Source: Acetobacterium woodii (lineage in GTDB: Bacteria > Bacillota > Clostridia > Eubacteriales > Eubacteriaceae). Taken from it: a stretch of 64,000 nt of DNA. The stretch lies in NCBI GenBank assembly GCA_016213825.1, contig JACQZP010000021.1, positions 393,109 through 457,108 of the forward strand, in the 5' to 3' direction. The first letter of the stretch is position 1, and each line of letters begins with the position of its first letter. The notes beneath the pieces are model-generated. The model searched no databases. It saw nothing but the letters and a program-made list of their open reading frames with translations, and had not been told where the DNA came from. The position numbers and the translations under genes are program-made. Shown here one piece after another: positions 1-64,000 of this stretch.

Positions 1-2
1 AT

Positions 3-317
3 CGCGCAATCATATCACTATGTGTTATTGGTCTTGTTTTTTTGATAATTTGTCCGCTTTTATTTATACGGCCTCAATTTAGTTTAAATTCGCAATCGAT
101 CAATCAAGATATGATCACTATGAATATTGAAGTTTCAAAGATTATGAAGCCGGTTTCTATTGATGTAACCATGAATAATAAACCTTTGCCCATCAAGAAA
201 ATATCTGATTCTTTATATTTAGTGGAGATAACCGACAATGGCGAATTGGAAGTTATTGTCACTGGTTTTAATTATCAGCAAAGCTTAAAAACATCAACAA
301 TCACCAACTTGAAATAG
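3..317 (+). CDS. C-terminal part of a membrane-anchored protein (5' end outside window)
   Basis: The reading frame is open from the left edge (codon at position 3) to a TAG at 315-317, giving about 104 residues. The visible part starts with a strongly hydrophobic segment of about 20 residues (roughly residues 3-22), which looks like a single membrane span. A polar, probably beta-rich domain of about 80 residues without cysteines follows. I do not recognise the family. It lies 43 nt upstream of the transglutaminase-like lipoprotein gene on the same strand, so it may share that transcript and act at the cell surface. Product and true start cannot be judged because the N-terminus is missing. Confidence 0.55.
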   Translation, partial: RAIISLCVIGLVFLIICPLLFIRPQFSLNSQSINQDMITMNIEVSKIMKPVSIDVTMNNKPLPIKKISDSLYLVEITDNGELEVIVTGFNYQQSLKTSTITNLK

Positions 318-360
318 TTATTTAAACAATGATACCCTTTATGAAAGGACGGATTAATTT

Positions 361-1290
361 ATGTACAAAATGCATTTGTACAAAATTTATATAGCAAGCA
401 TTCTATTGCTTGCATTATTAATGACTTCATGTACTAACTCTAGCAATACTGTATCGACCGTTAATTCGTCCGGGACTCGAGAAAATTCTCCAGTTGTAAG
501 AAAACCGACAGCAGATGGCCTTACCACCTATGGTTCAGGTGACGTAGTAATTGATGCTTCTCATATAGATCAAGGCTATGTGCTTATCAATTATGAGGGT
601 TCAAATCCAAATGTAAAATTGCAAATCACGGATCCAACTGGTATTCTTTATACATATAATTTACATAGCAGTGGATATGAAACCTTCCCGTTAACTGGAG
701 GAAATGGTAATTACCAAATTGTTATTTTTGAAAACGTAAGTGGCGATCAATACGCCACAGCTTTTTCTCAATCCATTGACGTAAGTATCTTAAATGAGTA
801 TGATCCATATCTTTACCCTAATGAATATGTAAATTTTAATTCTGATTCTAAAACAGTTGCCAAAGCTAGCGAACTAGCTGCTGGTTCAAAAACTGATTTA
901 GAGGTCGTGACAAATGTCTATAATTATGTAATCAAGAATATCAAATATGACAATAGTAAAGCTACTTCAGTAAAAAGTGGTTATCTTCCAGTCGTTGATG
1001 AAATATTGGCAAGCGGTACTGGCATTTGTTTTGATTATGCTGCAGTAATGGCGACCATGCTGCGCTCTCAGGATATCCCCACACGTCTTGAAGTTGGTTA
1101 TGCTGGAACCGCCTACCATGCCTGGGTCAGTGTCCATTTGGATGATTTGGGTTGGGTGAATGGCATTATAGAATTTGACGGAACGCAATGGAAGCTTATG
1201 GATCCAACCTTTGCTTCCAATAACTCTGAAAGTGCGTTAAAAGATTTTATTGGAGATGGCAGTAAATACCAAACAAAATATATTTATTAA
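361..1290 (+). CDS. transglutaminase-like domain lipoprotein
   Basis: A 309-residue protein with a lipoprotein signal peptide: short basic N-terminus, hydrophobic core and lipobox LMTSC, so it should be anchored on the outer face of the membrane. The C-terminal half carries the transglutaminase/papain-fold triad: Cys in GTGICFDYA (about residue 222), His in YHAWV (about 256) and Asp in LMDPTF (about 281). In bacteria such proteins act as cysteine proteases or peptide cross-linkers on the cell surface; the substrate here is unknown. The N-terminal half (about 60-150) looks like an extracellular beta-domain. The AAAGGAC at 344-350 precedes the ATG at 361. It directly precedes the pilus cluster, so a role in surface assembly is possible but only inferred from position. 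Confidence 0.85.
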   Translation: MYKMHLYKIYIASILLLALLMTSCTNSSNTVSTVNSSGTRENSPVVRKPTADGLTTYGSGDVVIDASHIDQGYVLINYEGSNPNVKLQITDPTGILYTYNLHSSGYETFPLTGGNGNYQIVIFENVSGDQYATAFSQSIDVSILNEYDPYLYPNEYVNFNSDSKTVAKASELAAGSKTDLEVVTNVYNYVIKNIKYDNSKATSVKSGYLPVVDEILASGTGICFDYAAVMATMLRSQDIPTRLEVGYAGTAYHAWVSVHLDDLGWVNGIIEFDGTQWKLMDPTFASNNSESALKDFIGDGSKYQTKYIY

Positions 1291-1327
1291 CTTCGTAAAT
1301 AGTTCTATCCAAAAGGAGGATTTAATA

Positions 1328-2380
1328 TTGACCACTCATCAACGAAAACCACTGACAAATAACGAAATTTATACTTTTTGCGAACAAATGGGGATGATTC
1401 TCAAAGCAGGTATTTCTTCGATAGAAGGCATTTCAATTATGCTTGAAGATGCCAGTGAAGGCGAAGGAAAAAACATCCTCGATGAAATCTACACCCAGCT
1501 CGATTTAACTGGTAGTTTGTATTCAGCTTTGGCTTCCACCCATGTGTTTCCCAAATACGTGTTGGATATGATAAATCTTGGTGAAACATCTGGAAAGTTA
1601 GACGAAGTAATGGATTCTCTTGCTCTTTATTACCAACGGGAAGAAAATATTTCTTTGGGAATAAAAAATGCCATCATGTATCCCTTGATTATGATTGGAA
1701 TGATGATTTTAGTCATTTCAGTATTAATTGTAAAAGTAATGCCGATTTTTAATCAGGTTTTTATTCAATTAGGCAGTGAAATGACTGGATTTTCCAGAGG
1801 TGTTTTAGATTTCGGTACTACACTAAGCCGTTATTCGGCTATATTTGTAATTCTGATTGCTTTACTTTTAATTTTGGGCTTATATTTCAATAAATCCAAT
1901 AGCGGTAGAGAGAAATTAAAACATTTCGGCTCAAAGTTCTTTTTAACCAAAAATTTGTATGAAAAAATAGCATTAGGGCGATTTACAAATGGTCTGGCGA
2001 TGACTTTAAGTAGCGGCTTAGATACGGACCAAAGTATTGAACTGGTTTCTCAATTGGCCGATCATCCCGAGCTTCTTGAAAAAATAGCGCATTGTCAAAA
2101 CTATATTTCAGAAGGCGAAAGTTTTTCTGACGCTTTAAGTAAATCACATATTTTTTCCGGTGTATATTCTCGAATGCTATCAATTGGGTATAAATCTGGA
2201 GTCATGGATGAAGCAATGCAAAAAATAGCAAACCAATATAATGATGATGTTGATACTTCAGTCGGTCATTTATTATCGATTTTAGAACCAACCTTAGTTG
2301 CTATTTTATCGATCATTGTTGGTATGATTTTACTTTCAGTCATGCTACCACTCTTGGGAATCATGTCAACGATAGGATAA
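1328..2380 (+). CDS. pilC: type IV pilus/type II secretion inner-membrane platform protein (PilC/GspF family)
   Basis: About 350 residues with two T2SF-type domains, each followed by hydrophobic segments (near residues 118-140, 170-190 and the C-terminal 30). The pattern LGRFTNGLAMTLSSGL is typical of the second GspF domain. In the family this polytopic protein is the platform on which ATPases drive pilin extraction or polymerisation. An in-frame ATG exists at 1250, but it overlaps the upstream lipoprotein gene and lacks a ribosome site. The TTG at 1328 has AGGAGG at 1314-1319 with 8 nt spacing, so I chose it. It heads a run of small pilin-like genes ending with pilT. No assembly ATPase of the PilB type or prepilin peptidase lies in this window. 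Confidence 0.85.
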   Translation: MTTHQRKPLTNNEIYTFCEQMGMILKAGISSIEGISIMLEDASEGEGKNILDEIYTQLDLTGSLYSALASTHVFPKYVLDMINLGETSGKLDEVMDSLALYYQREENISLGIKNAIMYPLIMIGMMILVISVLIVKVMPIFNQVFIQLGSEMTGFSRGVLDFGTTLSRYSAIFVILIALLLILGLYFNKSNSGREKLKHFGSKFFLTKNLYEKIALGRFTNGLAMTLSSGLDTDQSIELVSQLADHPELLEKIAHCQNYISEGESFSDALSKSHIFSGVYSRMLSIGYKSGVMDEAMQKIANQYNDDVDTSVGHLLSILEPTLVAILSIIVGMILLSVMLPLLGIMSTIG

Positions 2381-2400
2381 AATAACAAGGGAGAAATAAA

Positions 2401-2739
2401 ATGAACCGATTTCATAAACAAAGAATATCACTTTCATCATTACAGGGATTATTCCTTCCGCTTGTTATTTTTGCAAGTCTATTCTTCATTTTTAATTATG
2501 GTATTTCTTCTATTTCTCAAACATCAACAACAGAAGAAATGCAAAGCCTTGAAACTGCAATTAACCATGCCATTGTACATTGTTATTCAACTGAAGGCAC
2601 ATATCCAGAAAATTTGGATTACATAATCGAACATTATGGCATCACTTATGATAAAACAAAGTTTTTGGTCGACTACAAGCCATTTGCTTCTAATATTATG
2701 CCAGAAGTTACAGTCATCTATTTGGAGGATCAATCATGA
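2401..2739 (+). CDS. pseudopilin-like small membrane protein
   Basis: A 112-residue protein with one N-terminal hydrophobic stretch (about residues 16-38) and an extracytoplasmic domain. The pattern CYSTEGTYPENLDYIIEHYG resembles the region after the alpha-spine of class II pseudopilins (a short-peptide helix followed by a YP.NL..L element). The canonical prepilin peptidase motif GFxxxE is absent, so processing is doubtful. It starts 20 nt after pilC, with AGGGAGA at 2388-2394, and its stop overlaps the start of the next gene by 4 nt (2736-2739), which indicates translational coupling. It is most likely a minor pilin or pilus accessory protein; the exact role is unknown. Confidence 0.65.
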   Translation: MNRFHKQRISLSSLQGLFLPLVIFASLFFIFNYGISSISQTSTTEEMQSLETAINHAIVHCYSTEGTYPENLDYIIEHYGITYDKTKFLVDYKPFASNIMPEVTVIYLEDQS

Positions 2740-3221
2740 ATTTTAATAAGCCAAAAACACATGTGATTGACTATTTCTTCATCTTATCACTTTTTTGTGT
2801 TTTTGCCGCATCTGCTTTGGTCGTTGTCCTTATCGGCGTGAATGTTTATAAATCTACGGTTACGAATATGAACGAAAACTACACGAGCAGAACATCCTTG
2901 ACTTATGTATTGGAAAAAGTTCGTCAAAATGATGGTACCGGAAATATTTCTGTTGGTGATATACAAGGACAGTCTGCAATTATTATAGAAAAAATTTATG
3001 ATAACGTTCCGTATTGTACATATATTTACGCTTACGATGGCGAATTAAAAGAATTATTTATTAAAAAAGATCAGCTTTTCTCCCCTGGTGAGGGTGAATC
3101 GATTATGGGAGTTAAAAACTTTACTATATCGAAAGTTGGTGAAAATTTAATAAAGCTTGAAACCACCAGTAATGAAGGTACGAAACTTGATACTTTTATA
3201 AACTTACAAAGCACAAATTGA
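2736..3221 (+). CDS. DUF4860-like pilus-cluster membrane protein
   Basis: A 161-residue protein with a short cytoplasmic head, one hydrophobic segment (about 12-36) and an extracytoplasmic domain containing YVLEKVRQND and a later QSAIIIE-type strand pattern, resembling the DUF4860 proteins found in clostridial type IV pilus loci. No enzyme motif is visible. The start overlaps the previous gene by 4 nt and the stop lies just before the ribosome site of the next gene, so it belongs to the same operon. The probable role is a minor pilin or scaffold; family assignment is from memory of the pattern, not from a search. Confidence 0.65.
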   Translation: MNFNKPKTHVIDYFFILSLFCVFAASALVVVLIGVNVYKSTVTNMNENYTSRTSLTYVLEKVRQNDGTGNISVGDIQGQSAIIIEKIYDNVPYCTYIYAYDGELKELFIKKDQLFSPGEGESIMGVKNFTISKVGENLIKLETTSNEGTKLDTFINLQSTN

Positions 3222-3244
3222 CCTTATCTGAAAGGGCGTGTACT

Positions 3245-3700
3245 ATGTTAAAACAACAATCATCAAAATATAGTCTTTTTCTTCTTGAATTGATTATTGT
3301 AATCTTCTTCTTTGCCATTTCAAGTTCAGTTTGTGTACAACTTTATGCAAAAGCTCATGTATTGAGCACTTCAACCAGAGAATTAAACATCGCTATTACT
3401 AAAGCTGAAGGAGCAGCTGAAATAATTAAAAGTGATCCGATCCATCCAGAAACTGCACTCAGTGCGGCATTTTCAGAAGCTAGTCTGAATGGTCAATCTA
3501 TACAACTCGGATTTAATGAGAATTGGGAGGTTTGTTCGTTAAGTAATGCATATTATTTAATGCAAATTGACTGGGAACATAAGGATCAAATGCTTATAGC
3601 AACTGTTCAGATTGATAAAGAATCACTTTTGCACGATTCAGATGAAGTTGAAATCTATAAACTTGACGTCATAAAGCATATTCAAAACAAAATTAATTAG
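3245..3700 (+). CDS. prepilin-like protein with degenerate cleavage site
   Basis: A 151-residue protein beginning at ATG 3245, preceded by AAAGGG (3231-3236). An upstream in-frame TTG at 3218 overlaps the previous stop and lacks a ribosome site, so it was not used. The N-terminus contains SLFLLELIIVIFFFAIS. This is the hydrophobic spine of a type IV prepilin with glutamate at the +5 position, but Ser rather than Gly stands before the expected cut. The remainder has a helix continuing to residue 60 and a small soluble domain. It is probably a minor pilin; cleavage by a prepilin peptidase remains uncertain because of the Ser at -1. Confidence 0.65.
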   Translation: MLKQQSSKYSLFLLELIIVIFFFAISSSVCVQLYAKAHVLSTSTRELNIAITKAEGAAEIIKSDPIHPETALSAAFSEASLNGQSIQLGFNENWEVCSLSNAYYLMQIDWEHKDQMLIATVQIDKESLLHDSDEVEIYKLDVIKHIQNKIN

Positions 3701-3712
3701 GAGTTTTTAGTT

Positions 3713-4201
3713 ATGAATAAAAAAGGTCAGAATATTTTGAATATAGGTACTTCTTCTTTATTAGTAATATTTATTGTTCTTTGTCTTGTTACTTTTGCTA
3801 CTCTTTCTGTGGTGAGTGCACATGCAGATTACAAGTTAAGTCAAACTTTGGATGACCGAACCAAGAACTATTATCTAGCTTCCAACCAAGCAGAAAATAC
3901 TTTAAATACAATTGATAATCGCCTACTATTTATTTACCACAACAGCTCCTCAGAATTAGATTATTTCAATAAGTGTCAAGCGCAATTAAAACAGACTGGG
4001 GATGAATTTAATTATAATCCCGTAAACAGAAGCATTTCCTATACCCAGGTGATTTCATCAAATCTGGTTCTTACTGTTTCCCTTGATGTTATCTACCCCA
4101 ATTCTGAGAATAATCGTTTTTATAAACTAACCAGCTGGCAGGAATCAAATACCGCCTCTTGGCAACCTGATAATTCTCTTAATTTAATGCAAATCGACTG
4201 A
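3713..4201 (+). CDS. single-span pilus-cluster protein, function unknown
   Basis: A 162-residue protein with a short polar head, one hydrophobic segment (about residues 13-35) and an extracytoplasmic part starting with ADYKLSQTLDDRTKNYYLAS. Similar small proteins sit between pilin-like genes and pilT in clostridial pilus loci. GGAG at 3701-3704 serves the ATG at 3713. There is no GFxxxE motif and no catalytic motif. It probably contributes to the pilus base or to minor-pilin assembly; this is inferred only from location and topology. Confidence 0.6.
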   Translation: MNKKGQNILNIGTSSLLVIFIVLCLVTFATLSVVSAHADYKLSQTLDDRTKNYYLASNQAENTLNTIDNRLLFIYHNSSSELDYFNKCQAQLKQTGDEFNYNPVNRSISYTQVISSNLVLTVSLDVIYPNSENNRFYKLTSWQESNTASWQPDNSLNLMQID

Positions 4202-4303
4202 GAATACATTAATAAATTTTGTTAATTTCTATATATGTGTGTATCAGCAAGCAAAACATTGAGTTTATTATATTTGCCCTAATTATAGAACATGGAGATG
4301 AAG

Positions 4304-5362
4304 ATGGATGTTATAACAATATTAAAAGAAGCTACTGACCTTTGTGCAACCGATATATTTATTGTTGCTGGTCTTCCACTTTCCTATAAAATAAATGGTG
4401 TCATTCAAGAAAAAGATCAAGATAAACTTTTTCCTCCTCAAACTGAAGAACTCGTTCGTGGAATTTATGAACTAGCCAATCAACGTGACTTTTCCGAATT
4501 TTCTAATAAAGGGGACGATGATTTTTCTTTTTCAATTAAAGGTATTTCCCGCTTTCGAGTCAGCACTTATAAACAACGTGGTTCCTATGCTGCTGTAGTT
4601 CGAGTAATTGCCTTTTTTTTGCCCAAACCCGAGGACTTGGGTATTCCTGATGCCGTTATTAATTTAACGTATTTCAATAAAGGTATGATCTTGGTTACAG
4701 GCCCTGCGGGAAGCGGTAAATCTACAACGCTTGCCTGTATGATTGACCATATTAACTCCGAACGTCGCAGCCATATCATTACCCTGGAAGATCCATTAGA
4801 ACATCTCCATATGCACAAAAAAAGCATTGTCAGTCAACGGGAAATTTGTACAGATACCCAAAATTATGTAACAGCCTTAAGAGCCTCTTTGCGGCAAAGT
4901 CCTGATGTTATTTTGTTGGGTGAAATGCGCGATTATGAAACAATCAATGTAGCCATGACTGCTGCAGAAACGGGACATTTAATTATTTCAATGCTTCATA
5001 CCATCGGAGCTGCAAACACCATTGATCGCGTTATTGATGTATTCCCCCCCAATCAACAAAACCAAATTGCCATGCAGCTTTCTATGGTGTTGGATGCCGT
5101 AGTGTCTCAGCAGCTTGTTCCAAATATTGAAGGAAAGCAGATACCTGTTTTCGAAATAATGACAGTAACACCTGCCATCCGAAATATGATCCGTGATGGG
5201 AAAGTGCATCAGATTGATGGTATGGTTTATTCATCTTCAGGAGAAAACACAATTTCTATGGATTCCAGTCTTCTTAAGTTATTTAAGCAAGGCTCGATAA
5301 CTGAAAAAACAGCGTTGCATTATGCTACTAATCCTGAGATGTTAGCAAAAAAATTGAAATAG
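4304..5362 (+). CDS. pilT: type IV pilus retraction ATPase PilT
   Basis: A secretion-type ATPase of about 352 residues. It has an N-terminal PAS-like domain, Walker A GPAGSGKST (about residues 133-141), the Asp box ITLEDPLEH, Walker B DVILLGEMRD and a His box GHLIISMLHT. The family forms cytoplasmic hexamers that depolymerise pili for twitching or DNA uptake. ATGs exist at 4292, 4298 and 4304. I chose 4304 because GGAG at 4294-4297 is then correctly spaced (6 nt). It is 90 nt downstream of the last pilin-like gene. It lacks the long N-terminal domain of PilB-type ATPases, so PilT is preferred over an extension ATPase. Confidence 0.88.
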   Translation: MDVITILKEATDLCATDIFIVAGLPLSYKINGVIQEKDQDKLFPPQTEELVRGIYELANQRDFSEFSNKGDDDFSFSIKGISRFRVSTYKQRGSYAAVVRVIAFFLPKPEDLGIPDAVINLTYFNKGMILVTGPAGSGKSTTLACMIDHINSERRSHIITLEDPLEHLHMHKKSIVSQREICTDTQNYVTALRASLRQSPDVILLGEMRDYETINVAMTAAETGHLIISMLHTIGAANTIDRVIDVFPPNQQNQIAMQLSMVLDAVVSQQLVPNIEGKQIPVFEIMTVTPAIRNMIRDGKVHQIDGMVYSSSGENTISMDSSLLKLFKQGSITEKTALHYATNPEMLAKKLK

Positions 5363-5375
5363 TTAGCGCTAATAG

Positions 5376-5419
5376 AAAAAACCAAAAAGTGGCTGATACT
5401 GCCACTTTTTGGTTTTTTT
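5376..5419. terminator. bidirectional rho-independent terminator, pilT / hemZ
   Basis: A perfect 18-bp stem (AAAAAACCAAAAAGTGGC paired with its complement) around the loop TGATACT, with T runs usable on both strands. It lies between the convergent pilT (+) and hemZ (-) genes. Confidence 0.9.
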
Positions 5420-5433
5420 ATTAACGACAATTT

Positions 5434-6891
5434 TTATATAATATAAAAATTGTCTAATGCCTGCATTTTTCTCTCTACAATATCTTCAAATCGCTCGTTG
5501 TATGTCTTGACATCTTTCACGGTAAAGACCTTCTGGATTTTATCTGTTTCTAGATCATAAAGGTTACCCGTCGCCCCAGCACCGATCCCGATGGTTGTCT
5601 GGCACTCGGCCATCATCAGAATATTATAGATCCCTTCATATCCCGGTTTGGCATACCCGATGTTTTCACTGTTGTCTCTGGTATATTTTAAACGGTATAA
5701 GTAATAAGGTTCAAAATTCTCACTGTTAAGCCGCTTCTTCACCGCCTGATAGAATTCTTCCCCATATCCCTCTTTTACCACAATTCCATTTTGATCTTTT
5801 ATTCTAGAACCTTTTTTAATCGATAAATTATGGATGGTGATATTTTGGGGGTTCAAGGCAATGACCGCTTCAAGTGATCTAAAAAAGTCAGCGGGCGTTT
5901 CATTTCCCAACCCCACAATCAGATCCATATTCAATGTTTTAAATCCAATTGATTTGATCATGGCTACTTGTTTTTTTATCAGTCCCTCTTCCCAAGGTCT
6001 CCCCACGCTTATTAAGGTCTCGTGATTCATGGATTGGGGATTCAGACAAATACGATCCACACCGTGAGCTTTGGCTATATCAAGTTTTTCACGGTTAATC
6101 GTCTCAGGGCGTCCGGCTTCTAATGTATATTCCCTGATGCTGGACAGGTCAAAAGATTTCTCCAGTGCTGACATCAAAACATCTAGCTGATTGGCACTTA
6201 ATACTGTCGGTGTGCCACCACCGATATATAAGGTATCAATACTCAAATTCAGGGTCTCGAAAAGCTCGCCAGTCCGACGAACTTCAACTAGAAGATGCTC
6301 GAAGTATGTTTGCAGATTATCACCATTTTTATCGACAATGGTCGAGACAAAAGAGCAATAATCACATTTTGAAGGGCAAAGTGGAATACCCACATAGATG
6401 CTGATACGACGCTGATTTAGATCATTAAGCTCATCCAAAATAAAACCCGCTTGTTTTTTGGCAATATTTATCAATAAGTCCGTGCGGTCATTACTTACTC
6501 GGTAATACGTTCTAAACAGATCTCTGATTTTTGAAAGTTCCCAACCTTGCTTTAAATATTTCTGGACCATTTTAACTGGTTTAATTCCGGTTAAAATGCC
6601 CCATTCCAGCTGTTTGTCGAAGTATTCACATAAAAAATCATAAAGAAACCCCTTGTAAATACTATTATCAAGAGGATCATTTATCATATTGAATTGAAAA
6701 GAACGAACGAGCTCTTTTCCATTATTCCAGTTTAAATGCAGAACCACACGATTGTCTTCATTCCTTTGTGACAAGACCCCATCGGCTTCTCCGTCGAGGA
6801 CATTTTTAACCCCGGGGTCAAAAGCCTGGTATAATTCATGAAAATAATATTCCAACTCCGGGCGCTGTAAATCAAAACGAAGTATTCTCAT
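5434..6891 (-). CDS. hemZ: HemZ-type radical SAM coproporphyrinogen dehydrogenase
   Basis: A 485-residue radical SAM protein with the cluster motif CPSKCDYCSF (CxxxCxxC) near residue 173, followed by the GGGTP motif of HemN-like enzymes. The N-terminal 160-residue extension is typical of Firmicute HemZ. The annotated family reaction is oxygen-independent conversion of coproporphyrinogen III to protoporphyrinogen IX, though several HemN-like proteins instead handle haem or act as methyltransferases, so substrate is not certain. AGGAG lies 7 nt before the ATG. It is the last gene of the recJ-apt-relA-dtd-MBL-hemZ run and starts 10 nt after the MBL gene. No other haem genes are in the window. 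Confidence 0.85.
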   Translation of the reverse strand: MRILRFDLQRPELEYYFHELYQAFDPGVKNVLDGEADGVLSQRNEDNRVVLHLNWNNGKELVRSFQFNMINDPLDNSIYKGFLYDFLCEYFDKQLEWGILTGIKPVKMVQKYLKQGWELSKIRDLFRTYYRVSNDRTDLLINIAKKQAGFILDELNDLNQRRISIYVGIPLCPSKCDYCSFVSTIVDKNGDNLQTYFEHLLVEVRRTGELFETLNLSIDTLYIGGGTPTVLSANQLDVLMSALEKSFDLSSIREYTLEAGRPETINREKLDIAKAHGVDRICLNPQSMNHETLISVGRPWEEGLIKKQVAMIKSIGFKTLNMDLIVGLGNETPADFFRSLEAVIALNPQNITIHNLSIKKGSRIKDQNGIVVKEGYGEEFYQAVKKRLNSENFEPYYLYRLKYTRDNSENIGYAKPGYEGIYNILMMAECQTTIGIGAGATGNLYDLETDKIQKVFTVKDVKTYNERFEDIVERKMQALDNFYII

Positions 6892-6901
6892 TGACTTGCT
6901 C

Positions 6902-7531
6902 CTAGAAACGCCCCTTTAAGAACGGATTATTCATTTTTTCATACCCAATGGTGGTATTATCACCGTGCCCAGGCAGAACCTTCATGGAATCATCTAAAAT
7001 AAATAATTTTGCGGTTATTCCGCTTAAAAGCTCATTTAAATCGCCATCGGCAAAATCAGTTCGTCCAATTGAGGTATTAAACAGAGTATCTCCTGAGAAG
7101 AGAACATCCCCTGCCAAAAGACAGACTCCTCCCTTTGAATGACCAGGTGTGTGGATAACGCGAATACTGATATCTCCCAACATAATCGGTTCGTCTTCTT
7201 TTAAAAACCCATCAGCTGGTTCCAATTCCATCGACATTCCGGCCAATACCGAAAGATTACGTCGGGACTCACCAAGGCAATCAGCGTCATTTTCGTGAAT
7301 CAACACCTTGGCATCGGTTAATTGTTTTATCTGAGCAACACCACCGAGATGGTCAAAATGGCCATGGGTCAGCAAAATATATTTTACATTTAATTTGTTC
7401 TCTTTAATTATATCGATAATCCGCTGATCTTCAAATCCGGGATCGATCACTGCAGCTTCCAGCGATTTTTCATCCCAAATCACATAGCAATTAGTTCCCA
7501 TCTGTCCCAGGGATTTTTTTATTACTTCCAT
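6902..7531 (-). CDS. metallo-beta-lactamase-fold hydrolase (glyoxalase II-like)
   Basis: A 209-residue protein with the zinc-binding signature THGHFDH (HxHxDH), further ligands in THTPGHS-like and SGDTLF segments and the C-terminal PGHG. This is the short YcbL/glyoxalase II-like branch of the MBL fold, which hydrolyses thioesters such as S-lactoylglutathione-type substrates; the natural substrate here is unknown. It lies in the relA-dtd operon, an arrangement common in Clostridia, 18 nt after dtd. It lacks the C-terminal glutathione-binding domain of classical glyoxalase II. Confidence 0.85.
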   Translation of the reverse strand: MEVIKKSLGQMGTNCYVIWDEKSLEAAVIDPGFEDQRIIDIIKENKLNVKYILLTHGHFDHLGGVAQIKQLTDAKVLIHENDADCLGESRRNLSVLAGMSMELEPADGFLKEDEPIMLGDISIRVIHTPGHSKGGVCLLAGDVLFSGDTLFNTSIGRTDFADGDLNELLSGITAKLFILDDSMKVLPGHGDNTTIGYEKMNNPFLKGRF

Positions 7532-7549
7532 ATACGCTCCCTAAATGTT

Positions 7550-8002
7550 TTAAAAATTTTTTTCACTATCTAATAATAAGGTTACTGGTCCATCATTAAT
7601 AATTAATACTTCCATTTCGGCCTGAAAAACACCAGTTTCGATTTTTTTTATGGGTTGTGCCTTTAATTTTTCGACAAAAATTTCGTATTTCTTTTCAGCT
7701 TCAGCCACTGGACCACTTCGGGTAAAACCAGGTCGTCGCCCTTTTCGACAATCGCCATAGAGGGTGAATTGAGAAACGAGGAGCAGTTCTCCTTCAACAT
7801 CCAAAATTGATCGATTCATTTTTCCGTCGTCATCTTCAAATATTCTCAAATTAACCAGTTTGTTAATAATATAATCCATGTCTGCTTCTGTATCATCATC
7901 TTTGATGCCCAAAAGAACGTTGAGTCCATAACCGATTTTACCAACTGACTCGTCGTTGATTCTCACCTCTGATGAGGAAACCCGTTGAATAACTGCCCGC
8001 AT
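7550..8002 (-). CDS. dtd: D-aminoacyl-tRNA deacylase
   Basis: A 150-residue protein, full length for DTD. It starts MRAVIQRV and has the SQFTLYGD motif and the C-terminal Gly-cis-Pro motif in NDGPVTLLLD. The family hydrolyses D-aminoacyl-tRNA (and Gly-tRNA-Ala) and so guards translation from D-amino acids. It follows relA by 9 nt, the standard relA-dtd neighbourhood of Firmicutes. Confidence 0.95.
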   Translation of the reverse strand: MRAVIQRVSSSEVRINDESVGKIGYGLNVLLGIKDDDTEADMDYIINKLVNLRIFEDDDGKMNRSILDVEGELLLVSQFTLYGDCRKGRRPGFTRSGPVAEAEKKYEIFVEKLKAQPIKKIETGVFQAEMEVLIINDGPVTLLLDSEKNF

Positions 8003-8011
8003 TGCTTCTCC

Positions 8012-10183
8012 TTATACTCGGTAAATCTGGATGATTTCTTTGATTTTATTTAAATTCTTGATGAGTAAATTTAACTCCCGACGACTTTTAACTTCAAGGG
8101 TTGCCGAGAAGAAATCATACTCATTTTTTTCAGTTTTTGCATTGAGTGCCGTAACTGGAATTCCCATATCCAAAAATGTCTTCGAAATCTGAATAATGGT
8201 TCCCGGTGCTTCTCTGGCTTTGATGTGAATTTCTGCAGTAAAGGATCCGGTACTGTATTTGTTCCATTCAACTTCGACGATCCGATTGGGATCGGTCAGG
8301 TTTAAAACGTTGGAGCAATCGGCACGATGCACCGAGATTCCTCGACCTTTGGTAATATATCCAACTATTTTATCTCCCGGAACTGGGTTGCAGCATTTGG
8401 CAAAATGTACATCAATCTCGTTTTGACCAGCTACAATTACGGTGCTGCTGGTTTTTTTCGATTCTTTGGAAGGTTTTTTGAGAACAATTTCTTCTACTTC
8501 TTCAGGAAATTCCTTGGGAAAGAGCAGTCTCATTTTCTGGAAAACTGTTCCAATTTTAATGCCATTATAGCCAATCGCTGCATAAAAATCGTTAAGGGTC
8601 TTATAACTGCATTTTTCTGCCAGTAATTCCAGATTATTCAGATTCAGAAGGTTGGAATGCTGCAGACCCTCCCGTTTAATTTCACGCTCCAGGATGCTTC
8701 TTCCTTTTTGAATGTTTTCATCTTTTTCTTCTTTTTTGAAATACTGTTTAATCTTGTTCCGGGCATGAGGACTTTTAACAAAACTTAACCAATCACGACT
8801 GGGTCCATTAGAGTTTTTGGAGGTCATGACCTCGACAATATCCCCGCTTTTTAAGGGACTGTTAAGTGGGACTATTTTATTATTAACTCTGGCCCCCACA
8901 CAATTGTTGCCAATATCGCTGTGAATCCGATAGGCGAAATCTAAAGGGCATGAGCCAGCCGGCAATGGAACCACGGCCCCTTTTGGAGAAAACACATAAA
9001 CCTCTTCATTTAGCAGATCCACCTTGATTGTTTCAACCAGTTCCCCGGCATCTTCAGAGTCCCGCTGCAATTCCAACATTTGTCGGAGCCAGGACATCTG
9101 GACTTCATACTTGTTGTCCTTGGCATCCATTCGGCCTTCTTTATACTTCCAGTGGGCAGCAATCCCATACTCTGCAGTTTCATGCATTTCTCTGGTTCGT
9201 ATCTGAATTTCAAAGGGCTCCCCTTTGGGACCCATAACGGTGGTATGAATCGATTGATAGAGATTGGGCTTGGGCATGGCAATATAATCTTTAAACCGTC
9301 CCGGAATCGGTGTCCATTGGGAATGAACGACACCCAGTACGCCATAACAATCTTTTAACGAATCAACGATTACCCGGACGGCAATTAAATCATAGATTTC
9401 ATCAAAACTTCTATTCTGACTTTGCATTTTTCGGTAGATGCTGTAAAAATGTTTGGATCGACCGTAAATTTCTGCGTGGGTTCCGACTTTTTCAATTTCT
9501 CTGGACAGTACATCAATTACATCTGCAATATAAGCTTCCCGGGCACTTTTTTTAATTTTTATCTTCTGTACTAAATCATAATAGCCTTCTGGATCCAGAT
9601 ATTTTAAAGCTAAATCTTCCAATTCCCACTTAATCGTGGAAATCCCCAGTCGATTGGCCAGGGGTGCGTAAATATCCAGGGTCTCTTTAGCTTTTTCAAC
9701 CTGTTTTGCTTCACGCATATATTCCAGGGTACGCATATTATGGAGTCTGTCAACCAGCTTAATCAGAATGACCCGAATATCTTTTGACATCGCCAAAATC
9801 ATTTTTCGTAGATTCTCTGCCTGGCTTTCTTCTTTGGATTGAAAACCAATCCGACCGATTTTTGTGACACCTTCCACCAGATCGGCAATGTTCTCGTTAA
9901 ACTCTTCTTTAATATAATCATAGGAATAGATCGTATCTTCTATTACATCATGTAAAATGGCAGCAACAATTGTTTCTGTATCCATTTGCATTTCAGCTAA
10001 AATGTATGCGACAGAAACCGGATGAATTACATAGTCCTCTCCAGAAAGACGTTTCTGATCCTTATGAGCTTCCCGAGCCAGGTCATAGGCCTTATAGATC
10101 ATTTCTGTTTCAGCTTCTGGGTTATTTGCTTTTACCAGGTTTATTACATTGTCAATTTTTCCTCTTACTGCGTCATTATCCAT
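8012..10183 (-). CDS. relA: bifunctional (p)ppGpp synthetase/hydrolase
   Basis: A 723-residue long RSH protein. Order: HD hydrolase domain with HDVIEDT (about residue 78), RelA/SpoT synthetase domain with YDLIAVRVIV (about 260), TGS domain (about 385-445), then a zinc-finger/ACT C-terminus. The HD histidines and the synthetase core are intact, so both making and degrading (p)ppGpp is expected. It lies between apt (upstream) and dtd (downstream) in a purine/stringent-response operon. The ribosome site is weak (AGGC about 9 nt before ATG), but alternative starts would cut the HD domain. Confidence 0.95.
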   Translation of the reverse strand: MDNDAVRGKIDNVINLVKANNPEAETEMIYKAYDLAREAHKDQKRLSGEDYVIHPVSVAYILAEMQMDTETIVAAILHDVIEDTIYSYDYIKEEFNENIADLVEGVTKIGRIGFQSKEESQAENLRKMILAMSKDIRVILIKLVDRLHNMRTLEYMREAKQVEKAKETLDIYAPLANRLGISTIKWELEDLALKYLDPEGYYDLVQKIKIKKSAREAYIADVIDVLSREIEKVGTHAEIYGRSKHFYSIYRKMQSQNRSFDEIYDLIAVRVIVDSLKDCYGVLGVVHSQWTPIPGRFKDYIAMPKPNLYQSIHTTVMGPKGEPFEIQIRTREMHETAEYGIAAHWKYKEGRMDAKDNKYEVQMSWLRQMLELQRDSEDAGELVETIKVDLLNEEVYVFSPKGAVVPLPAGSCPLDFAYRIHSDIGNNCVGARVNNKIVPLNSPLKSGDIVEVMTSKNSNGPSRDWLSFVKSPHARNKIKQYFKKEEKDENIQKGRSILEREIKREGLQHSNLLNLNNLELLAEKCSYKTLNDFYAAIGYNGIKIGTVFQKMRLLFPKEFPEEVEEIVLKKPSKESKKTSSTVIVAGQNEIDVHFAKCCNPVPGDKIVGYITKGRGISVHRADCSNVLNLTDPNRIVEVEWNKYSTGSFTAEIHIKAREAPGTIIQISKTFLDMGIPVTALNAKTEKNEYDFFSATLEVKSRRELNLLIKNLNKIKEIIQIYRV

Positions 10184-10219
10184 ATCGTTTCTGCCTTTTT
10201 AATTAATGAGTAGGGGTGT

Positions 10220-10738
10220 TTAGTAGGGGTAGGTCACAATTGAGTGAACAAAATAGTTTTTAAGTAAATCACGACCACCTAATTCAGTCAGTTCGATGAG
10301 AGTAATAATCCCCGATACCTCACCACCCAAATTTTCAATCAGTTTAGTAGCTGCTTTCAGGGTTCCGCCGGTGGCTAATAAATCATCCACGATAATAACC
10401 CGATCGCCAGGCTTAATGGCATTTCTTTGGATCTCTACAATATTTGATCCATATTCCAAATCGTAAGCTTCCGAAGTGATTTCACCCGGTAGTTTACCCG
10501 GTTTTCGAATCGGCACCAAACCTGCTCCAATTAAATAAGCCAGTGGCGTACCAAAGATGTAGCCCCTCGCTTCTGGTATAACCACTATGTTGGCATCAAG
10601 TGCTTTTGCAACCTTTGTCATTTCATCAATAACATATTGAAAGGCCTTGGGGTTTAAAATCAGGCTGTTAATGTCCTTAAAGCTAATGCCTTCTTTTGGA
10701 AAATCTTCATAAATACCAATATTCTCTTTTAGATCCAT
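10220..10738 (-). CDS. apt: adenine phosphoribosyltransferase
   Basis: A 172-residue type I phosphoribosyltransferase with the PRPP loop VIIVDDLLATGGT (about residues 117-129) and the APT hallmarks PKEGI near the N-terminus and ARGYIFG. It converts adenine plus PRPP to AMP and is full length. It sits between recJ and relA, 15 nt after recJ, as in many Firmicutes, linking purine salvage to (p)ppGpp metabolism by co-transcription. Confidence 0.95.
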   Translation of the reverse strand: MDLKENIGIYEDFPKEGISFKDINSLILNPKAFQYVIDEMTKVAKALDANIVVIPEARGYIFGTPLAYLIGAGLVPIRKPGKLPGEITSEAYDLEYGSNIVEIQRNAIKPGDRVIIVDDLLATGGTLKAATKLIENLGGEVSGIITLIELTELGGRDLLKNYFVHSIVTYPY

Positions 10739-10753
10739 TTTAAATCTCCCTTA

Positions 10754-12862
10754 TCAATCATTAATCATTTTTTCTAATTTTATCATTAGTTTCGTGTTTT
10801 GAATATCCTTTTTTTCCGTGGTAGCTATTATTTTAGAAAAAATCATCCCATCATTTATTCGGTAAGCAAGTAATCCTGCTTCTCTGAGTATTTCACAGGA
10901 CATCAATAAGTGATAAGGTGAAGGCCATTGGCTAATTTCGGTGGTATTTTGCAGTGGCAAACCGGATTCAGCTGACTTTTTAAGCAACTGATAGATTGTT
11001 CTGATTATTTTCAATTCTACCTGTAAATCTTTAAAATTAACATCGTTTTTTGCTGTACTAATCACTTCTTTGGGATTATCTTCCTTTACAATCGTTCTGA
11101 TCAGTCTCATCGCTAAATCAATTTGCCAAATGGGATTTTGTTTGATATCTTTGATCAACAGCTGCAAACTTTTTTTTCCACGAAATTCATTCATATCCAA
11201 TCGAGCTAAGAGTTGAATGCCCGCATAATTTCCAGCGATCAGATCTGGACGATTTAAATAGAAAAATCCTAAATTAAATCCAACGCCACGGAAATCATTT
11301 TTTAATGCAACCCGCAGATGGTTATGTTCCTTTCCCATTGTTCCCATTGAGATGATTTTCGGCTCGTTTATGACAAATTGGACCCCCGGATTCCCAAGCC
11401 CGCAGGGTTCAATTTGATGCAGTTCTTCATACAAGTTCCAGTTAAGATCATCTTCTGTGATTTCGGCATCATAATAGATTTTTTTTACCAGATGCTGCTG
11501 CAGTTCCACAGATTTACCATAGTCGATAATTTTTTCTGACATGATTTCAATATTTTCTTCATTAATACTAAACCCAGCCGCCTGTTCATGCCCACCAAAA
11601 CTAAGAAACAAATCACTGGCGGATTGTAATGCTTCAAAAATATTAAACCCTTCCACGCTTCTGCATGAAGCTTTACCCACACCGTTTTCAACACTGATAA
11701 CAATCACCGGTTTGAAGTATTTATCCTGAATTCGGCTGGCGACGATCCCGATAACCCCGGAGTGCCAATTTTCTCCCACAATAATAAGAATATCTTCTTC
11801 ATCAAGTTTTTGGGACTCAACTTTTTCAAGGGCACTTTCCAGAATATGGGCTTCCAATTCCTGACGTTTCCGATTTTCTTCACTCAAAAATTTTGCTAGA
11901 TTTGTGATTCTTTCATGATTCTCACTGGTCAGTAATTCGACAATCTGGTTTGCTTCGCCCAAGCGACCGGCCGCATTTATCTTGGGCCCCAAGACAAAGC
12001 CAAAATGCCAAGCTTTCAGCTCTGATAATTCACTTACCGCGATTAACGCGCGGATCCCCAGATTTTTGGGGCATTGATTTAAATAATTTAGTCCTAATGA
12101 AACAAAACAGCGGTTTTCATCCTGAAGTGGTACCAGATCCGCTACTGTTGCCAAAGCCACACATTCAATAGACTCCTGAAAATCAATCGCAGTTTCTGTT
12201 GCCAGACATAAAGCCTGTAGTAGTTTAAATGCCACTCCTGCTCCACATAGTTCTTTAAACGGATAGGCCGTATCTGGCAGTTTGGGATTGATGATGCCGA
12301 ATGCATTGGGCAAGGTACCATGGCATTCATGATGATCGGTAACAATGACATCCAGGTTATGGGCGTTGCAAAACTCGACCTGTTCATTGGCCGAAATGCC
12401 ATTATCAATCGTAATTAGTAATGAAACACCTGAAGCAATTATTTCCTCAAGCGGCGTTTGATGAAGTCCATAACCGGTAATCAAGCGATTGGGAATAAAG
12501 TAAGAAACATTGAACCCATTACTTTTCATATACTTAAATAAGATTGAAGTCCCAATTGTTCCATCCGCATCATAATCTCCATAGAGGCAAATCGTCTCAT
12601 TGCGTTCTTTAGCTTGAAGAATCCGATTGACGGCCTTTTCCATATCTTCAAATAAGAAGGGGTCATGCAGGTCTGACATAGTTGGACTAAGAAACCGTTC
12701 GGTTTCTTCTATTGATGAGCAACCCCGATTAATCAGAATTTCAACTACAAATGGACTCAATCCGAATTTTTCTTTTAATTCGTTCTTAAAAACCGCTTCA
12801 TTTTGATTCAATTGCATGGGTGAACGCTGGTGACGTCGCATCCAGTTTGTTTTGATTGCCAT
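10754..12862 (-). CDS. recJ: single-strand DNA-specific exonuclease RecJ
   Basis: A 702-residue DHH-family nuclease. Motifs include DYDADG (about residue 98), the DNGIS segment (about 152) and VTDHHE (about 171), followed by DHHA1 and OB domains and a further C-terminal region seen in Firmicute RecJ. The enzyme degrades single-stranded DNA 5' to 3' in RecF-pathway recombination and mismatch or base-excision repair. ATG at 12862 has AGGGG 6 nt upstream. It is the first gene of the run recJ-apt-relA-dtd-MBL-hemZ. Confidence 0.93.
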   Translation of the reverse strand: MAIKTNWMRRHQRSPMQLNQNEAVFKNELKEKFGLSPFVVEILINRGCSSIEETERFLSPTMSDLHDPFLFEDMEKAVNRILQAKERNETICLYGDYDADGTIGTSILFKYMKSNGFNVSYFIPNRLITGYGLHQTPLEEIIASGVSLLITIDNGISANEQVEFCNAHNLDVIVTDHHECHGTLPNAFGIINPKLPDTAYPFKELCGAGVAFKLLQALCLATETAIDFQESIECVALATVADLVPLQDENRCFVSLGLNYLNQCPKNLGIRALIAVSELSELKAWHFGFVLGPKINAAGRLGEANQIVELLTSENHERITNLAKFLSEENRKRQELEAHILESALEKVESQKLDEEDILIIVGENWHSGVIGIVASRIQDKYFKPVIVISVENGVGKASCRSVEGFNIFEALQSASDLFLSFGGHEQAAGFSINEENIEIMSEKIIDYGKSVELQQHLVKKIYYDAEITEDDLNWNLYEELHQIEPCGLGNPGVQFVINEPKIISMGTMGKEHNHLRVALKNDFRGVGFNLGFFYLNRPDLIAGNYAGIQLLARLDMNEFRGKKSLQLLIKDIKQNPIWQIDLAMRLIRTIVKEDNPKEVISTAKNDVNFKDLQVELKIIRTIYQLLKKSAESGLPLQNTTEISQWPSPYHLLMSCEILREAGLLAYRINDGMIFSKIIATTEKKDIQNTKLMIKLEKMIND

Positions 12863-12921
12863 ATCTTATACCCCTATTGTGCTATTCATTGTAATAAAAT
12901 CTAATCGATGCGTTCTTATTT

Positions 12922-12952
12922 AAAAAGCGTCAGAGTTTATCCCTCTGACGCT
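12922..12952 (-). terminator. terminator after secF
   Basis: A 10-bp stem AGCGTCAGAG/CTCTGACGCT (12926-12952 on +). On the minus strand it is followed by TTTTTAAA. It separates the gltX-secD-secF unit from recJ. Confidence 0.85.
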
Positions 12953-12980
12953 CGGTAAAATCAAATAATTTTTGATTATT

Positions 12981-13871
12981 TTATGCATTTGCACTGACTT
13001 GTTTTTTGTGTTGGTATTCCTTAATGACGTACCATAAAGCACTGGCATTGAAAATTGAAGAGTACGTTCCACAAATGATTCCCACCATTAATGGCAATGC
13101 AAAATCCTTAATTGCCGGCACGCCAAAGATATAGAGCGCGGTTATCGCAATAAAGGTTGTCATCGATGTGTTAATACTTCGTCCAATGGTCTGGGTAACA
13201 CTGGTATCCACCAAATCTACATAAGCATATCTTCCAAATTTAGGACGATTCTCACGAATACGGTCAAAAACAACCACTGTGTCCATGATTGAGTACCCTA
13301 GAATTGTCAAAATGGCCGCAATAAATGGTGAGTTTACCTGAATCTGGAAAACCGAATAGACACCCAATACCACAATTAAATCGTGGATCAAAGCAAAAAT
13401 AGCGGTGAGCCCAAATAAAAATTCAAACCGAAACCAAATATAAATCAACATTAAGACTACCGCAACGGTTACTGCCAAAATAGATTTAGTCGCCATTTCC
13501 GCTCCAATAGAAGCGTTTACCGAATCCACAGATAATAAGTTCGTATCCTGTAAGTTATACTTTTCTTTAAAACCTGCAAACAATTCCTGACTTTCTTCTT
13601 TTGTCAAACTTTCTTTTGTGGTAATAATAATTTGCGTTTTAGCATCGCCGGCATATGTAATATCCGCTTCTGCGTCAAATTTATCAACAATGGCTCGGGC
13701 ATCTGCATTTTCAAAGGTTGTATTGAGTTCCATGGTGACAATGGTTCCACCGACAAAGTCAATCCCAAAATTCAACCCCTGGATTATTAGAGAGCCTAAA
13801 CTGATCGTAATTAGTACCAAAGAGATGGCAAACCAAATTTTACATTTTTCTGCAACTGGTATTCTTTTCAT
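12981..13871 (-). CDS. secF: protein translocase subunit SecF
   Basis: A 296-residue polytopic membrane protein with six predicted spans, the N-terminal GIDFVGGT motif that opens the periplasmic-like P1 loop and the conserved LGYSIMDTVVVFDRIREN segment. With SecD it uses proton motive force to assist late steps of Sec export. An in-frame ATG at 13904 overlaps the end of secD; I chose the ATG at 13871 because GGGAGG precedes it by about 8 nt. It follows secD by 13 nt. Separate secD and secF genes are normal for Clostridia, whereas Bacillus has a fusion. Confidence 0.93.
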   Translation of the reverse strand: MKRIPVAEKCKIWFAISLVLITISLGSLIIQGLNFGIDFVGGTIVTMELNTTFENADARAIVDKFDAEADITYAGDAKTQIIITTKESLTKEESQELFAGFKEKYNLQDTNLLSVDSVNASIGAEMATKSILAVTVAVVLMLIYIWFRFEFLFGLTAIFALIHDLIVVLGVYSVFQIQVNSPFIAAILTILGYSIMDTVVVFDRIRENRPKFGRYAYVDLVDTSVTQTIGRSINTSMTTFIAITALYIFGVPAIKDFALPLMVGIICGTYSSIFNASALWYVIKEYQHKKQVSANA

Positions 13872-13884
13872 TTTTTCCACCTCC

Positions 13885-15147
13885 CTATATTCCGTAAAAG
13901 GCATTACTGTTAAATAAGCCTGTTTTTACTAATAATTTAACAAGTTTTTTTGTTATGACAACTGCCGTAAACATACTCACGACAATCCCTAAAATCAACG
14001 TAACTGCAAAACCCTGGACGCTTCCTGTCCCCATAAAGAAAAGTACGAAACCAGCTATCAAGGTTGTAACATTTGAATCTAAAATAGTCCCAAAAGCTTT
14101 TGAAAAACCATTATCGATGGCCGTCATCAGGGATTTTCCCAACCTGGCTTCTTCTCTTATTCGCGAGAAAATAATAACATTGGCATCAACTGCCACCCCA
14201 ACTGTTAGAATGAGCCCGGCAATCCCCGGCAAGGTCAGCGTGACATTCATCACCGACATAACCGTTAAAACAATCATAATAAAAATAATCAGTGCCAGAT
14301 CAGCCAGGAAGCCCAAGCCCCGATACATAACTAGCATAAAGATAAGTACCAGACCGATCCCAATAATACCGGCATAAATACTATCATTTAACGAATCTTG
14401 TCCCAAAGTAGGTCCAATGGTCCGAATTTCAACCGGTGTCAGTTTTACCGGAAGTGCTCCCCCACGAATCAATGATGCCAGATTACCGGCTTCGGTAATA
14501 TCAGCCATTCCTTCAATGACGGCTTCACCATTAGTAATAGCAACATTTACCGTTGGTGACGAGATCACTTCGTCATCCAGTTTAATCTGAATAACCTGAC
14601 CAATATATTTTTGGGTTGCATCAGCAAAAAGCTTCGTACCTTCTTCATTGAATTTTAAGGTAACTACCGCACTTTCAATTCCCGAGTTATCTTTCTGCAT
14701 AACACCCTTAGAATCGGTGACGTCTTTCCCAGTTAAGATTACTGATCCATCTGGCGCTAAAAACTCTAGCTGAGCTGTTTTACCAATGAGATCTAATGCT
14801 TCATTCTGATCCGTTACCGATGGAATGGAAACACGGATCCGATTATCACCTTGCTTGATGATCGTCGGTTCTGAAACACCAATGGAGTCAATCCGTTGGC
14901 GGATGGTTAAAATAGCTGAATCTATTTTTTCAGAAGTAACCGCATCACCATCAGTGCTTTCTGCTTCGAGCACCACATTAACCCCACCTGTTAAATCCAA
15001 ACCATAATTAATATTTTTGCTGATATTTCCGATGTCGTAAACTCCAATTGTCACGCCAAAAAACAAAACGTAACCAGTAGCAATAATAAGTGCAATTACA
15101 AGGATAAACTCAGCGACGCTTTTTTTGTCAACTTTTCGTTCGTTCAT
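13885..15147 (-). CDS. secD: protein translocase subunit SecD
   Basis: A 420-residue membrane protein with an N-terminal span, the NYGLDLTGGVNV motif, a large extracytoplasmic P1 domain and five C-terminal spans carrying the family pattern GVAVDANVIIFSRIREE. It partners SecF in the Sec export machinery. An ATG at 15168 is possible, but AAAGGAGG with 7 nt spacing serves the ATG at 15147, giving the N-terminus MNERKVDKKS. It lies between gltX and secF on one transcript. Confidence 0.93.
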   Translation of the reverse strand: MNERKVDKKSVAEFILVIALIIATGYVLFFGVTIGVYDIGNISKNINYGLDLTGGVNVVLEAESTDGDAVTSEKIDSAILTIRQRIDSIGVSEPTIIKQGDNRIRVSIPSVTDQNEALDLIGKTAQLEFLAPDGSVILTGKDVTDSKGVMQKDNSGIESAVVTLKFNEEGTKLFADATQKYIGQVIQIKLDDEVISSPTVNVAITNGEAVIEGMADITEAGNLASLIRGGALPVKLTPVEIRTIGPTLGQDSLNDSIYAGIIGIGLVLIFMLVMYRGLGFLADLALIIFIMIVLTVMSVMNVTLTLPGIAGLILTVGVAVDANVIIFSRIREEARLGKSLMTAIDNGFSKAFGTILDSNVTTLIAGFVLFFMGTGSVQGFAVTLILGIVVSMFTAVVITKKLVKLLVKTGLFNSNAFYGI

Positions 15148-15175
15148 TTGCTTTCCTCCTTTGTCCATTTAATAT

Positions 15176-16651
15176 TTATTTCATAAAAGATGCTGCTGAT
15201 TTGATCCGAGTCAATACCTCATCTTTTCCCAGAACATCCATGATTAATGTTAGATCGGGACCGTGCATTTCCCCGGTAATCATAATCCGACTGGGCATGT
15301 AAAGCAGTTTCCCTTTAATTTTCTCTTCTTTTTGAATTTCTTTTAAGATTGCTTTTCCTCTGTTCGCATCAAGGGTTTCTGATGCTTCGATTTTTGTGAC
15401 GATTGCCTCAAACAGCCGCTTGGATGATTCTTCTTGCAACAATGCCAGAGCTTCCGGATCAGTAATAACAATATCGCTGTTTAGAATAACTTCCAACTCC
15501 TGGGGTGCCTGGGCGAAATATTCAATACGCTCTCGTAACAGTTCAGCTATTTTAATTAACCAATCTTGTTTATCGTGTACTTCATTTGATCCCAGTAACC
15601 CTGCTTGCACTAAAAATGGAGTTAAATGATTAACCAGTCTGTCGATTGGCAATTCTTTGATATAATGAGCATTCATCCAGTTTAACTTGGCTCGGTCAAA
15701 AACGGCACCTGATTTATTGACTCTGGAAAGATCAAATGCGTCGATCAGTTCTGCCATTGAAAATATTTCTTGTTCCGTCTCGGGACTCCAGCCCAAAAGG
15801 GCTAAGAAGTTTACCAATGCTTCGGGCAGGTATCCTTTAGCCAGGAAATCCCCCACTGACACGTCACCTTGACGTTTACTGAGTTTTTTTCGATCATCAT
15901 TTAGAATATTTGGCAGATGCACAAAATACGGTGGATCCCAACCAAAACACTCATACAAATAAACATGTTTTGGCGTCGAAGGCAGCCATTCTTCGCCCCG
16001 AATAACATGAGTGATCTCCATTAAGTGATCATCAACCACCACCGCCATGTGATAAGTGGGGAAACCATCAGCCTTTAGCAATACCTGATCATCCAGATCG
16101 TCGGTATTCATTTCGATCACCCCTCTAACCAGATCGTCAAAGCGAATCACATGATTTTTCGGGAATTTTAATCGGATCGTATAGGGTAATCCTGCTTCAA
16201 GATTCTTTTTTATTTCATCCTTCGTCAGTTCCCGGCATTTACCATCATAGCGAGGTGTTTCCCCCTTTTCTTTTTGAGCATTTCGAACTTCTTCCAATCG
16301 CTCTTTTGAACAAAAACAATAATAAGCCTGTCCCATTTCCAGTAGAATATCAATATATTTTTTATAAATATTCAGTCGCTCCGATTGGATATAAGGGCCA
16401 TGCGCGCCTGCTTGTGTTATTGTACCATTTATTTTTTGCAAACCTTCATCTGGAATCACACCAGTCAGATTAAGTGCATCAAGCAAATTTTCCACGGCTC
16501 CTGCTTCAAGCCGTGTCTGATCGGTATCTTCAAGGCGCAGCAAAAATTCGCCACCCATTTTTTTTGCATATAAATAATTATATAGCGCTGTCCGTAAGCT
16601 TCCAACATGAACATTTCCCGTTGGGCTCGGTGCAAAGCGATCTCGTACCAT
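15176..16651 (-). CDS. gltX: glutamyl-tRNA synthetase
   Basis: A 491-residue class I synthetase with the HIGH-type signature PSPTGNVHVGSLRTAL at the N-terminus (HVGS in place of HIGH, as in many GltX) and the KMSKS-type loop KKLSKRQGD (about residue 255). It charges tRNA-Glu, and probably also tRNA-Gln where GlnRS is absent. It is full length and the first gene of gltX-secD-secF, preceded by GGAGG. No T-box leader was seen in the short upstream gap. Confidence 0.95.
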   Translation of the reverse strand: MVRDRFAPSPTGNVHVGSLRTALYNYLYAKKMGGEFLLRLEDTDQTRLEAGAVENLLDALNLTGVIPDEGLQKINGTITQAGAHGPYIQSERLNIYKKYIDILLEMGQAYYCFCSKERLEEVRNAQKEKGETPRYDGKCRELTKDEIKKNLEAGLPYTIRLKFPKNHVIRFDDLVRGVIEMNTDDLDDQVLLKADGFPTYHMAVVVDDHLMEITHVIRGEEWLPSTPKHVYLYECFGWDPPYFVHLPNILNDDRKKLSKRQGDVSVGDFLAKGYLPEALVNFLALLGWSPETEQEIFSMAELIDAFDLSRVNKSGAVFDRAKLNWMNAHYIKELPIDRLVNHLTPFLVQAGLLGSNEVHDKQDWLIKIAELLRERIEYFAQAPQELEVILNSDIVITDPEALALLQEESSKRLFEAIVTKIEASETLDANRGKAILKEIQKEEKIKGKLLYMPSRIMITGEMHGPDLTLIMDVLGKDEVLTRIKSAASFMK

Positions 16652-16703
16652 TTATGCCTCCATGTTTAATTTAGTTAAATATTAAAAGTTCTCTAACTTG
16701 GTT

Positions 16704-16712
16704 ATTATAACA
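16704..16712 (-). promoter_or_regulatory. extended -10 promoter for gltX
   Basis: On the minus strand the sequence TGTTATAAT forms an extended -10 (TGnTATAAT), about 53 nt upstream of the gltX start. The matching -35 region is weak. It lies just beyond the queG stop. Confidence 0.5.
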
Positions 16713-16724
16713 TCTATTAGTCAA

Positions 16725-17669
16725 TTAATCATTCTTTAATTTATTTTTTTTGATTAACTGCGCATTCTGCATCAGAACATTTTTTCCTCGCCAGCCACTA
16801 GCGGTTTTTCCAAACTGAATTTTAAATGATTTATTCGACAGTTTCAAGATTTCATCAATCGGCGGATTGGCAGTTTCAGCGTTGATCCAAAAAGACTCTT
16901 CACTTGTTTCCGGCAAATTCTGATTATAGGGACATACCTGCTGACAGATATCACAGCCATAAAGATAGGTGGTAATCCGCGACTCTTCTTCCGGTAACAG
17001 CACTTTCTTTTGCGTTAGATAGGAAATACACTTAGATGGATTCAAACTAAAGCCTTCTCCGAGCGCGCCATTGGGACAGGCATCAAGGCAGCGTCGACAT
17101 TTTTTACAGCTATTTTCAATGGGAGCTAACGGCGCAAATAAAATTTCGCTGTCCACAAGAATTTGGCCAATAAAGAAAAAAGAGCCGAGTTTATCATTGA
17201 TAAGACAGTTGTTTTTTCCGAAAAATCCCAGACCAGCTCGGTAAGCCGATCCCCGATCGACCAATGGGCTATTATCAACAAAAAGCTTGTAATTTATTAA
17301 AGGCTTTTGATTTTTTACTTGTTCAGAGTTGATCGCATTCATTAATTGATTCATCCGAAACTTTACAACCTGATGATAATCCGCCCCCCAGGAAACCGAC
17401 GCCAGCTTGCCTCTTACCTTTTTGTCATCAGGTATTTCTAATTTTTGATAATTACTAATTCCAATGGCAATTCCGGCTTTGGCAGGAGGAAACTGCTTTT
17501 GATAATTAATCCGTTCCTGGGGTGGTCCGCCTTCGAAACCAGTTGAAAACCCAGCTTCATCACGTTTGATTAAATATGGCAGACACTCTGTCAGGGGTTC
17601 AGTCGAAAAAAAACCAATCAGGTCAATGCCGATTTGTTCCGCCAGCTTCCGGATTTTTTCTTCAGTCAT
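16725..17669 (-). CDS. queG: epoxyqueuosine reductase QueG
   Basis: A 314-residue protein with a cobalamin-binding N-terminal domain and two [4Fe-4S] motifs at the C-terminus: CKKCRRCLDACPNGAL and CDICQQVCPYN. QueG performs the last step of queuosine synthesis in the tRNA anticodon wobble position. It is shorter than the E. coli enzyme (about 380) because the C-terminal HEAT-like domain is missing, which is usual in Clostridia. AAAGGGG precedes the ATG. It is separated from engB by a terminator and from gltX by a short gap with its own promoter. Confidence 0.88.
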   Translation of the reverse strand: MTEEKIRKLAEQIGIDLIGFFSTEPLTECLPYLIKRDEAGFSTGFEGGPPQERINYQKQFPPAKAGIAIGISNYQKLEIPDDKKVRGKLASVSWGADYHQVVKFRMNQLMNAINSEQVKNQKPLINYKLFVDNSPLVDRGSAYRAGLGFFGKNNCLINDKLGSFFFIGQILVDSEILFAPLAPIENSCKKCRRCLDACPNGALGEGFSLNPSKCISYLTQKKVLLPEEESRITTYLYGCDICQQVCPYNQNLPETSEESFWINAETANPPIDEILKLSNKSFKIQFGKTASGWRGKNVLMQNAQLIKKNKLKND

Positions 17670-17702
17670 ATTTCCCCTTTCCGAATACCATGAAACAGCA
17701 AA

Positions 17703-17725
17703 AAGCTTCCCTATTCAGGAAGCTT
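17703..17725 (-). terminator. terminator after engB
   Basis: An 8-bp stem AAGCTTCC/GGAAGCTT with a 7-nt loop. Read on the minus strand it is followed by TTTTT. It lies between the engB stop and the queG start. Confidence 0.75.
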
Positions 17726-17737
17726 GCTTTTAATTTA

Positions 17738-18319
17738 TTATAATACTCTCTCGATGTGTTCCCAAACTTCTTCTTTCCCGAGTTTCGTTTCAGCAGAAAA
17801 CAGAATCACTTCACGGTCACTTCTTAGATTTAAGGCTCTGGCAATATGACTAATTGATTTTTTCTGATTTGTTTTCGAAATCTTGTCGGCTTTCGTGCCA
17901 ATAATCATCGGATTCAAGCCATAGTGTACCAACCATTCATACATCAACAGATCATCTTCCGAAGGATCATGTCGAGAGTCAATCAGTTGAAAAATCATCA
18001 CAACATTTTCACGATTTCTGAGATACTTCTCAATCATTTTTCCCCATTTTTCCCGCTCTGTTTTCGATGCCTTAGCATATCCATAGCCGGGCATATCGAC
18101 AAAATGAAATAGTTCATTGATCCGATAAAAATTCATCGTTTGAGTTTTTCCCGGTTGGGAACTGGTTCGTGCCAGACTTCGACGTTCAATCAAGGTATTG
18201 ACAAAAGTTGATTTCCCAACGTTTGAACGCCCCAGCAAGACTATTTCAGGCAGATTGTCATCAGGATACTGAGCTTCCGCCACCGCACTGATAACAATCT
18301 CCGCTTTTGTTACTTTCAT
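17738..18319 (-). CDS. engB: ribosome-biogenesis GTPase EngB (YsxC/YihA)
   Basis: A 193-residue GTPase with G1 GRSNVGKST (about residues 31-39), G3 DMPGYG, G4 TKAD and the family N-terminus. EngB assists late assembly of the 50S ribosomal subunit and is essential in most bacteria studied. It follows lon by 38 nt; lon-engB linkage is conserved in Firmicutes. Length and motifs are complete. Confidence 0.95.
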   Translation of the reverse strand: MKVTKAEIVISAVAEAQYPDDNLPEIVLLGRSNVGKSTFVNTLIERRSLARTSSQPGKTQTMNFYRINELFHFVDMPGYGYAKASKTEREKWGKMIEKYLRNRENVVMIFQLIDSRHDPSEDDLLMYEWLVHYGLNPMIIGTKADKISKTNQKKSISHIARALNLRSDREVILFSAETKLGKEEVWEHIERVL

Positions 18320-18357
18320 TTAACTATCTCCATTTTCTGAGAGTTTGGTCACTGACT

Positions 18358-20742
18358 CTATTGTAGTTGCTTAAAGACAATCTCTGTGACCTCGCTCATT
18401 TTTGAAACAGACTGAATATGTAAAGCCTCCAATACAACACTTGGAACATCTTCCAGGTCTTTTTCATTTTCTTTTGGCAAAATAATTTCTTTAATACCGG
18501 CGCGATGAGCAGCTGTTAGTTTTTCACGAAGTCCGCCAATTGGCAAAACTCGACCACTTAAGGTTATTTCCCCGGTCATGGCCAGGTTTTGAGGAACCGG
18601 GACATTGGTAAGTGATGAAATAAGCGCCGTTGTGACAGTAATCCCTGCTGAAGGGCCATCTTTAGGTACTGCCCCTTCAGGCACATGTAAATGGATATCT
18701 TTCTTTGAGTAAAAATCAGATTCGATCCCCAGCACGCTTGCCTGAGAGCGAATGTAACTGATTCCAGCTCGCACTGACTCTTTCATGACATCACCCAACT
18801 GGCCGGTGATTTCAATTTTTCCAGTTCCATCAACAACAATCACTTCGATTTGCAGGGTATCGCCCCCAACCGGTGTCCAGGCCAGACCATTGACCAGACC
18901 CACTTCCTTTTTATCTCCCACGGTATCAAAGGAATAGCGATGTTTTCCGAGGAATTTTTCCAGATTTTTCTGGGTAATGCTAATGCTTTTTTTCTTATTT
19001 TCAACAATTTCTTTGGCCGCTACCCGGCAAATTTGAGCAATTTTTCGTTCCAGTTCTCGCACACCGGATTCTCTGGTATAATACTCGATGGTATTTTTTA
19101 TCACCGCTTCACTGAACTTACAGGTTGATTTTTTGAGCCCATGGATTTCCAATTGCTTGGGAATCAGGTAACGTTGAGCAATTTCAACCTTTTCACTTTC
19201 AACATAGCCGTTAACATCAATGATTTCCATTCGATCTAGCAACGGTCTTGGAATTGTCGACAACGAGTTAGCAGTGGTTAAAAACAATACCTGAGATAAA
19301 TCAAATGGCAGTTCCAAATAGTGATCCGTAAAGGTATTATTCTGTTCAGGATCTAAAACTTCCAGCAGTGCTGAGGCCGGATCGCCATTAAAATCTTGGC
19401 CTAATTTATCAATTTCATCCAACAAAAATAGTGGGTTTCTGGTTCCGCATTTTTTAATGTTGTAAATAATCCGTCCTGGGATCGCCCCAATATAGGTGCG
19501 GCGATGCCCTCTGATCTCGGCTTCATCGCGCATTCCACCCAAAGACATTCTCACATATTTACGATTCAAGGCTCGGGCGATGGATTTTGCAATGGATGTT
19601 TTACCAACCCCCGGAGGTCCAACTAGACAAATTATGGGTGATTTCAAACTTTTTGAAAGTTGCAAAACCGAAATGTACTCGAGAATACGTTCCTTTACCT
19701 TCTTTAATGCATAATGATCTTCATCTAATATTTTTCTGGCTACTGAAACATCGATGGTTTCTTCGGTCAAGGTATTCCAGGGAAGATCTAATATCCATTC
19801 TACATAAGTCTGAATGAGGCCAGCTTCCGAAGAGCCCTGCGGGACTTTTACCAATCGATTGAGCTCTCCTGATACCTTGTCCCGAACTTCATCGGGCACA
19901 TCCAGGGCTGCCAAACGTTCCCGGTAGACGTCCAGTTCATTTTGAACATCACCTTCACCCAATTCATTCTGAATAACTTTTATCTGTTCTCGTAGATAAT
20001 ATTCGCGCTGATGCTTGTACATCTCACTGCGAACTTTCTCGTCGATATTGTGTTCGATTTTAATCATTTCCACTTCTTCGACTAAGATTTCGTAGGTGAG
20101 CACTAAACGTTTATTCACATCGGTTTCCTGAATTAAACGTTGACTATCTTCCAAATCAAGGAACAAGTTTGCACCAATGATGTCGATCAGCTGATCAGGG
20201 TCTTCCAAAGAATCCATTGCTAGAATCAGATCGGTGGCAACTTTTCGTGTTACATTCATGTAATTAGCAAATGATTCGCGAATCATTCGTATTAATGTAC
20301 GATTTTCTTTGGTGTCATAATAGACAGATCGGACCGGTTTAGTCGTTACTAAAAAGTATGGATCCAGACTTTCAAATTCAGCAATTTCACGTCTTTCCTG
20401 TACTTCTACTAAAACCCGGACAAGATTATCCGGCATTTTTAATAGCTGTTTGACCTTGACCTTACAACCAATATTATAGAAATCATCTGGAGTGATGTCT
20501 TCCTTAATCACTTCTTTTTGGGTAACCAAAAACGCCATTTGATCTCTTTCCATGGCGGCTTCCAAAGCTTTTACAGATTTCTCCCGGCCAACATCAAAAT
20601 GAACCACCATGCCTGGAAACACACTCATCCCACGAAGTGGTATTAGTGGTAAGGTTTCTTTTTCCTGAACAAATAATTCCGGTTCAGTCAGTCCTATATG
20701 GTCGGTGTTTTCTTCTGGAATTTCTTTTTTTTCGATACTCAA
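18358..20742 (-). CDS. lon: ATP-dependent Lon protease (LonA type), copy 1
   Basis: A LonA of about 794 residues with N-terminal LON substrate domain, coiled-coil, AAA+ domain with Walker [10 protein letters not shown] (about 374) and a proteolytic domain with the Ser-Lys dyad: Ser in PKDGPSAG (about 698) and Lys in GGLREK (about 741). It degrades misfolded and regulatory proteins in the cytosol. The frame also has a TTG at 20751, but AAGGAG would touch it; TTG 20742 gives 9 nt spacing, so I prefer it. It lies in the conserved tig-clpP-clpX-lon-engB block. A second complete LonA is encoded at 41332-43719. Confidence 0.95.
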
Positions 20743-20830
20743 CTTAATCAACTCCTTACCTCTTTTTTATGAATAGTAATATGCTTTTTAGATATAATTT
20801 AATTGCTTTTTTGTATATACCCAATTTTTT

Positions 20831-20900
20831 AAAAAAAGCCGCACAAAAATTTCAAATACACGGTATCAGATACCAAAGAGTAGTTTGACTTTTGAACGGC
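20831..20900 (-). terminator. branched terminator-like structure between clpX and lon
   Basis: On the minus strand GCCG...CGGC (20897-20900 with 20838-20841) and CAAAA/TTTTTG segments form an interrupted long stem that ends in seven Ts. It encloses a small perfect hairpin GGTATC/GATACC. It probably terminates clpX transcription or attenuates read-through into lon. Confidence 0.55.
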
Positions 20901-20913
20901 CATAAAGTAAAAG

Positions 20914-22185
20914 TTATGATACTACATCATTTTTTTCATCTTTGCAATCATTTTTCTGCCCTAAAATCATAATCGGTTCAACTTGTTTCTCAACAACTTC
21001 TTTGGTAATGATTACTTTTTCAATATTTTCATTCGAGGGCACTTCAAACATAATATCAAGCATAATATTCTCAATGATTCCACGGAGACCTCTGGCGCCA
21101 GTTTTGGTGTCCAGTGCTTTTTTTGCAATGGCTACTAAGGCATCCTGGTGGAATTCCAACTCTACGCCTTCAATTCTAAACATTTTAATATATTGTTTTA
21201 CCAGGGCGTTTCTTGGCTCAGTCAAAATTTGAATGAGGGCCTCCTCGTCCAGATGTTCAAGTGAGGCAATCACTGGAATTCGTCCAATAAATTCAGGAAT
21301 CAGGCCGTATTTCAACAAATCCTGGGGTTGAACAGAACTGAGATTGTCATCTTCAATTTTTTCCTTGGTGCTGCGGATATCTGCGCCAAATCCCATTGAG
21401 CTTTTTTCAGTCCGTTGTTCAATGACTTTGTCCATCCCATCAAAAGCTCCACCGCAAATAAATAAAATATTATTGGTGTTGATCTGAATAAAATCCTGAT
21501 GGGGATGCTTACGGCCGCCCTGAGGTGGTACATTAGCAACGGTGCCTTCCAAAATTTTCAAAAGCGCCTGTTGCACACCTTCCCCACTGACATCACGGGT
21601 AATTGAAGGATTGTCCCCTTTTCGGGCTATTTTATCGATCTCATCAATGTAGATAATTCCTTTTTCAGCTTTAGCGACATCAAAATTGGCTGCCTGTAAC
21701 AGTTTTAGCAGAATGTTTTCGACATCCTCGCCAACATAGCCGGCTTCAGTTAATGAAGTCGCATCAGCAATCGCAAAAGGAACATTTAAAACCCGGGCTA
21801 AAGTCTGTGCCAGTAAGGTTTTTCCCGATCCAGTTGGTCCGATCAAAAGAATATTGCTTTTTTGCAGTTCTACTTCGGCATCAGTTTCATCCATTGATGT
21901 GATTCGTTTGTAATGATTGTAAACAGCCACCGCTAACGCACGTTTTGCCCGGTTCTGAGCAATAACATATTCACTGAGTTTTTGCTTGATCTCCTTTGGT
22001 TTTGGGACATCGTCAAAGACGATATCATCCGGCATGCTGTCGACATCCATGATTTCTTCACAGAGTTCGATACATTCATTGCAAATATAGACCCCTGGTC
22101 CTGCAACCATTCGTTTCACCTGAGATTGGCTTTTACCACAAAAGGAACAACGAGCATTCTCGATGCTATCTTCATTTCTTGCCAT
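20914..22185 (-). CDS. clpX: ATP-dependent Clp protease ATP-binding subunit ClpX
   Basis: A 423-residue AAA+ unfoldase. It has an N-terminal zinc domain CSFCGK...CNECIELC, Walker A GPTGSGKT, Walker [11 protein letters not shown] and the ClpP-contacting IGF-type loop segment (MGFGAD near FGADI). It recognises and unfolds tagged substrates and feeds them to ClpP. It lies 11 nt after clpP, so the two subunits are co-transcribed. All key residues are visible. Confidence 0.96.
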
Positions 22186-22196
22186 TTTTAAGCCTC

Positions 22197-22814
22197 CTAT
22201 CTCGACACAATGATCTCATCAATCAATCCGTAGGCCTTCGCTTCGTCAGGATCCATAAAATTATCGCGATCAGTATCCTTAGCAATTGTTTCCAGGGGTT
22301 GACCTGTTTGCTCGCTCAGGATTAAATTTAATTTTTCTCGTGTTTTGATCAGACGTTTTGCATAAATCTCCACATCTGTACTTTGTCCCTGGGCTCCGCC
22401 CAGTGGTTGATGAATCATGATTTCACTGTTTGGCAAAGAAAATCGCTTTCCTTTTTTGCCAGCAGCTAATAAAAACGCACCCATTGATGCTGCCAGTCCC
22501 ACACAAATGGTAGATACATCACAGCGAATATAATTCATGGTGTCGTAGATCGCAAGTCCTGCTGTCACTGATCCACCCGGACTATTAATATAAATCTGAA
22601 TATCTTTCTCTGCATTATCAGCTTCTAGAAAAATCAATTGACCGACAATTAAGGATGAAAGATTTTCGTTAATTTCTCCGTTTAAAAATATGATTCGTTC
22701 TTTCAATAATCTTGAAAACAGATCATAAGATCGCTCACCACGGCCAGTTTGCTCAACGACCATGGGTACCAAATTATTTGTAATTAACGATTGTGTTGTT
22801 TTACTTGTTAGCAT
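22197..22814 (-). CDS. clpP: ATP-dependent Clp protease proteolytic subunit ClpP
   Basis: A 205-residue serine peptidase with the triad Ser110 (GLAASMGAF), His135 (IMIHQPLGG) and Asp184 (TDRDNF). It forms the tetradecameric chamber of ClpXP. The residues before VPMVVEQ form a short propeptide-like leader that is about ten residues longer than in Bacillus and may be processed. It lies between tig and clpX on the same strand. Confidence 0.96.
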
Positions 22815-22841
22815 GAATACACTTTCCTGCTTTCTTTTTTA

Positions 22842-24140
22842 TTACTCTGAAATTTTAGTAGTTGCCACATCTACCAGCATTTCTACTGTCTTTCTTCTGA
22901 TAATATTCGCTTTGATGTAGTCTAACATTCTTTCCTGAAGTCCTTTTTTATATTCGTCAAAGTCATGACCATAGGCATCTGCAAATACTTTGATTTCTTC
23001 ATCCATTTCTGCTTCGGTTGCTTCTAATGCTTCAACTTCACCGATTTTAGAAAGAACTAATTCGGTTTTGATGTTTCTTTCTGCATCTTCTTTTAAATTT
23101 TCTCTGAAGTCATCCCGATTTACATTGGTGAACTTAAAGTAGTCATCAAGAGAAATTCCCTGTTGTTGCATCTGAGTTTCAAAGTTTTGTAAATTGTTGT
23201 CAACTTCTTCTTCGATCATAAGATACGGCACATCAATTTCAGCATTATTCACCGCAAAATTTACAGCTGCAATTTCTGCCGCTTTTCTCAACTCCGCAGT
23301 TTTGGCATCTTTTAATCGATTTTCAATATCTGCTTTTAATTCAGCTAATGTATCAAATTCACTGGTATCTTTGGCAAAATCATCATCAAGTTCTGGCAAC
23401 TCTTTTTCTTTAATACTTTTAACTGTAACTTTGAAGACAACATCTTTTCCTTTAAGGTTTTCAGCGTGATATTCTTCCGGGAAGCTTACATTAACGGTTG
23501 TTTCAACTCCGATTTTTGCGCCAATTAATTGTTCTTCAAAACCGGGAATAAAGGTACCGCTACCAATCACTAAATCATAATCAGTATCTTTTCCACCAAC
23601 GAAAGGTTCGTCATCCAAAAATCCTTCATAATCAATGGTTGCTGTATGACCGTCTTTTACATCACCAGTTTCTAAGGTAATCAATCGGGCATTTTGATCT
23701 TGCATTTTGGCTAAATCTTCAGCAATTTCTTCCTCAGAAATAATAGCATCCAATGAATCAACTTCAGCCCCTTTGTAGTCACCTAATTTAATCTCTGGTT
23801 TAACGCCAACTTTAACAATAAAAGTTGCACCTTCCTCTTCACTAATCTTTTCAATGTTTTCAAGATCAGGTCGGGTTACCGGTTTAATTTCGGTTTCTTC
23901 CAAAGCGCTTGCGTAAGCTGGTGCAAATGCAAAGTCGATGGCATCTTCCATAAATACATTTTTTCCATAATAGGATTCAACAACGGTTTTGGGAACCTTT
24001 CCTTTTCTAAATCCAGGAACCGAAAAACGTTTTTTATTTTTATCATAGGACTTTTTGACAGCCTTTGAGTAATCCTCCGGACTAATTTCAATTTTTAAGG
24101 TTGCAATATTTTTTTCAATACTTTCTACTGTAGCACTCAT
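22842..24140 (-). CDS. tig: trigger factor
   Basis: A ribosome-associated chaperone of about 432 residues with N-terminal ribosome-binding domain (signature GFRKGKVPK near residue 45), central FKBP-type PPIase domain (about 150-240) and C-terminal chaperone arms rich in charged residues. It binds nascent chains at the exit tunnel. An ATG at 24161 is possible, but GGAGG with 5 nt spacing points to ATG 24140, giving MSATVES. First gene of tig-clpP-clpX, under a near-consensus promoter at 24191-24219. Confidence 0.95.
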   Translation of the reverse strand: MSATVESIEKNIATLKIEISPEDYSKAVKKSYDKNKKRFSVPGFRKGKVPKTVVESYYGKNVFMEDAIDFAFAPAYASALEETEIKPVTRPDLENIEKISEEEGATFIVKVGVKPEIKLGDYKGAEVDSLDAIISEEEIAEDLAKMQDQNARLITLETGDVKDGHTATIDYEGFLDDEPFVGGKDTDYDLVIGSGTFIPGFEEQLIGAKIGVETTVNVSFPEEYHAENLKGKDVVFKVTVKSIKEKELPELDDDFAKDTSEFDTLAELKADIENRLKDAKTAELRKAAEIAAVNFAVNNAEIDVPYLMIEEEVDNNLQNFETQMQQQGISLDDYFKFTNVNRDDFRENLKEDAERNIKTELVLSKIGEVEALEATEAEMDEEIKVFADAYGHDFDEYKKGLQERMLDYIKANIIRRKTVEMLVDVATTKISE

Positions 24141-24190
24141 GTTATCCTCCGTATCTTTCACTATAAATTATATTCACATTCAATTTTAAC

Positions 24191-24219
24191 AGTATATCAT
24201 AGGTATATTTTCATATCAA
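24191..24219 (-). promoter_or_regulatory. sigma-A type promoter of tig
   Basis: On the minus strand: TTGATA (24219-24214), 17-nt spacer, TATACT (24196-24191). This is near consensus and lies about 50 nt upstream of the tig start. No CtsR- or HrcA-type operator is apparent beside it. Confidence 0.75.
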
Positions 24220-24295
24220 GAACCAAAATTAAGGTGTTTAAGAATTATTTATGGGTATATGGGGTCAATTTTTGCAAAGTTGATGCTTTCCCATT

Positions 24296-24325
24296 AAAAA
24301 ACTGCCTCAATTGAGACAGTTTTTT
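24296..24325. terminator. terminator after livF
   Basis: A 12-bp A/T-flanked stem AAAAAACTGCCTCA/TGAGACAGTTTTTT with a short loop. On the minus strand it follows the livF stop directly and ends in TTTTTT. Confidence 0.9.
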
Positions 24326-24328
24326 CAA

Positions 24329-25033
24329 TCAGCCACCTAAATAGGCTTGCTGCACTTCCGGGTTCGCCAGCAGTTCTCTAGCATTTCCAGAAAGTTTTAT
24401 GTATCCGGTTTCCAAAACATAGGCACGGTTGGCAATATGCAGCGCTTTATTCGCATTCTGTTCCACGAGTAATACCGTTGTCCCAGCATCATTAACCGTT
24501 TGAATCATATTAAAGATTTCATCAACCAGTAGTGGTGCCAGCCCCATTGATGGTTCATCCAGTAAAATCAGTTTTGGGCGGGTCATCAGTGCCCGTCCCA
24601 TTGCCAGCATTTGCTGTTCACCACCACTAAGCGTTCCGGCAATTTGCTTGATGCGCTCTTTAAGACGTGGAAAATTCAAAAATATTTTTTCCATGTCTTC
24701 CTGAATCTGATCTTTATCTTTTCGAATGTAAGCACCCATTTGCAGATTTTCATAAACCGTCATATCTGCAAAAATCCGCCGTCCTTCAGGAACGTGAGCG
24801 ATTCCTAGAACGGGTATCTGATGGGCTGGCACCTTACTCAGGTTTTCACCATCAAAGGTAATCATCCCTTCACTTGGCTTTAAGAGTCCGGAAATCGTTT
24901 GAAGAATGGTTGTCTTGCCGGCTCCGTTGGCACCGATCAAGGTGACAATCTCACCCTCATTCACTTCAAAGCTAATTCCCTTAATGGCATGAATTTTTCC
25001 ATAATGTACATTTAAATCTTTTACTTTTAGCAT
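24329..25033 (-). CDS. livF: branched-chain amino-acid ABC transporter ATPase LivF
   Basis: A 234-residue ABC ATPase with Walker A GANGAGKTT, signature LSGGEQQ, Walker B LILLDEPSMGLAP and H-loop region. The order in the operon (after livG, before the terminator) and the GLAP after Walker B match LivF. It pairs with LivG on the inner face of the membrane to energise LivHM. It starts 9 nt after livG. Confidence 0.92.
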   Translation of the reverse strand: MLKVKDLNVHYGKIHAIKGISFEVNEGEIVTLIGANGAGKTTILQTISGLLKPSEGMITFDGENLSKVPAHQIPVLGIAHVPEGRRIFADMTVYENLQMGAYIRKDKDQIQEDMEKIFLNFPRLKERIKQIAGTLSGGEQQMLAMGRALMTRPKLILLDEPSMGLAPLLVDEIFNMIQTVNDAGTTVLLVEQNANKALHIANRAYVLETGYIKLSGNARELLANPEVQQAYLGG

Positions 25034-25042
25034 CGCGGCCTC

Positions 25043-25801
25043 CTAATCTCCTAAATAAGCACGAATAACATCGGGGTTGTTCTTTATCTCATCCGGAGTG
25101 CCTTCTGCAATTGTTTTTCCATAATCCACAACAATAATTCGTTCGCAAATTCCCATAACCAGTTTCATATCATGTTCAATAAGTAACACAGTAATGTCGA
25201 ATTTGTTACGGATAAAATGGATCGTTTCCATGAGCTCAGCTGTTTCGTTTGGATTCATTCCCGCGGCTGGCTCGTCGAGCATCAATACTTTGGGATCCGA
25301 TGCCAAAGCTCTGGCAATTTCCAGCTTTCGTTGCTGACCATAGGGCAGGTTTTTAGCTAAGGTATCGGCATATTCGCCCATGTCAAAAATTTCCAGCAAT
25401 TTCATGCATTCAATCTGAGCTTTTTTCTCACCTTCCCAGAATTTTTTGGTTCGGAACATTCCCTGAATCATATTATACTCAATGAAATTATGATAGGCAA
25501 TTTTTACATTTTCAATGGCGGTTAAGTCTTTAAATAGCCGAATGTTCTGAAAAGTTCGGCTGGCGCCCAGTTTTACTATATCGTGGGGAGTTTTTTTGAT
25601 GATACTCTGATCATTGAGAACAATCTCGCCCATTGTCGGAACATACACCCCAGTTAGCATATTAAAAATGGTAGTTTTTCCAGCTCCATTTGGCCCAATT
25701 AAACCAACTAATTCATTGGAATCCAATTCGAGATTAAATTGGTCCACCGCCGTTAATCCGCCAAATTGCATCGTAATATTTTTTGCTGATAATACCGTCA
25801 T
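25043..25801 (-). CDS. livG: branched-chain amino-acid ABC transporter ATPase LivG
   Basis: A 252-residue ABC ATPase with Walker A GPNGAGKTT, signature LPYGQQRKLEIARAL (LivG-type LSGGQ variant), Walker B VLMLDEPAAGMNP and the LivG insertion between Walker A and the signature. Its start overlaps the end of livM by 4 nt, showing coupling. It works with LivF. Confidence 0.92.
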   Translation of the reverse strand: MTVLSAKNITMQFGGLTAVDQFNLELDSNELVGLIGPNGAGKTTIFNMLTGVYVPTMGEIVLNDQSIIKKTPHDIVKLGASRTFQNIRLFKDLTAIENVKIAYHNFIEYNMIQGMFRTKKFWEGEKKAQIECMKLLEIFDMGEYADTLAKNLPYGQQRKLEIARALASDPKVLMLDEPAAGMNPNETAELMETIHFIRNKFDITVLLIEHDMKLVMGICERIIVVDYGKTIAEGTPDEIKNNPDVIRAYLGD

Positions 25802-26805
25802 GATGCTTCACCCCCTCCAATGGAATTTTTGACATTTTTTCGTTGGATAAGGGATTCAATAAAGGCGGTCAATGAGAATTCTGATCGTCCAAAGATCCCT
25901 TGCGGACGGAAAATCATCATGATAATCAACACCAGTGAATAGACTAATAGACGATATTCAGAAAAACCGCGCAGCATTTCCGGTAAAATGGTTAGCACAA
26001 TCGCTGATATAATCGAGCCGGTTAAACTTCCCAAGCCACCAAGAACGACAATAACAAACATCTCAATTGAAAACATAAAACCAAATTTACTTGGTTCCAA
26101 AAACGATTGATAGTGAGCATAAAGGGCTCCCCCAATGCCGGCAAAGAAAGCTGCGAGTGAGAATGCCAGCACCTTATAACGAGTGGTAGGAATCCCTGCT
26201 GCCTCTGAAGCAATCTCATCTTCTCTAATGGAAATAATCGCTCGCCCTTGTTTTGAGCGGCCTAAGGTGAAAATCAATACCGCCACCAGAATTGTTATCC
26301 AATAAACATTGTTAAAATTGACTAGCCGGGTAATCCCTTTTAAGCCAGCCGCACCACCAGTGGGTCCAAAATTAATAAAGAAGATCCGAATAATTTCAGA
26401 AAACCCAATAGTTACGATTCCCAGGTAATCGCCGCGCAACCGCAGTGTCGGTGTCCCAATCAGGAAACCAAAAATCCCGGCGACGATACCACCCACAATC
26501 ATAGCTAGAATAAGAATTACCAAATGTGGTAGCGGCAAGCCACTATCGACCAAAGCGATTGAAAAACTAGCTGAAGAATAGGCACCAATCGCCATAAAAC
26601 CGGCATGCCCTAATGCCATCTCACCTAAAAATCCGGCGACAATATTCAAACTCATGGCCATGATAATCATAATACAGGTCATAATCGCAATTCCCACAAA
26701 ATAATTATTCATGGTTTTAGTCTGGATTAACACAAAAAAGACGAGGTAGAGAGCGACGATCGCAATTGCATTGATTAAGTATGATTTTTTCTTGTTGTGA
26801 TCCAT
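25798..26805 (-). CDS. livM: branched-chain amino-acid ABC permease LivM
   Basis: A 335-residue polytopic permease with about nine hydrophobic segments. The cytoplasmic coupling loop GRSKQGRAIISIREDEIASEAAGI is the family signature, here seen at about residues 203-226. It forms the membrane channel together with LivH. It lies 3 nt after livH and overlaps livG. Confidence 0.92.
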   Translation of the reverse strand: MDHNKKKSYLINAIAIVALYLVFFVLIQTKTMNNYFVGIAIMTCIMIIMAMSLNIVAGFLGEMALGHAGFMAIGAYSSASFSIALVDSGLPLPHLVILILAMIVGGIVAGIFGFLIGTPTLRLRGDYLGIVTIGFSEIIRIFFINFGPTGGAAGLKGITRLVNFNNVYWITILVAVLIFTLGRSKQGRAIISIREDEIASEAAGIPTTRYKVLAFSLAAFFAGIGGALYAHYQSFLEPSKFGFMFSIEMFVIVVLGGLGSLTGSIISAIVLTILPEMLRGFSEYRLLVYSLVLIIMMIFRPQGIFGRSEFSLTAFIESLIQRKNVKNSIGGGEAS

Positions 26806-26808
26806 TGT

Positions 26809-27687
26809 CTATACCTTCTCTCTCGTATTTTTCCCCAGAATACCGGTTGGTTTGAAAAGCAGAACTACGATCAAAATACCAAAAACAATCGCATCTGCCC
26901 AGGTTGTGGAAAGATATGCTTTTGTCATTGTTTCTACCATCCCGATAATAAATCCACCTAACATGGCTCCGGGAATGATCCCAATTCCACCTAAAACTGC
27001 AGCAATAAATGCTTTAAGCCCAGGCATAACCCCCATCGTTGGATAAACCTGAATATAGGCCACACTGTAAAGCACTCCACCCAATGCGCCTAAAGCAGAA
27101 CCCACAGCGAAGGTTAAAGAAATCGTTCGATTAACATTAATCCCCATCAGAATCGCAGCATCCTTGTCTTCTGATACGGCACGCATGGCACGACCCTGTT
27201 TTGTTTTACGGATATAAAGATCCAGTAAAACCATAAAAAATATAGATAGACCAATGGTAATCAATGTGGTTGAACTGATTTCGATTTCACCAAGTTTATA
27301 AATCGTTTCTGGAAAAATCTTCGGCATAACCTTAGGATCCGGTTTGAAAATAAGCAGTGCCAGGTTTTGTAAAAACAAACTTACACCAATGGCAGTGATC
27401 AGAGCTGACAATCGGGGTGCATTTCTAAGTGGTCGATACGCAATAAATTCGATGGTCACACCAATAATGGCCATAATTACCATTGATGATAAAAGTACCG
27501 CCCAAACCGGTAAATGAAAACTGGTCGCCGCTATGAATGCAAAATATGCGCCAAACATCATGATTTCACCATGGGCAAAATTGATAAGTTTTATAATGCC
27601 ATAAACCATGGTATAACCGATTGCGATGAGCGCATAGATACTCCCTACATTAAGCCCGTTGATCAGCTGTTGCAGAAATAAATTCAC
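26809..27687 (-). CDS. livH: branched-chain amino-acid ABC permease LivH
   Basis: A 292-residue polytopic permease with the LivH N-terminus (QQLINGLNVGSIYALIAIGY), FAHGEIMM and the coupling loop KQGRAMRAVSEDKDAA. It forms the transmembrane pore with LivM. GGAGG lies before the start. It is separated from livK by about 114 nt without a clear strong terminator, so partial read-through from the livK promoter is likely. Confidence 0.92.
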   Translation of the reverse strand: MNLFLQQLINGLNVGSIYALIAIGYTMVYGIIKLINFAHGEIMMFGAYFAFIAATSFHLPVWAVLLSSMVIMAIIGVTIEFIAYRPLRNAPRLSALITAIGVSLFLQNLALLIFKPDPKVMPKIFPETIYKLGEIEISSTTLITIGLSIFFMVLLDLYIRKTKQGRAMRAVSEDKDAAILMGINVNRTISLTFAVGSALGALGGVLYSVAYIQVYPTMGVMPGLKAFIAAVLGGIGIIPGAMLGGFIIGMVETMTKAYLSTTWADAIVFGILIVVLLFKPTGILGKNTREKV

Positions 27688-27801
27688 GATGTATCCTCCT
27701 TTTATAGAATAATCTATTGAAAAACATAAAATGGATATAGAAGAGATTTCCCTCTCCTATATCCCTTGTGTTTTTTTATAATATTGTAATTTTTCTAAAA
27801 A

Positions 27802-28944
27802 CTAATTGTTAACAACGGTGGAGTCATATTTTAACTGACCGCCATCAATCTTGATAATTGTTACTTCTTTGTCTTTTGGATTACCTTGTTCATCAAATTT
27901 AAGGTTACCAGTAACACCGGCATAGTTGGTCGCATTCAAAGCTTTGATGATGTCTGCTGAATCTGTTGAACCAGCTGCTTTAATCGCATCAACCATGGCA
28001 TAAACTGCATCATAGCCTAAAGCCGCAAATGAATTTGGCACTTTATTGTATTCTGTCTGATATGCTTTAATAAAGTTTTGAACTGTTGGTGATGGTGAAT
28101 CGGCTGCATAGTGGTTTGTGAAATAATTTCCTTGAGCAGCATCAGCATATTCTACCTGAACGCCATCCCAACCATCTGCTCCAATAAATTTCGCGGTAAT
28201 TCCCATTTCTTTTGCTTTTTGAAGAATCGGACCAACTGTTTGGACATAATCTGGTACAAAGACTACGTCTGGGTTCATTTCTTTGATTTTTGTTAATTGA
28301 GCGCTGAAATCTTTATCAGCAGTACCATAGGATTCGCTACCGGCAATTGTTCCACCTTTGGCTGTAAACGCAGTTTTAAACGCTGCTGATACGCCTTCAG
28401 AATATGGATTACCAGTTCCAATTAATAAAGCTGCTGTTTTAGCACCTAAAGTTGTTGCAGCAAAATTTGCAGCTGCCTGACCTTGGTAATCATCAAGGAA
28501 GCACGCTCTGAAAATATTTGGTGCATCTTGGGTTACTTCAACGGCTGTTGCTGTTGGTGATAAGACTGGCATATTGTCTTTAACCATAATGTCTTTCATA
28601 GCTAAAGTTTCACCACTTAGGGTTCCACCAATCACTGCAACAACACCATCCTGGTCTCTTAAGCGATTATAGGCATTGATTGCTTCAGTTTGATCTGCTT
28701 TAGAATCATACCCAATCAATTCTATGTTTTTGCCATCAATACCACCTGCGGCATTAATTTCTTTGACAGCTAATTTTGCACCTGCATCTGCTGAACTTCC
28801 ATAGATAGCTGCATCACCAGTCATTGGTCCAATAAAACCAAGTTTGATCACATCAGACTTAGCTGATGATGAACATCCTGCGAATGCAAAAACGGAAGCG
28901 ATCAGCATAACAACAGATAAAACACTTACGACTTTTTTCTTCAT
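27802..28944 (-). CDS. livK: branched-chain amino-acid ABC substrate-binding lipoprotein
   Basis: A 380-residue type I periplasmic-binding-fold protein. The signal peptide ends in the lipobox FAGC, so in this Gram-positive-type cell it is lipid-anchored outside. Next comes the LivJ/K pattern IKLGFIGPMTGDAAIYG and a later GYDAVYAMVDAIKAAG. It captures Leu/Ile/Val-like ligands (specificity not readable from sequence) and delivers them to LivHM. A strong GGAGG precedes the ATG; promoter at 28988-29016. Confidence 0.9.
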   Translation of the reverse strand: MKKKVVSVLSVVMLIASVFAFAGCSSSAKSDVIKLGFIGPMTGDAAIYGSSADAGAKLAVKEINAAGGIDGKNIELIGYDSKADQTEAINAYNRLRDQDGVVAVIGGTLSGETLAMKDIMVKDNMPVLSPTATAVEVTQDAPNIFRACFLDDYQGQAAANFAATTLGAKTAALLIGTGNPYSEGVSAAFKTAFTAKGGTIAGSESYGTADKDFSAQLTKIKEMNPDVVFVPDYVQTVGPILQKAKEMGITAKFIGADGWDGVQVEYADAAQGNYFTNHYAADSPSPTVQNFIKAYQTEYNKVPNSFAALGYDAVYAMVDAIKAAGSTDSADIIKALNATNYAGVTGNLKFDEQGNPKDKEVTIIKIDGGQLKYDSTVVNN

Positions 28945-28987
28945 TTCTTTTCCTCCTTTTTCTTTTCAATGATTATTTCTAGTGATT

Positions 28988-29016
28988 ATCATAAACCATT
29001 CCTAAGAAAAATACAA
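28988..29016 (-). promoter_or_regulatory. sigma-A type promoter of the liv operon
   Basis: On the minus strand: TTGTAT (29016-29011), 17-nt spacer, TATGAT (28993-28988), about 45 nt before the livK start. No obvious palindromic operator lies beside it. Confidence 0.65.
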
Positions 29017-29034
29017 GAAATAAATGCTTTTAAG

Positions 29035-29676
29035 CTATGCTTCTTTAAAATTTCGCTTGCCAAAAACGCAGAGATTGTGTAACAGACATTCACCACAATT
29101 GGGGTTTCGGGCGGTACAGCATTTTCGACCATGCCAGATCAACCAATGATGTGCCTGAGACCACTGGTCTTTGGGAATATTCTTCATTAGTTGTTTTTCA
29201 ACTTCCAAAACTGTTTTACCATCAGCCAGACCGATCCGATTGGAAACCCTGAAAACATGGGTATCTACGGCGATTGCTGGAACATCATAGGCATTGCTTA
29301 ATACAACATTGGCAGTTTTGCGGCCAACTCCTGGAAGGGTCATTAGTTCTTCCATCTGCTTTGGCACTACACCATTGTATTCAGATAAAAGTCGGTGACA
29401 GGTCAGAATGATATTTTTAGCTTTGGTATTGGCAAGTCCGCAAGTTTTGATTTTCGCGAGCAGACCTGCTTCGCCCAGTCTCAAAATGGATTCTGGGGTA
29501 TTGTAATTTTGAAACAAATCACTGGTGACGATATTGACCCGAACATCAGTACATTGGGCTGATAAGATGGTTGCAATCAGCAGTTCAAAGGGCGTATTAA
29601 AATCTAAGCCACACTTTTCCTGCCCGTAAAGACTTTTCAGTGTGGCTAAAATTTGTTCAATATTTTTTTTTGTCAT
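29035..29676 (-). CDS. nth: endonuclease III
   Basis: A 213-residue HhH-GPD DNA glycosylase/AP lyase. It has the helix-hairpin-helix LPGVGRKTANVV with catalytic Lys, AVDTHV with catalytic Asp and the C-terminal iron-sulfur loop C-x6-C-x2-C-x5-C. It removes oxidised pyrimidines from DNA. The start overlaps the stop of the cupin gene (TAATG), so the two are translationally coupled. Confidence 0.95.
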   Translation of the reverse strand: MTKKNIEQILATLKSLYGQEKCGLDFNTPFELLIATILSAQCTDVRVNIVTSDLFQNYNTPESILRLGEAGLLAKIKTCGLANTKAKNIILTCHRLLSEYNGVVPKQMEELMTLPGVGRKTANVVLSNAYDVPAIAVDTHVFRVSNRIGLADGKTVLEVEKQLMKNIPKDQWSQAHHWLIWHGRKCCTARNPNCGECLLHNLCVFGKRNFKEA

Positions 29677-30026
29677 TATGCCTGTTTGAGGATCAATGCC
29701 ATAAACACCAAATCAGACTCACCAGTATTGATAACACTGTGGCTGCTTTGATCCGGAGTGACCATCACATCTCCGGGTCCAATATCGAATGTGATGCCGT
29801 CATCAATGACGATGCCGTTGCCCTGAACAAAATAGAATATTTCCTGTTCACCAACATGCTGATGTTCGCCGATGGAGTCTCCAGGCTTCACCGTGATTTG
29901 GGAAAACATCCTGCAGTTTTCTCCCAGAATTTGGCTTTCAGCAATATGGTTAATTTCAATATTCCCATTGCCGCCACGCATGTTTTGTTTTATTTCCAGA
30001 CGTTTAGCTTCATTTTTTATAATCAT
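29676..30026 (-). CDS. small cupin-domain protein
   Basis: A 116-residue single-domain cupin with the metal-binding pattern GEHQHVGEQEIFYF (motif 1: two His and a Glu) and SHSVINTG (motif 2 His). Small cupins of this kind bind a metal and sugars or organic acids; substrate unknown. The frame continues upstream into the PBP gene as a low-complexity Gln/Arg/Pro stretch, but the ATG at 30026 has GGAGG upstream and is the clear start. It lies 13 nt after the PBP gene and is coupled to nth. Confidence 0.85.
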   Translation of the reverse strand: MIIKNEAKRLEIKQNMRGGNGNIEINHIAESQILGENCRMFSQITVKPGDSIGEHQHVGEQEIFYFVQGNGIVIDDGITFDIGPGDVMVTPDQSSHSVINTGESDLVFMALILKQA

Positions 30027-30039
30027 TGAAATCCTCCAT

Positions 30040-32250
30040 TTAAGTTGTCGTTGGGGTTGTTGGGGTCGTCGGCTCGGTTGGCGTCGTCGGTTCAGTTGGC
30101 GTCGTTGGCTCGGTCGGCGTCGTTGGGGTTGTCGGTTCAGTTGGTGTCGTTGGAGTTGTTGGGGTCGTCGGGGTCGTCGGGGTCGTTGGGGTCGTCGGGG
30201 TCGTTGTTGTTGGGGACGTTGGGGACGTTGGCGTCGTCGTTGTTGTATCCGTAGTTGTAGTTGTATCTTCTTTATTTGTTGTTGAAGATCCGGAATCAAT
30301 CGAAGAGACGCCATCATTATCACCTTCATTGGAAGTCCGTTCGATTTCAGGAGTCGTTAATAATCCCTGATCAATGACTTGACTCAGGTAGCTTCCATAA
30401 ATTCCAGCTGCCATATAACTTCCGCCACCGATGATATAATTCTCAGGGCTACCAAGCCAAACTGAGGTCGTCAAATTTCCAGTAATCCCGGTAAACCATA
30501 AGTCCTTGTTATCATTTGTTGTCCCTGTTTTCCCAGCGGTCGAATAGATTTGGGCAGCGCCACTCCCAGTTCCGTAGCTTACTTCATCTGTTAGAATACT
30601 CATCATGTTCGTTGCGGTTGTATCTTTCATGACTTTGCGAGTTACTGAATTGGAGGCATCTCTTGTAAAGATCACGTCACCATTGATCTGCTCCATTTTG
30701 GTAATAAAATGAGGCTTATTGTAAACGCCGGCATTATTGAAAATATTAAACGCGCCCGCCATTTCTACCGGTTTAATCCCGTAAGTCATCCCGCCCAAAG
30801 CAGTCGCAAGATTGTAATCATCATCTTCAAAAGTTGTTATTCCCATTTTTTGCATAAAAGCAATGGACTCATCAACTCCGAATTTGTCAAAAACTTTAAC
30901 AGATGGGATATTATAAGAATTAACCAGTGCCGATCTGACAGTTACATTTCCATGATAGCTATGATCAAAATTACTTGGAGCATAGCCACCAAAATCTGTA
31001 TAAGTATCCGAAATGACCGTTGAAGGTGTAATCAGTCCATTTTCCATGGCTCCGGAATAATAAAGCGGTTTAATATTAGAGCCTGGCTGTCTCGGCGTAT
31101 TGGCCATATCAATTTGGGTATTACCACCATAATAAGCTTTAACACTACCATCCAGATCAACTGTTACCACAGCCCCAGTTTCCTCTGTCATACCATAATC
31201 ATCCAGGCCAGTGTATAAACTATTAATGGCATCCGCCTGCATGTTTGAATCGATTGTTGTATAAATGCGATAGCCACCGTTGGCGATATTTTCTTTAATA
31301 TAGTCAATGGCCTGTTCTTGGGTAATTCCACGTTCCTGCATAACCGCTGATGCTTTTAGTGTTGCATATTCATCTAATGTCTGGGATACAAACGCTTCGT
31401 AATTATCCACAATCTGATCATCATTATTGATGGTGGCCGGATCTCTGATCACCAGCTCAGTTGCATAGGCAGCATCAGCCTCTTCCTGGGTAATATATTT
31501 TTCTTTAACCATTCGGGTTAAAACTTCCAGCTGGCGTTTTTTTGCAGCTTCAAAATTTGTATTAGGGGCATAAGCACTTGGTGCCTGAGGCAAACCTGCC
31601 AGCATGGCGGCTTCTGCCAGATTAACCTGAGATACTGGTTTATTAAAATAAGTCTGTGCTGCTTCTTCAATCCCATAGGCTCCTGAACCAAAATAGTATT
31701 CATTAAAATACATCTCCAGGATCTGATCCTTGGTATATTTTTCTTCCAACTGTAGTGCAATTGATATTTCCTTTAATTTTCTGACCATTGACTGTTGGAA
31801 GGTTTGTTCAGTTGCAATATCCGGTAGGAACAACACTCTGGCAAGCTGTTGAGTAATCGTACTGGCGCCTTCACCGATGCCATTGTTGGCAATATTCGAA
31901 AAGAAAGCCCGGCCAATCCCAAAGATGTCAATTCCGAAATGCTCATAAAACCGGGAATCTTCCACCGATACCAGAGCTTGCTGTAATTGTTTTGGGATCT
32001 GATCAATGGTAACATTGGTTCTGTTCTTGGTATATAACTGAGCAATGACTACATTATCGGCTGAATAAATTTCTGTTTTATCCTTAGCCATATACTGATA
32101 ATCTGATATATCCATCCGGTTGGCAGCGTAAATAGAGTACATCACCCCAACCCCCAGAATTCCCAGAACTAAGAGGACGATCAGCACCTTTACTCCGATA
32201 TGTTTTTTCTTTTTACGTCTTTTTATTCCTTTTGTTTGCTTTTCACTCAT
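30040..32250 (-). CDS. class A penicillin-binding protein (glycosyltransferase + transpeptidase)
   Basis: A 736-residue bifunctional murein synthase. It has a Lys/Arg-rich cytoplasmic N-terminus, one membrane span (about 22-44) and a GT51 glycosyltransferase domain with EDSRFYEHFGID and the GASTITQQ motif. The transpeptidase domain has SxxK at Ser391-Lys394 (GSNIKPL), SYN (VNSYNIPS) and KTGTT near 575. A Thr/Pro/Glu-rich tail of about 65 residues follows. It polymerises and cross-links peptidoglycan outside the membrane. The tail is low-complexity and probably a flexible wall-spanning or glycosylatable spacer. It lies upstream of the cupin and nth genes. Confidence 0.93.
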   Translation of the reverse strand: MSEKQTKGIKRRKKKKHIGVKVLIVLLVLGILGVGVMYSIYAANRMDISDYQYMAKDKTEIYSADNVVIAQLYTKNRTNVTIDQIPKQLQQALVSVEDSRFYEHFGIDIFGIGRAFFSNIANNGIGEGASTITQQLARVLFLPDIATEQTFQQSMVRKLKEISIALQLEEKYTKDQILEMYFNEYYFGSGAYGIEEAAQTYFNKPVSQVNLAEAAMLAGLPQAPSAYAPNTNFEAAKKRQLEVLTRMVKEKYITQEEADAAYATELVIRDPATINNDDQIVDNYEAFVSQTLDEYATLKASAVMQERGITQEQAIDYIKENIANGGYRIYTTIDSNMQADAINSLYTGLDDYGMTEETGAVVTVDLDGSVKAYYGGNTQIDMANTPRQPGSNIKPLYYSGAMENGLITPSTVISDTYTDFGGYAPSNFDHSYHGNVTVRSALVNSYNIPSVKVFDKFGVDESIAFMQKMGITTFEDDDYNLATALGGMTYGIKPVEMAGAFNIFNNAGVYNKPHFITKMEQINGDVIFTRDASNSVTRKVMKDTTATNMMSILTDEVSYGTGSGAAQIYSTAGKTGTTNDNKDLWFTGITGNLTTSVWLGSPENYIIGGGSYMAAGIYGSYLSQVIDQGLLTTPEIERTSNEGDNDGVSSIDSGSSTTNKEDTTTTTDTTTTTPTSPTSPTTTTPTTPTTPTTPTTPTTPTTPTEPTTPTTPTEPTTPTEPTTPTEPTTPTTPTTT
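30041..30250 (-). repeat. low-complexity tandem coding repeat (Thr-Pro-Thr/Glu-Pro-Thr tail)
   Basis: About 210 nt made of degenerate 9-nt units (ACC/ACG-CCN-ACN or GAG/GAA-CCN-ACN in the sense strand) that encode the PBP tail. The repetition makes all six frames open here, which creates spurious antisense frames. Copy number is likely to vary between strains by slippage; this is inference. Confidence 0.85.
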
Positions 32251-32263
32251 TTTATCACCTTTT

Positions 32264-33238
32264 CTATTTATTATCTATTAGACGCTTTTTTAGGTCTGTT
32301 AGTTCTTTTCCATATTCTGCCATAAAATTCAATTGTTTTTTACTTGGAAGTGATAACTCAAGACTTCTGGCGTGCAGCGCCTGATGGGCCATTTCATAAC
32401 AATCTGTTTTATCTGAATTGGCCTTATTATATAAAGGATCACCGATAATTGGATTTCCCAGATGTTTTAAATGCACCCGTATTTGGTGGGTTCGTCCGGT
32501 TTCCAGAACCAATTCCACTAATGATGCGTTTTGATATTCTTCCAGCACCTTGTAGTGCGTAACTGAAGGTTTACCCTCATCCATCACCACCCGATGAATA
32601 CAGTCCTCATAGGGTTGTCCGATAGGGGCATCAATGATTCCTTCCTTATGGGGAAGCTTGCCATGAACAAAAGCATGGTAAACCTTCCTGACCTGACCCA
32701 GATTCATTTCTTTTTGAACGTAATGGTGCACATACTTATTTTTGGCAATGGCGACAATTCCGGTTGTATCCCGATCCAGCCGATTGATAAAACGAATTTT
32801 TGCAGAAACCCCATTATTTTTCCAATAATAGCTGATATAATTTGCCAGGGTATCCAATTGATGACTTTTTGTCGGATGCGTCACACAAAATGGCGGTTTG
32901 TTAATCACTAATAACTCATCATCTTCGTAGACAACATTAATTTTACCCAGAACTGGCTCCCCATCGATATCTTCCTGAGGCATTCTAATTTCAATAACAT
33001 CCCCTGACTTAATCGTCTGTCCCAGAAAACACTCCTTTTGGTTTAAGCTGATTTTTCCAATCCGCTTAATTTCTCTGATCAATCGGCTGGAGTAACTGTA
33101 ACGATTGACCAACTCTTCTCTGACTAATTTTTCGTGATTTTCCGAAATATGATATGTATAAACGAGACTAATAATTCTACCTCCCGGTTTTTTAAATGAA
33201 TTTTTTGCTGTCTTTTGATCAATATAATTGAAGATCAA
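32264..33238 (-). CDS. RluA-family 23S rRNA/tRNA pseudouridine synthase
   Basis: About 324 residues. An N-terminal S4-like RNA-binding domain is followed by the catalytic domain with RLDRDTTGIVAIAK (catalytic Asp in the RLDxxTxG motif, near residue 168) and ETGRTHQIRVHL. The family converts specific uridines in 23S rRNA or tRNA to pseudouridine; the target site cannot be assigned. The start is uncertain: TTG at 33238 has a weak AAGGA close by, and homologues usually begin nearer YTYHISENHEK, where no standard start codon is visible. Confidence 0.85.
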   Translation of the reverse strand: MIFNYIDQKTAKNSFKKPGGRIISLVYTYHISENHEKLVREELVNRYSYSSRLIREIKRIGKISLNQKECFLGQTIKSGDVIEIRMPQEDIDGEPVLGKINVVYEDDELLVINKPPFCVTHPTKSHQLDTLANYISYYWKNNGVSAKIRFINRLDRDTTGIVAIAKNKYVHHYVQKEMNLGQVRKVYHAFVHGKLPHKEGIIDAPIGQPYEDCIHRVVMDEGKPSVTHYKVLEEYQNASLVELVLETGRTHQIRVHLKHLGNPIIGDPLYNKANSDKTDCYEMAHQALHARSLELSLPSKKQLNFMAEYGKELTDLKKRLIDNK

Positions 33239-33309
33239 GATTCCTTATATTATAACCTAAATAAAATGGATACGTTAGCAAATTTATCGGATCCCCCAAC
33301 AAACGACTT

Positions 33310-34017
33310 TTACAAAATTTTTTGCTGCTTAAAGCTCAAAAATGTTCCTCGACCAATAATGATATGATCAAGAACCGATATCCCCAGGAGTTCACCTGCC
33401 TCTACCAGTCGTTTGGTGATGTGTCTATCTTCAGCACTGGGCTCGGTCTCTCCCGAGGGATGATTGTGCGCCAGAATGATCGATGCCGCATGTTGTCTGA
33501 TCGCTTTAACAAAGACTTCCCGGGGGTGAATCAATGAAGAGCTGAGGGTACCAAGGCTGATCTCTTCAACTTTAATCACCTTGTTTTTAGTATCCAATAA
33601 GATCGTTTTAAAGCACTCCTGTTTGAGATACTGCATTTCATCCATTAATAGATCCACTACATCCTGCGGTGAGGAAACTTTCATATTTGCGATATCTTGT
33701 TGTTTTGTCCGCAGTCCTAATTCAATGGCTGCTTTTATTTGACAAGCTTTAACAATGCCAACTCCGGACAAATTAGGATTCCGTTTCAGTTCTAAAACAT
33801 CAACCTGATGAAAATAAGACAAATCATTGTCAAGATACTCAATGATTTTTCGTCCAACTTCAACTGATGTGGCATCCCGAGTTCCTGTGCGGATAATAAT
33901 AGCAAGGAGCTCTGCGTTGCTTAAACTTCCTGCCCCATAACGAATTAGCTTTTCCTGAGGCCGTTCGTCCTCGGGCAGTTCTTTTATGGACGCATGGTAA
34001 ACAGACTTTTCGCTCAC
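33310..34017 (-). CDS. radC: RadC family JAMM-domain protein
   Basis: A 235-residue protein with an N-terminal helix-hairpin-helix region (GVGIVKACQIKA) and a JAMM metallopeptidase-like domain with HNHPSG and the downstream SAEDRHITKRL (Asp ligand). The family was named for repair, but its activity is still unclear and the repair role has been withdrawn in E. coli. The start is GTG 34017 with GAGGAGG 6 nt upstream. Monocistronic by appearance. Confidence 0.92.
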   Translation of the reverse strand: MSEKSVYHASIKELPEDERPQEKLIRYGAGSLSNAELLAIIIRTGTRDATSVEVGRKIIEYLDNDLSYFHQVDVLELKRNPNLSGVGIVKACQIKAAIELGLRTKQQDIANMKVSSPQDVVDLLMDEMQYLKQECFKTILLDTKNKVIKVEEISLGTLSSSLIHPREVFVKAIRQHAASIILAHNHPSGETEPSAEDRHITKRLVEAGELLGISVLDHIIIGRGTFLSFKQQKIL

Positions 34018-34142
34018 AGTAAGCCTCCTCGGATCAACAATATTACTATTTTAACAGAATCTCGAATCATTTTATACATGTTTCCTAAAATTCTCATTAA
34101 AATTTTGACTAAGTGGTTTAATTGTCATAAATTCTTAAGGAA

Positions 34143-34174
34143 AAAGACTCCTCATTTTTCAATAGGGAGTCTTT
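34143..34174 (-). terminator. terminator downstream of the RnfC-like remnant
   Basis: AAAGACTCC pairs with GGGAGTCTTT around a 13-nt loop. On the minus strand it ends in AGTCTTTTTCC. It sits just past the stop of the remnant at 34190, as if the original gene's terminator survived the loss of its body. Confidence 0.75.
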
Positions 34175-34189
34175 AATAAATTGGCTGTT

Positions 34190-34373
34190 TTATGATCTTA
34201 CTTTTTGTGGTCGTATTTCAACCAGATCGCCTTTTTTTACAACGGGCGTGCATGGTAATGACATTGGGATTATAACGATTTTGGCATAGTGCCATAGGAT
34301 AGTGGTACACTTGCTGTTTTTTCCTTTTGATATGGTGGATCCCCCCGTTAAAGATCCCATGTTTAAGATTCAT
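34190..34373 (-). pseudogene. truncated, frameshifted remnant of an RnfC-like gene (N-terminal part)
   Basis: On the minus strand ATG 34373 opens MNLKHGIFNGGIHHIKRKK, which resembles the RnfC N-terminus (FKGGIHPP...K). The frame then fails. After an A-run (AGGAAAAAACAG) the +1-shifted frame continues with YAKIVIIPMSLPCTPVV and KKGDLVEI before stopping at 34190. This mirrors the RnfC biotinyl/lipoyl-like segment (VVIPLxQHIGAPCxPVVKKGDxV), with several residues (QHIGA) missing. AGGGGTG upstream still resembles a ribosome site. The iron-sulfur and NADH-binding parts are absent, so it cannot make a working subunit. A short expressed peptide cannot be excluded. Confidence 0.6.
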
Positions 34374-34552
34374 TTTAACTAAACACCCCTAATCGTAACT
34401 TTAGTAGAAACTTGCCATTAACCTATATGTACCACGCAAATATAGAAACAAGCATTTTAAATTTTTTTACTTTATTGTATTTCCACTTGTCAGAATTTTT
34501 ATTTTTCGAATTTTTATTCTTACCATTTAATACTTTTTCTCTGAATAATCAC
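34374..34552. other. intergenic, no gene seen
   Basis: AT-rich stretch between the RnfC-like remnant and the aminopeptidase terminator. I found no convincing frame, promoter or RNA fold. A plus-strand frame of about 86 codons across it lacks a ribosome site and has non-protein-like composition. Confidence 0.4.
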
Positions 34553-34586
34553 ATAAAAAAAGCAGGATGCTCTTTAAAGAGTATCC
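34553..34586 (-). terminator. terminator after the M18 aminopeptidase gene
   Basis: GGATACTCTTTAAAGAGCATCC-type hairpin (34565-34586 on +) followed on the minus strand by CTGCTTTTTTT. Confidence 0.8.
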
Positions 34587-34618
34587 CACTCAGGACAATA
34601 AACTCACACTTTTTTAAA

Positions 34619-36052
34619 TCAAGCCAAAAAGGCTTTATATCCTTTATAACACATATACAAATCAACCTTTGATGCCAATTCAAATGGAGAATGCATGCTC
34701 AATAGGGCTGGGCCACAATCCAACACATCCATCCCGTATTCAGCAAGAATATGGGCAATGGTACCACCGCCGCCAAGGTCTACTCGGCCAAGCTCGCCCA
34801 TTTGCCAGATGACGCCGGCAACTTCGAGAGTCTGTCTCATTTTTCCCATAAATTCAGCATGGGCATCATTGGAACCGGATTTACCCCGAGAGCCACCGTA
34901 TTTTGATAAGACAATCCCTTTTCCGATATATGGGGCATTTCCTTTGTCATGGGTTCCAGTGAAATTGGGATCCACTCCAGCAGTGACATCGGCTGAAAGC
35001 ATTTCGGAGTTCATAAAACAACGGCGCATAACCATTTCCGGTTTTTCAACAGCCATCAGGTCAATTACCTCAGCAACCGCATTTTCAAAGAATCGGGACT
35101 GCATGCCAGTATTACCGACACTGCCGATTTCTTCTTTATCAGCCAAAATAATACAGAGGGTCCGCTTAGGATTCTCACGATCAAGAATTGCTCTAAGTGC
35201 TGTATAAGAACAGATACGGTCATCCTGACCATATCCACCAATCAGACTTTCATCGAATCCAACGTTACGGGCGGCACCAGCTGGTACCACTTCTAGTTCA
35301 GCCGTTGCAAAATCTTCTTCAAGCATGCCATATTTGGTATAAAGATGGTTTAATATATTGAGTTTAACACCATCTTTTAAATCTTTTTCTGGATAAGGCT
35401 GACTACCGACGATGATATTAAGCCCCTCTCCGGTAATGCCTTCGGTCATTTTTTTGGTATTTTGCTCTTGAGAAAGGTGGGGTAATAGATCAGTAATACA
35501 AAAAACCGGATCTTCCGGTGCTTCACCGATGGAAATATTAATAGTCGATCCATCTTTTCTCACCACGGTGCCATGTAATGCCAAGGGAATGGTTACCCAA
35601 TGATATTTTTTAATGCCACCATAATAGTGGGTCTTAAAAAAAGCCATATCATCACTTTCATAAAGCGGTGACGGTTTTAAATCCAAACGGGGCGCATCAA
35701 TATGAGCGCCCACAATAGCCATACCATTTTCAATTGGATCAGATCCAGCAACAAAGAAAACCACTGTTTTTTGTTTATGTACCATGTAAATTCTATCACC
35801 AGGAACAATTTTTCCGGTTTCAATATAGGTATGAAGGGGTTTAAATCCTTTTTCCTCTGCCATTTTTACGCTGATTTCTACACATTGACGTTCTGTTTTG
35901 CCACTTGTAAGAAAGGTCAGGTAATCATTGCTGATTTCTTGAATTTTCTGGTTATCTTCGTTATTTAGATCTTTCCATGCAATATCCCATTTTCTGGTTA
36001 ATTTTTCCTGCAACTGTACCCCGATGCTTTTTTCTTTTTCGTCAATAATCAT
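34619..36052 (-). CDS. M18 family zinc aminopeptidase
   Basis: A 477-residue M18 peptidase with metal-binding segments VGAHIDAPRLDLKP (His/Asp), LADKEEIGS (catalytic Glu), and a C-terminal GPALLSMHSPFEL (His). These enzymes form large dodecameric cytosolic aminopeptidases that remove N-terminal residues, often acidic ones, in peptide turnover. It is complete. The upstream gap holds palindromic repeat A. The M18 versus M20/M42 call rests on the DKEEIGS and MHSPFE motifs. Confidence 0.9.
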   Translation of the reverse strand: MIIDEKEKSIGVQLQEKLTRKWDIAWKDLNNEDNQKIQEISNDYLTFLTSGKTERQCVEISVKMAEEKGFKPLHTYIETGKIVPGDRIYMVHKQKTVVFFVAGSDPIENGMAIVGAHIDAPRLDLKPSPLYESDDMAFFKTHYYGGIKKYHWVTIPLALHGTVVRKDGSTINISIGEAPEDPVFCITDLLPHLSQEQNTKKMTEGITGEGLNIIVGSQPYPEKDLKDGVKLNILNHLYTKYGMLEEDFATAELEVVPAGAARNVGFDESLIGGYGQDDRICSYTALRAILDRENPKRTLCIILADKEEIGSVGNTGMQSRFFENAVAEVIDLMAVEKPEMVMRRCFMNSEMLSADVTAGVDPNFTGTHDKGNAPYIGKGIVLSKYGGSRGKSGSNDAHAEFMGKMRQTLEVAGVIWQMGELGRVDLGGGGTIAHILAEYGMDVLDCGPALLSMHSPFELASKVDLYMCYKGYKAFLA

Positions 36053-36084
36053 AGTTAATTGAAATCTCCCTATTCAAACTTATT

Positions 36085-36255
36085 TAGGTAATTGCAAAAG
36101 TGCCGTAAGCTTTGTGCCCAGTTTCGCACAAAACAATTTCTACACCAGGGCGAACAACATCTTCTTGTGCTGTTCGCATACACGTTACGAAAGTGTTTGT
36201 GGAAACTGCACCAAAGCAACCGTTGTTCGTTGTTTTTTAATTTTGCAATTGCCTA
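36085..36255. repeat. palindromic repeat element A (about 171 nt)
   Basis: Long imperfect inverted repeat. The outer ends TAGGTAATTGCAAAA (36085-36099) and TTTTGCAATTGCCTA (36241-36255) match at 14 of 15 positions as inverted repeats. Inner arms containing AGCTTTG...CAGTTTC pair with GGAAACTG...CAAAGC, and the centre has GCGAACA/TGTTCGC. A close relative lies at 57765-57931 and a shorter one at 45249-45340. It sits between the DUF896 gene stop and the aminopeptidase start and encodes no protein. Confidence 0.85.
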
Positions 36256-36260
36256 CAAAC

Positions 36261-36647
36261 TTATTCTTTGTCTCTTGCTTTTTCGTCTTCTTCACCAGCC
36301 ATAAATTCATGTGGATCGGTGGCATTTTTTTTCCCTAATTCTTCAGCATTACTATAAATTGAATCTGCTCCGCCTGCTTCACCTTTTTCTTTGTTCCCTA
36401 AAGCTTCGGCTTCACCATAACTCCCGTTTTTTTCATCGTTTTTCATTTTATTTCCTCCTTTATTATCACATTGCGGTTCATCCACAATAATAATCGAATC
36501 CAATTGTTCGCGACAATTCTTTCTAATTGCTGCCAAATATTCAGCACGTAAGGTCATTTGTTCATCTAATTCATCTTCTGTCAATGTTCCAATCTTTTTT
36601 TTGCGCGCCAATTCATTAATGCGTTCAATTTTTTCTTTTGTGATCAT
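36261..36647 (-). CDS. DUF896 (YnzC-like) protein with long charged C-terminal extension
   Basis: 128 residues. The first about 55 match the DUF896/UPF0291 family: helical hairpin with INELARKKK and EYLAAIRKN. Family members are usually near 75 residues and of unknown function, often near lexA and SOS genes. The remaining about 65 residues form an acidic, Gly/Glu/Lys-rich, probably disordered tail. At the junction an in-frame AAGGAGG and ATG (36446) could start the tail separately as a 61-residue protein. The gene follows the methionine gamma-lyase-like gene (ends of the mutL-miaA run). Confidence 0.75.
   Translation of the reverse strand: MITKEKIERINELARKKKIGTLTEDELDEQMTLRAEYLAAIRKNCREQLDSIIIVDEPQCDNKGGNKMKNDEKNGSYGEAEALGNKEKGEAGGADSIYSNAEELGKKNATDPHEFMAGEEDEKARDKE
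36446..36460 (-). promoter_or_regulatory. internal in-frame ribosome-binding site and start codon
   Basis: Minus-strand AAGGAGG (36460-36454) followed after 7 nt by ATG at 36446, in the same frame as the DUF896 gene; the SD is read through as Lys-Gly-Gly. It looks like a genuine initiation site, so the 61-residue tail may be made alone. Confidence 0.65.
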
Positions 36648-36670
36648 AACTGCCTCCTTTAATATCTACC

Positions 36671-38008
36671 CTAAAAATTTATTTTAATCATTTTATTTTC
36701 TAATAAACGTTGTAAACTTAATAAAATTCCCAATTTTCCGTGAAAATGGGTTAATCCTCCCTGAAAATAAACATAGTATGGTTCCCGCATCGGTGCATCA
36801 GCTGACAATTCAATGGATGAGCCCTGAATAAAGGCACCAGCTGCCATAATGATCGGGTCCGAATAACCAGGCATATCCCAGGGTTCCGGAATGGCCTGAC
36901 TATCCACCGGAGCAGCCTCCTGAATGGCCTGACAAAAGGTTTTAACCCCTTCAGCCGTGTTAAGGCAGACGCTCTGGATAATATCACTACGGTAGTCCGT
37001 GACTTCCGGACAAACAGCAAAACCCAGTTTTTTATAGCAGGCGGCCAGGAGCACCGCTGATTTAATGGCTTGAGCCACCACTGTTGGGGCTAGAAACAAA
37101 CCTTGAAGCAAGGTTCGGTTGATCCCCAGAGTGGCACCGGTTTCTCGGGCAACGCCTGGTGCTGCCAAACGGCAAGCGGCCAGGTGAACCAAATCCGCGC
37201 GACCAGCTACATAACCACCGGTGGGTGCTAAACCGCCGCCGGGATTTTTTATCAGAGAACCGGCGATGAGATCAGCACCGATGGAAACCGGTTCCTGACG
37301 ATCCATAAATTCCCCATAGCAATTGTCCACAAACACCACCACATCCGGTTTGACTTCCCGAATTTTTTTAATCATCGCTGCCATAATCTCCATGGTTAAG
37401 GCCGCCCGCCAGCTATAGCCAGTGGAACGCTGAAGATAAATCATTTTTGTGTTGGGGGCAATGGCGGCGAGAATCGCCGCTTCGTCAAAGCCGCCGTCCG
37501 AGAGGAGTTCAATCTGGTCGTAGCTCACGCCGAATTCTTTAATGGTCCCCTGTCCCACACAGGCATCTTCCAAGCCAATAACGGTACGGATGGTATCATA
37601 GGGGGAACCGGTAATGGCCAGCAGGTGATCCCCTGGCCGCAGCACCCCATAGAGTGCCAATGAAATGGCATGGGTTCCAGATGAAATATGAGGTCTCACC
37701 AGGGCGTCTTCGGCGCCAAATACATTGGCATAGATGGTTTCCACTACTTCCCGACCGATATCGTCATAACCATAGCCGGTGGAAACGGAAAAATGACGTT
37801 CCCCCAAACCAGCCCTTTGCATGGCCTTAATCACCCGATATTGGTGAAGCTCGGACATGTCATCCAGTTTTTTTAGCTGGGGCGCAACTTCATTTTCAAT
37901 TTGTTTTACAAAATCAATAACTTCTGCTGAAATTGCAAATTCTTTTTCAAGATAGCTTTTAATGTCTTTTTTAGTGTTCAAACAATTTCTCGCTTTCCTA
38001 TGTTTCAT
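36671..38008 (-). CDS. PLP-dependent methionine gamma-lyase-like protein (aluminium-resistance/YnbB family)
   Basis: A 445-residue fold-type I PLP enzyme with the phosphate/aldehyde environment SSGTHAI and IVFVDNCYGE-type Asp segment (VVFVDNCYGEF) and catalytic Lys in AGSLIKNPGGG. Family names vary (YnbB, aluminium resistance protein, methionine gamma-lyase-like) and the real substrate is not settled. It starts 1 nt after miaA stops, but without a clear ribosome site; the TTG at 37981 is an alternative. The miaA-ynbB order recurs in Firmicutes. hfq, often present between them, is absent here. Confidence 0.85.
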   Translation of the reverse strand: MKHRKARNCLNTKKDIKSYLEKEFAISAEVIDFVKQIENEVAPQLKKLDDMSELHQYRVIKAMQRAGLGERHFSVSTGYGYDDIGREVVETIYANVFGAEDALVRPHISSGTHAISLALYGVLRPGDHLLAITGSPYDTIRTVIGLEDACVGQGTIKEFGVSYDQIELLSDGGFDEAAILAAIAPNTKMIYLQRSTGYSWRAALTMEIMAAMIKKIREVKPDVVVFVDNCYGEFMDRQEPVSIGADLIAGSLIKNPGGGLAPTGGYVAGRADLVHLAACRLAAPGVARETGATLGINRTLLQGLFLAPTVVAQAIKSAVLLAACYKKLGFAVCPEVTDYRSDIIQSVCLNTAEGVKTFCQAIQEAAPVDSQAIPEPWDMPGYSDPIIMAAGAFIQGSSIELSADAPMREPYYVYFQGGLTHFHGKLGILLSLQRLLENKMIKINF

Positions 38009-38009
38009 T

Positions 38010-38963
38010 TCAATTTAATTCAAGTAGCGGCTGTACCAAATCAAGGCAGTTATACATCTGAGTTTCCAGATTCTTGTTTTCACTCATTTTTATCCAATGG
38101 ATCCGTTCATCTTTTCGGAACCAGGTCATCTGCCGCTTAGCATAATGCCGGGAATCACGTTTTAAAATGGTAACAGCATCCTCCAGGGAAGACTGGCCTT
38201 CCAGATAAGGCTTTAGTTCCTTATAACCAATCGCTTTCAGCGCGGTCAGGCTCCAGTCATAGCCCCGATCAATCAGCATTTTCGTTTCATCAATGAGACC
38301 ATCCTCTATCATTAGATCAACCCGGTGATTAATGCGACCATAAAGAATCTCACGTTCCCAGTCTAAACCAAGCATCACGTAATCGTAGGGGACGTCCTGT
38401 TTTTTGGTCTCCTCATCAAAATAGGATTTTGGCTTCCCGGTGAGCTCATAAATTTCCAGTGCCCGGATAACCCGATTCAGATTATTGGGATGTACAATTT
38501 CAGCCGTAACCGGATCCACCGATTTCAGCCGTTCATAAAGAGCGTCCCGTCCAAGGATTTCGGCTTCGGCAGTGAGCCGCCAGCGAATTTCTTCATCACA
38601 GTCTTTTTTCTGAAAATCCCAGGGTAGGGTGAGGCTATTGATGTAGAGTCCTGTCCCCCCCAAGATAATCGGAAGTTTTCCGTTGGCAAGAATTGTTTCA
38701 ATGGCATGGAGGGCCGCTGCTTTAAAACTTGCCACGCTGAATTCTTCATTCGGTAGCACACAGTCCACCAGATGATGAGGAATCCCTTGCATTTCTTCAA
38801 GGGTGACCTTGGCCGTTCCGATGTTCATATACTTATAAATTTGCATCGAATCAGCTGAGATAATTTCGCCGCCAAGCTTTTTAGCAAGCGCCACTCCCAA
38901 GGCGGTTTTTCCGCTAGCGGTGGGCCCGACTAGGACTAAAACTTTGGGTTTATTCACTTCCAT
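38010..38963 (-). CDS. miaA: tRNA dimethylallyltransferase
   Basis: A 317-residue enzyme with the P-loop GPTASGKTALGVALA at residues 12-26, the DSMQIYK motif and GGTGLYINSL. It transfers a dimethylallyl group to A37 of tRNAs reading UNN codons. It starts 1 nt after mutL, as in many bacteria where mutL-miaA form an operon. Confidence 0.95.
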   Translation of the reverse strand: MEVNKPKVLVLVGPTASGKTALGVALAKKLGGEIISADSMQIYKYMNIGTAKVTLEEMQGIPHHLVDCVLPNEEFSVASFKAAALHAIETILANGKLPIILGGTGLYINSLTLPWDFQKKDCDEEIRWRLTAEAEILGRDALYERLKSVDPVTAEIVHPNNLNRVIRALEIYELTGKPKSYFDEETKKQDVPYDYVMLGLDWEREILYGRINHRVDLMIEDGLIDETKMLIDRGYDWSLTALKAIGYKELKPYLEGQSSLEDAVTILKRDSRHYAKRQMTWFRKDERIHWIKMSENKNLETQMYNCLDLVQPLLELN

Positions 38964-38964
38964 C

Positions 38965-41193
38965 TTATACTACCCGTTTGAATAATTTCATTAATTCATA
39001 TTCCTTTAATCTCATAATAATCGGTCGGCCATGGGGGCAGGTATAAGGATTATCTAATGCCATCAGGTTTTCCAGCAGTTTGCTGATTTCACTGTGCGTG
39101 AGCTGTTGCCCCCCCTTAATGGCTGCTTTACAGGCCATGGTAATGATCCTGTTTTTAGCATTTTCCGAAAAAGCAGTCTTTGACAAGTTATTGTCATCTC
39201 TTTCAAAAAGATTTTCATCAATCATGGTTTTGAGTAATGCAACGCTTTGAGGCTCTCCTAAAAGCACTGGCACACTGCGCACCAATAAGGTATTTTCACC
39301 AAAAATATCACAGTCATAACCCAGTTTTTGATAATCCATTAGCGCCATTTCCACCTGATCCAAATCTTTGGGACGAATTTTTATGGGTATCGGTGTCATC
39401 AGACCCTGACTGGGGAGCCTATCACCCCGTTTGAAAATTCCCAAAAGCTCCTGGGTGATAAACGCTTCATGAGCAGCATGCTGATCCAGCAGGTAAATTT
39501 CCTTTTCGCCTTCTAACAGAATATAGACGTTAAATAACTGACCGACAATTTTCATTTTTGCCAAATCGTTAACACCCGGTTTTGCAACTGGCTGGTTTGA
39601 CACTTGTCTGATATTTTCTTGATAAAGGTTTTGTCGAGAAGGGGGCTCTTGAGCTGATTCCAATCCAGCAAATATGACAGACGTTTCGGCGACCCGGTTT
39701 TGATCACCAAAGACTGGTAATGGGTCAATTGTCAAGAACGATTGCTTCAGTGGATCGTCCTGATTGCTTAATACTGGTTCACGTGGCTTAACTTCTGACT
39801 CCTCAGATATCTCTGGCCTTTTAGATGCAGATGCATCGCGCTGGTTTTCTAATTCTTCAGACATCCTGCTATTTTGTGCAATATATATCCTTGTCTTTTC
39901 CCTTAGTGGCAATTGATCCTCTTTTGCCGTCAAATCCATGATTTGATCCGTTCTTCCAGAGGGTTTAATTAGTTCAGCAGATTTTTCCAGATCTGTTCCA
40001 TTGATAGTAGGCTCTCCAGGTTTTGTCCATAAAAAAGACTCCAGAGTCGTCTGGTTTTGGATCTCTTCGGTTTTACTAACGTCTTTACCGGTGCTTTCAA
40101 TTTTATACTTTTCTTTTTGGTGATTCGCTGAACTGTTTATTTCCTCAGCTTGTGAGCAGGAAGTTCTTTGATTCTGATCATCTTGAGTTCCCACATCAAC
40201 AATCAGATTGGCATTCCGGAGTGTTTCCCGAATCCCCTGCTTAAACAGCAGACAAACCAGACTTTCATTGAGAATTTTTATTTCCGTTTTAGCTGGATGG
40301 ATATTTATATCCAGCATCCGGCCGGGCAGTTCGATAAAAATAATTCCCAGCGGATGCTGGTGCTTCATACTGTAACCTTCGTAGGCTTCATCTAAAGCCT
40401 GGGCCAGCCGGCTATTTTTTACATATCGACCATTGATAAAAAACACCTGATCTTCACGGTGACTTCGCATGGTCTTTAGATTTCCGACAAAGCCGGCCAA
40501 CTTCATCGGTTTGTTTTCGTAGTCAAGGGCAATCAGATTGTCAGCAACCTCAACACCATAAAGTCCTGTCACCACATCCAGCACCTTTTCGGTGCCGGGA
40601 GTATCCAGAACTTTCCGGCCGTTGCTGCTTACCTGAAAGCGAATTCCCGGATGGGAAACCGCAATTTTTTCCACCAGATCACGGACAATGGTTTCTTCTT
40701 TTTTGTCCTTCTCCAGGTGTTTGCGGCGCGCCGGCGTGTTGTAAAAGAGCTCTCTAACAGTAATTTCAGTCCCCCGGTTATACGCACATACCCGTTGATT
40801 AATCAGCTTGCCACCTTCAAAAATGGTCAGACTACCGACCTCTTCATCCTTATACCGGGTGGTGATTTGTACTTTAGCTACGGCTGAAACGCTGGATAAG
40901 GCCTCCCCTCGAAACCCCAGCGAGTCAATCGATTCCAGATCCTCGATGGCCGAGAGCTTACTGGTCGCATGGCGCTTAAAAGCTAGCGGAATTTCATTAT
41001 AGGCGATACCGCAGCCATTGTCCCGGACAGTAATCCGGTTTTTGCCGCCCGCCTCAATAATCACCGCAATTTGATCGGCACCAGCATCGATGGCGTTTTC
41101 CACCAATTCTTTGACCACTGAGACAGGTCGGATAATAACCTCACCAGCGGCTATTTTATTAATTGTTTCATTATTTAACATCTTGATTTTCAT
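38965..41193 (-). CDS. mutL: DNA mismatch repair protein MutL
   Basis: 742 residues. The N-terminal GHKL ATPase has ENAIDAGA, DNGCGI and GFRGEALSS. A long variable linker (about 330-545) rich in Glu/Ser/Pro follows, then the C-terminal endonuclease-type domain with DQHAAHE, ACKAAIKGGQ and CPHGRP. In MutS-MutL repair it nicks the error-containing strand. The metal motif usually reads DQHAxxExxxxE; here the second Glu position is Gln (EAFITQE), with a Glu one residue later. mutS is not in the window. Confidence 0.94.
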   Translation of the reverse strand: MKIKMLNNETINKIAAGEVIIRPVSVVKELVENAIDAGADQIAVIIEAGGKNRITVRDNGCGIAYNEIPLAFKRHATSKLSAIEDLESIDSLGFRGEALSSVSAVAKVQITTRYKDEEVGSLTIFEGGKLINQRVCAYNRGTEITVRELFYNTPARRKHLEKDKKEETIVRDLVEKIAVSHPGIRFQVSSNGRKVLDTPGTEKVLDVVTGLYGVEVADNLIALDYENKPMKLAGFVGNLKTMRSHREDQVFFINGRYVKNSRLAQALDEAYEGYSMKHQHPLGIIFIELPGRMLDINIHPAKTEIKILNESLVCLLFKQGIRETLRNANLIVDVGTQDDQNQRTSCSQAEEINSSANHQKEKYKIESTGKDVSKTEEIQNQTTLESFLWTKPGEPTINGTDLEKSAELIKPSGRTDQIMDLTAKEDQLPLREKTRIYIAQNSRMSEELENQRDASASKRPEISEESEVKPREPVLSNQDDPLKQSFLTIDPLPVFGDQNRVAETSVIFAGLESAQEPPSRQNLYQENIRQVSNQPVAKPGVNDLAKMKIVGQLFNVYILLEGEKEIYLLDQHAAHEAFITQELLGIFKRGDRLPSQGLMTPIPIKIRPKDLDQVEMALMDYQKLGYDCDIFGENTLLVRSVPVLLGEPQSVALLKTMIDENLFERDDNNLSKTAFSENAKNRIITMACKAAIKGGQQLTHSEISKLLENLMALDNPYTCPHGRPIIMRLKEYELMKLFKRVV

Positions 41194-41200
41194 AAGAAAT

Positions 41201-41209
41201 ATTATATCA
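41201..41209 (-). promoter_or_regulatory. extended -10 promoter abutting the mutL start
   Basis: Minus-strand TGATATAAT (TGnTATAAT) ends 7 nt before the mutL ATG, so transcription should begin at or within a base or two of the start codon. No Shine-Dalgarno is seen before ATG 41193. Confidence 0.55.
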
Positions 41210-41285
41210 CAAGAAAAACGGACCGTCGATAAAACCTGTCGGAAAAAAGAGTTATCACAACAAGACTTAAAACAATAGCAGTTAA

Positions 41286-41324
41286 AAAAACAGGAACTGT
41301 CCTAAGACAGCTCCCGCTTGTTTA
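41286..41324 (-). terminator. terminator after the second lon gene
   Basis: GGGAGCTGTC pairs with GACAGTTCC around TTAG (minus strand) and is followed by TGTTTTTTT. It separates lon copy 2 from mutL. Confidence 0.85.
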
Positions 41325-41331
41325 CTGAAAA

Positions 41332-43719
41332 TTATTCGCTATCCATGCTCAGTTGTACATTGGAATCGCCTTTGGGTCGGTTGAGAATCGGTTTAACTTC
41401 TGGCAACTCGATGCCCAATGCTTCTTTTAAGACTTCCTCAATGGTCGATACATGAATGATGGTCAAGGCATTTCTGACTTCTTCCGGAATATCAATGACA
41501 TCTTTTTCATTATCTTTTGGTAACAGAATTGTGGTAATACCGCTGCGTTGTGCTGCGATAACCTTTTCCTTGATGCCGCCAACTGGAAGCACCTGACCGC
41601 TTAAAGTAATTTCACCGGTCATCGAAAGTTTTGAATCCACTGGTTTGCCCAAGATTAATGATGCCAAAGCGGTTGTTAATGTAACCCCGGCAGATGGCCC
41701 ATCTTTTGGTGTTGAACCAGATGGCACATGGATATGGGTGTCGTTTTTGAAATAATCAAAGCCGTTGGCCAAATCACCTAACCGTGATCGGATCAGGCTC
41801 ATGGCAATGGTGGCACTTTCTTTCATCACATCGCCCAATTGACCTGTTAAGGTCAGCTTGCCGCTACCTGGCATCAAACTGGCTTCGGTAAAGAGAATTT
41901 CGCCGCCAACTGCTGTCCATGCCATTCCGGTTACGACGCCTGGTTTATTATTTTCACCCGCTTTTTCGTGACGTCTGGTTTTGTTCCCCAATACTTCACT
42001 GAGGTTTTGTGTTGTTACCACAAAAGGCAGTTCAACTTTTTTTGAGACGATTTTTTCTGAAACAACTCGGGCAATTTTTGCCAGTTGCTTGGTCAAACCA
42101 CGTACCCCAGCTTCGGCCGTATAGTTTTCGACGATCGCTTCAACCGCAGTTTCTTCGATTTGAAGCATTTCATTGGTTAAACCATGATCTTTTAACACAC
42201 TTGGCAACAAGTGATCGATGGCAATTCGTTTCTTTTCACCGTTGGTATAACTTGACAGTTGAATAATTTCAGCCCGATCCAGCAAAGGTGCCGGAATGGT
42301 GCTAAGGTCATTAGCGGTGGCAATAAAGAATACCTCGGATAAATCGTAGGGTATTTCTAAATAGTGATCTGAGAAGGTACAATTTTGTTCAGGATCTAAA
42401 ACTTCCAGCAATGCTGAACCGGGATCGCCTTGGTGGGACATGCCCATCTTGTCAATTTCGTCCAGAATAAAAACTGGATTTTTCGCTTCTGCGTTGGCAA
42501 TTCCCTTAATGATACGTCCTGGCATTGCGCCCAGATAAGTCTTACGATGTCCCCGAATTTCGGCTTCATCGCGAACCCCACCCAAGCTGGCGCGGACATA
42601 TTTACGATCTAAGGCTTCGGCAATGCTCTTACCCAAGCTGGTTTTACCGGTTCCCGGAGGTCCCACAAGCAATAGAATTGAGCCTTGTTTATCTTCTTTT
42701 AATTTCATGACTGCCAGGTGTTCAATGATTCGTTTTTTTACATCATCAATACCAAAGTGGTGAGACTCTAGTACCTGTCTGGCGTGTTCAATGTCAATTT
42801 CTTTTTTCTCACTGGTCCATGGTAATTCCAAAAGCAGATCAAGATAATTCATGATGACATTGCTTTCGCCTCCGTTTGGCGGTGAGTTTTCGAATTTCCG
42901 AACTTCTTTTAACGCAATTTTTTTAATATCTTCAGGCATATCGGTTTCCAGAACTCTTTTGCGATAATCCGCTTCTTCTTCAAGTTCTTCGTCCAATTCA
43001 CCCAGTTCGGCTTTTATATTTTTCAATTGTTCCCGCAACATCGCTTCGCGATAGGTTTTATCTTTTCGTTGAGAGTATTTTTTACTGATTTCCAATTGCA
43101 GATGAACCGAGTCTTTTTCTCTGATAATATAATCAATAAAGCTGAGGGTTCGTTCTTTGACGGAATCAATTTCCAGTAACGCTTGTTTACTCTTTAATGG
43201 AATCCCCATCATCGGAACAGTATATCCCATAATTTCTTCTAAAGAAGGTAGTCCATCAAGAATACTGACAAAATATTCAGCCCCTTTAAAATTATGGCTT
43301 AAATCTTTCATTAATCCTTTAATATAAACGATCATCTCTTGTTCTTCATCTTCATTGACATCGATGATATCTTCCTGAATAGTATAAGAAGCAGTGATCT
43401 GTTTTTCTTCAAAGGTAAAATCCAGTACTTTAACACGATTGATGGTGGTAATATCAATGATAAAGCCATTGTCTGACTTTTGTATATTATCAAATTTCAT
43501 CAACACACCGATACGATAAAACGAATCAGCAGTTAATTGGACCAATCCTTTGTAGTCTTTCGTTGATAAACCAATGGCCAGGGTGTTATTTTTGATGATC
43601 AGTTCTTTGATATTGTTGCCAATATCCTCATTCACAAAAATACGATTGGAAATCCCCGGATAGATTACAGTTTCTGTAATCGGGATTAATGGTGCGTTTT
43701 TGATTTCTAATGTGTTCAT
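41332..43719 (-). CDS. lon: ATP-dependent Lon protease (LonA type), copy 2
   Basis: A 795-residue complete LonA. LON N-domain, AAA+ domain with GPPGTGKTS, and protease domain with Ser676 (PKDGPSAG) and Lys719 (GGIKEK). The C-terminus has about 20 extra residues ([15 protein letters not shown]). It differs clearly from copy 1 at 18358-20742, so this is an old paralogue and not a recent duplication. It lies 40 nt downstream of a MarR repressor gene, suggesting inducible expression, unlike copy 1 in the clp block. Confidence 0.93.
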
Positions 43720-43759
43720 TTTTCTTCCTCCTCATCCTCTAACCATAAGTTTATTTTTA

Positions 43760-44179
43760 TTAAAGGATTTTGTTTAGTAAGGTGATCAATTGATCCAGCT
43801 CTTCATCAGTCAGACTGTTTTTGATGCGTTCAATCACTTGTATCTGGGTTCTTTCTTCGGATCTGGCAATTGATTGACCCTTTGGTGTAAGATAGATAAA
43901 ATACACCCTGCCGTCCTCGGGTGAACGTTCCCGGTATACACAGCCCATGGAAATAAATTTACTAATCAATTCGGTAATCGTCGGTTTTGAATTCTGGGTT
44001 TCCTGAGCTAACTGGCTGAAGGTTACCCGATAATTCTGATCGATGACTTTCAGATAATATTTCTGTTTTGAGGTTACATCTTCGGCCTGACACTGACAGG
44101 TTTCATTTTCATGAAGTGCTGCATTCAGCTTCAGCAGTTTATGATAAGCCTCATATAATTCATTCTTCTTACATGCCAT
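43760..44179 (-). CDS. MarR-family transcriptional repressor
   Basis: About 139 residues. A winged-helix core has FSQLAQETQNSKPTITELISKF as recognition region and the wing SPEDGRVYFIYLTPKG, flanked by dimerisation helices. A CQC pair near residue 31 and a Cys in SMGCVYRE could respond to redox or metals; this is inference. A TTG at 44191 is possible, but ATG 44179 has GGTGA upstream. The promoter and a 21-nt palindrome directly upstream fit autoregulation, and lon copy 2 is downstream in the same transcript. Confidence 0.88.
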   Translation of the reverse strand: MACKKNELYEAYHKLLKLNAALHENETCQCQAEDVTSKQKYYLKVIDQNYRVTFSQLAQETQNSKPTITELISKFISMGCVYRERSPEDGRVYFIYLTPKGQSIARSEERTQIQVIERIKNSLTDEELDQLITLLNKIL

Positions 44180-44200
44180 ATTATCACCCAACTTTTTTAT

Positions 44201-44221
44201 TAGTTAGTCATTACCTAACTA
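44201..44221. promoter_or_regulatory. palindromic operator in front of marR
   Basis: TAGTTAG-N7-CTAACTA, a perfect 7-bp inverted repeat. It lies about 10 nt downstream of the marR -10 element, just past the expected transcription start. This suits roadblock-type autorepression by the MarR product. Confidence 0.75.
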
Positions 44222-44230
44222 CTTGTTAAC

Positions 44231-44259
44231 AGTATACTCCCCAACCAGATACTTGTCAA
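44231..44259 (-). promoter_or_regulatory. sigma-A promoter of marR-lon
   Basis: Minus strand TTGACA (44259-44254), 17-nt spacer, TATACT (44236-44231). Near consensus. Confidence 0.85.
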
Positions 44260-44334
44260 TATCAGGTCAAACTTATTTAGAATCGTTAAGCATTACTTAA
44301 TTTTTCGATCACCTTATCTATAAATCTCAGGGCC

Positions 44335-44366
44335 TTTAATTGCTGGTTTTCAGCAATTAAAACCAG
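44335..44366. other. two mutually exclusive hairpins
   Basis: TTTAATTGCTG/CAGCAATTAAA (11-bp stem, loop GTTTT, 44335-44361) overlaps CTGGTTTT/AAAACCAG (8-bp stem, 44343-44366). Both cannot form at once. It lies upstream of the ppiC promoter, so it is not in that leader; it may be a relic or a protein-binding site. Confidence 0.5.
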
Positions 44367-44416
44367 ATAATACTAATTGTTGACGAATGCCTACCATACC
44401 TTTATTGTTCTGGATA

Positions 44417-44445
44417 TTGACAAAAATCCTATGAAAGGCTATGAT
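44417..44445 (+). promoter_or_regulatory. sigma-A promoter of the PpiC gene
   Basis: TTGACA, 17-nt spacer, TATGAT; about 40 nt before the ATG at 44486. Confidence 0.8.
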
Positions 44446-44485
44446 TCTAGGATAATAAATTAATTTGGAACTAAAGGAGACAATT

Positions 44486-45244
44486 ATGGAAAAAACCCCT
44501 TTGGCTACCGTGGCTGGTAAAACAATTTACACTGCGGACTTAGATGCCTTAATAAAACAATTACCTCAGGAACAGGCGAACCAATTCAAATCAAAAGAAG
44601 GCCGCCGTCAATTACTTGAAGAACTCATTGCTCAGGAACTTTTTTATTTAGAAGGTAAAGCAGCAAAGGTCGATGAAAGCGAAGAATTTCAAAAAATGCT
44701 CATCGATGCCGAAGAAAAACTGCTAAAAACTCATATGATTGCAACCTTTATGATGGATATTACTGTACCGGACGAAGAAGTGCAGAAATTCTATGATGAA
44801 AACCCCGGACAGTTCATTGCCCCGGACAGCATCCGTGCCAGCCATATTCTTCTCCCTACCGAAGAGCAGGCCACTACAATTATTGACGAAATTAAAAATG
44901 GCAAATCTTTTGAAGCGGCTGCAAAAGAATACTCCATCTGTCCTTCTAATGAAAAAGGCGGAGATTTGAGTTATTTTTCAAAAGGACAAATGGTTCCTGA
45001 ATTTGAAACGGCTGCCTTTGCTCTGGAAGTGGATGAAATGACCGAAATGCCAGTTCAAACCCAGTTTGGTTTCCATATTATCAAACTGACAGACCGCAAG
45101 ATTGCCCAAACCATTCCTTTTGAAGCTGTTAAAGAAAACGCCCGTACCTTTTTATTACGGGAAAAACAAAACAAAGCCTTTATTGGCAAAGTTGAAGACC
45201 TGAAACAAAAATATCCGGTAAAAATGGAAACAACCTCACTATAA
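44486..45244 (+). CDS. cytosolic parvulin-type peptidyl-prolyl isomerase
   Basis: A 252-residue protein with an N-terminal SurA/trigger-like helical region and a PpiC rotamase domain (about 115-215) with RASHILL, GGDLSYFSKGQMVPEFE and TQFGFHIIKL. There is no signal peptide or lipobox, so unlike PrsA it should work in the cytoplasm. The start ATG 44486 has AAAGGAG 6 nt upstream; a TTG at 44465 is less likely. Such foldases assist proline-limited folding; partners unknown. Monocistronic with its own promoter and terminator. Confidence 0.88.
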   Translation: MEKTPLATVAGKTIYTADLDALIKQLPQEQANQFKSKEGRRQLLEELIAQELFYLEGKAAKVDESEEFQKMLIDAEEKLLKTHMIATFMMDITVPDEEVQKFYDENPGQFIAPDSIRASHILLPTEEQATTIIDEIKNGKSFEAAAKEYSICPSNEKGGDLSYFSKGQMVPEFETAAFALEVDEMTEMPVQTQFGFHIIKLTDRKIAQTIPFEAVKENARTFLLREKQNKAFIGKVEDLKQKYPVKMETTSL

Positions 45245-45248
45245 CCAC

Positions 45249-45340
45249 TATTGGTAATTGTGAGAGTACCGTACGTTTCGCTATTGGTTTGCACTAAACA
45301 ATTTTTGTTCATTACCTTTTAAATTTCGCAATCACCAATA
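45249..45340. repeat. palindromic repeat element B (short form, 92 nt)
   Basis: Ends TATTGGTAATTGTGAGA and TTTCGCAATCACCAATA form an inverted repeat (14 of 17). The inner segment GCACTAAACAATTTTTGTTC matches GCACAAAACAATTT of element A, so it is a shortened relative of elements A and D. It starts 5 nt after the ppiC stop. Confidence 0.75.
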
Positions 45341-45358
45341 TAACGACTGCATGATATA

Positions 45359-45398
45359 AAAAGGACCGCTACAACCATAGTTGCAACGGTTCTTTTTT
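45359..45398. terminator. bidirectional terminator
   Basis: AAAAAGGACCG/CGGTTCTTTTTT with an inner CAAC/GTTG stem; T runs on both strands. It serves the ppiC gene (+) and the small gene at 45414 (-). Confidence 0.85.
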
Positions 45399-45413
45399 AA
45401 TCCTCAATGATAA

Positions 45414-45581
45414 TTATTCTTGCTCTGATTTTTTACAGCACCCTTTTCCCATAAACCGATGCCCAATGATAAAACCAGTTACTGTAAATGCAATCGTGAG
45501 TGTTACTAACGCACAAGCAACAATTTTTTCCTTATGAGCCATTACGCAACTTTGGCTATCTTCATTTTTATTACAACACAT
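45414..45581 (-). CDS. small cysteine-rich single-span membrane protein
   Basis: 55 residues: MCCNKNEDSQSC head, one hydrophobic span (about residues 22-43, with small residues ACALVTLTIAFTVTGF) and a tail with GKGCCKK. GGAGG with 8 nt spacing supports ATG 45581 over the TTG/ATG further upstream. The paired cysteines on both ends suggest metal or redox chemistry, but no family is recognised. It has its own terminator. Confidence 0.6.
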   Translation of the reverse strand: MCCNKNEDSQSCVMAHKEKIVACALVTLTIAFTVTGFIIGHRFMGKGCCKKSEQE

Positions 45582-45722
45582 TTTTATTCCCTCCAACTTT
45601 CTATACATTATTTTAATTTTTTACCCTTTTTTTAAAGTCTAAACCAATTTTCTCTGAATAATTAAGACTCGGTTCGATCCGACGGTTTTTATCTTATCTG
45701 TGATGCGTCAATTCTCATTTCA

Positions 45723-45761
45723 AAAGAATCCAGCCGACACCAATCGACTGGATTCTTTTTT
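45723..45761 (-). terminator. terminator at the end of the YjfB-like gene
   Basis: AAAGAATCCAG/CTGGATTCTTT stem of 11 bp with a 14-nt loop. The gene's stop codon (45760-45762) touches the stem, and on the minus strand the hairpin ends in TTCTTTTG. Confidence 0.8.
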
Positions 45762-45966
45762 AAACGGAGATATCTAGTAACTGTCCAATGTTCGGGTCTG
45801 GTGAAGGACCTGCCGCAGACGCTGTCGGAGTACTGGTTTCTACCATTGCTACCATATCTGTCATTTGTTGCGTCCCGGTTTCCATGGCCATTTTCATCAC
45901 CGACAAGCTGGCCTGTTGGGCAACCTGCATTTGATTCATTCCCATTGATAGTGCTGCAATATCCAT
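45760..45966 (-). CDS. YjfB-like putative motility protein
   Basis: About 68 residues: MDIAALSMGMNQMQVAQQASL followed by VMKMAMETG, a Met-rich amphipathic helix, then a short Pro/Ser tail. This is the YjfB family pattern, annotated as putative motility protein in Firmicutes with flagella; function is unproven. The start at 45966 has AGGTGG with 7 nt spacing; an ATG at 45972 is too close to it. No flagellar genes are in the window. Confidence 0.75.
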   Translation of the reverse strand: MDIAALSMGMNQMQVAQQASLSVMKMAMETGTQQMTDMVAMVETSTPTASAAGPSPDPNIGQLLDISV

Positions 45967-46304
45967 ATTCATTCCACCTTTCTTTTGATGTTATTCATGT
46001 GCGAATTTACACCATTGAATTTTAGTCCTGATATCCGTTTAATAAAATGCAAATGCATCTGTATCTTTTATCGTATTTATTTGTTTTTACTTGAGTATTA
46101 TACCAGAATAAATAAGCGATATCCTTAAATTGCACCAGCTACTCCAGTTTTGTTTCTTTAGTGATCTTATCGATAAAAATCATCAATCTCTGCCATAGCG
46201 ACAATTCATCCATCAATTCTCCTTTTCTGGACACCTTAATTATCAACATTTCTTTTATCCCTATATTATGTTATGATAAAAAATATGTTTTTAGGAGGTT
46301 AACT
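45967..46304. other. intergenic region with promoter-like element for the YjfB gene
   Basis: Minus-strand TGGTATAAT (46105-46097), an extended -10, lies about 130 nt before the YjfB start. Plus-strand TATGAT at 46272-46277 may serve the lipoprotein gene at 46305. Otherwise AT-rich, without a supported gene. Confidence 0.4.
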
Positions 46305-46727
46305 TTGAAAAAGAAACTACTATTATTCTGTCTTTTCGTCTTAAGTCTGGCAACCCTTTCCGGCTGTATGCCTAAAACGGATTCTACTGGTGCTTCTAAC
46401 TCCCTGGATTTAGATACGACCAACCGCTATGAACTGCTCATCGGCCTGAATGATGTAGATGCCGGAAAACAACTTGTGGATACCCAACAAGCTACCGAAA
46501 TTGTCAAGATGAAACTCTTGAGTCATGTCAGTGGGGTCACCATTACAATATCCAATGGTTACTACTATGTTGGCGCCTTAATCGTAGATGAAACAACCCT
46601 GAATTGCGTGATCTACGGCGCCGATGATGAAGCCATTGCCGCCGTTGTTAAAGAAATCAATAGTGAACTCAACGTTCCGGTTCTTGTATCCAAAAGCACC
46701 AGTCAATACCGCTTGATTACCCCATAA
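46305..46727 (+). CDS. small lipoprotein of unknown function
   Basis: A 140-residue protein with an N-terminal KKK, hydrophobic core and lipobox LSGC, so a surface lipoprotein. The mature part is about 115 residues with alternating helices and strands (RYELLIGLNDVDAG, GYYYVGALIV, AVVKEINSELNVPVLV). No family is recognised with certainty. The start is TTG 46305, preceded by TTAGGAGG; the longer frame back to 46161 lacks a ribosome site and spoils the signal peptide. Confidence 0.7.
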   Translation: MKKKLLLFCLFVLSLATLSGCMPKTDSTGASNSLDLDTTNRYELLIGLNDVDAGKQLVDTQQATEIVKMKLLSHVSGVTITISNGYYYVGALIVDETTLNCVIYGADDEAIAAVVKEINSELNVPVLVSKSTSQYRLITP

Positions 46728-46754
46728 ACCAAGCTTACTTATCTTTTTTTAGCT

Positions 46755-46792
46755 CCAAAAGAAGCACCTGTCAACAGGTGCTTCTTTTGGCT
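46755..46792 (+). terminator. terminator after the lipoprotein gene
   Basis: CCAAAAGAAGCACCTGT pairs perfectly with its complement around a CAA loop; very stable, though the T run lies inside the stem. Confidence 0.75.
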
Positions 46793-46987
46793 CAGTTTAA
46801 TCATTAAAGCTCGTTCCGAGTCTTTTTTTGTAAAATAAATAGATAAATTTTCTACAAATTGATTATTTCACTGTTAAAAGGGCTAAATAAGAACCATGAG
46901 TGAGAATCTATTTGGAATAAACCGGCAGCTAGGCTCTCGGCAGTTTCATACTTGCTAAAATGATTAAATAAGCGGAGGAAACAATCG
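46793..46987 (+). other. upstream region of the hybrid kinase gene
   Basis: About 195 nt. I see no near-consensus promoter and no known riboswitch pattern (looked for c-di-GMP class I/II core motifs). GGAGG at 46974-46979 is the ribosome site of the kinase gene. Confidence 0.35.
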
Positions 46988-49861
46988 ATGGAGACTGAAT
47001 TTTATGAACAATTAAAAGAAAATCTACCCTGTGGCTACGCTTATTGCAAAGTTATCTGCGATCCTGATGATCATCCCACCGATTATCAATTTCTTGATAT
47101 CAATCTTACTTTTGAGCAGATGTCCGGATTTTCACGGTCTCAGCTGATTGGCAAAAGACTTTACGATATTGTTCCAGAACAATATCGCAACGAATTTGAC
47201 TGGTTTGATCGTTACGGCAAGATGGCTATCAATCAGAATAAGCAACCTTCCCCTGAAATTGAGCAATACGTCTCCTATTTTCAGAAATGGTATCGTATCC
47301 GGGCTTATTCTCCAAAAAAATACCATTTTATCGCCGTTTTTATTGACATCACCCAGGAAGTAGAAAATCAGAAGGCCCTTGAATATAGTATGTCTTATCA
47401 AAATGCCATCTTAGAAGCGATTCCGGATTTGCTGTTTATTCTCGATCATCATGGCTTTTTTATTGATTATAAAAACGGTCCTGAAAGTGATTTGTATTTA
47501 TCTCCTGATCTTTTTGTGGGCAAAAACGTCATCGATATCTTCCCTGAATCCTTGGCCCAAAGTATTCAAACTGCCCTTGAGCATATTTACATGCATCAGT
47601 CCGTCTCTTCATTTGAATATGAACTGACAATGCAAAATGTCCAAAACTATTATGAATGTCGCATGGTTCCTTTCGCTTCCAATCAAATTATCGCCATCGT
47701 CAGAAACATCTCGGAACGGCGAAAAATGGAACGAAATTTACAGATTCATGAGTCGATTCTAACCGCTGTGGCCACTGCGATTGAGGAATTTTTGGACAAT
47801 CGCGATGTGATCGCGGCAACAACCAAAGGCTTTGAATTAATCGGCCAGGCAGCTAAGGTGGATCGGGTCTATCTTTGGGAAAATGATTATGATGAACTGG
47901 GGCATGGACGCACCAGCCAACGCATCGAGTGGACTGCTGAAAATGCGACGCCTCAAATCAATAATCCTTTGCTTCAGCAAATCTCTTTTGAGGATATCCA
48001 GGATTTTATCGCCCCGCTGATTCAGGGCCAGCCGTTTTATGGAATCGTCGGAGAACTCAAAAACACCCGCACCAAAGAAATTCTCTGGGCTCAGGGAATA
48101 TTGTCGATCCTCGTTGTGCCAATTATTGTCAATGGTCTGTTCTGGGGATTCATCGGCTTTGATGAGTGTAAAGAGGAACGTCAATGGTCTGAAGCAGAAT
48201 TTTCTACTCTTTTTGCCTATGTTAATTCTTTGGGAAAAGCAATTGAACGTCGCCAGATTGAAGAAGAACTGGAACTGGCTAAAAATCAGGCTGAACTGGC
48301 AAACAATATGAAAAGTCGATTTCTTGCCAATATGTCCCATGAAATCAGAACGCCAATTAATGGAATTATGGGTTATCTTGAGCTGCTTCAATATACCCAG
48401 TTATCCACTGAACAGAAAGAATACGTACAAGAATCAAAATCTGCCACCGAAATCCTACTGTATTTGTTGAATGATATTTTGGATTTTTCCAAAATTGAAA
48501 GTGGGCAGTTGTCCATTGAATCCATCGAATTTGATTTATTAAAAACCGTGGAAGACTCTCTTTCTATGTTCCTTCCCAAAGTCTTAGAAAAAAACCTGAG
48601 CTTGAAAACAAACTTCGATCCCACGATCCCTAAGTATGTCCTAGGCGATCCAGCTCGAGTCGGACAAATTTTAAGTAACCTGATCAGCAATGCCATAAAA
48701 TTCACCGACTCCGGTGAGATTATCATAACTGTTCAGCTAGGTTCATACAAACATAAAAAAGCAGAAATTATTTTTGAAATTTCAGATACCGGGATTGGTA
48801 TTTCTGAGGAACAACAGCAAAAACTGTTTAAGCCCTTTGTTCAGGGAGATCCATCCACAACCAGAAAATACGGGGGCTCTGGCCTGGGTCTTGCCATAGC
48901 CAAAGAATTAATTCACCTGATGGATGGGACTATTCACATCTGCAGCACCTTTGGTGCTGGTACGACCTTTAATTTCAATCTATTTTTCGGTTCGAAATTA
49001 GTCATTGAAAATGACAAAGTGGGTTTTGAAGAATTGAAGCCTATTAATCCAGAAGCTTTAGTACCAGATAATGCCACACAATCGATCGAAACTAATTTAG
49101 ATCTGTCAAATCTCAATATCCTATTAGTTGAAGATAATCTGACAAATCAAAAAATTGTTTCAAAAATACTTAAACTGCATAATAATGATTGTGATCTTGC
49201 CGGGAATGGGCAAGAAGCACTTGAAGCAGTTCAGAATAAAGATTATGATCTGATTTTAATGGATTGTCAAATGCCGATGATGGATGGTTATGAAAGCACT
49301 ATTGCTATTAGAAGCTTACAAGGACCTAAAAAGGACATTCCTATTATAGCAATGACCGCCAATGCCATGGAAGGTGATCAGGAAAAGTGTCTGGCAGCCG
49401 GTATGAATGATTATCTTAGCAAACCAATTGACTATGATAAAATGCTTCGCCTGCTTGCTATTTATGGAAAGCAACAACACATATCACCCCCAATAATAAG
49501 CCCCCTTATACAGAACATGGACCGCTTTATGACAGAAACTGGATTGTCGCAATCCGACGCATTAGAAATTTTCGGTGACTTCTTTGAGTATACGCCAGCA
49601 ATATTAGCCATCCTGGTCGCTTGTTTAGATTCCATTGATTTTATCCAACTTCAGAAAGCCGCTCATCAACTCAAAGGCTCTTCCAGTAATTTAAGAATTG
49701 ATGCGATTAATTTTTATACCATTCAATTGGAAAAAGCAGCTGCTGAAAAAAACAGTCTGGCTTGCCAAAAAATATTGAATGACATCCTCATTGAATTTAA
49801 TGAGATAAAAGAAAACTGGGAAAACGCTTTTCTTAAACACCATAACAATAGTAATATCTAA
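46988..49861 (+). CDS. soluble hybrid sensor histidine kinase (PAS-PAS-GAF-HisKA-HATPase-REC-Hpt)
   Basis: A 957-residue protein. Two PAS domains (about 8-120 and 135-250), a GAF-like domain (about 255-420), HisKA with phosphoacceptor His451 in NMSHEIRTPING, and HATPase with ISNAIKF, DTGIGIS and GGSGLGLAI. A receiver domain follows with Asp759 in LILMDCQMP, then a C-terminal Hpt domain with His893 in AAHQLKGSS. This gives a complete His-Asp-His relay in one cytosolic chain (no membrane span seen). The output regulator that receives the phosphate is not encoded nearby. GGAGG lies 9 nt before ATG. Confidence 0.93.
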   Translation: METEFYEQLKENLPCGYAYCKVICDPDDHPTDYQFLDINLTFEQMSGFSRSQLIGKRLYDIVPEQYRNEFDWFDRYGKMAINQNKQPSPEIEQYVSYFQKWYRIRAYSPKKYHFIAVFIDITQEVENQKALEYSMSYQNAILEAIPDLLFILDHHGFFIDYKNGPESDLYLSPDLFVGKNVIDIFPESLAQSIQTALEHIYMHQSVSSFEYELTMQNVQNYYECRMVPFASNQIIAIVRNISERRKMERNLQIHESILTAVATAIEEFLDNRDVIAATTKGFELIGQAAKVDRVYLWENDYDELGHGRTSQRIEWTAENATPQINNPLLQQISFEDIQDFIAPLIQGQPFYGIVGELKNTRTKEILWAQGILSILVVPIIVNGLFWGFIGFDECKEERQWSEAEFSTLFAYVNSLGKAIERRQIEEELELAKNQAELANNMKSRFLANMSHEIRTPINGIMGYLELLQYTQLSTEQKEYVQESKSATEILLYLLNDILDFSKIESGQLSIESIEFDLLKTVEDSLSMFLPKVLEKNLSLKTNFDPTIPKYVLGDPARVGQILSNLISNAIKFTDSGEIIITVQLGSYKHKKAEIIFEISDTGIGISEEQQQKLFKPFVQGDPSTTRKYGGSGLGLAIAKELIHLMDGTIHICSTFGAGTTFNFNLFFGSKLVIENDKVGFEELKPINPEALVPDNATQSIETNLDLSNLNILLVEDNLTNQKIVSKILKLHNNDCDLAGNGQEALEAVQNKDYDLILMDCQMPMMDGYESTIAIRSLQGPKKDIPIIAMTANAMEGDQEKCLAAGMNDYLSKPIDYDKMLRLLAIYGKQQHISPPIISPLIQNMDRFMTETGLSQSDALEIFGDFFEYTPAILAILVACLDSIDFIQLQKAAHQLKGSSSNLRIDAINFYTIQLEKAAAEKNSLACQKILNDILIEFNEIKENWENAFLKHHNNSNI

Positions 49862-49863
49862 AC

Positions 49864-49900
49864 AAAAGTGGACTTGTCCGTTCTGACAAGTCCACTTTTA
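49864..49900. terminator. terminator after the hybrid kinase
   Basis: AAAAGTGGACTTGTC/GACAAGTCCACTTTT, a 15-bp perfect stem with a CGTTCT loop. It also faces the convergent HAD gene. Confidence 0.9.
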
Positions 49901-49928
49901 ATTAGTATCATTTATAGTTGTGATTATT

Positions 49929-50582
49929 CTATCCGACTTGGGATTGATTTTTTGATTTTACAATATCGATGACATCCCAAAGGTTCTCAATCATAAAGGT
50001 CGGTTTGCACTTTTCAAGAGCCGAAGGTGTATTATACCCCCATTTTACCGCAATCACATCGACCCCCACCTTATGGCAGGCTTCAATATCCCGCACCTCA
50101 TCCCCAATGTACAACATTTCATTAGGTTTAATATCGTACTTCCGAAGCACTTTCTTTATTTTTTTAGCTTTGGACATTAGCGCTGAACACATGATAAACT
50201 CAATTTCGTGACTGATATCGTAGGTTATCAGAAATTGGGCAACCGTCTTTTTAATATTGGAGGTAAGTATCCCGATATGGTCGGTCTCTTTTCTCAGTTC
50301 GGCAAAAAAAGTATGAATATCTGGCGAAAAGGAATGAATCTCAGTCGACTCCTTCCTCATCATTTTCTGTCCATCTCTTAATGCCCGGGGAAATTGATAA
50401 AAAGGAATATCCACGATTTCTTTGATCTCTTTAATATGTAGGTTTTTAATATGCTGTAATTCCTCCATCGTAACGGTGCTGTATTTATATTTAGTCGCCA
50501 GTTCATTGTATATATTAAAGGCTTTCTCTTCAGTATCTGCAAGGGTACCATCAAAATCGAAAACCACGCATTTATAGGTCAT
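49929..50582 (-). CDS. HAD-superfamily phosphatase (phosphoglycolate phosphatase-like)
   Basis: A 217-residue HAD hydrolase with motif I FDFDGTLADT, motif II ILTSN, a Lys near KAKKIKKVLRKY (motif III) and motif IV GDEVRDIEA. The four-helix cap insertion after motif I fits the phosphoglycolate phosphatase/Gph-PpaX group. Substrate is not predictable from sequence. It is encoded 16 nt after the PAS/GGDEF-like gene, so they form a pair. Confidence 0.85.
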   Translation of the reverse strand: MTYKCVVFDFDGTLADTEEKAFNIYNELATKYKYSTVTMEELQHIKNLHIKEIKEIVDIPFYQFPRALRDGQKMMRKESTEIHSFSPDIHTFFAELRKETDHIGILTSNIKKTVAQFLITYDISHEIEFIMCSALMSKAKKIKKVLRKYDIKPNEMLYIGDEVRDIEACHKVGVDVIAVKWGYNTPSALEKCKPTFMIENLWDVIDIVKSKNQSQVG

Positions 50583-50598
50583 ATATGACTCCTCTATT

Positions 50599-52419
50599 TT
50601 AGTTGTTATTTAGTTCATATCCATTAACTTTGCTTTTTAACTTTTTTTCAAATGATTCATGATAAAAGTAGTAATCTAAATTTAATCGTTGAGCCTCATG
50701 CATTGCGGCACTTCCAAATCGGATCAGATCTTCTTTCGTTTTAGCATGATCTGGAAATTTTGAAATACCAAGATGATTTTTTAATTTAAATGAACTACCT
50801 TCGATAACAAAAGGTATTTTAAGTAACTCGGCAACCAGTTCGCAAATTTCCATCAGTTTTTTGATACCAGGGTCACAGGGATAAAATAAGACAAACTGAT
50901 CAGTATAGCGACGTACAAAAAGTCCGTATTTGCCAATGGCTCCATAAAGCCGCTCACTTAAGGCACACATCAATTGATCTTCTATATTCTGACCATAGGC
51001 ATCACCCACAGTGTGAATTCCGTCAATTTGCAGAAATATCAGTGCCAGGTTTTTATTTGGATTATTTCCATTTTTAATAAAATAATTTTCCAAAACCTGT
51101 TCCAGTTTATAGCGATTGGGCAATTTGGTAATAGGATCCAGGATAAAAGACTCTTCTAGGGCTTTGCGCTTCTCAATGGTTTCAGTAACATCAATTCCCA
51201 TTAGAATATTGGTGTTTTCACCTGATTTTTTAGTAAAAGTTGCATGATCCCATTGGATATAATGGATCGTTCCTTTAGCATCTTTAAATGGCAAAGGACG
51301 ATTGAAATTCAAATTCTCGTTAATAAACTTCTTATGGGCTCGGCCAAGTTTTCCAAAAATATCCATTAATGATTTGCCATCAGCTTCATCATAAGAAATG
51401 TCACTTAATTGACTCACCCATTTATTGATATTTTTCACCTCAAAATCTTTATTATATTCGATGTAAAGAAGACTGCTATTATTGAGTACCTTATCTGTGA
51501 AAATCATCTGGGCGGTGAGTTCATCCTTTAAACTTGCCTGCTTGGTCACATCCTGTAATATCCCAATGGTTCGCAAATGTTCATTGTCATCTGTGAAAAA
51601 ATGTCGTATTCTTAAATAAATATCTCGCATTTCACCCCGATTATTTTTAATCCGGTAGTGGGTATCGACCTTTTCCTGGGCCTGAAAAGCCTTTAAAAAA
51701 GCTTTCCAAACGCGGTTCTGATCATCCTCATAGGCCATCCAGTAAATAATGTCAAGATTGGGTTCGACTTCCCCTTCTTCATAGCCAAGTATACTATAAA
51801 GTTCTTGGGACCAGAATACTTTTTTTGTGATATAATTCATTTCCCAGTAGCCCAGATGAGCTAGATGCTGAATTTCCAGCAATTCATCCTTCTGTTGCTT
51901 AATATAATCATCTTTTTCCTGAGTATTTTTCATATCGGTTCCGGTGATAACCGTAAATTTCTTTTGTCCGCCTTTTTTGTCATCAATGAATATCGGTTTA
52001 AACATCAGATGAAGCGGGATCACCTCACCATTGCTATGAAAAAAGTTAATATTTTTCTCATAAACACCTTTTTCTTTAATGACGTCTCTTAATTCTTTAT
52101 TGTCCACATCAAAATCATAATCCGTCGGAATTCGCTGAATATTTTTTCCGATTATCTTGTCCGCAGGCTTACCCTGATAATTTAAAAATGCCTCATTAGC
52201 TTTATAGATAATCATATCCTCATCAACTACCACAATACTATCAGCAACCTGATTGAATATCGAACTGAACATTTTTTCGTCTCGTTCTTCATCTTCCAGT
52301 TTTCTACTGATGAAATATATATGAAAGGCTAGCGCTGCGAAAATAAAAATAATAATAATGCCAAAAATTATCATCGTAATTATCTGTTCTTCAGAATTCA
52401 GGTTTAATATATTAATCAC
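50599..52419 (-). CDS. PAS-domain receptor with degenerate GGDEF domain
   Basis: 606 residues: N-terminal membrane span (about 14-36), PAS (about 50-165), PAS with PAC (about 185-295), a third PAS-like domain (about 300-415), then a GGDEF-type domain starting DPITKLPNRYKLEQ. At the active-site position the sequence is RRYTDQFVLF instead of xGGDEFxxx, so two glycines and the catalytic Glu are missing and diguanylate cyclase activity is unlikely. It could bind GTP or c-di-GMP as a sensor. There is no EAL domain. Start GTG 52419 with AAGGTG 7 nt upstream. Confidence 0.88.
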   Translation of the reverse strand: MINILNLNSEEQIITMIIFGIIIIFIFAALAFHIYFISRKLEDEERDEKMFSSIFNQVADSIVVVDEDMIIYKANEAFLNYQGKPADKIIGKNIQRIPTDYDFDVDNKELRDVIKEKGVYEKNINFFHSNGEVIPLHLMFKPIFIDDKKGGQKKFTVITGTDMKNTQEKDDYIKQQKDELLEIQHLAHLGYWEMNYITKKVFWSQELYSILGYEEGEVEPNLDIIYWMAYEDDQNRVWKAFLKAFQAQEKVDTHYRIKNNRGEMRDIYLRIRHFFTDDNEHLRTIGILQDVTKQASLKDELTAQMIFTDKVLNNSSLLYIEYNKDFEVKNINKWVSQLSDISYDEADGKSLMDIFGKLGRAHKKFINENLNFNRPLPFKDAKGTIHYIQWDHATFTKKSGENTNILMGIDVTETIEKRKALEESFILDPITKLPNRYKLEQVLENYFIKNGNNPNKNLALIFLQIDGIHTVGDAYGQNIEDQLMCALSERLYGAIGKYGLFVRRYTDQFVLFYPCDPGIKKLMEICELVAELLKIPFVIEGSSFKLKNHLGISKFPDHAKTKEDLIRFGSAAMHEAQRLNLDYYFYHESFEKKLKSKVNGYELNNN

Positions 52420-52600
52420 TTAAGAACACCTTGCTTTCTGATTTTTCTCGTTTTTTCTAAATTTCAACCTTATCATCGACAACGGGTGATTATCCTCAAC
52501 ACAGTTTGCCATCAAATCATAGATATATTATAATACATAGTGTCAGCAAAATCCATGACCGTTCATCATTATTTACAAAATTGATGAAAATGAAGTTTTA

Positions 52601-52624
52601 CAATAATTAAAAGATTAATTATTG
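52601..52624. other. AT-rich perfect hairpin upstream of the his promoter
   Basis: CAATAATTAA-AAGA-TTAATTATTG, a 10-bp perfect stem 47 nt upstream of the his -35. The rest of the 338-nt gap between the divergent PAS and hisZ genes is AT-rich and, apart from the his promoter and a minus-strand TATAAT near 52532-52540, shows nothing I can support. Possible regulator site; no T run. Confidence 0.4.
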
Positions 52625-52670
52625 ATTATCATGACTAAAATAATAACAAATCAAAAAATAATTAAATACT

Positions 52671-52698
52671 TTGACAAAATAAATTTAAATGTTACAAT
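52671..52698 (+). promoter_or_regulatory. promoter of the histidine operon
   Basis: TTGACA, 16-nt spacer, TACAAT; 60 nt before the hisZ ATG. The leader is too short for a T-box and has no run of His codons, so classical attenuation is not seen. Confidence 0.7.
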
Positions 52699-52757
52699 AG
52701 ACTTATTGCTTCATCAAGTTACAGTAATGAAGTGTTCGTTTGAACAAGGAGGTTCAC

Positions 52758-54014
52758 ATGCTTTTCAACTATACCATTGACGGCTTTGAAAATATCCAGC
52801 ATCAGGATTATTTTGCCTTACAACAAATTAATGATAAATTGATGTCCCTTTACCGATCTCATGGCTACCATCAGATCTCCACCCCGACCTTTGAAACCTA
52901 TGATCTTTACGTGAATGAGGATTCTATTCCCAGTGACGACCTTTTTAAGCTGGTGAATCATCAGGGCAAGGTGCTGGTGCTAAAGCCGGATGCAACCCTG
53001 CCAGTGACCCGGATGGCGGCGATGAATCATCCCAATGCTGAGGACATCATCAAGTTCTCTTATGAAACCAACATCTACCGTAATTTCTCATCACCGGAGA
53101 TTATCAAAAAAGAAATCACCCAAATCGGGATTGAATATTTTGGCAATGACAGCCCGGAATGTGACGGCGAAGTGATTGCCCTGGCGATCCGCTCGCTTTT
53201 GGAAAACGGCATCGAGGATGTTCATATCGACCTGGGTCATGTCGGCTTTATCAATTTTCTTTTTGATGACCTGGCCTTTAGCACCAAAGAAAAAGCGACC
53301 TTATTTAAATACATTGAAAATAAAAACATCGGTGACATCGCCGATTATCTAGGAAAGTTGGCCTTGCCGGATGACAAAAAAGCGATTATCCTCAAGCTGC
53401 CACTGCTTTATGGCGAGCCCAAAGCTGTCGCCGAAGAAATGGCGGCCCTCTGCATTAACGATAAGATGCGCCAGGTGGTCGAGAAAATTTCTGAGATCTA
53501 TGCTCATCTGGAAGTCATCGGACTGTCCCAATATGTAAGCTTTGATCTGGGCTTCACCAATCAAATGAACTATTACAGTGACATCAACTTCAAGGGTTAT
53601 ATTAACAGCTGCGGTGAACCAGTGATCAGCGGTGGACGCTATAATCACCTGTCCGAAAAATTCGGAATTCCCCGACCGGCCTGTGGTTTTGCCATCGACC
53701 TGCTGAAAGTTATTGATTACATGGAACAGCACCAGTTGCTGCCTTTGGATAATGAAACGGTTCATGTGATTCTTTATGAACCGACGGATAAAGCCGGTGC
53801 TTACAAACTGGCTGATGAACTGCGACAAGCAGGAAAAATTGCCGAGGTCTTTATTATTAAAACAACCGTAACAGACCAGGTGAAAACCCTGCATCAAAAC
53901 CCCTTGTATAAAAATGCCCGCATTTATTATCTGCGAGATAAAAAACTGGAGCTGGAAAAGAATGCTGAATTTCTTTGTATTGACAAGATCCCAACTGAAA
54001 GTGAGGTGGAATAA
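52758..54014 (+). CDS. hisZ: ATP phosphoribosyltransferase regulatory subunit HisZ
   Basis: A 418-residue class II aaRS-like protein without tRNA-charging function. HisRS-like motifs are present: YHQISTPTFETYDLY (motif 1 region), KPDATLPVTRM and the C-terminal GGRYNHLSEKFG. HisZ and the short HisG form an octameric enzyme for the first step of His synthesis and give feedback control. ATG 52758 has AAGGAGG upstream. First gene of the operon and followed directly by hisG (TAA then ATG). Confidence 0.93.
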   Translation: MLFNYTIDGFENIQHQDYFALQQINDKLMSLYRSHGYHQISTPTFETYDLYVNEDSIPSDDLFKLVNHQGKVLVLKPDATLPVTRMAAMNHPNAEDIIKFSYETNIYRNFSSPEIIKKEITQIGIEYFGNDSPECDGEVIALAIRSLLENGIEDVHIDLGHVGFINFLFDDLAFSTKEKATLFKYIENKNIGDIADYLGKLALPDDKKAIILKLPLLYGEPKAVAEEMAALCINDKMRQVVEKISEIYAHLEVIGLSQYVSFDLGFTNQMNYYSDINFKGYINSCGEPVISGGRYNHLSEKFGIPRPACGFAIDLLKVIDYMEQHQLLPLDNETVHVILYEPTDKAGAYKLADELRQAGKIAEVFIIKTTVTDQVKTLHQNPLYKNARIYYLRDKKLELEKNAEFLCIDKIPTESEVE

Positions 54015-54635
54015 ATGGTGATCCGTTTTGCCCTGGCCAAAGGCCGGGTGGCTAAAAAAGCCATTGAACTGTTAATTGATCTGGGTTATGTTTTTTCCGA
54101 CTACTCGGAAAAAAGCCGTAAGCTGATTTTTACCGATACCACCGGCACCATTGAATTCTTTCTGGTTAAATCGCCGGATGTTCCCACCTATGTTGAAAAA
54201 GGGGCGGCGGATATCGGCATCGTCGGAAAAGATGTGCTGCTGGAGCACCCCGCCCAGGTTTATGAGATGTTGAATTTAAACATCGGTAAATGCAAAATGT
54301 GTGTGGCTGGTTTTGAAAACCGTCCCATCCCCTATGGCAAGAAAATGGTGGTGGGCACCAAATACCCAGTCATCGCCAAGGAATATTTTCACACTAAAAA
54401 TCAGTTGGTTGACATTATTAAAATCAACGGATCAGTAGAGCTGGCACCCCTGATCGGGTTGGCCGACTGCATCGTCGATATTGTCGAAAGCGGCAGTACC
54501 CTTAAAGAAAACGGCCTGTCGGTATTGGAAGAAATCTGTGAGATCAGCTCCCGACTGATTGTGAATCAGGTCAGCCTGAAAACCAAACGGGAAATGATCG
54601 ACCCGATTATCAAGGCCTTCGAAAACCAGCTGTAG
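54015..54635 (+). CDS. hisG: ATP phosphoribosyltransferase catalytic subunit (short form)
   Basis: 206 residues. It starts VIRFALAKGRVAKKAI and has the PRPP-binding region DCIVDIVESGSTLKENGL. It joins ATP and PRPP to phosphoribosyl-ATP. The length is that of the HisZ-dependent short form lacking the regulatory C-terminal domain, consistent with hisZ immediately upstream. Palindromic repeat C lies between hisG and hisD. Confidence 0.95.
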   Translation: MVIRFALAKGRVAKKAIELLIDLGYVFSDYSEKSRKLIFTDTTGTIEFFLVKSPDVPTYVEKGAADIGIVGKDVLLEHPAQVYEMLNLNIGKCKMCVAGFENRPIPYGKKMVVGTKYPVIAKEYFHTKNQLVDIIKINGSVELAPLIGLADCIVDIVESGSTLKENGLSVLEEICEISSRLIVNQVSLKTKREMIDPIIKAFENQL

Positions 54636-54661
54636 TTATATTGGACTATCGATGAGAGTTA

Positions 54662-54794
54662 GTACCGACCAATTGTTAATCTGTTGTATGCGCGCAATTC
54701 GTACAGTTGCAAATACATTTTTGTTTAAATTATTACTTCAATCAAGCAACTGTTCGCCTTGAGGCACACAACATGATATAACAATTGTCGGTAC
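54662..54794. repeat. palindromic repeat element C (133 nt) between hisG and hisD
   Basis: Arms of about 49 nt: GTACCGACCAATTGTTA... (54662-54710) and its imperfect complement ending ...TAACAATTGTCGGTAC (54746-54794), with CAGTTGC/GCAACTG at the inner ends. The sequence differs from elements A/B/D, so it seems to be a second family. Non-coding. Confidence 0.85.
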
Positions 54795-54842
54795 GGTTCG
54801 AATTTTTTCATTGAGTTATTTAATAATGTAGAGAGGATTAAA

Positions 54843-56123
54843 ATGAAAACTATCAAATATAAAAAAGACATGGATCTTGACACCATTTTAAAACGCAACG
54901 ATGACGAGCGGGAAGATATAAGGAATGCGGTATTGGAAATTATCAAGGGTGTTCGAAAAGAAGGCAACGCCGCCCTGTTATATTATACCCAGGCGCTGGA
55001 TCACTGTGTGCTGACCCACCTGCAGGTCACCGAAGCGGAAATCGACGAAGCCTTTACGACGGTTCCTGATGAACTATTGGAAATCATCCGGGAAGCGGCC
55101 GAGAATATCCGGGACTTCCATGAAAAACAGCTGGAAACTACCTGGACTTACGCGCCTAAACCCGGGGTGATTCTCGGCCAGCACATTACCCCGATTGAAC
55201 GGGTGGGGCTTTATGTCCCAGGAGGTAAGGCTACCTATCCGTCGACGGTGCTGATGGATGCGATTCCGGCGCTGGTGGCCGGAGTGCAATCGCTAGTGAT
55301 GGTGACCCCACCGGGACGAGATGGGAAAATTAATCCGACGATTTTAGCCGCTGCCAAAATTGCCGGGGTTCACGAAATTTATAAAATCGGCGGGGCTCAA
55401 GCCATTGCCGCGCTGGCCTACGGTACCGAAACCATTAAACCCGTTAATAAAATTGTCGGGCCTGGAAATATTTATGTGGCCACTGCCAAAAAAGAAGTCT
55501 TTGGCAAGGTCGACATCGATATGATTGCCGGCCCTAGTGAAGTGCTGATTATTGCTGATGAAAATGCCAACCCGGTTTTTGCGGCGGCTGATTTGCTGTC
55601 CCAGGCCGAGCATGATGAACTGGCCATGCCGATTCTGGTGACGACCTCGGAAGAGCTGGGCAATCAGGTGATCGATGAAGTTTACCGCCAGATCAGCGAA
55701 GATTTAAGCCGTAAAGAAATCGCTAAAAAATCGGTGGATGATTTTGGTTTTGTTTTTATCGTTAAGGATCTGGATGAAGCCTTTGAGCTGTCCAACCAGA
55801 TTGCCCCAGAGCACCTCGAACTGCTGATTGCTCATCCCATGGATTCCCTGGAAAAAGTAAAAAATGCCGGTGCTATTTTTATGGGCGCCTATACCCCAGA
55901 ACCCCTGGGTGATTATTTTGCCGGCCCCAACCATACCCTCCCCACCTCGGGCACCGCCAAATTCTCATCACCACTGGGGGTTTATGATTATCTTAAAAAA
56001 TCCAGCATTCTTTCCTACGATCAGGCGGCGCTGGGCGACGTCTATACCAAGATTGCGGCCTTTGCCCGGTCGGAAGGGCTGGATGCCCACGCGAAAGCAG
56101 TTGAAAGGCGGTTTGAAAACTAA
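54843..56123 (+). CDS. hisD: histidinol dehydrogenase
   Basis: A 426-residue zinc enzyme catalysing the last two steps, histidinol to histidine, with NAD. Patterns include VGLYVPGGKA, KIGGAQAIAALAYGT, DMIAGPSEVLI and the zinc region AEHDELA and GPNHTLPTSG. It is complete. Its stop overlaps the hisC start by one base (TAATG). Confidence 0.95.
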   Translation: MKTIKYKKDMDLDTILKRNDDEREDIRNAVLEIIKGVRKEGNAALLYYTQALDHCVLTHLQVTEAEIDEAFTTVPDELLEIIREAAENIRDFHEKQLETTWTYAPKPGVILGQHITPIERVGLYVPGGKATYPSTVLMDAIPALVAGVQSLVMVTPPGRDGKINPTILAAAKIAGVHEIYKIGGAQAIAALAYGTETIKPVNKIVGPGNIYVATAKKEVFGKVDIDMIAGPSEVLIIADENANPVFAAADLLSQAEHDELAMPILVTTSEELGNQVIDEVYRQISEDLSRKEIAKKSVDDFGFVFIVKDLDEAFELSNQIAPEHLELLIAHPMDSLEKVKNAGAIFMGAYTPEPLGDYFAGPNHTLPTSGTAKFSSPLGVYDYLKKSSILSYDQAALGDVYTKIAAFARSEGLDAHAKAVERRFEN

Positions 56124-57187
56124 TGGAAAAACTTGTTCGAAAAAATATTGAAAGTCTGGTTGCTTATAAGGTTGACGCCCCTCAATACGATATTGTGGTC
56201 AACGCCAACGAAAGTCCTTTTGATTTTCCGATGCAATTAAAACGCAAATTTTGTGACGACATCTGCAACACCGATTTAAACCGCTACCCGGAAGCCTGCT
56301 TCCCTGAATTGCTGGCTGAACTCACCGGCTACACTGGCGTGCCCCAGGAAGGCATTATCTGCGGCTCCGGCTCTGATGAGCTGATTGCGATGATTAATCA
56401 GGCCTTTGTGGACCCCGGTGATGTAGTGGTTTCTCACACCCCCTCCTTTGCCATGTATGACATCTGGGCGACCATTTCCAATGCCAAACATATCATGGTG
56501 GACGATTTACCGGGACATATTCCCGATGTAGACGGTCTGATTGCGGCTGCCTGTGACACTCAGGCCAAGATTCTCTATATCTGCAATCCCAACAACCCGA
56601 CCGGTTATATCTTTGATCAGGATGACATCATTAAAATGCTGGATGCGGTGCCTTCGCTGGTGGTTTTAGATGAAGCCTATATTGAATTTTTTGGCGAATC
56701 CAATGTCGATCTATTGGCTAAATATCCCCGATTGTTAATCCTGCGAACGCTGTCCAAAGCTTTTGGCCTGGCTGGCATCCGCTGTGGTTATGCGCTGGGC
56801 AATAAGGATGTCATTGATATTCTTTATAAGGTAAAAGGCCCTTATAACCTTAATGTGTTGACTCAGAAACTGGCGGTGATCGCCCTAAAAAATCGGACTG
56901 AAATTTTGCGCAATCTGGAAATCTTAAAGGCTGAACGGCTTAAAGCCATTGCGGTGCTTGAAGCTTTGCCCGGAATCACCGTTTTTCCATCCGGTTCCAA
57001 CTTCATTTATTTTGAAACCACCAAAGCTGAAGCTATTTTTGAGGCACTGCTGAAAAAGAATATCTTAATCAAACGCTTTGCCGAATCCCAATCTAACCCC
57101 GGCAGCATTCGTTTTTCCATGGGAAAACCCCAGGAAAATCAAAAGATTCTGGAAATTATCAAGGAGGTCGTGTACAATGAAGCGTAG
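56123..57187 (+). CDS. hisC: histidinol-phosphate aminotransferase
   Basis: A 354-residue fold-type I PLP enzyme with ANESPFD near the N-terminus, NPNNPTG, LDEAYIEF and the Lys site TLSKAFGLAGIRCGYA. It transfers an amino group from glutamate to imidazole acetol phosphate. It overlaps hisD by 1 nt and hisB by 11 nt, so the three are tightly coupled. Confidence 0.95.
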   Translation: MEKLVRKNIESLVAYKVDAPQYDIVVNANESPFDFPMQLKRKFCDDICNTDLNRYPEACFPELLAELTGYTGVPQEGIICGSGSDELIAMINQAFVDPGDVVVSHTPSFAMYDIWATISNAKHIMVDDLPGHIPDVDGLIAAACDTQAKILYICNPNNPTGYIFDQDDIIKMLDAVPSLVVLDEAYIEFFGESNVDLLAKYPRLLILRTLSKAFGLAGIRCGYALGNKDVIDILYKVKGPYNLNVLTQKLAVIALKNRTEILRNLEILKAERLKAIAVLEALPGITVFPSGSNFIYFETTKAEAIFEALLKKNILIKRFAESQSNPGSIRFSMGKPQENQKILEIIKEVVYNEA

Positions 57188-57764
57188 CTCTACATTAAAT
57201 CGCAGTACCAGCGAAACCACCATTGCCCTGACCCTGAATCTTGATGGCACCGGACTTGCCGATATCAACACCGGGGTGGGCTTTTTTGATCACATGCTGA
57301 CACTTTTTACCAAACACGGTAAATTTGACCTGACCATCGCGGCCACCGGCGACGAAGCGGATAATCATCATGCCATCGAAGACATCGGCATCCTGCTGGG
57401 CAAGGCTTTCTATGAAGCTCTGGGCGACAAGGCCGGAATCAACCGCTATGCCTTTCAGTTTACGCCAATGGACGAAGCCCTGTGCCGCACTTGTGTGGAT
57501 ATCAGCGGCCGCAGCTTTCTGGTCTTTGATGTGCCACTAACCCGGGAATTCATCGGCGACTTCGAAACCGAAATGCTGGAAGAATTTTTCGTGGCCTTTA
57601 CCCATAACAGTAAGATGACCCTCCACGTGGCGTCGCTTTACGGCACCAACAACCACCACATTGTCGAAGGGATTTTCAAATCCCTGGGTCGCACCTTGAA
57701 AAGTGCCTGCGCCATCGAAGCCGGCAACACCGAAATCCCTTCTACCAAAGGAATTATTGAATAG
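57177..57764 (+). CDS. hisB: imidazoleglycerol-phosphate dehydratase
   Basis: 195 residues, dehydratase only (no N-terminal phosphatase as in E. coli). It has duplicated metal-binding motifs DNHHAIED and NNHHIVEG and the N-terminal GVGFFDHML. ATG 57177 has AAGGAGG inside the hisC end; a longer frame upstream is only overlap. A separate histidinol-phosphate phosphatase is therefore needed and is not present in this operon. Confidence 0.95.
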   Translation: MKRSSTLNRSTSETTIALTLNLDGTGLADINTGVGFFDHMLTLFTKHGKFDLTIAATGDEADNHHAIEDIGILLGKAFYEALGDKAGINRYAFQFTPMDEALCRTCVDISGRSFLVFDVPLTREFIGDFETEMLEEFFVAFTHNSKMTLHVASLYGTNNHHIVEGIFKSLGRTLKSACAIEAGNTEIPSTKGIIE

Positions 57765-57931
57765 CCATTACGAAAGTGCCGTGAGCTTTGTGTCCAGTTT
57801 CGCACGAAACAATTTTTACACTGTACGGCGGACAGGCTAACGCCTGTTCGCCTACACGTTACAAAATCGTTTGTGGAAACTAAACCCAAAGCGCTATCTG
57901 TTCGATGTTTATTCGTTTTGCAATTATCGAA
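57765..57931. repeat. palindromic repeat element D (about 167 nt) between hisB and hisH
   Basis: Close relative of element A: shared blocks GTGCCGTGAGCTTTGTG, CAGTTTCGCAC, AAACAATTT, TACACGTTAC, GTTTGTGGAAACT and the terminal TTTTGCAATTA. The central arm differs from A (GGCGGACAGGC/GCCTGTTCGCC) but still pairs. Placed directly after the hisB stop and before the hisH ribosome site. Confidence 0.85.
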
Positions 57932-57961
57932 TGAAATTATAAAATAACAGGAGGACAACCA

Positions 57962-58570
57962 TTGATCGCAATTGTCGACTATGATGTCGGAAACTTAAAA
58001 AATGTTTATACTGCTCTGGGCGACGTGGGTCTGGAAGGAACCATCACCCGGGATAAAAAAATATTGGATCAGGCCGATGCCATCATCCTGCCAGGCGTTG
58101 GCGCCTTTTCAGATGCCATGGACAACCTCAGAAAATTTGATCTGATTGATACCTTAAATGCCAATGTTAAAAAAGGCAAAATCCTGATGGGAATCTGTCT
58201 GGGGATGCAGCTGCTTTTTGATAAAAGCTATGAAGACGGCGAATTTGTCGGTCTCTCTTATATTCCCGGTGAAATTGTTAAATTTGATGCTCCGGGCATC
58301 AAGATTCCCCACATGGGCTGGAACAACCTGATCATCAACCGGGAGAGCCCACTGGTAAAAAACATTGGCACAGAAGATTATGTCTATTTTGTCCATTCCT
58401 ACTACGCCAAACCGGAACATTTTGACGATGTGGTGGCTTATGCCGAATACAGCGTTAAGGTGCCGGGGATCGTCCAGAGAGACAATGTCATCGGGATGCA
58501 GTTTCACCCGGAAAAAAGCTCCACTGTGGGCCTGCAATTACTAAAGAACTTTAAGGAGATGATATCATGA
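57962..58570 (+). CDS. hisH: imidazole glycerol phosphate synthase, glutaminase subunit
   Basis: A 202-residue class I glutamine amidotransferase with nucleophile Cys in GICLGMQLLF (about residue 80) and His/Glu in QFHPEKS (about 181). It supplies ammonia to HisF. The start is TTG 57962 with AGGAGG 7-8 nt upstream, beginning LIAIVDYDVGNL-like (read as Met). It overlaps hisA by 4 nt. Confidence 0.95.
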   Translation: MIAIVDYDVGNLKNVYTALGDVGLEGTITRDKKILDQADAIILPGVGAFSDAMDNLRKFDLIDTLNANVKKGKILMGICLGMQLLFDKSYEDGEFVGLSYIPGEIVKFDAPGIKIPHMGWNNLIINRESPLVKNIGTEDYVYFVHSYYAKPEHFDDVVAYAEYSVKVPGIVQRDNVIGMQFHPEKSSTVGLQLLKNFKEMIS

Positions 58571-59289
58571 TTGTATTTCCTGCCATCGATTTAAAAAACG
58601 GCAAGTGTGTCCGCTTAATGCAAGGACAAAAAGACGCCGAAACCATTTATTTTGACAACCCGGTGGACGTCGCCTTAAAGTGGCAGTCCAAGGGAGCTCA
58701 GTATCTGCATCTGGTGGATCTGGACGGGGCCTTTGACGGGCAGCCCAAAAATCTGGAACTGGTTAAGGAGATCGTTTCTGCCCTGGATATCCCGGTTGAA
58801 CTGGGGGGCGGTATCCGCACCCTGGAAATTGCCAAGGACTACATCGACAGCGGTGTTTCCCGGATCATTATCGGTACCCAGGCGGTAAAGGATTTTGAAT
58901 TCATTGTCAAACTCCTGGATCTTTATGATGATAAGGTCTGCGTTTCCATCGATGCCAAAAACGGGCTGGTCTGTACCGAAGGCTGGGTCGAAAGCAGCAA
59001 CATCGAAGCCCTGGAACTGGCCAGTAACCTGGAAAAACTGGGTCTGTCGACGCTGGTATACACCGATATTTCCAAAGACGGTATGATGACCGGCCCTAAT
59101 TTTGAGATGCTTCAAGTGCTTAACGACAACCTCAAAATGGATATTATCGCATCTGGCGGGATCTCCAAATCTGCCGATCTGATCCGCCTGGAAGCCATGG
59201 GGATGTACGGCGCGATCACTGGCAAAGCCCTCTATGAAGGCGCCATCGATCTGGAAAAACTGCTGAAAGAGGAGCTTAAACCATGCTGA
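58567..59289 (+). CDS. hisA: phosphoribosylformimino-AICAR phosphate isomerase
   Basis: A 240-residue (beta/alpha)8 barrel with [13 protein letters not shown] (catalytic Asp), LVDLDGA and GGIRT. It isomerises ProFAR to PRFAR. Overlaps hisH (ATGA) and hisF (7 nt). Confidence 0.95.
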
Positions 59290-60041
59290 CCAAACGAATC
59301 ATCCCCTGCCTTGACGTCGATCATGGCCGGGTGGTAAAAGGTAAAAAATTTCAGGACATTCAGGACGTCGCTGATCCGGTGGAACTGGGTCGTTACTACT
59401 CTGAGCAGGGCGCTGACGAGCTGGTTTTCTACGACATCACTGCTAGCTATGAAGACCGGGATATTTTTATCCATATTGTTGAAAAAGTAGCCGAAGCCAT
59501 CCGGATCCCCTTTACCATTGGCGGCGGCATCAGCAAAGTGGAAGATTTCCGCAAAGTGCTGATGGCTGGCGCCGACAAGGTCTCCGTCAACTCCGCAGCC
59601 GTTAAAAACCCCCAGCTGATCAGAGAAGCGGCGCTGCGGTTTGGCGCCCAATGTGTGGTGTTATCGATTGATGCCAAACGTAATAATAAGGGCTCCTGGG
59701 ATGTCTATGTTAAGGGTGGCCGGGAAAATACTGGCATCGATGCCATTGAGTGGGCCAAGCAGGGTCAGGATCTGGGAGCCGGCGAAATCTGCATCAACTC
59801 CATTGATACCGATGGGGTTAAAAAAGGCTATGATCTGGAGCTGAACCAGAAGCTATCCAGCCTGCTGACCATTCCGATCATCGCTTCCGGCGGTGCCGGG
59901 AAAATGTCAGACTTTGCCGATGTGTTAAAAGTCGGTGCCGATGCCGCCCTGGCTGCATCCGTTTTTCATTACAAAGAAATACCAATCGCTGATCTGAAAA
60001 ATTATTTACACGACCAGCAGATACCCATGAGACGGGTATAG
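59283..60041 (+). CDS. hisF: imidazole glycerol phosphate synthase, cyclase subunit
   Basis: A 252-residue barrel homologous to HisA with [12 protein letters not shown] (Asp11 equivalent), FTIGGGIS and [12 protein letters not shown] (Asp130 equivalent). It uses ammonia channelled from HisH to form IGP and AICAR. It overlaps hisA and is followed after 11 nt by hisIE. Confidence 0.95.
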
Positions 60042-60052
60042 AAAGGCAGACT

Positions 60053-60673
60053 ATGGATTTAGAAAATATTAAATACAACGAGGCCGGTTTAGTACCGGCT
60101 ATCGTTCAGGATTACGAGACCCGTCAGGTATTGATGATGGCGTGGATGAATGAAGAAGCGTTAAAACTGACCATCGAGACTAAAAAAGCTACCTTTTACA
60201 GTCGCAGCCGCCAGGCGCTGTGGATCAAAGGCGAAACCTCTGGCAACACGCAAGCAGTGGTTAAAATCAATTATGACTGCGACGGCGATACCCTGTTGCT
60301 ACAGGTGAACCCTGAAGGACCAGCTTGTCATACCGGCAATACTTCCTGTTTCTATCGCAGCCTGGCCATCGATCAGGAGGCCAACCTGGGAAATATGGAA
60401 ATTCTGACCATGCTTTACGATCTGATTGCTGAGCGTAAAACCACCCCGATTGCCGGTTCCTACACTAATTACCTGTTCGAAAAAGGGGTTGATAAGATTT
60501 GTAAAAAAATTGGTGAAGAGGCTGCGGAAACCATTATTGCGGCCAAAAACAACGATCCCGATGAGTTGATTTATGAAGCCTCGGATCTTATCTATCATCT
60601 GCTGGTTCTGCTTAATAATCAAAATGTTGATCTGGAATCACTTTTCCAGGAACTGACCAAACGCCATAAATAA
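60053..60673 (+). CDS. hisIE: bifunctional phosphoribosyl-AMP cyclohydrolase/phosphoribosyl-ATP pyrophosphatase
   Basis: 206 residues: HisI domain (about 1-110) with [19 protein letters not shown] and [10 protein letters not shown] (Zn Cys), then HisE domain (about 115-206) with [12 protein letters not shown] and [13 protein letters not shown]. It performs steps 2 and 3 of histidine synthesis. Last gene of the operon; terminator follows. Confidence 0.95.
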
Positions 60674-60684
60674 GCCTATCCCAT

Positions 60685-60722
60685 ACCGGTTAGAAGAATT
60701 TCTTTTAATCGGTTTTTTATTT
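60685..60722 (+). terminator. terminator of the his operon
   Basis: ACCGGTTA/TAATCGGT (7 of 8 pairs) followed by TTTTTTATTTTT. Confidence 0.75.
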
Positions 60723-60754
60723 TTCAGCTAAACTTCGGATTTTTTTTCAAATAA

Positions 60755-60780
60755 AAAGAGACGTAAGCTCACGTCCCTTT
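60755..60780 (-). terminator. terminator after arsD copy 1
   Basis: On the minus strand AAAGGGACGT pairs with ACGTCTCTTT, followed by TTATTTG. Confidence 0.8.
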
Positions 60781-60817
60781 AATTCTAATCCGATAATTTA
60801 TATTTAATAATTGTCAC

Positions 60818-61216
60818 TTAACAGCAGTCGCTTTTTACTTCGCCACAGCCACACCCACAGCCGCCATCGGCGGGTTTTTGCGCTTTTTGAACCATCTTGA
60901 CAATATCTTCTCTCGTCATGCCGGCCCATTCAGCAAAATTTGCATTGGAAGGATAAGATCCCTTTTGTCTGATTTCGCCATCCACAACTGTAATCGGTAG
61001 CGCTTCAGTGCCTTCGTTGGCAATCGTATCATTGACTTCTTTATTGGTCACAAACGCCATCGGGTCACTGGAAAGATTGTAACGGCTGATTTTTCTGCCT
61101 TCGCCTTCCAGCTCATTTAGAAACGTTGAAACTCTCAACAGCTCAGGATCAACTCCAGGTCCGCAGACACCGGTTGAACAGCACATTGCTGGTTCAAATA
61201 TTTCGACTTTACTCAT
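60818..61216 (-). CDS. arsD: ArsD-family arsenical/antimonial metallochaperone-repressor, copy 1
   Basis: 132 residues with the ArsD N-terminus EIFEPAMCCSTGVCGPGVD, containing the vicinal Cys pair plus a third Cys that bind As(III)/Sb(III). GLP-like ALPITVVDGEI and the C-terminal Cys-rich GGCGCGCGEV...CC follow. ArsD is known to hand As(III) to the ArsA ATPase and to repress ars transcription weakly. No arsA, arsB or arsR is seen here. ATG 61216 has GGAG 8 nt upstream (TTG at 61222 less likely). It has its own promoter and operator-like site at 61284-61328. Confidence 0.88.
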   Translation of the reverse strand: MSKVEIFEPAMCCSTGVCGPGVDPELLRVSTFLNELEGEGRKISRYNLSSDPMAFVTNKEVNDTIANEGTEALPITVVDGEIRQKGSYPSNANFAEWAGMTREDIVKMVQKAQKPADGGCGCGCGEVKSDCC

Positions 61217-61283
61217 ATTCAATTCTCCATTTCATTAATCATAATTTGTGATGCTTTGTCGCCTGTAGCTCAATAAAGCTCAG

Positions 61284-61328
61284 ATCACTTTGTACTCATA
61301 TGATATGTCAAAATGTAGCTTTTGTCAA
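61284..61328 (-). promoter_or_regulatory. promoter and candidate operator of arsD copy 1
   Basis: Minus strand TTGACA (61328-61323), 17-nt spacer, TATCAT (61305-61300). The motif TGAGTACAA (61298-61290) plus TGAT follows at the expected transcription start, and the same motif occurs before copy 2. A perfect TCATATGA palindrome overlaps the -10. Confidence 0.7.
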
Positions 61329-61333
61329 GGATT

Positions 61334-61711
61334 TTAACAACAATCTCCGCCACAAAAGCTTTTATTAGCCATTTTAGCTTTCATCATCATCATCACCAAT
61401 TCATCTTTGGACATACCCGCCCAGGTTGCCAAATCATGATTAGAGGGATAGGATCCCTTACTTTTGATTTCACCATCAACGACAACAATTGGCAGGGCTG
61501 CTACCCCCTCACTTTCAACAAGGTCATTAACGGTTTTGTTCATGGCAAACATTTCCGGATTTTCAGCCAGCCCATATCGTTTGATTGATTTTCCTTCGTT
61601 TTCCAGGGCTTTGATCATGGTTGACATCCGAAATAATTCCCGATCGCCTCCAGGACCACATCCAATTGGTTTGTTACTTGTAATAGGGTCATATATTTCA
61701 ATTGTTTTCAT
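61334..61711 (-). CDS. divergent ArsD-family protein, copy 2 (vicinal Cys pair lost)
   Basis: 125 residues aligning with copy 1 over the whole length (ELFRMST, VDGEIKSKGSYPSN, WAGMSKDELV). At the metal site it reads PITSNKPIGCGPGG instead of PAMCCSTGVCGPGV, so two of the three As-binding cysteines are gone and one Cys remains. The C-terminal CGGDCC is kept. GGAG 6 nt upstream supports ATG 61711 over 61723. It may have a changed ligand or be a regulator only. Stop lies only about 6 nt from the promoter of copy 1. Confidence 0.8.
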   Translation of the reverse strand: MKTIEIYDPITSNKPIGCGPGGDRELFRMSTMIKALENEGKSIKRYGLAENPEMFAMNKTVNDLVESEGVAALPIVVVDGEIKSKGSYPSNHDLATWAGMSKDELVMMMMKAKMANKSFCGGDCC

Positions 61712-61772
61712 GACATTCTCCATTTCATCTTCTCTTATTTATAAAAATCACAGGAATAAGTTTTTTATCAGA

Positions 61773-61839
61773 TTGTACTCAGATGAAAACATATTCATAT
61801 TACTAGTTTTAAAATATTCCAATTTTCGATTTCTGTCAA
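61773..61839 (-). promoter_or_regulatory. promoter and candidate operator of arsD copy 2
   Basis: Minus strand TTGACA (61839-61834), 17-nt spacer, TATTTT (61816-61811). Downstream, at 61781-61773, TGAGTACAA followed by TCTGAT repeats the element seen before copy 1. Confidence 0.6.
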
Positions 61840-61944
61840 GTGATATTAACTAAGATGAATCTTTTTTATGAATCATTTAAGTTAATTTTTTTAATTTCAA
61901 TCAAGATTTCAAGCAAAATTTTAAGCAAAGATAGTCGTTTTGCG

Positions 61945-61973
61945 TTGCATTATCACCTAAAATCGTGTATAAT
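61945..61973 (+). promoter_or_regulatory. sigma-A promoter of the RNA gene at 61980
   Basis: TTGCAT, 17-nt spacer, TATAAT. It is oriented away from the arsD genes and leads into a region without a reading frame. Confidence 0.85.
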
Positions 61974-61979
61974 AAAATT

Positions 61980-62160
61980 ACTCCGAAGTTTAAGATTTCT
62001 AAGGTATTTTTAACTATGAACTTAAACCCGTAGGGTATAATCGGAAACGATTATGTCTCCCAGTGTGGAAAAGGGGCTTAACCGGGCTTATGTCTGTGTT
62101 ATTTTGCATTTGTTAAGTGCAGAAAAAAAAGACCATTCCATTAGGAGTGGTCTTTTTTTT
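61980..62160 (+). ncRNA. structured small RNA candidate, about 180 nt, family not assigned
   Basis: Begins about 7 nt after a TATAAT and ends in a strong terminator (AAGACCATTCC/GGAGTGGTCTT then eight T). Elements: GUUUAAG (61988-61994) pairs with CUUAAAC (62021-62027). AUAAUCG-GAAA-CGAUUAU (62037-62054) is a 7-bp stem capped by a GNRA tetraloop and extended by GGG/CCC (62033-62035 with 62059-62061). GCAUUU/AAGUGC forms a further hairpin (62106-62120). UUAUGUCU occurs twice (62051, 62088). No start codon with ribosome site. Length and position suit a 6S-like or other stand-alone RNA, but I cannot assign a family; SRP, tmRNA and RNase P signatures are absent. Confidence 0.7.
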
Positions 62161-62163
62161 CCC

Positions 62164-62221
62164 AGAGCGTCCCTGAATTTTATTTATTTGTAACCGAAAT
62201 ATTACGAAATCAGGACACTTT
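62164..62221. repeat. short inverted repeat, possible remnant of an insertion element
   Basis: AGAGCGTCCCTGAATTT (62164-62180) and CGAAATCAGGACACTTT (62205-62221) are imperfect inverted repeats around an AT-rich 24-nt core. It resembles the ends of a deleted mobile element, but no transposase is nearby. Confidence 0.35.
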
Positions 62222-62234
62222 CTTTTATAAGCTT

Positions 62235-62268
62235 AAGCCGGACTAACCAACCGGCTTTGGTTTTTTTT
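62235..62268 (+). terminator. rho-independent terminator
   Basis: AAGCCGG/CCGGCTT with a 9-nt loop and TTTTTTTT after TGG. It is the second plus-strand terminator after the RNA gene; no gene lies between. Confidence 0.75.
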
Positions 62269-62295
62269 GTTTTATAAACATTGAGCGTTCTAACT

Positions 62296-62347
62296 AAAGA
62301 TGAGCATCAGAAAACGCATACGCTGTTTTCTGATGCTCATCTTTTTT
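62296..62347. terminator. terminator after the moaD-like gene
   Basis: AAAGATGAGCATCAGAAAAC pairs with its complement across a short loop, one of the longest stems in the window. T runs on both strands (stronger on +). It ends the AOR-moaD transcript on the minus strand. Confidence 0.85.
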
Positions 62348-62363
62348 AGGTTGATCTGCAAAA

Positions 62364-62600
62364 TCAGCCTCCTGCAACAGGAGGAAAAATTGCCATGTAA
62401 CCATCTTCTTTGATCGGAACAGTGAGCATGGCATCAACTTTTCCATCAACCCCATCCACAATCAATGCGGCAATTTCCGGGGCCGTAATGCCCAAGCTGT
62501 CAATGACATCCTGACCTGTCATCCCAGGCGTATAGTCTACTTCAACAATCTTCCCCCGGCCTTCTCTGAAGTTCGCAAACAGTTTAACTTTAATTGCCAT
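62364..62600 (-). CDS. MoaD/ThiS-like sulfur carrier linked to AOR
   Basis: 78 residues of the ubiquitin-like fold, MAIKVKLFANFREGRGK at the start and the essential C-terminal Gly-Gly (FPPVAGG), which is adenylated and thiocarboxylated in this family. Beside an AOR gene it probably supplies sulfur for the tungsto/molybdopterin dithiolene. It follows AOR by 50 nt with an intervening hairpin. Confidence 0.85.
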   Translation of the reverse strand: MAIKVKLFANFREGRGKIVEVDYTPGMTGQDVIDSLGITAPEIAALIVDGVDGKVDAMLTVPIKEDGYMAIFPPVAGG

Positions 62601-62618
62601 ATTTCCTCCTAAGCGAAA

Positions 62619-62639
62619 GGGACGATCTGAGATCGTCCC
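62619..62639 (-). other. hairpin between AOR and moaD-like genes
   Basis: GGGACGATC/GATCGTCCC, a 9-bp stem with loop TGA, without a T run. It may protect the upstream mRNA end or dampen read-through rather than terminate. Confidence 0.55.
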
Positions 62640-62650
62640 CTGACTTTATT

Positions 62651-64000
62651 TTATAACAAGCCTAATTTTTCCAGACGTTCTTCGGTAGGAATCCCATCTT
62701 CGTCCCAGCCACGTTCTTTGTAGTACAGTGGCAGTAATTCATCCAATTTGTGAACCCAACCTTTGGTTGGTCCTTCCGGCATTTCTTCTTCTAGCAGACG
62801 CGGTGGCAGGGTATCTTCATCTGGTGAAATACCAGCTTCTAAATTAAAGAGCTTTTCCAGATTCCAGATTCGTTCGCCGGCTAACAGCACATCATCAGCC
62901 GACCAGTTTGTGCCTAAAGTTTCATTTAACATATCAGCATATTGTTGGGCACCCAACGCAAATGAGGTAAACAGACATAAGCCGGTGGAGTCAATGACAG
63001 CGGTCAGATCCTGGAAGATTTTTGCCCAAGTTGGTTTTCCGGCTAATTCAAAGCGATCCAGTTTTTCCGGCAAGCCCAGAATTTCAGGTGAGATCAGGTA
63101 GCCACGCACATGACAGCCGCCACGGTTGGAGGTTGCATATTGCAGACCCATGCCCTGGATTCCACGGGGGTCATAAGCTGGCAGATCCTGTTTTTTAACA
63201 GACATGGAGTATTCGGGAACACCGAAGAAATCAGCCAGTCGGTAAGAGCCCCGGGCCAGTAAATCGCCAAAGCCTTCCCGGTTACCCATTTTCTTGAGCC
63301 AGTGAACCACTGAATCCGCGTTGCCGAACTTCAGGATCACGTCGTCATCGAGCATTTCATCGGTGATATAACCCCGTTGATAGAGCTCCATGGCAGCGGC
63401 CAGGGTTGCCCCAGCTGAGATGGTATCAATTCCCAGTTCATTACACCAGTAATTGGCGTCGATAACCACTTCCATGTCATCAATGCCTAAATCAGCGGCA
63501 AATACCCAGAGGGTTTCATATTCGGGTCCGCCGATGCCATCCGGACTCTTGTCGCTTTTTACCCAGCGGCCGCAGCCAATCGGGCAATGATGACAGGGAT
63601 TCCGTTTGATCAGGTATTTTTCGGTCAGAGTTTCACCGCTGACAGCTTCAGCATTGGGATCGACACCCCCCTGAAAGTTGTTGGTCGGATAAACCCCATG
63701 TTCATTGATAATATTAACCAGCACCGCGGTACCGTAGGTTGGCAGACCACCACCGGTGACACCGTTTTCTTTTATTAAGGTTCGGCATTCTTTAGTAACG
63801 GCTTTTAAGCCGTCAGGATTGGCGATTTCCGGTTTGAGGTTGCCTTTAACCGTAATGGCTTTGAGGTTTTTCGAACCCATCACCGCACCTACGCCGGAAC
63901 GACCAGCGGCACGGTCTTTTTCGTTCATGATGGCGGCCATCTGGGACAGTTTTTCACCAGCTGGACCGATGGTTAAAACCTTGGCGCCGGGTTGTTTTTC
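62651..64000 (-). CDS. aldehyde:ferredoxin oxidoreductase family protein (5' end outside window)
   Basis: 449 C-terminal residues are visible; the frame is open through the right edge, so the ATG at 63940 is internal. Visible AOR features: AGRSGVGAVMGSKNLKA (pterin-binding region), CHHCPIGC for the [4Fe-4S] cluster with the last Cys in DSTGLCLF, and GIDTISAG (bispterin domain 3). The enzyme interconverts aldehydes and carboxylic acids with ferredoxin using W or Mo; in acetogens it reduces acetate to acetaldehyde. Full-length enzymes have about 580-620 residues, so roughly 150 N-terminal residues are missing. Confidence 0.92.
   Translation of the reverse strand, partial: EKQPGAKVLTIGPAGEKLSQMAAIMNEKDRAAGRSGVGAVMGSKNLKAITVKGNLKPEIANPDGLKAVTKECRTLIKENGVTGGGLPTYGTAVLVNIINEHGVYPTNNFQGGVDPNAEAVSGETLTEKYLIKRNPCHHCPIGCGRWVKSDKSPDGIGGPEYETLWVFAADLGIDDMEVVIDANYWCNELGIDTISAGATLAAAMELYQRGYITDEMLDDDVILKFGNADSVVHWLKKMGNREGFGDLLARGSYRLADFFGVPEYSMSVKKQDLPAYDPRGIQGMGLQYATSNRGGCHVRGYLISPEILGLPEKLDRFELAGKPTWAKIFQDLTAVIDSTGLCLFTSFALGAQQYADMLNETLGTNWSADDVLLAGERIWNLEKLFNLEAGISPDEDTLPPRLLEEEMPEGPTKGWVHKLDELLPLYYKERGWDEDGIPTEERLEKLGLL

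Follow-up and report, generated by a model that had tools for sequence, protein, structure and literature searches.

The window, that is, the whole stretch of 64,000 nucleotides that was analysed, is part of contig C10 of a genome of 3.94 Mb (labelled G000; other genomes and contigs are named in the same way), and near its end it carries an RNA gene on the plus strand. Both flanking genes lie on the minus strand: an arsD-like gene at 61334-61723 and a moaD-like gene at 62364-62600, whose product also matches the NCBIfam MoaD and SAMP1 models, both under their cut-offs. Next to the latter lies a gene for aldehyde ferredoxin oxidoreductase (AOR), whose start codon begins at G000:C10:457558 (genome coordinates). 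The features of the region, in positions of the window, are these:

61945-61973, plus strand: promoter of the RNA gene, TTGCAT-17-TATAAT (from the sequence, conserved in homologues)
61970-62091, plus strand: Moco/Tuco riboswitch aptamer RF01055, P3 stem absent, Tuco type putative (cmscan, 57.2 bits, gathering cut-off 36)
62079-62124, plus strand: two linker hairpins between aptamer and T1 (MFE fold)
62131-62160, plus strand: terminator T1, presumed to be riboswitch-controlled (stem-loop and T8)
62169-62216, plus strand: short stem Q, GUCC-C-UGA with UCAGGAC (MFE)
62172-62196, plus strand: antisense core, complement of the AOR mRNA leader and of part of its Shine-Dalgarno sequence
62235-62268, plus strand: terminator T2, whose loop ACUAACCAA hardly varies and where the proposed sRNA would end (alignment, G-U cells)
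62297-62346, plus strand: third hairpin with a T-run, probable extra terminator, not conserved
62364-62600, minus strand: gene of a moaD/ThiS-like ubiquitin-fold protein, convergent (Pfam ThiS, 28.0 bits, cut-off 22.5)
62651-64000, minus strand: AOR gene, cut by the window end (Pfam AFOR_N, AFOR_C)

A tandem pair of ArsD-like metallochaperone genes (60818-61222 and 61334-61723, minus strand) separates the RNA gene from the his genes, and ArsD-like genes of the same cluster also adjoin the unit in G001, G002, G003, G007, G010, G011 and G012. A plasmid search with the region gave no match.

The promoter proposed in an earlier note on this DNA is present, with TTGCAT at 61945-61950 and TATAAT at 61968-61973 separated by a 17-nt spacer. 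A script found the same promoter (TATAAT, 17-nt spacer and at most one change in TTGCAT) at 15 of the 20 homologous places; at the remaining five it chose other hexamers or weaker ones, and in rows where other hexamers were chosen (e.g., G003 and G008) the promoter was judged from an alignment of 19 copies instead, throughout which the TTGC of the -35 hexamer is invariant. As the earlier note had said, there is no plausible reading frame, since no ORF of at least 60 aa occurs on either strand of 61854-62363, and the RNA is not a leader, both neighbours being on the minus strand with no sense gene downstream. Its reading, a free-standing structured RNA that has a promoter and a terminator of its own and is probably a small regulatory RNA, holds up: judged from sequence, the gene combines its own promoter and intrinsic terminators, both conserved, with the lack of a reading frame, and the unit, for which conservation had been proposed as a check, is kept throughout the genus Acetobacterium (alignment of 19 copies). 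The family assignment fared otherwise. The RNA had been called one of unknown family, but cmscan against Rfam places its 5' part in RF01055, at 57.2 bits against a cut-off of 36, and this is the sole family over its cut-off in the whole window. 6S RNA, named as one candidate, is absent from the matches up to E = 1, the remaining 18 of which all fall under the cut-offs of their families.

The RF01055 match covers the whole model (positions 1-135 of 135; E 4.4e-11 in the scan of the window), with the columns of the P3 stem deleted and with the conserved core letters and stems present, including CUAAG, the GGAAAC loop and UGGAAA. Regulski et al. (2008; PMC2408646) associated RF01055 RNAs that lack P3 with the use of tungsten cofactor, and the aptamer is accordingly classed as P3-less RF01055 of the putative tungsten-cofactor (Tuco) type. 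The hairpins lie where the earlier note had put them: the GAAA-capped stem AUAAUCGGAAACGAUUAU, the T1 stem GACCAUUCC/GGAGUGGUC at 62131-62152 and exactly eight Ts at 62153-62160. The first linker hairpin shows compensatory pairs in the alignment, and T1 holds 30 GU cells, 18 of which come from one constant pair, against 3 AC cells. An alternative fold between the 5' ACUCC and the GGAGU of the terminator stem, also suggested there, lacks thermodynamic support, as its computed probability in a fold of 61978-62162 is about 1e-9; the altered P1 strand of G005 and G025 likewise counts against it. Folding of eight truncated transcripts revealed no antiterminator alternative to T1, and P1 and T1 form together in the MFE structure. 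A CUUAAC:GUUAAG pairing in the window was considered as an antiterminator and rejected, being not conserved in the alignment.

The gene had been thought to end at 62160, but the unit runs on to a second terminator at 62268, so that its 3' half (62161-62268) had been missed. In the alignment of 19 copies (one version of which holds 18 of these together with the degenerate G024_C73), conservation continues past T1 through a segment with GTCCCTGAATTTTATTTATTTGTAACC, a variable short stem and T2. The 5' end of the antisense core overlaps with this short stem, Q, and the remainder of the core lies in the AU-rich loop of Q. All 19 tails scored (G004_C1 was left out) have a closing stem, which is 5-8 bp long and varies in sequence between species, as in AUCCCUG/CAGGGAU, CGUCUC/GAGACG and GUCCUU/AAGGAC. 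Several pairs of T2 have changed on both sides, and its nine pairs over 19 rows, which come from one genus and are not independent, give 13 GU cells, 2 AC cells and 8 other mismatches, both AC cells stemming from the G004 C102 row, where the stem is shifted by one base. Because GU cells outnumber AC cells in T2, structural selection probably acts on the plus-strand RNA beyond T1. The third hairpin is absent in G005, G008, G021, G022 and G025.

The T2 loop ACUAACCAA (62242-62250) is almost invariant while its stem varies, and we take it to hold a YUNR-like U-turn motif, as in the antisense RNA literature. This loop could form 7 bp with AOR codons 2-5 (UUGGUUA), a short match that is not collinear with the pairing of the core and serves as a hint only. 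RNAalifold, run on the full alignment, also predicted long-range pairs between the aptamer stretch GUGGAAAAGGGG (GUGGAAAAGGG, 62065-62075) and the core at 62171-62183, which were set aside because the single-sequence fold of the window lacks them; if these pairs were real, the aptamer could also mask the antisense core.

The target of the core lies at G000:C10:457570-457594, about 0.5 kb past the window end, in the AOR leader, which reads TATAAT-GATAATGGTTACAAATAAATAAAATTTAGGAGGCGTACGAA-ATG. Core and leader form 25 contiguous bp (23 Watson-Crick, 2 GU) that include the AGG of the Shine-Dalgarno sequence, with a computed duplex energy of -30.2 kcal/mol, and none of 1000 dinucleotide shuffles of the tail reached 25 bp, the longest run being 18. 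Exact copies of the 13-mer TTTATTTGTAACC number 38 and occur in 16 of the 19 Acetobacterium genomes. In most AOR loci two copies lie 2.0-2.3 kb apart on the same strand: one belongs to the tail, and the other directly precedes the AOR start codon, in antisense orientation to AOR. Sites outside this scheme are tails away from AOR, two alcohol dehydrogenase (ADH) leaders, the leader of G006, which has no intact tail core, and a copy that falls within an open reading frame (G011:C1:3523704). When the tail was scored against 476 start regions, namely those of the ORFs of the fetched loci rather than of a whole genome, the 16 top scores all belonged to AOR leaders, the AOR of G004 not being among them; the best other start region had a 15-bp run in the U-tract of T2, and the longest other run had 18 nt with 6 GU. 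Contiguous helices served as the score because RNAduplex over-extends on whole tails, ranking some non-AOR start regions high when given all 110 nt.

A similar specificity emerges from the 22-mer GGTTACAAATAAATAAAATTYA, which with at most three mismatches has 41 sites in 14 of the 19 genomes, a search that misses the one-base-shorter versions of G005 and G025 and the leader of G004. The 34 sites with at most two mismatches consist entirely of riboswitch tails (18), leaders of AOR (15) and one ADH leader, and of the seven sites with three mismatches one is the tail of G004 and six lie elsewhere; the reversed 22-mer, used as control, has 2 sites. Three of these six sites have nearly identical letters and stand at G001:C9:55010, G003:C74:46207 and G007:C11:108703.

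The position of the unit relative to its presumed target recurs across the genus. RF01055 is found at 59 places in 18 of the 19 Acetobacterium genomes, 58 of them over the cut-off, and at 17 of the 59 the aptamer has the location typical of antisense-acting riboswitches, 3' of the AOR gene and pointing against it, at a distance of 475-574 nt (14 places) or 264-279 nt (3 places). Other aptamers of the genus are in sense, before genes of the NuoE/F type, formate dehydrogenase, moeA-like and tungstate-transporter-like genes (the last under NCBIfam cut-offs) and, in G001_C21, before a distant AOR-like gene. Across the order, RF01055 occurs in 35 of 67 genomes, including the 18 of the genus. Outside the genus, 42 of 51 places were inspected (the other nine lie in G047 and G048), and a sense ORF comes next at 40 of them, with an AOR-like gene as the first or second ORF at 7 of these 40; of the other two, one lies at a contig end and one is nominally antisense to a small ORF of no assigned function. 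As these places are nearly all in sense, the antisense form behind AOR was seen, among the places inspected, only in Acetobacterium.

The convergent orientation at 17 places would also fit interference in cis, in which read-through transcription enters moaD-AOR from its 3' end and represses it by polymerase collision or by formation of a long duplex, and such an arrangement has a precedent in what is proposed for the S-box of the ubiG operon of Clostridium acetobutylicum (PMC7154746; PMC9943018). The conserved T2, joined in several species by the third hairpin, stands before moaD, though, and interference in cis leaves unexplained why the tail is complementary to an AOR leader 2.0-2.3 kb away and why a unit occurs at G000:C13:88819, behind a gene for a sigma-54 regulator. 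This mode of action is therefore unlikely.

Action of the tail on the AOR leader finds further support in how the two sequences have changed. AOR genes, 20 in number and 87-100 percent identical, are present in 16 of the 19 genomes, and the target is found in 18 of the 20, in G004 in a variant form. The paralogues that lack it (G003 C38 and G007 C6) have no riboswitch either, and their best helix is 10 bp; at both loci (G003:C38:7489-10495 and G007:C6:3078-6079) the AOR is paired with an ADH gene. Among the 18 cognate pairs of tail and leader, 15 form 24-26 contiguous bp, the weak ones being those of G021 (16 bp), of G004 (14 bp and five mismatches) and of G006 (11 bp at another place), where the core is shortened and the aptamer has diverged to under the search threshold. 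Over 17 pairs, the register comprises 389 Watson-Crick pairs, 27 GU, 4 AC and 5 other mismatches, all five in G004. G005 and G025 share a change in both core and leader, and with either of these two leaders their tails reach 45-48.5, against 20.5-38 with all others. For the tail of G004 the score is 26.5 with its own leader, against 20.5-22.5 with others; as a counter-case, the leader of G004 scores 26.0 with the foreign tail G000_C13, near the value for its own. Computed interaction energies of co-folding range from -28.8 to -39.7 for 16 pairs, whereas those of G004 (-12.9) and G006 (-13.4) are hardly better than those of the riboswitch-less AORs (-11.4 and -6.6). Hence, complementarity to the region of translation start is conserved and co-varies, with G006 as an exception and with G004 and G021 weaker.

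The sequence that tail and leader have in common could in principle act as DNA, GGTTACAAATAAATAAAATTTAGG being an operator that binds a repressor or activator at the AOR promoter and behind the operon, with the riboswitch merely adjoining. An operator could plausibly lie where this site does, directly downstream of the -10 box in AOR and in one ADH gene, and partly similar sequence occurs in the ADH leaders of G002, G003 and G007. A DNA site does not account for differences between copies that are mainly GU-compatible (27 GU against 4 AC and 5 other, in cells that are not independent), for a match that takes in part of the Shine-Dalgarno sequence, or for a riboswitch-side copy that sits in an RNA stem-loop whose stem sequence varies and that precedes a terminator whose changes fit the plus strand. 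An operator is consequently rather improbable, slightly more so than interference in cis.

A covariance model built from 19 tails of 15 genomes matches 23 places in 17 of the 19 genomes of the genus, one being a relic and one degenerate, and when run with stricter filters against 48 other genomes of the order it has no matches. Matches that were not among the training rows lie in G006 and G009 and, as second copies, in G010 and G024, and up to three copies per genome occur (G000 and G010). The tail is carried by 16 of the 16 genomes with a close AOR; G023 and G026 have neither. In G009 (4,044,777 bases), which has no close AOR and no RF01055 match at the site, a relic of tail and T2 remains beside a gshF-like gene (G009:C1:2648150-2648246), as if moaD-AOR, the aptamer and T1 had been lost there. 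That the whole unit is a relic, a riboswitch that lost its sense gene and whose terminator and flank persist by shared descent, is very improbable: it has no sense gene downstream, whereas a sense ORF follows at 40 of the 42 inspected places outside the genus, and decaying copies do exist (G006 and G009), but 19 aligned copies share a conserved promoter, aptamer, T1, core and T2, separated by spacers that vary, and the most decayed copy (G009) lies in a genome without a close AOR.

We consider it likely, on the aptamer, the two terminators and the conserved, co-varying and specific complementarity, that the locus encodes a riboswitch-gated antisense sRNA that blocks AOR translation upon read-through of T1. 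RNA polymerase would start at about 61980 and first make the P3-less aptamer of the Moco family. With cofactor bound, transcription would stop at T1, the step that we infer to be under ligand control, and yield an aptamer RNA of about 180 nt. Since the RNA up to T1 lacks the antisense core, only the read-through RNA can pair with AOR. When cofactor is scarce, read-through of T1 would produce an RNA of about 290 nt that ends at T2 and whose tail offers the 25-nt core, mostly in a loop, to the AOR leader and Shine-Dalgarno sequence, keeping ribosomes off. The arrangement would act as an inverter, an OFF switch that works as an ON switch, and would restrict synthesis of the tungsten enzyme AOR to conditions under which its cofactor is available for loading. 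By analogy, the ligand probably favours T1 (OFF polarity) over the opposite, a preference that is only moderate because the folds contain no explicit antiterminator.

Action in trans may extend to further genes. The ADH leader at G010:C1:3085432 pairs with the tail of its own genome over 22 contiguous Watson-Crick positions, and the orthologous gene of G021 (G021:C3:78186) forms 14 bp with its own tail. Both genes (G010:C1:3085432-3086599 and G021:C3:78186) presumably encode iron-type alcohol dehydrogenases, and their leaders are candidate trans targets. The G010 leader resembles the AOR promoter region and may derive from its duplication. ADH leaders at 16 of 19 loci were examined, and partial likeness appears in three more (G002, G003 and G007), with no visible likeness in the rest. 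Genome G000 holds two further riboswitch-tail units (G000:C13:88819-88938 and 92323-92444), which flank genes for a sigma-54-type regulator and for a radical SAM protein that resembles, at 332 bits against a cut-off of 380, the tungsten oxidoreductase maturase TIGR04317, and the second AOR beside them is 99 percent identical to the first. Another unit lies near a contig end at G004:C102:45057-45375, in sense behind other genes. With somewhat more doubt than confidence, we suggest that these RNAs could form a dispersed family of trans-acting sRNAs that controls the two AOR genes and, depending on the species, also the partner ADH, that a single sensor of the tungsten cofactor could set the branch between acetate, aldehyde and ethanol, and that within Acetobacterium this family could have replaced the sense riboswitch of related genera for this AOR.

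The aptamer family, and the P3-less subtype tied to tungsten cofactor use, are those described by Regulski et al. (2008; PMC2408646), whose riboswitches, as presented there, lie upstream in sense, whereas here the RNA carries no gene and lies behind and against its presumed target. Antisense-acting riboswitches were surveyed by Serrano-Gutierrez and Merino (2023; PMC9943018), and according to the main text of that survey the Moco family is over-represented among them (24 antisense and 834 sense cases, P 4.34E-05), with cases at Mo/W cofactor genes included. The present locus shares with them the 3' position, the antisense direction and a cofactor user that would be expressed only with the cofactor present; however, the mechanism proposed in that text is antisense transcription into the gene, whereas T2 and the 25-nt leader complement suggest a short sRNA here. 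Neither "Acetobacterium" nor "ferredoxin oxidoreductase" appears in that main text, and its table S3, which was beyond reach, may list the locus.

Other riboswitch-controlled RNAs share parts of the proposed arrangement. In Listeria, AspocR is an antisense RNA under a cofactor (B12) riboswitch that represses a gene of cofactor-dependent metabolism, and it works in trans, probably on translation, according to the relevant section of PMC8079631; it is described there as 1,400 nt long and antisense to the gene, whereas the RNA proposed here has about 290 nt and addresses the leader and Shine-Dalgarno sequence of a start about 2.3 kb away. As in SreA, a SAM riboswitch that acts in trans on prfA, a riboswitch RNA would act on another RNA, but for SreA the same section gives the terminated product as active and a sense operon as present. 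As in Rli55, a B12 riboswitch that sequesters EutV, the active part would lie behind a regulated terminator, although there a protein is bound rather than an mRNA (PMC8079631). The S-box antisense RNA of ubiGmccBA in C. acetobutylicum is likewise a riboswitch-controlled convergent RNA, for which the account in PMC7154746 proposes interference in cis, with no effect in trans, and describes no leader-complementary tail. The proposed logic, in which low cofactor leads to the RNA and the RNA to repression, is that of AspocR and of the ubiG S-box RNA as these sources describe them. In a transcriptome of A. bakii, the portion of PMC6239172 that concerns such RNAs gives transcription start sites for two Moco RNAs close to molybdopterin genes, together with 69 start sites that are intergenic. 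A literature search for a riboswitch-antisense RNA acting on aldehyde ferredoxin oxidoreductase found no publication. The aptamer and the general arrangement are known, and the short, leader-targeting sRNA tail was not found described in the literature searched. An explicit, testable target sequence exists here, whereas the cases of PMC9943018, as given in its main text, rest on orientation and gene function.

If this reading is true, the locus would be a compact natural NOT gate, in which an OFF riboswitch turns an enzyme on through an antisense sRNA. Formation of ethanol by gas-fermenting acetogens is associated with AOR, and a cofactor-gated repressor of this enzyme would bear on how tungsten supply steers their products. 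The sense riboswitches before AOR-like genes in related genera, set against an antisense sRNA in Acetobacterium, would amount to an evolutionary experiment in riboswitch rewiring.
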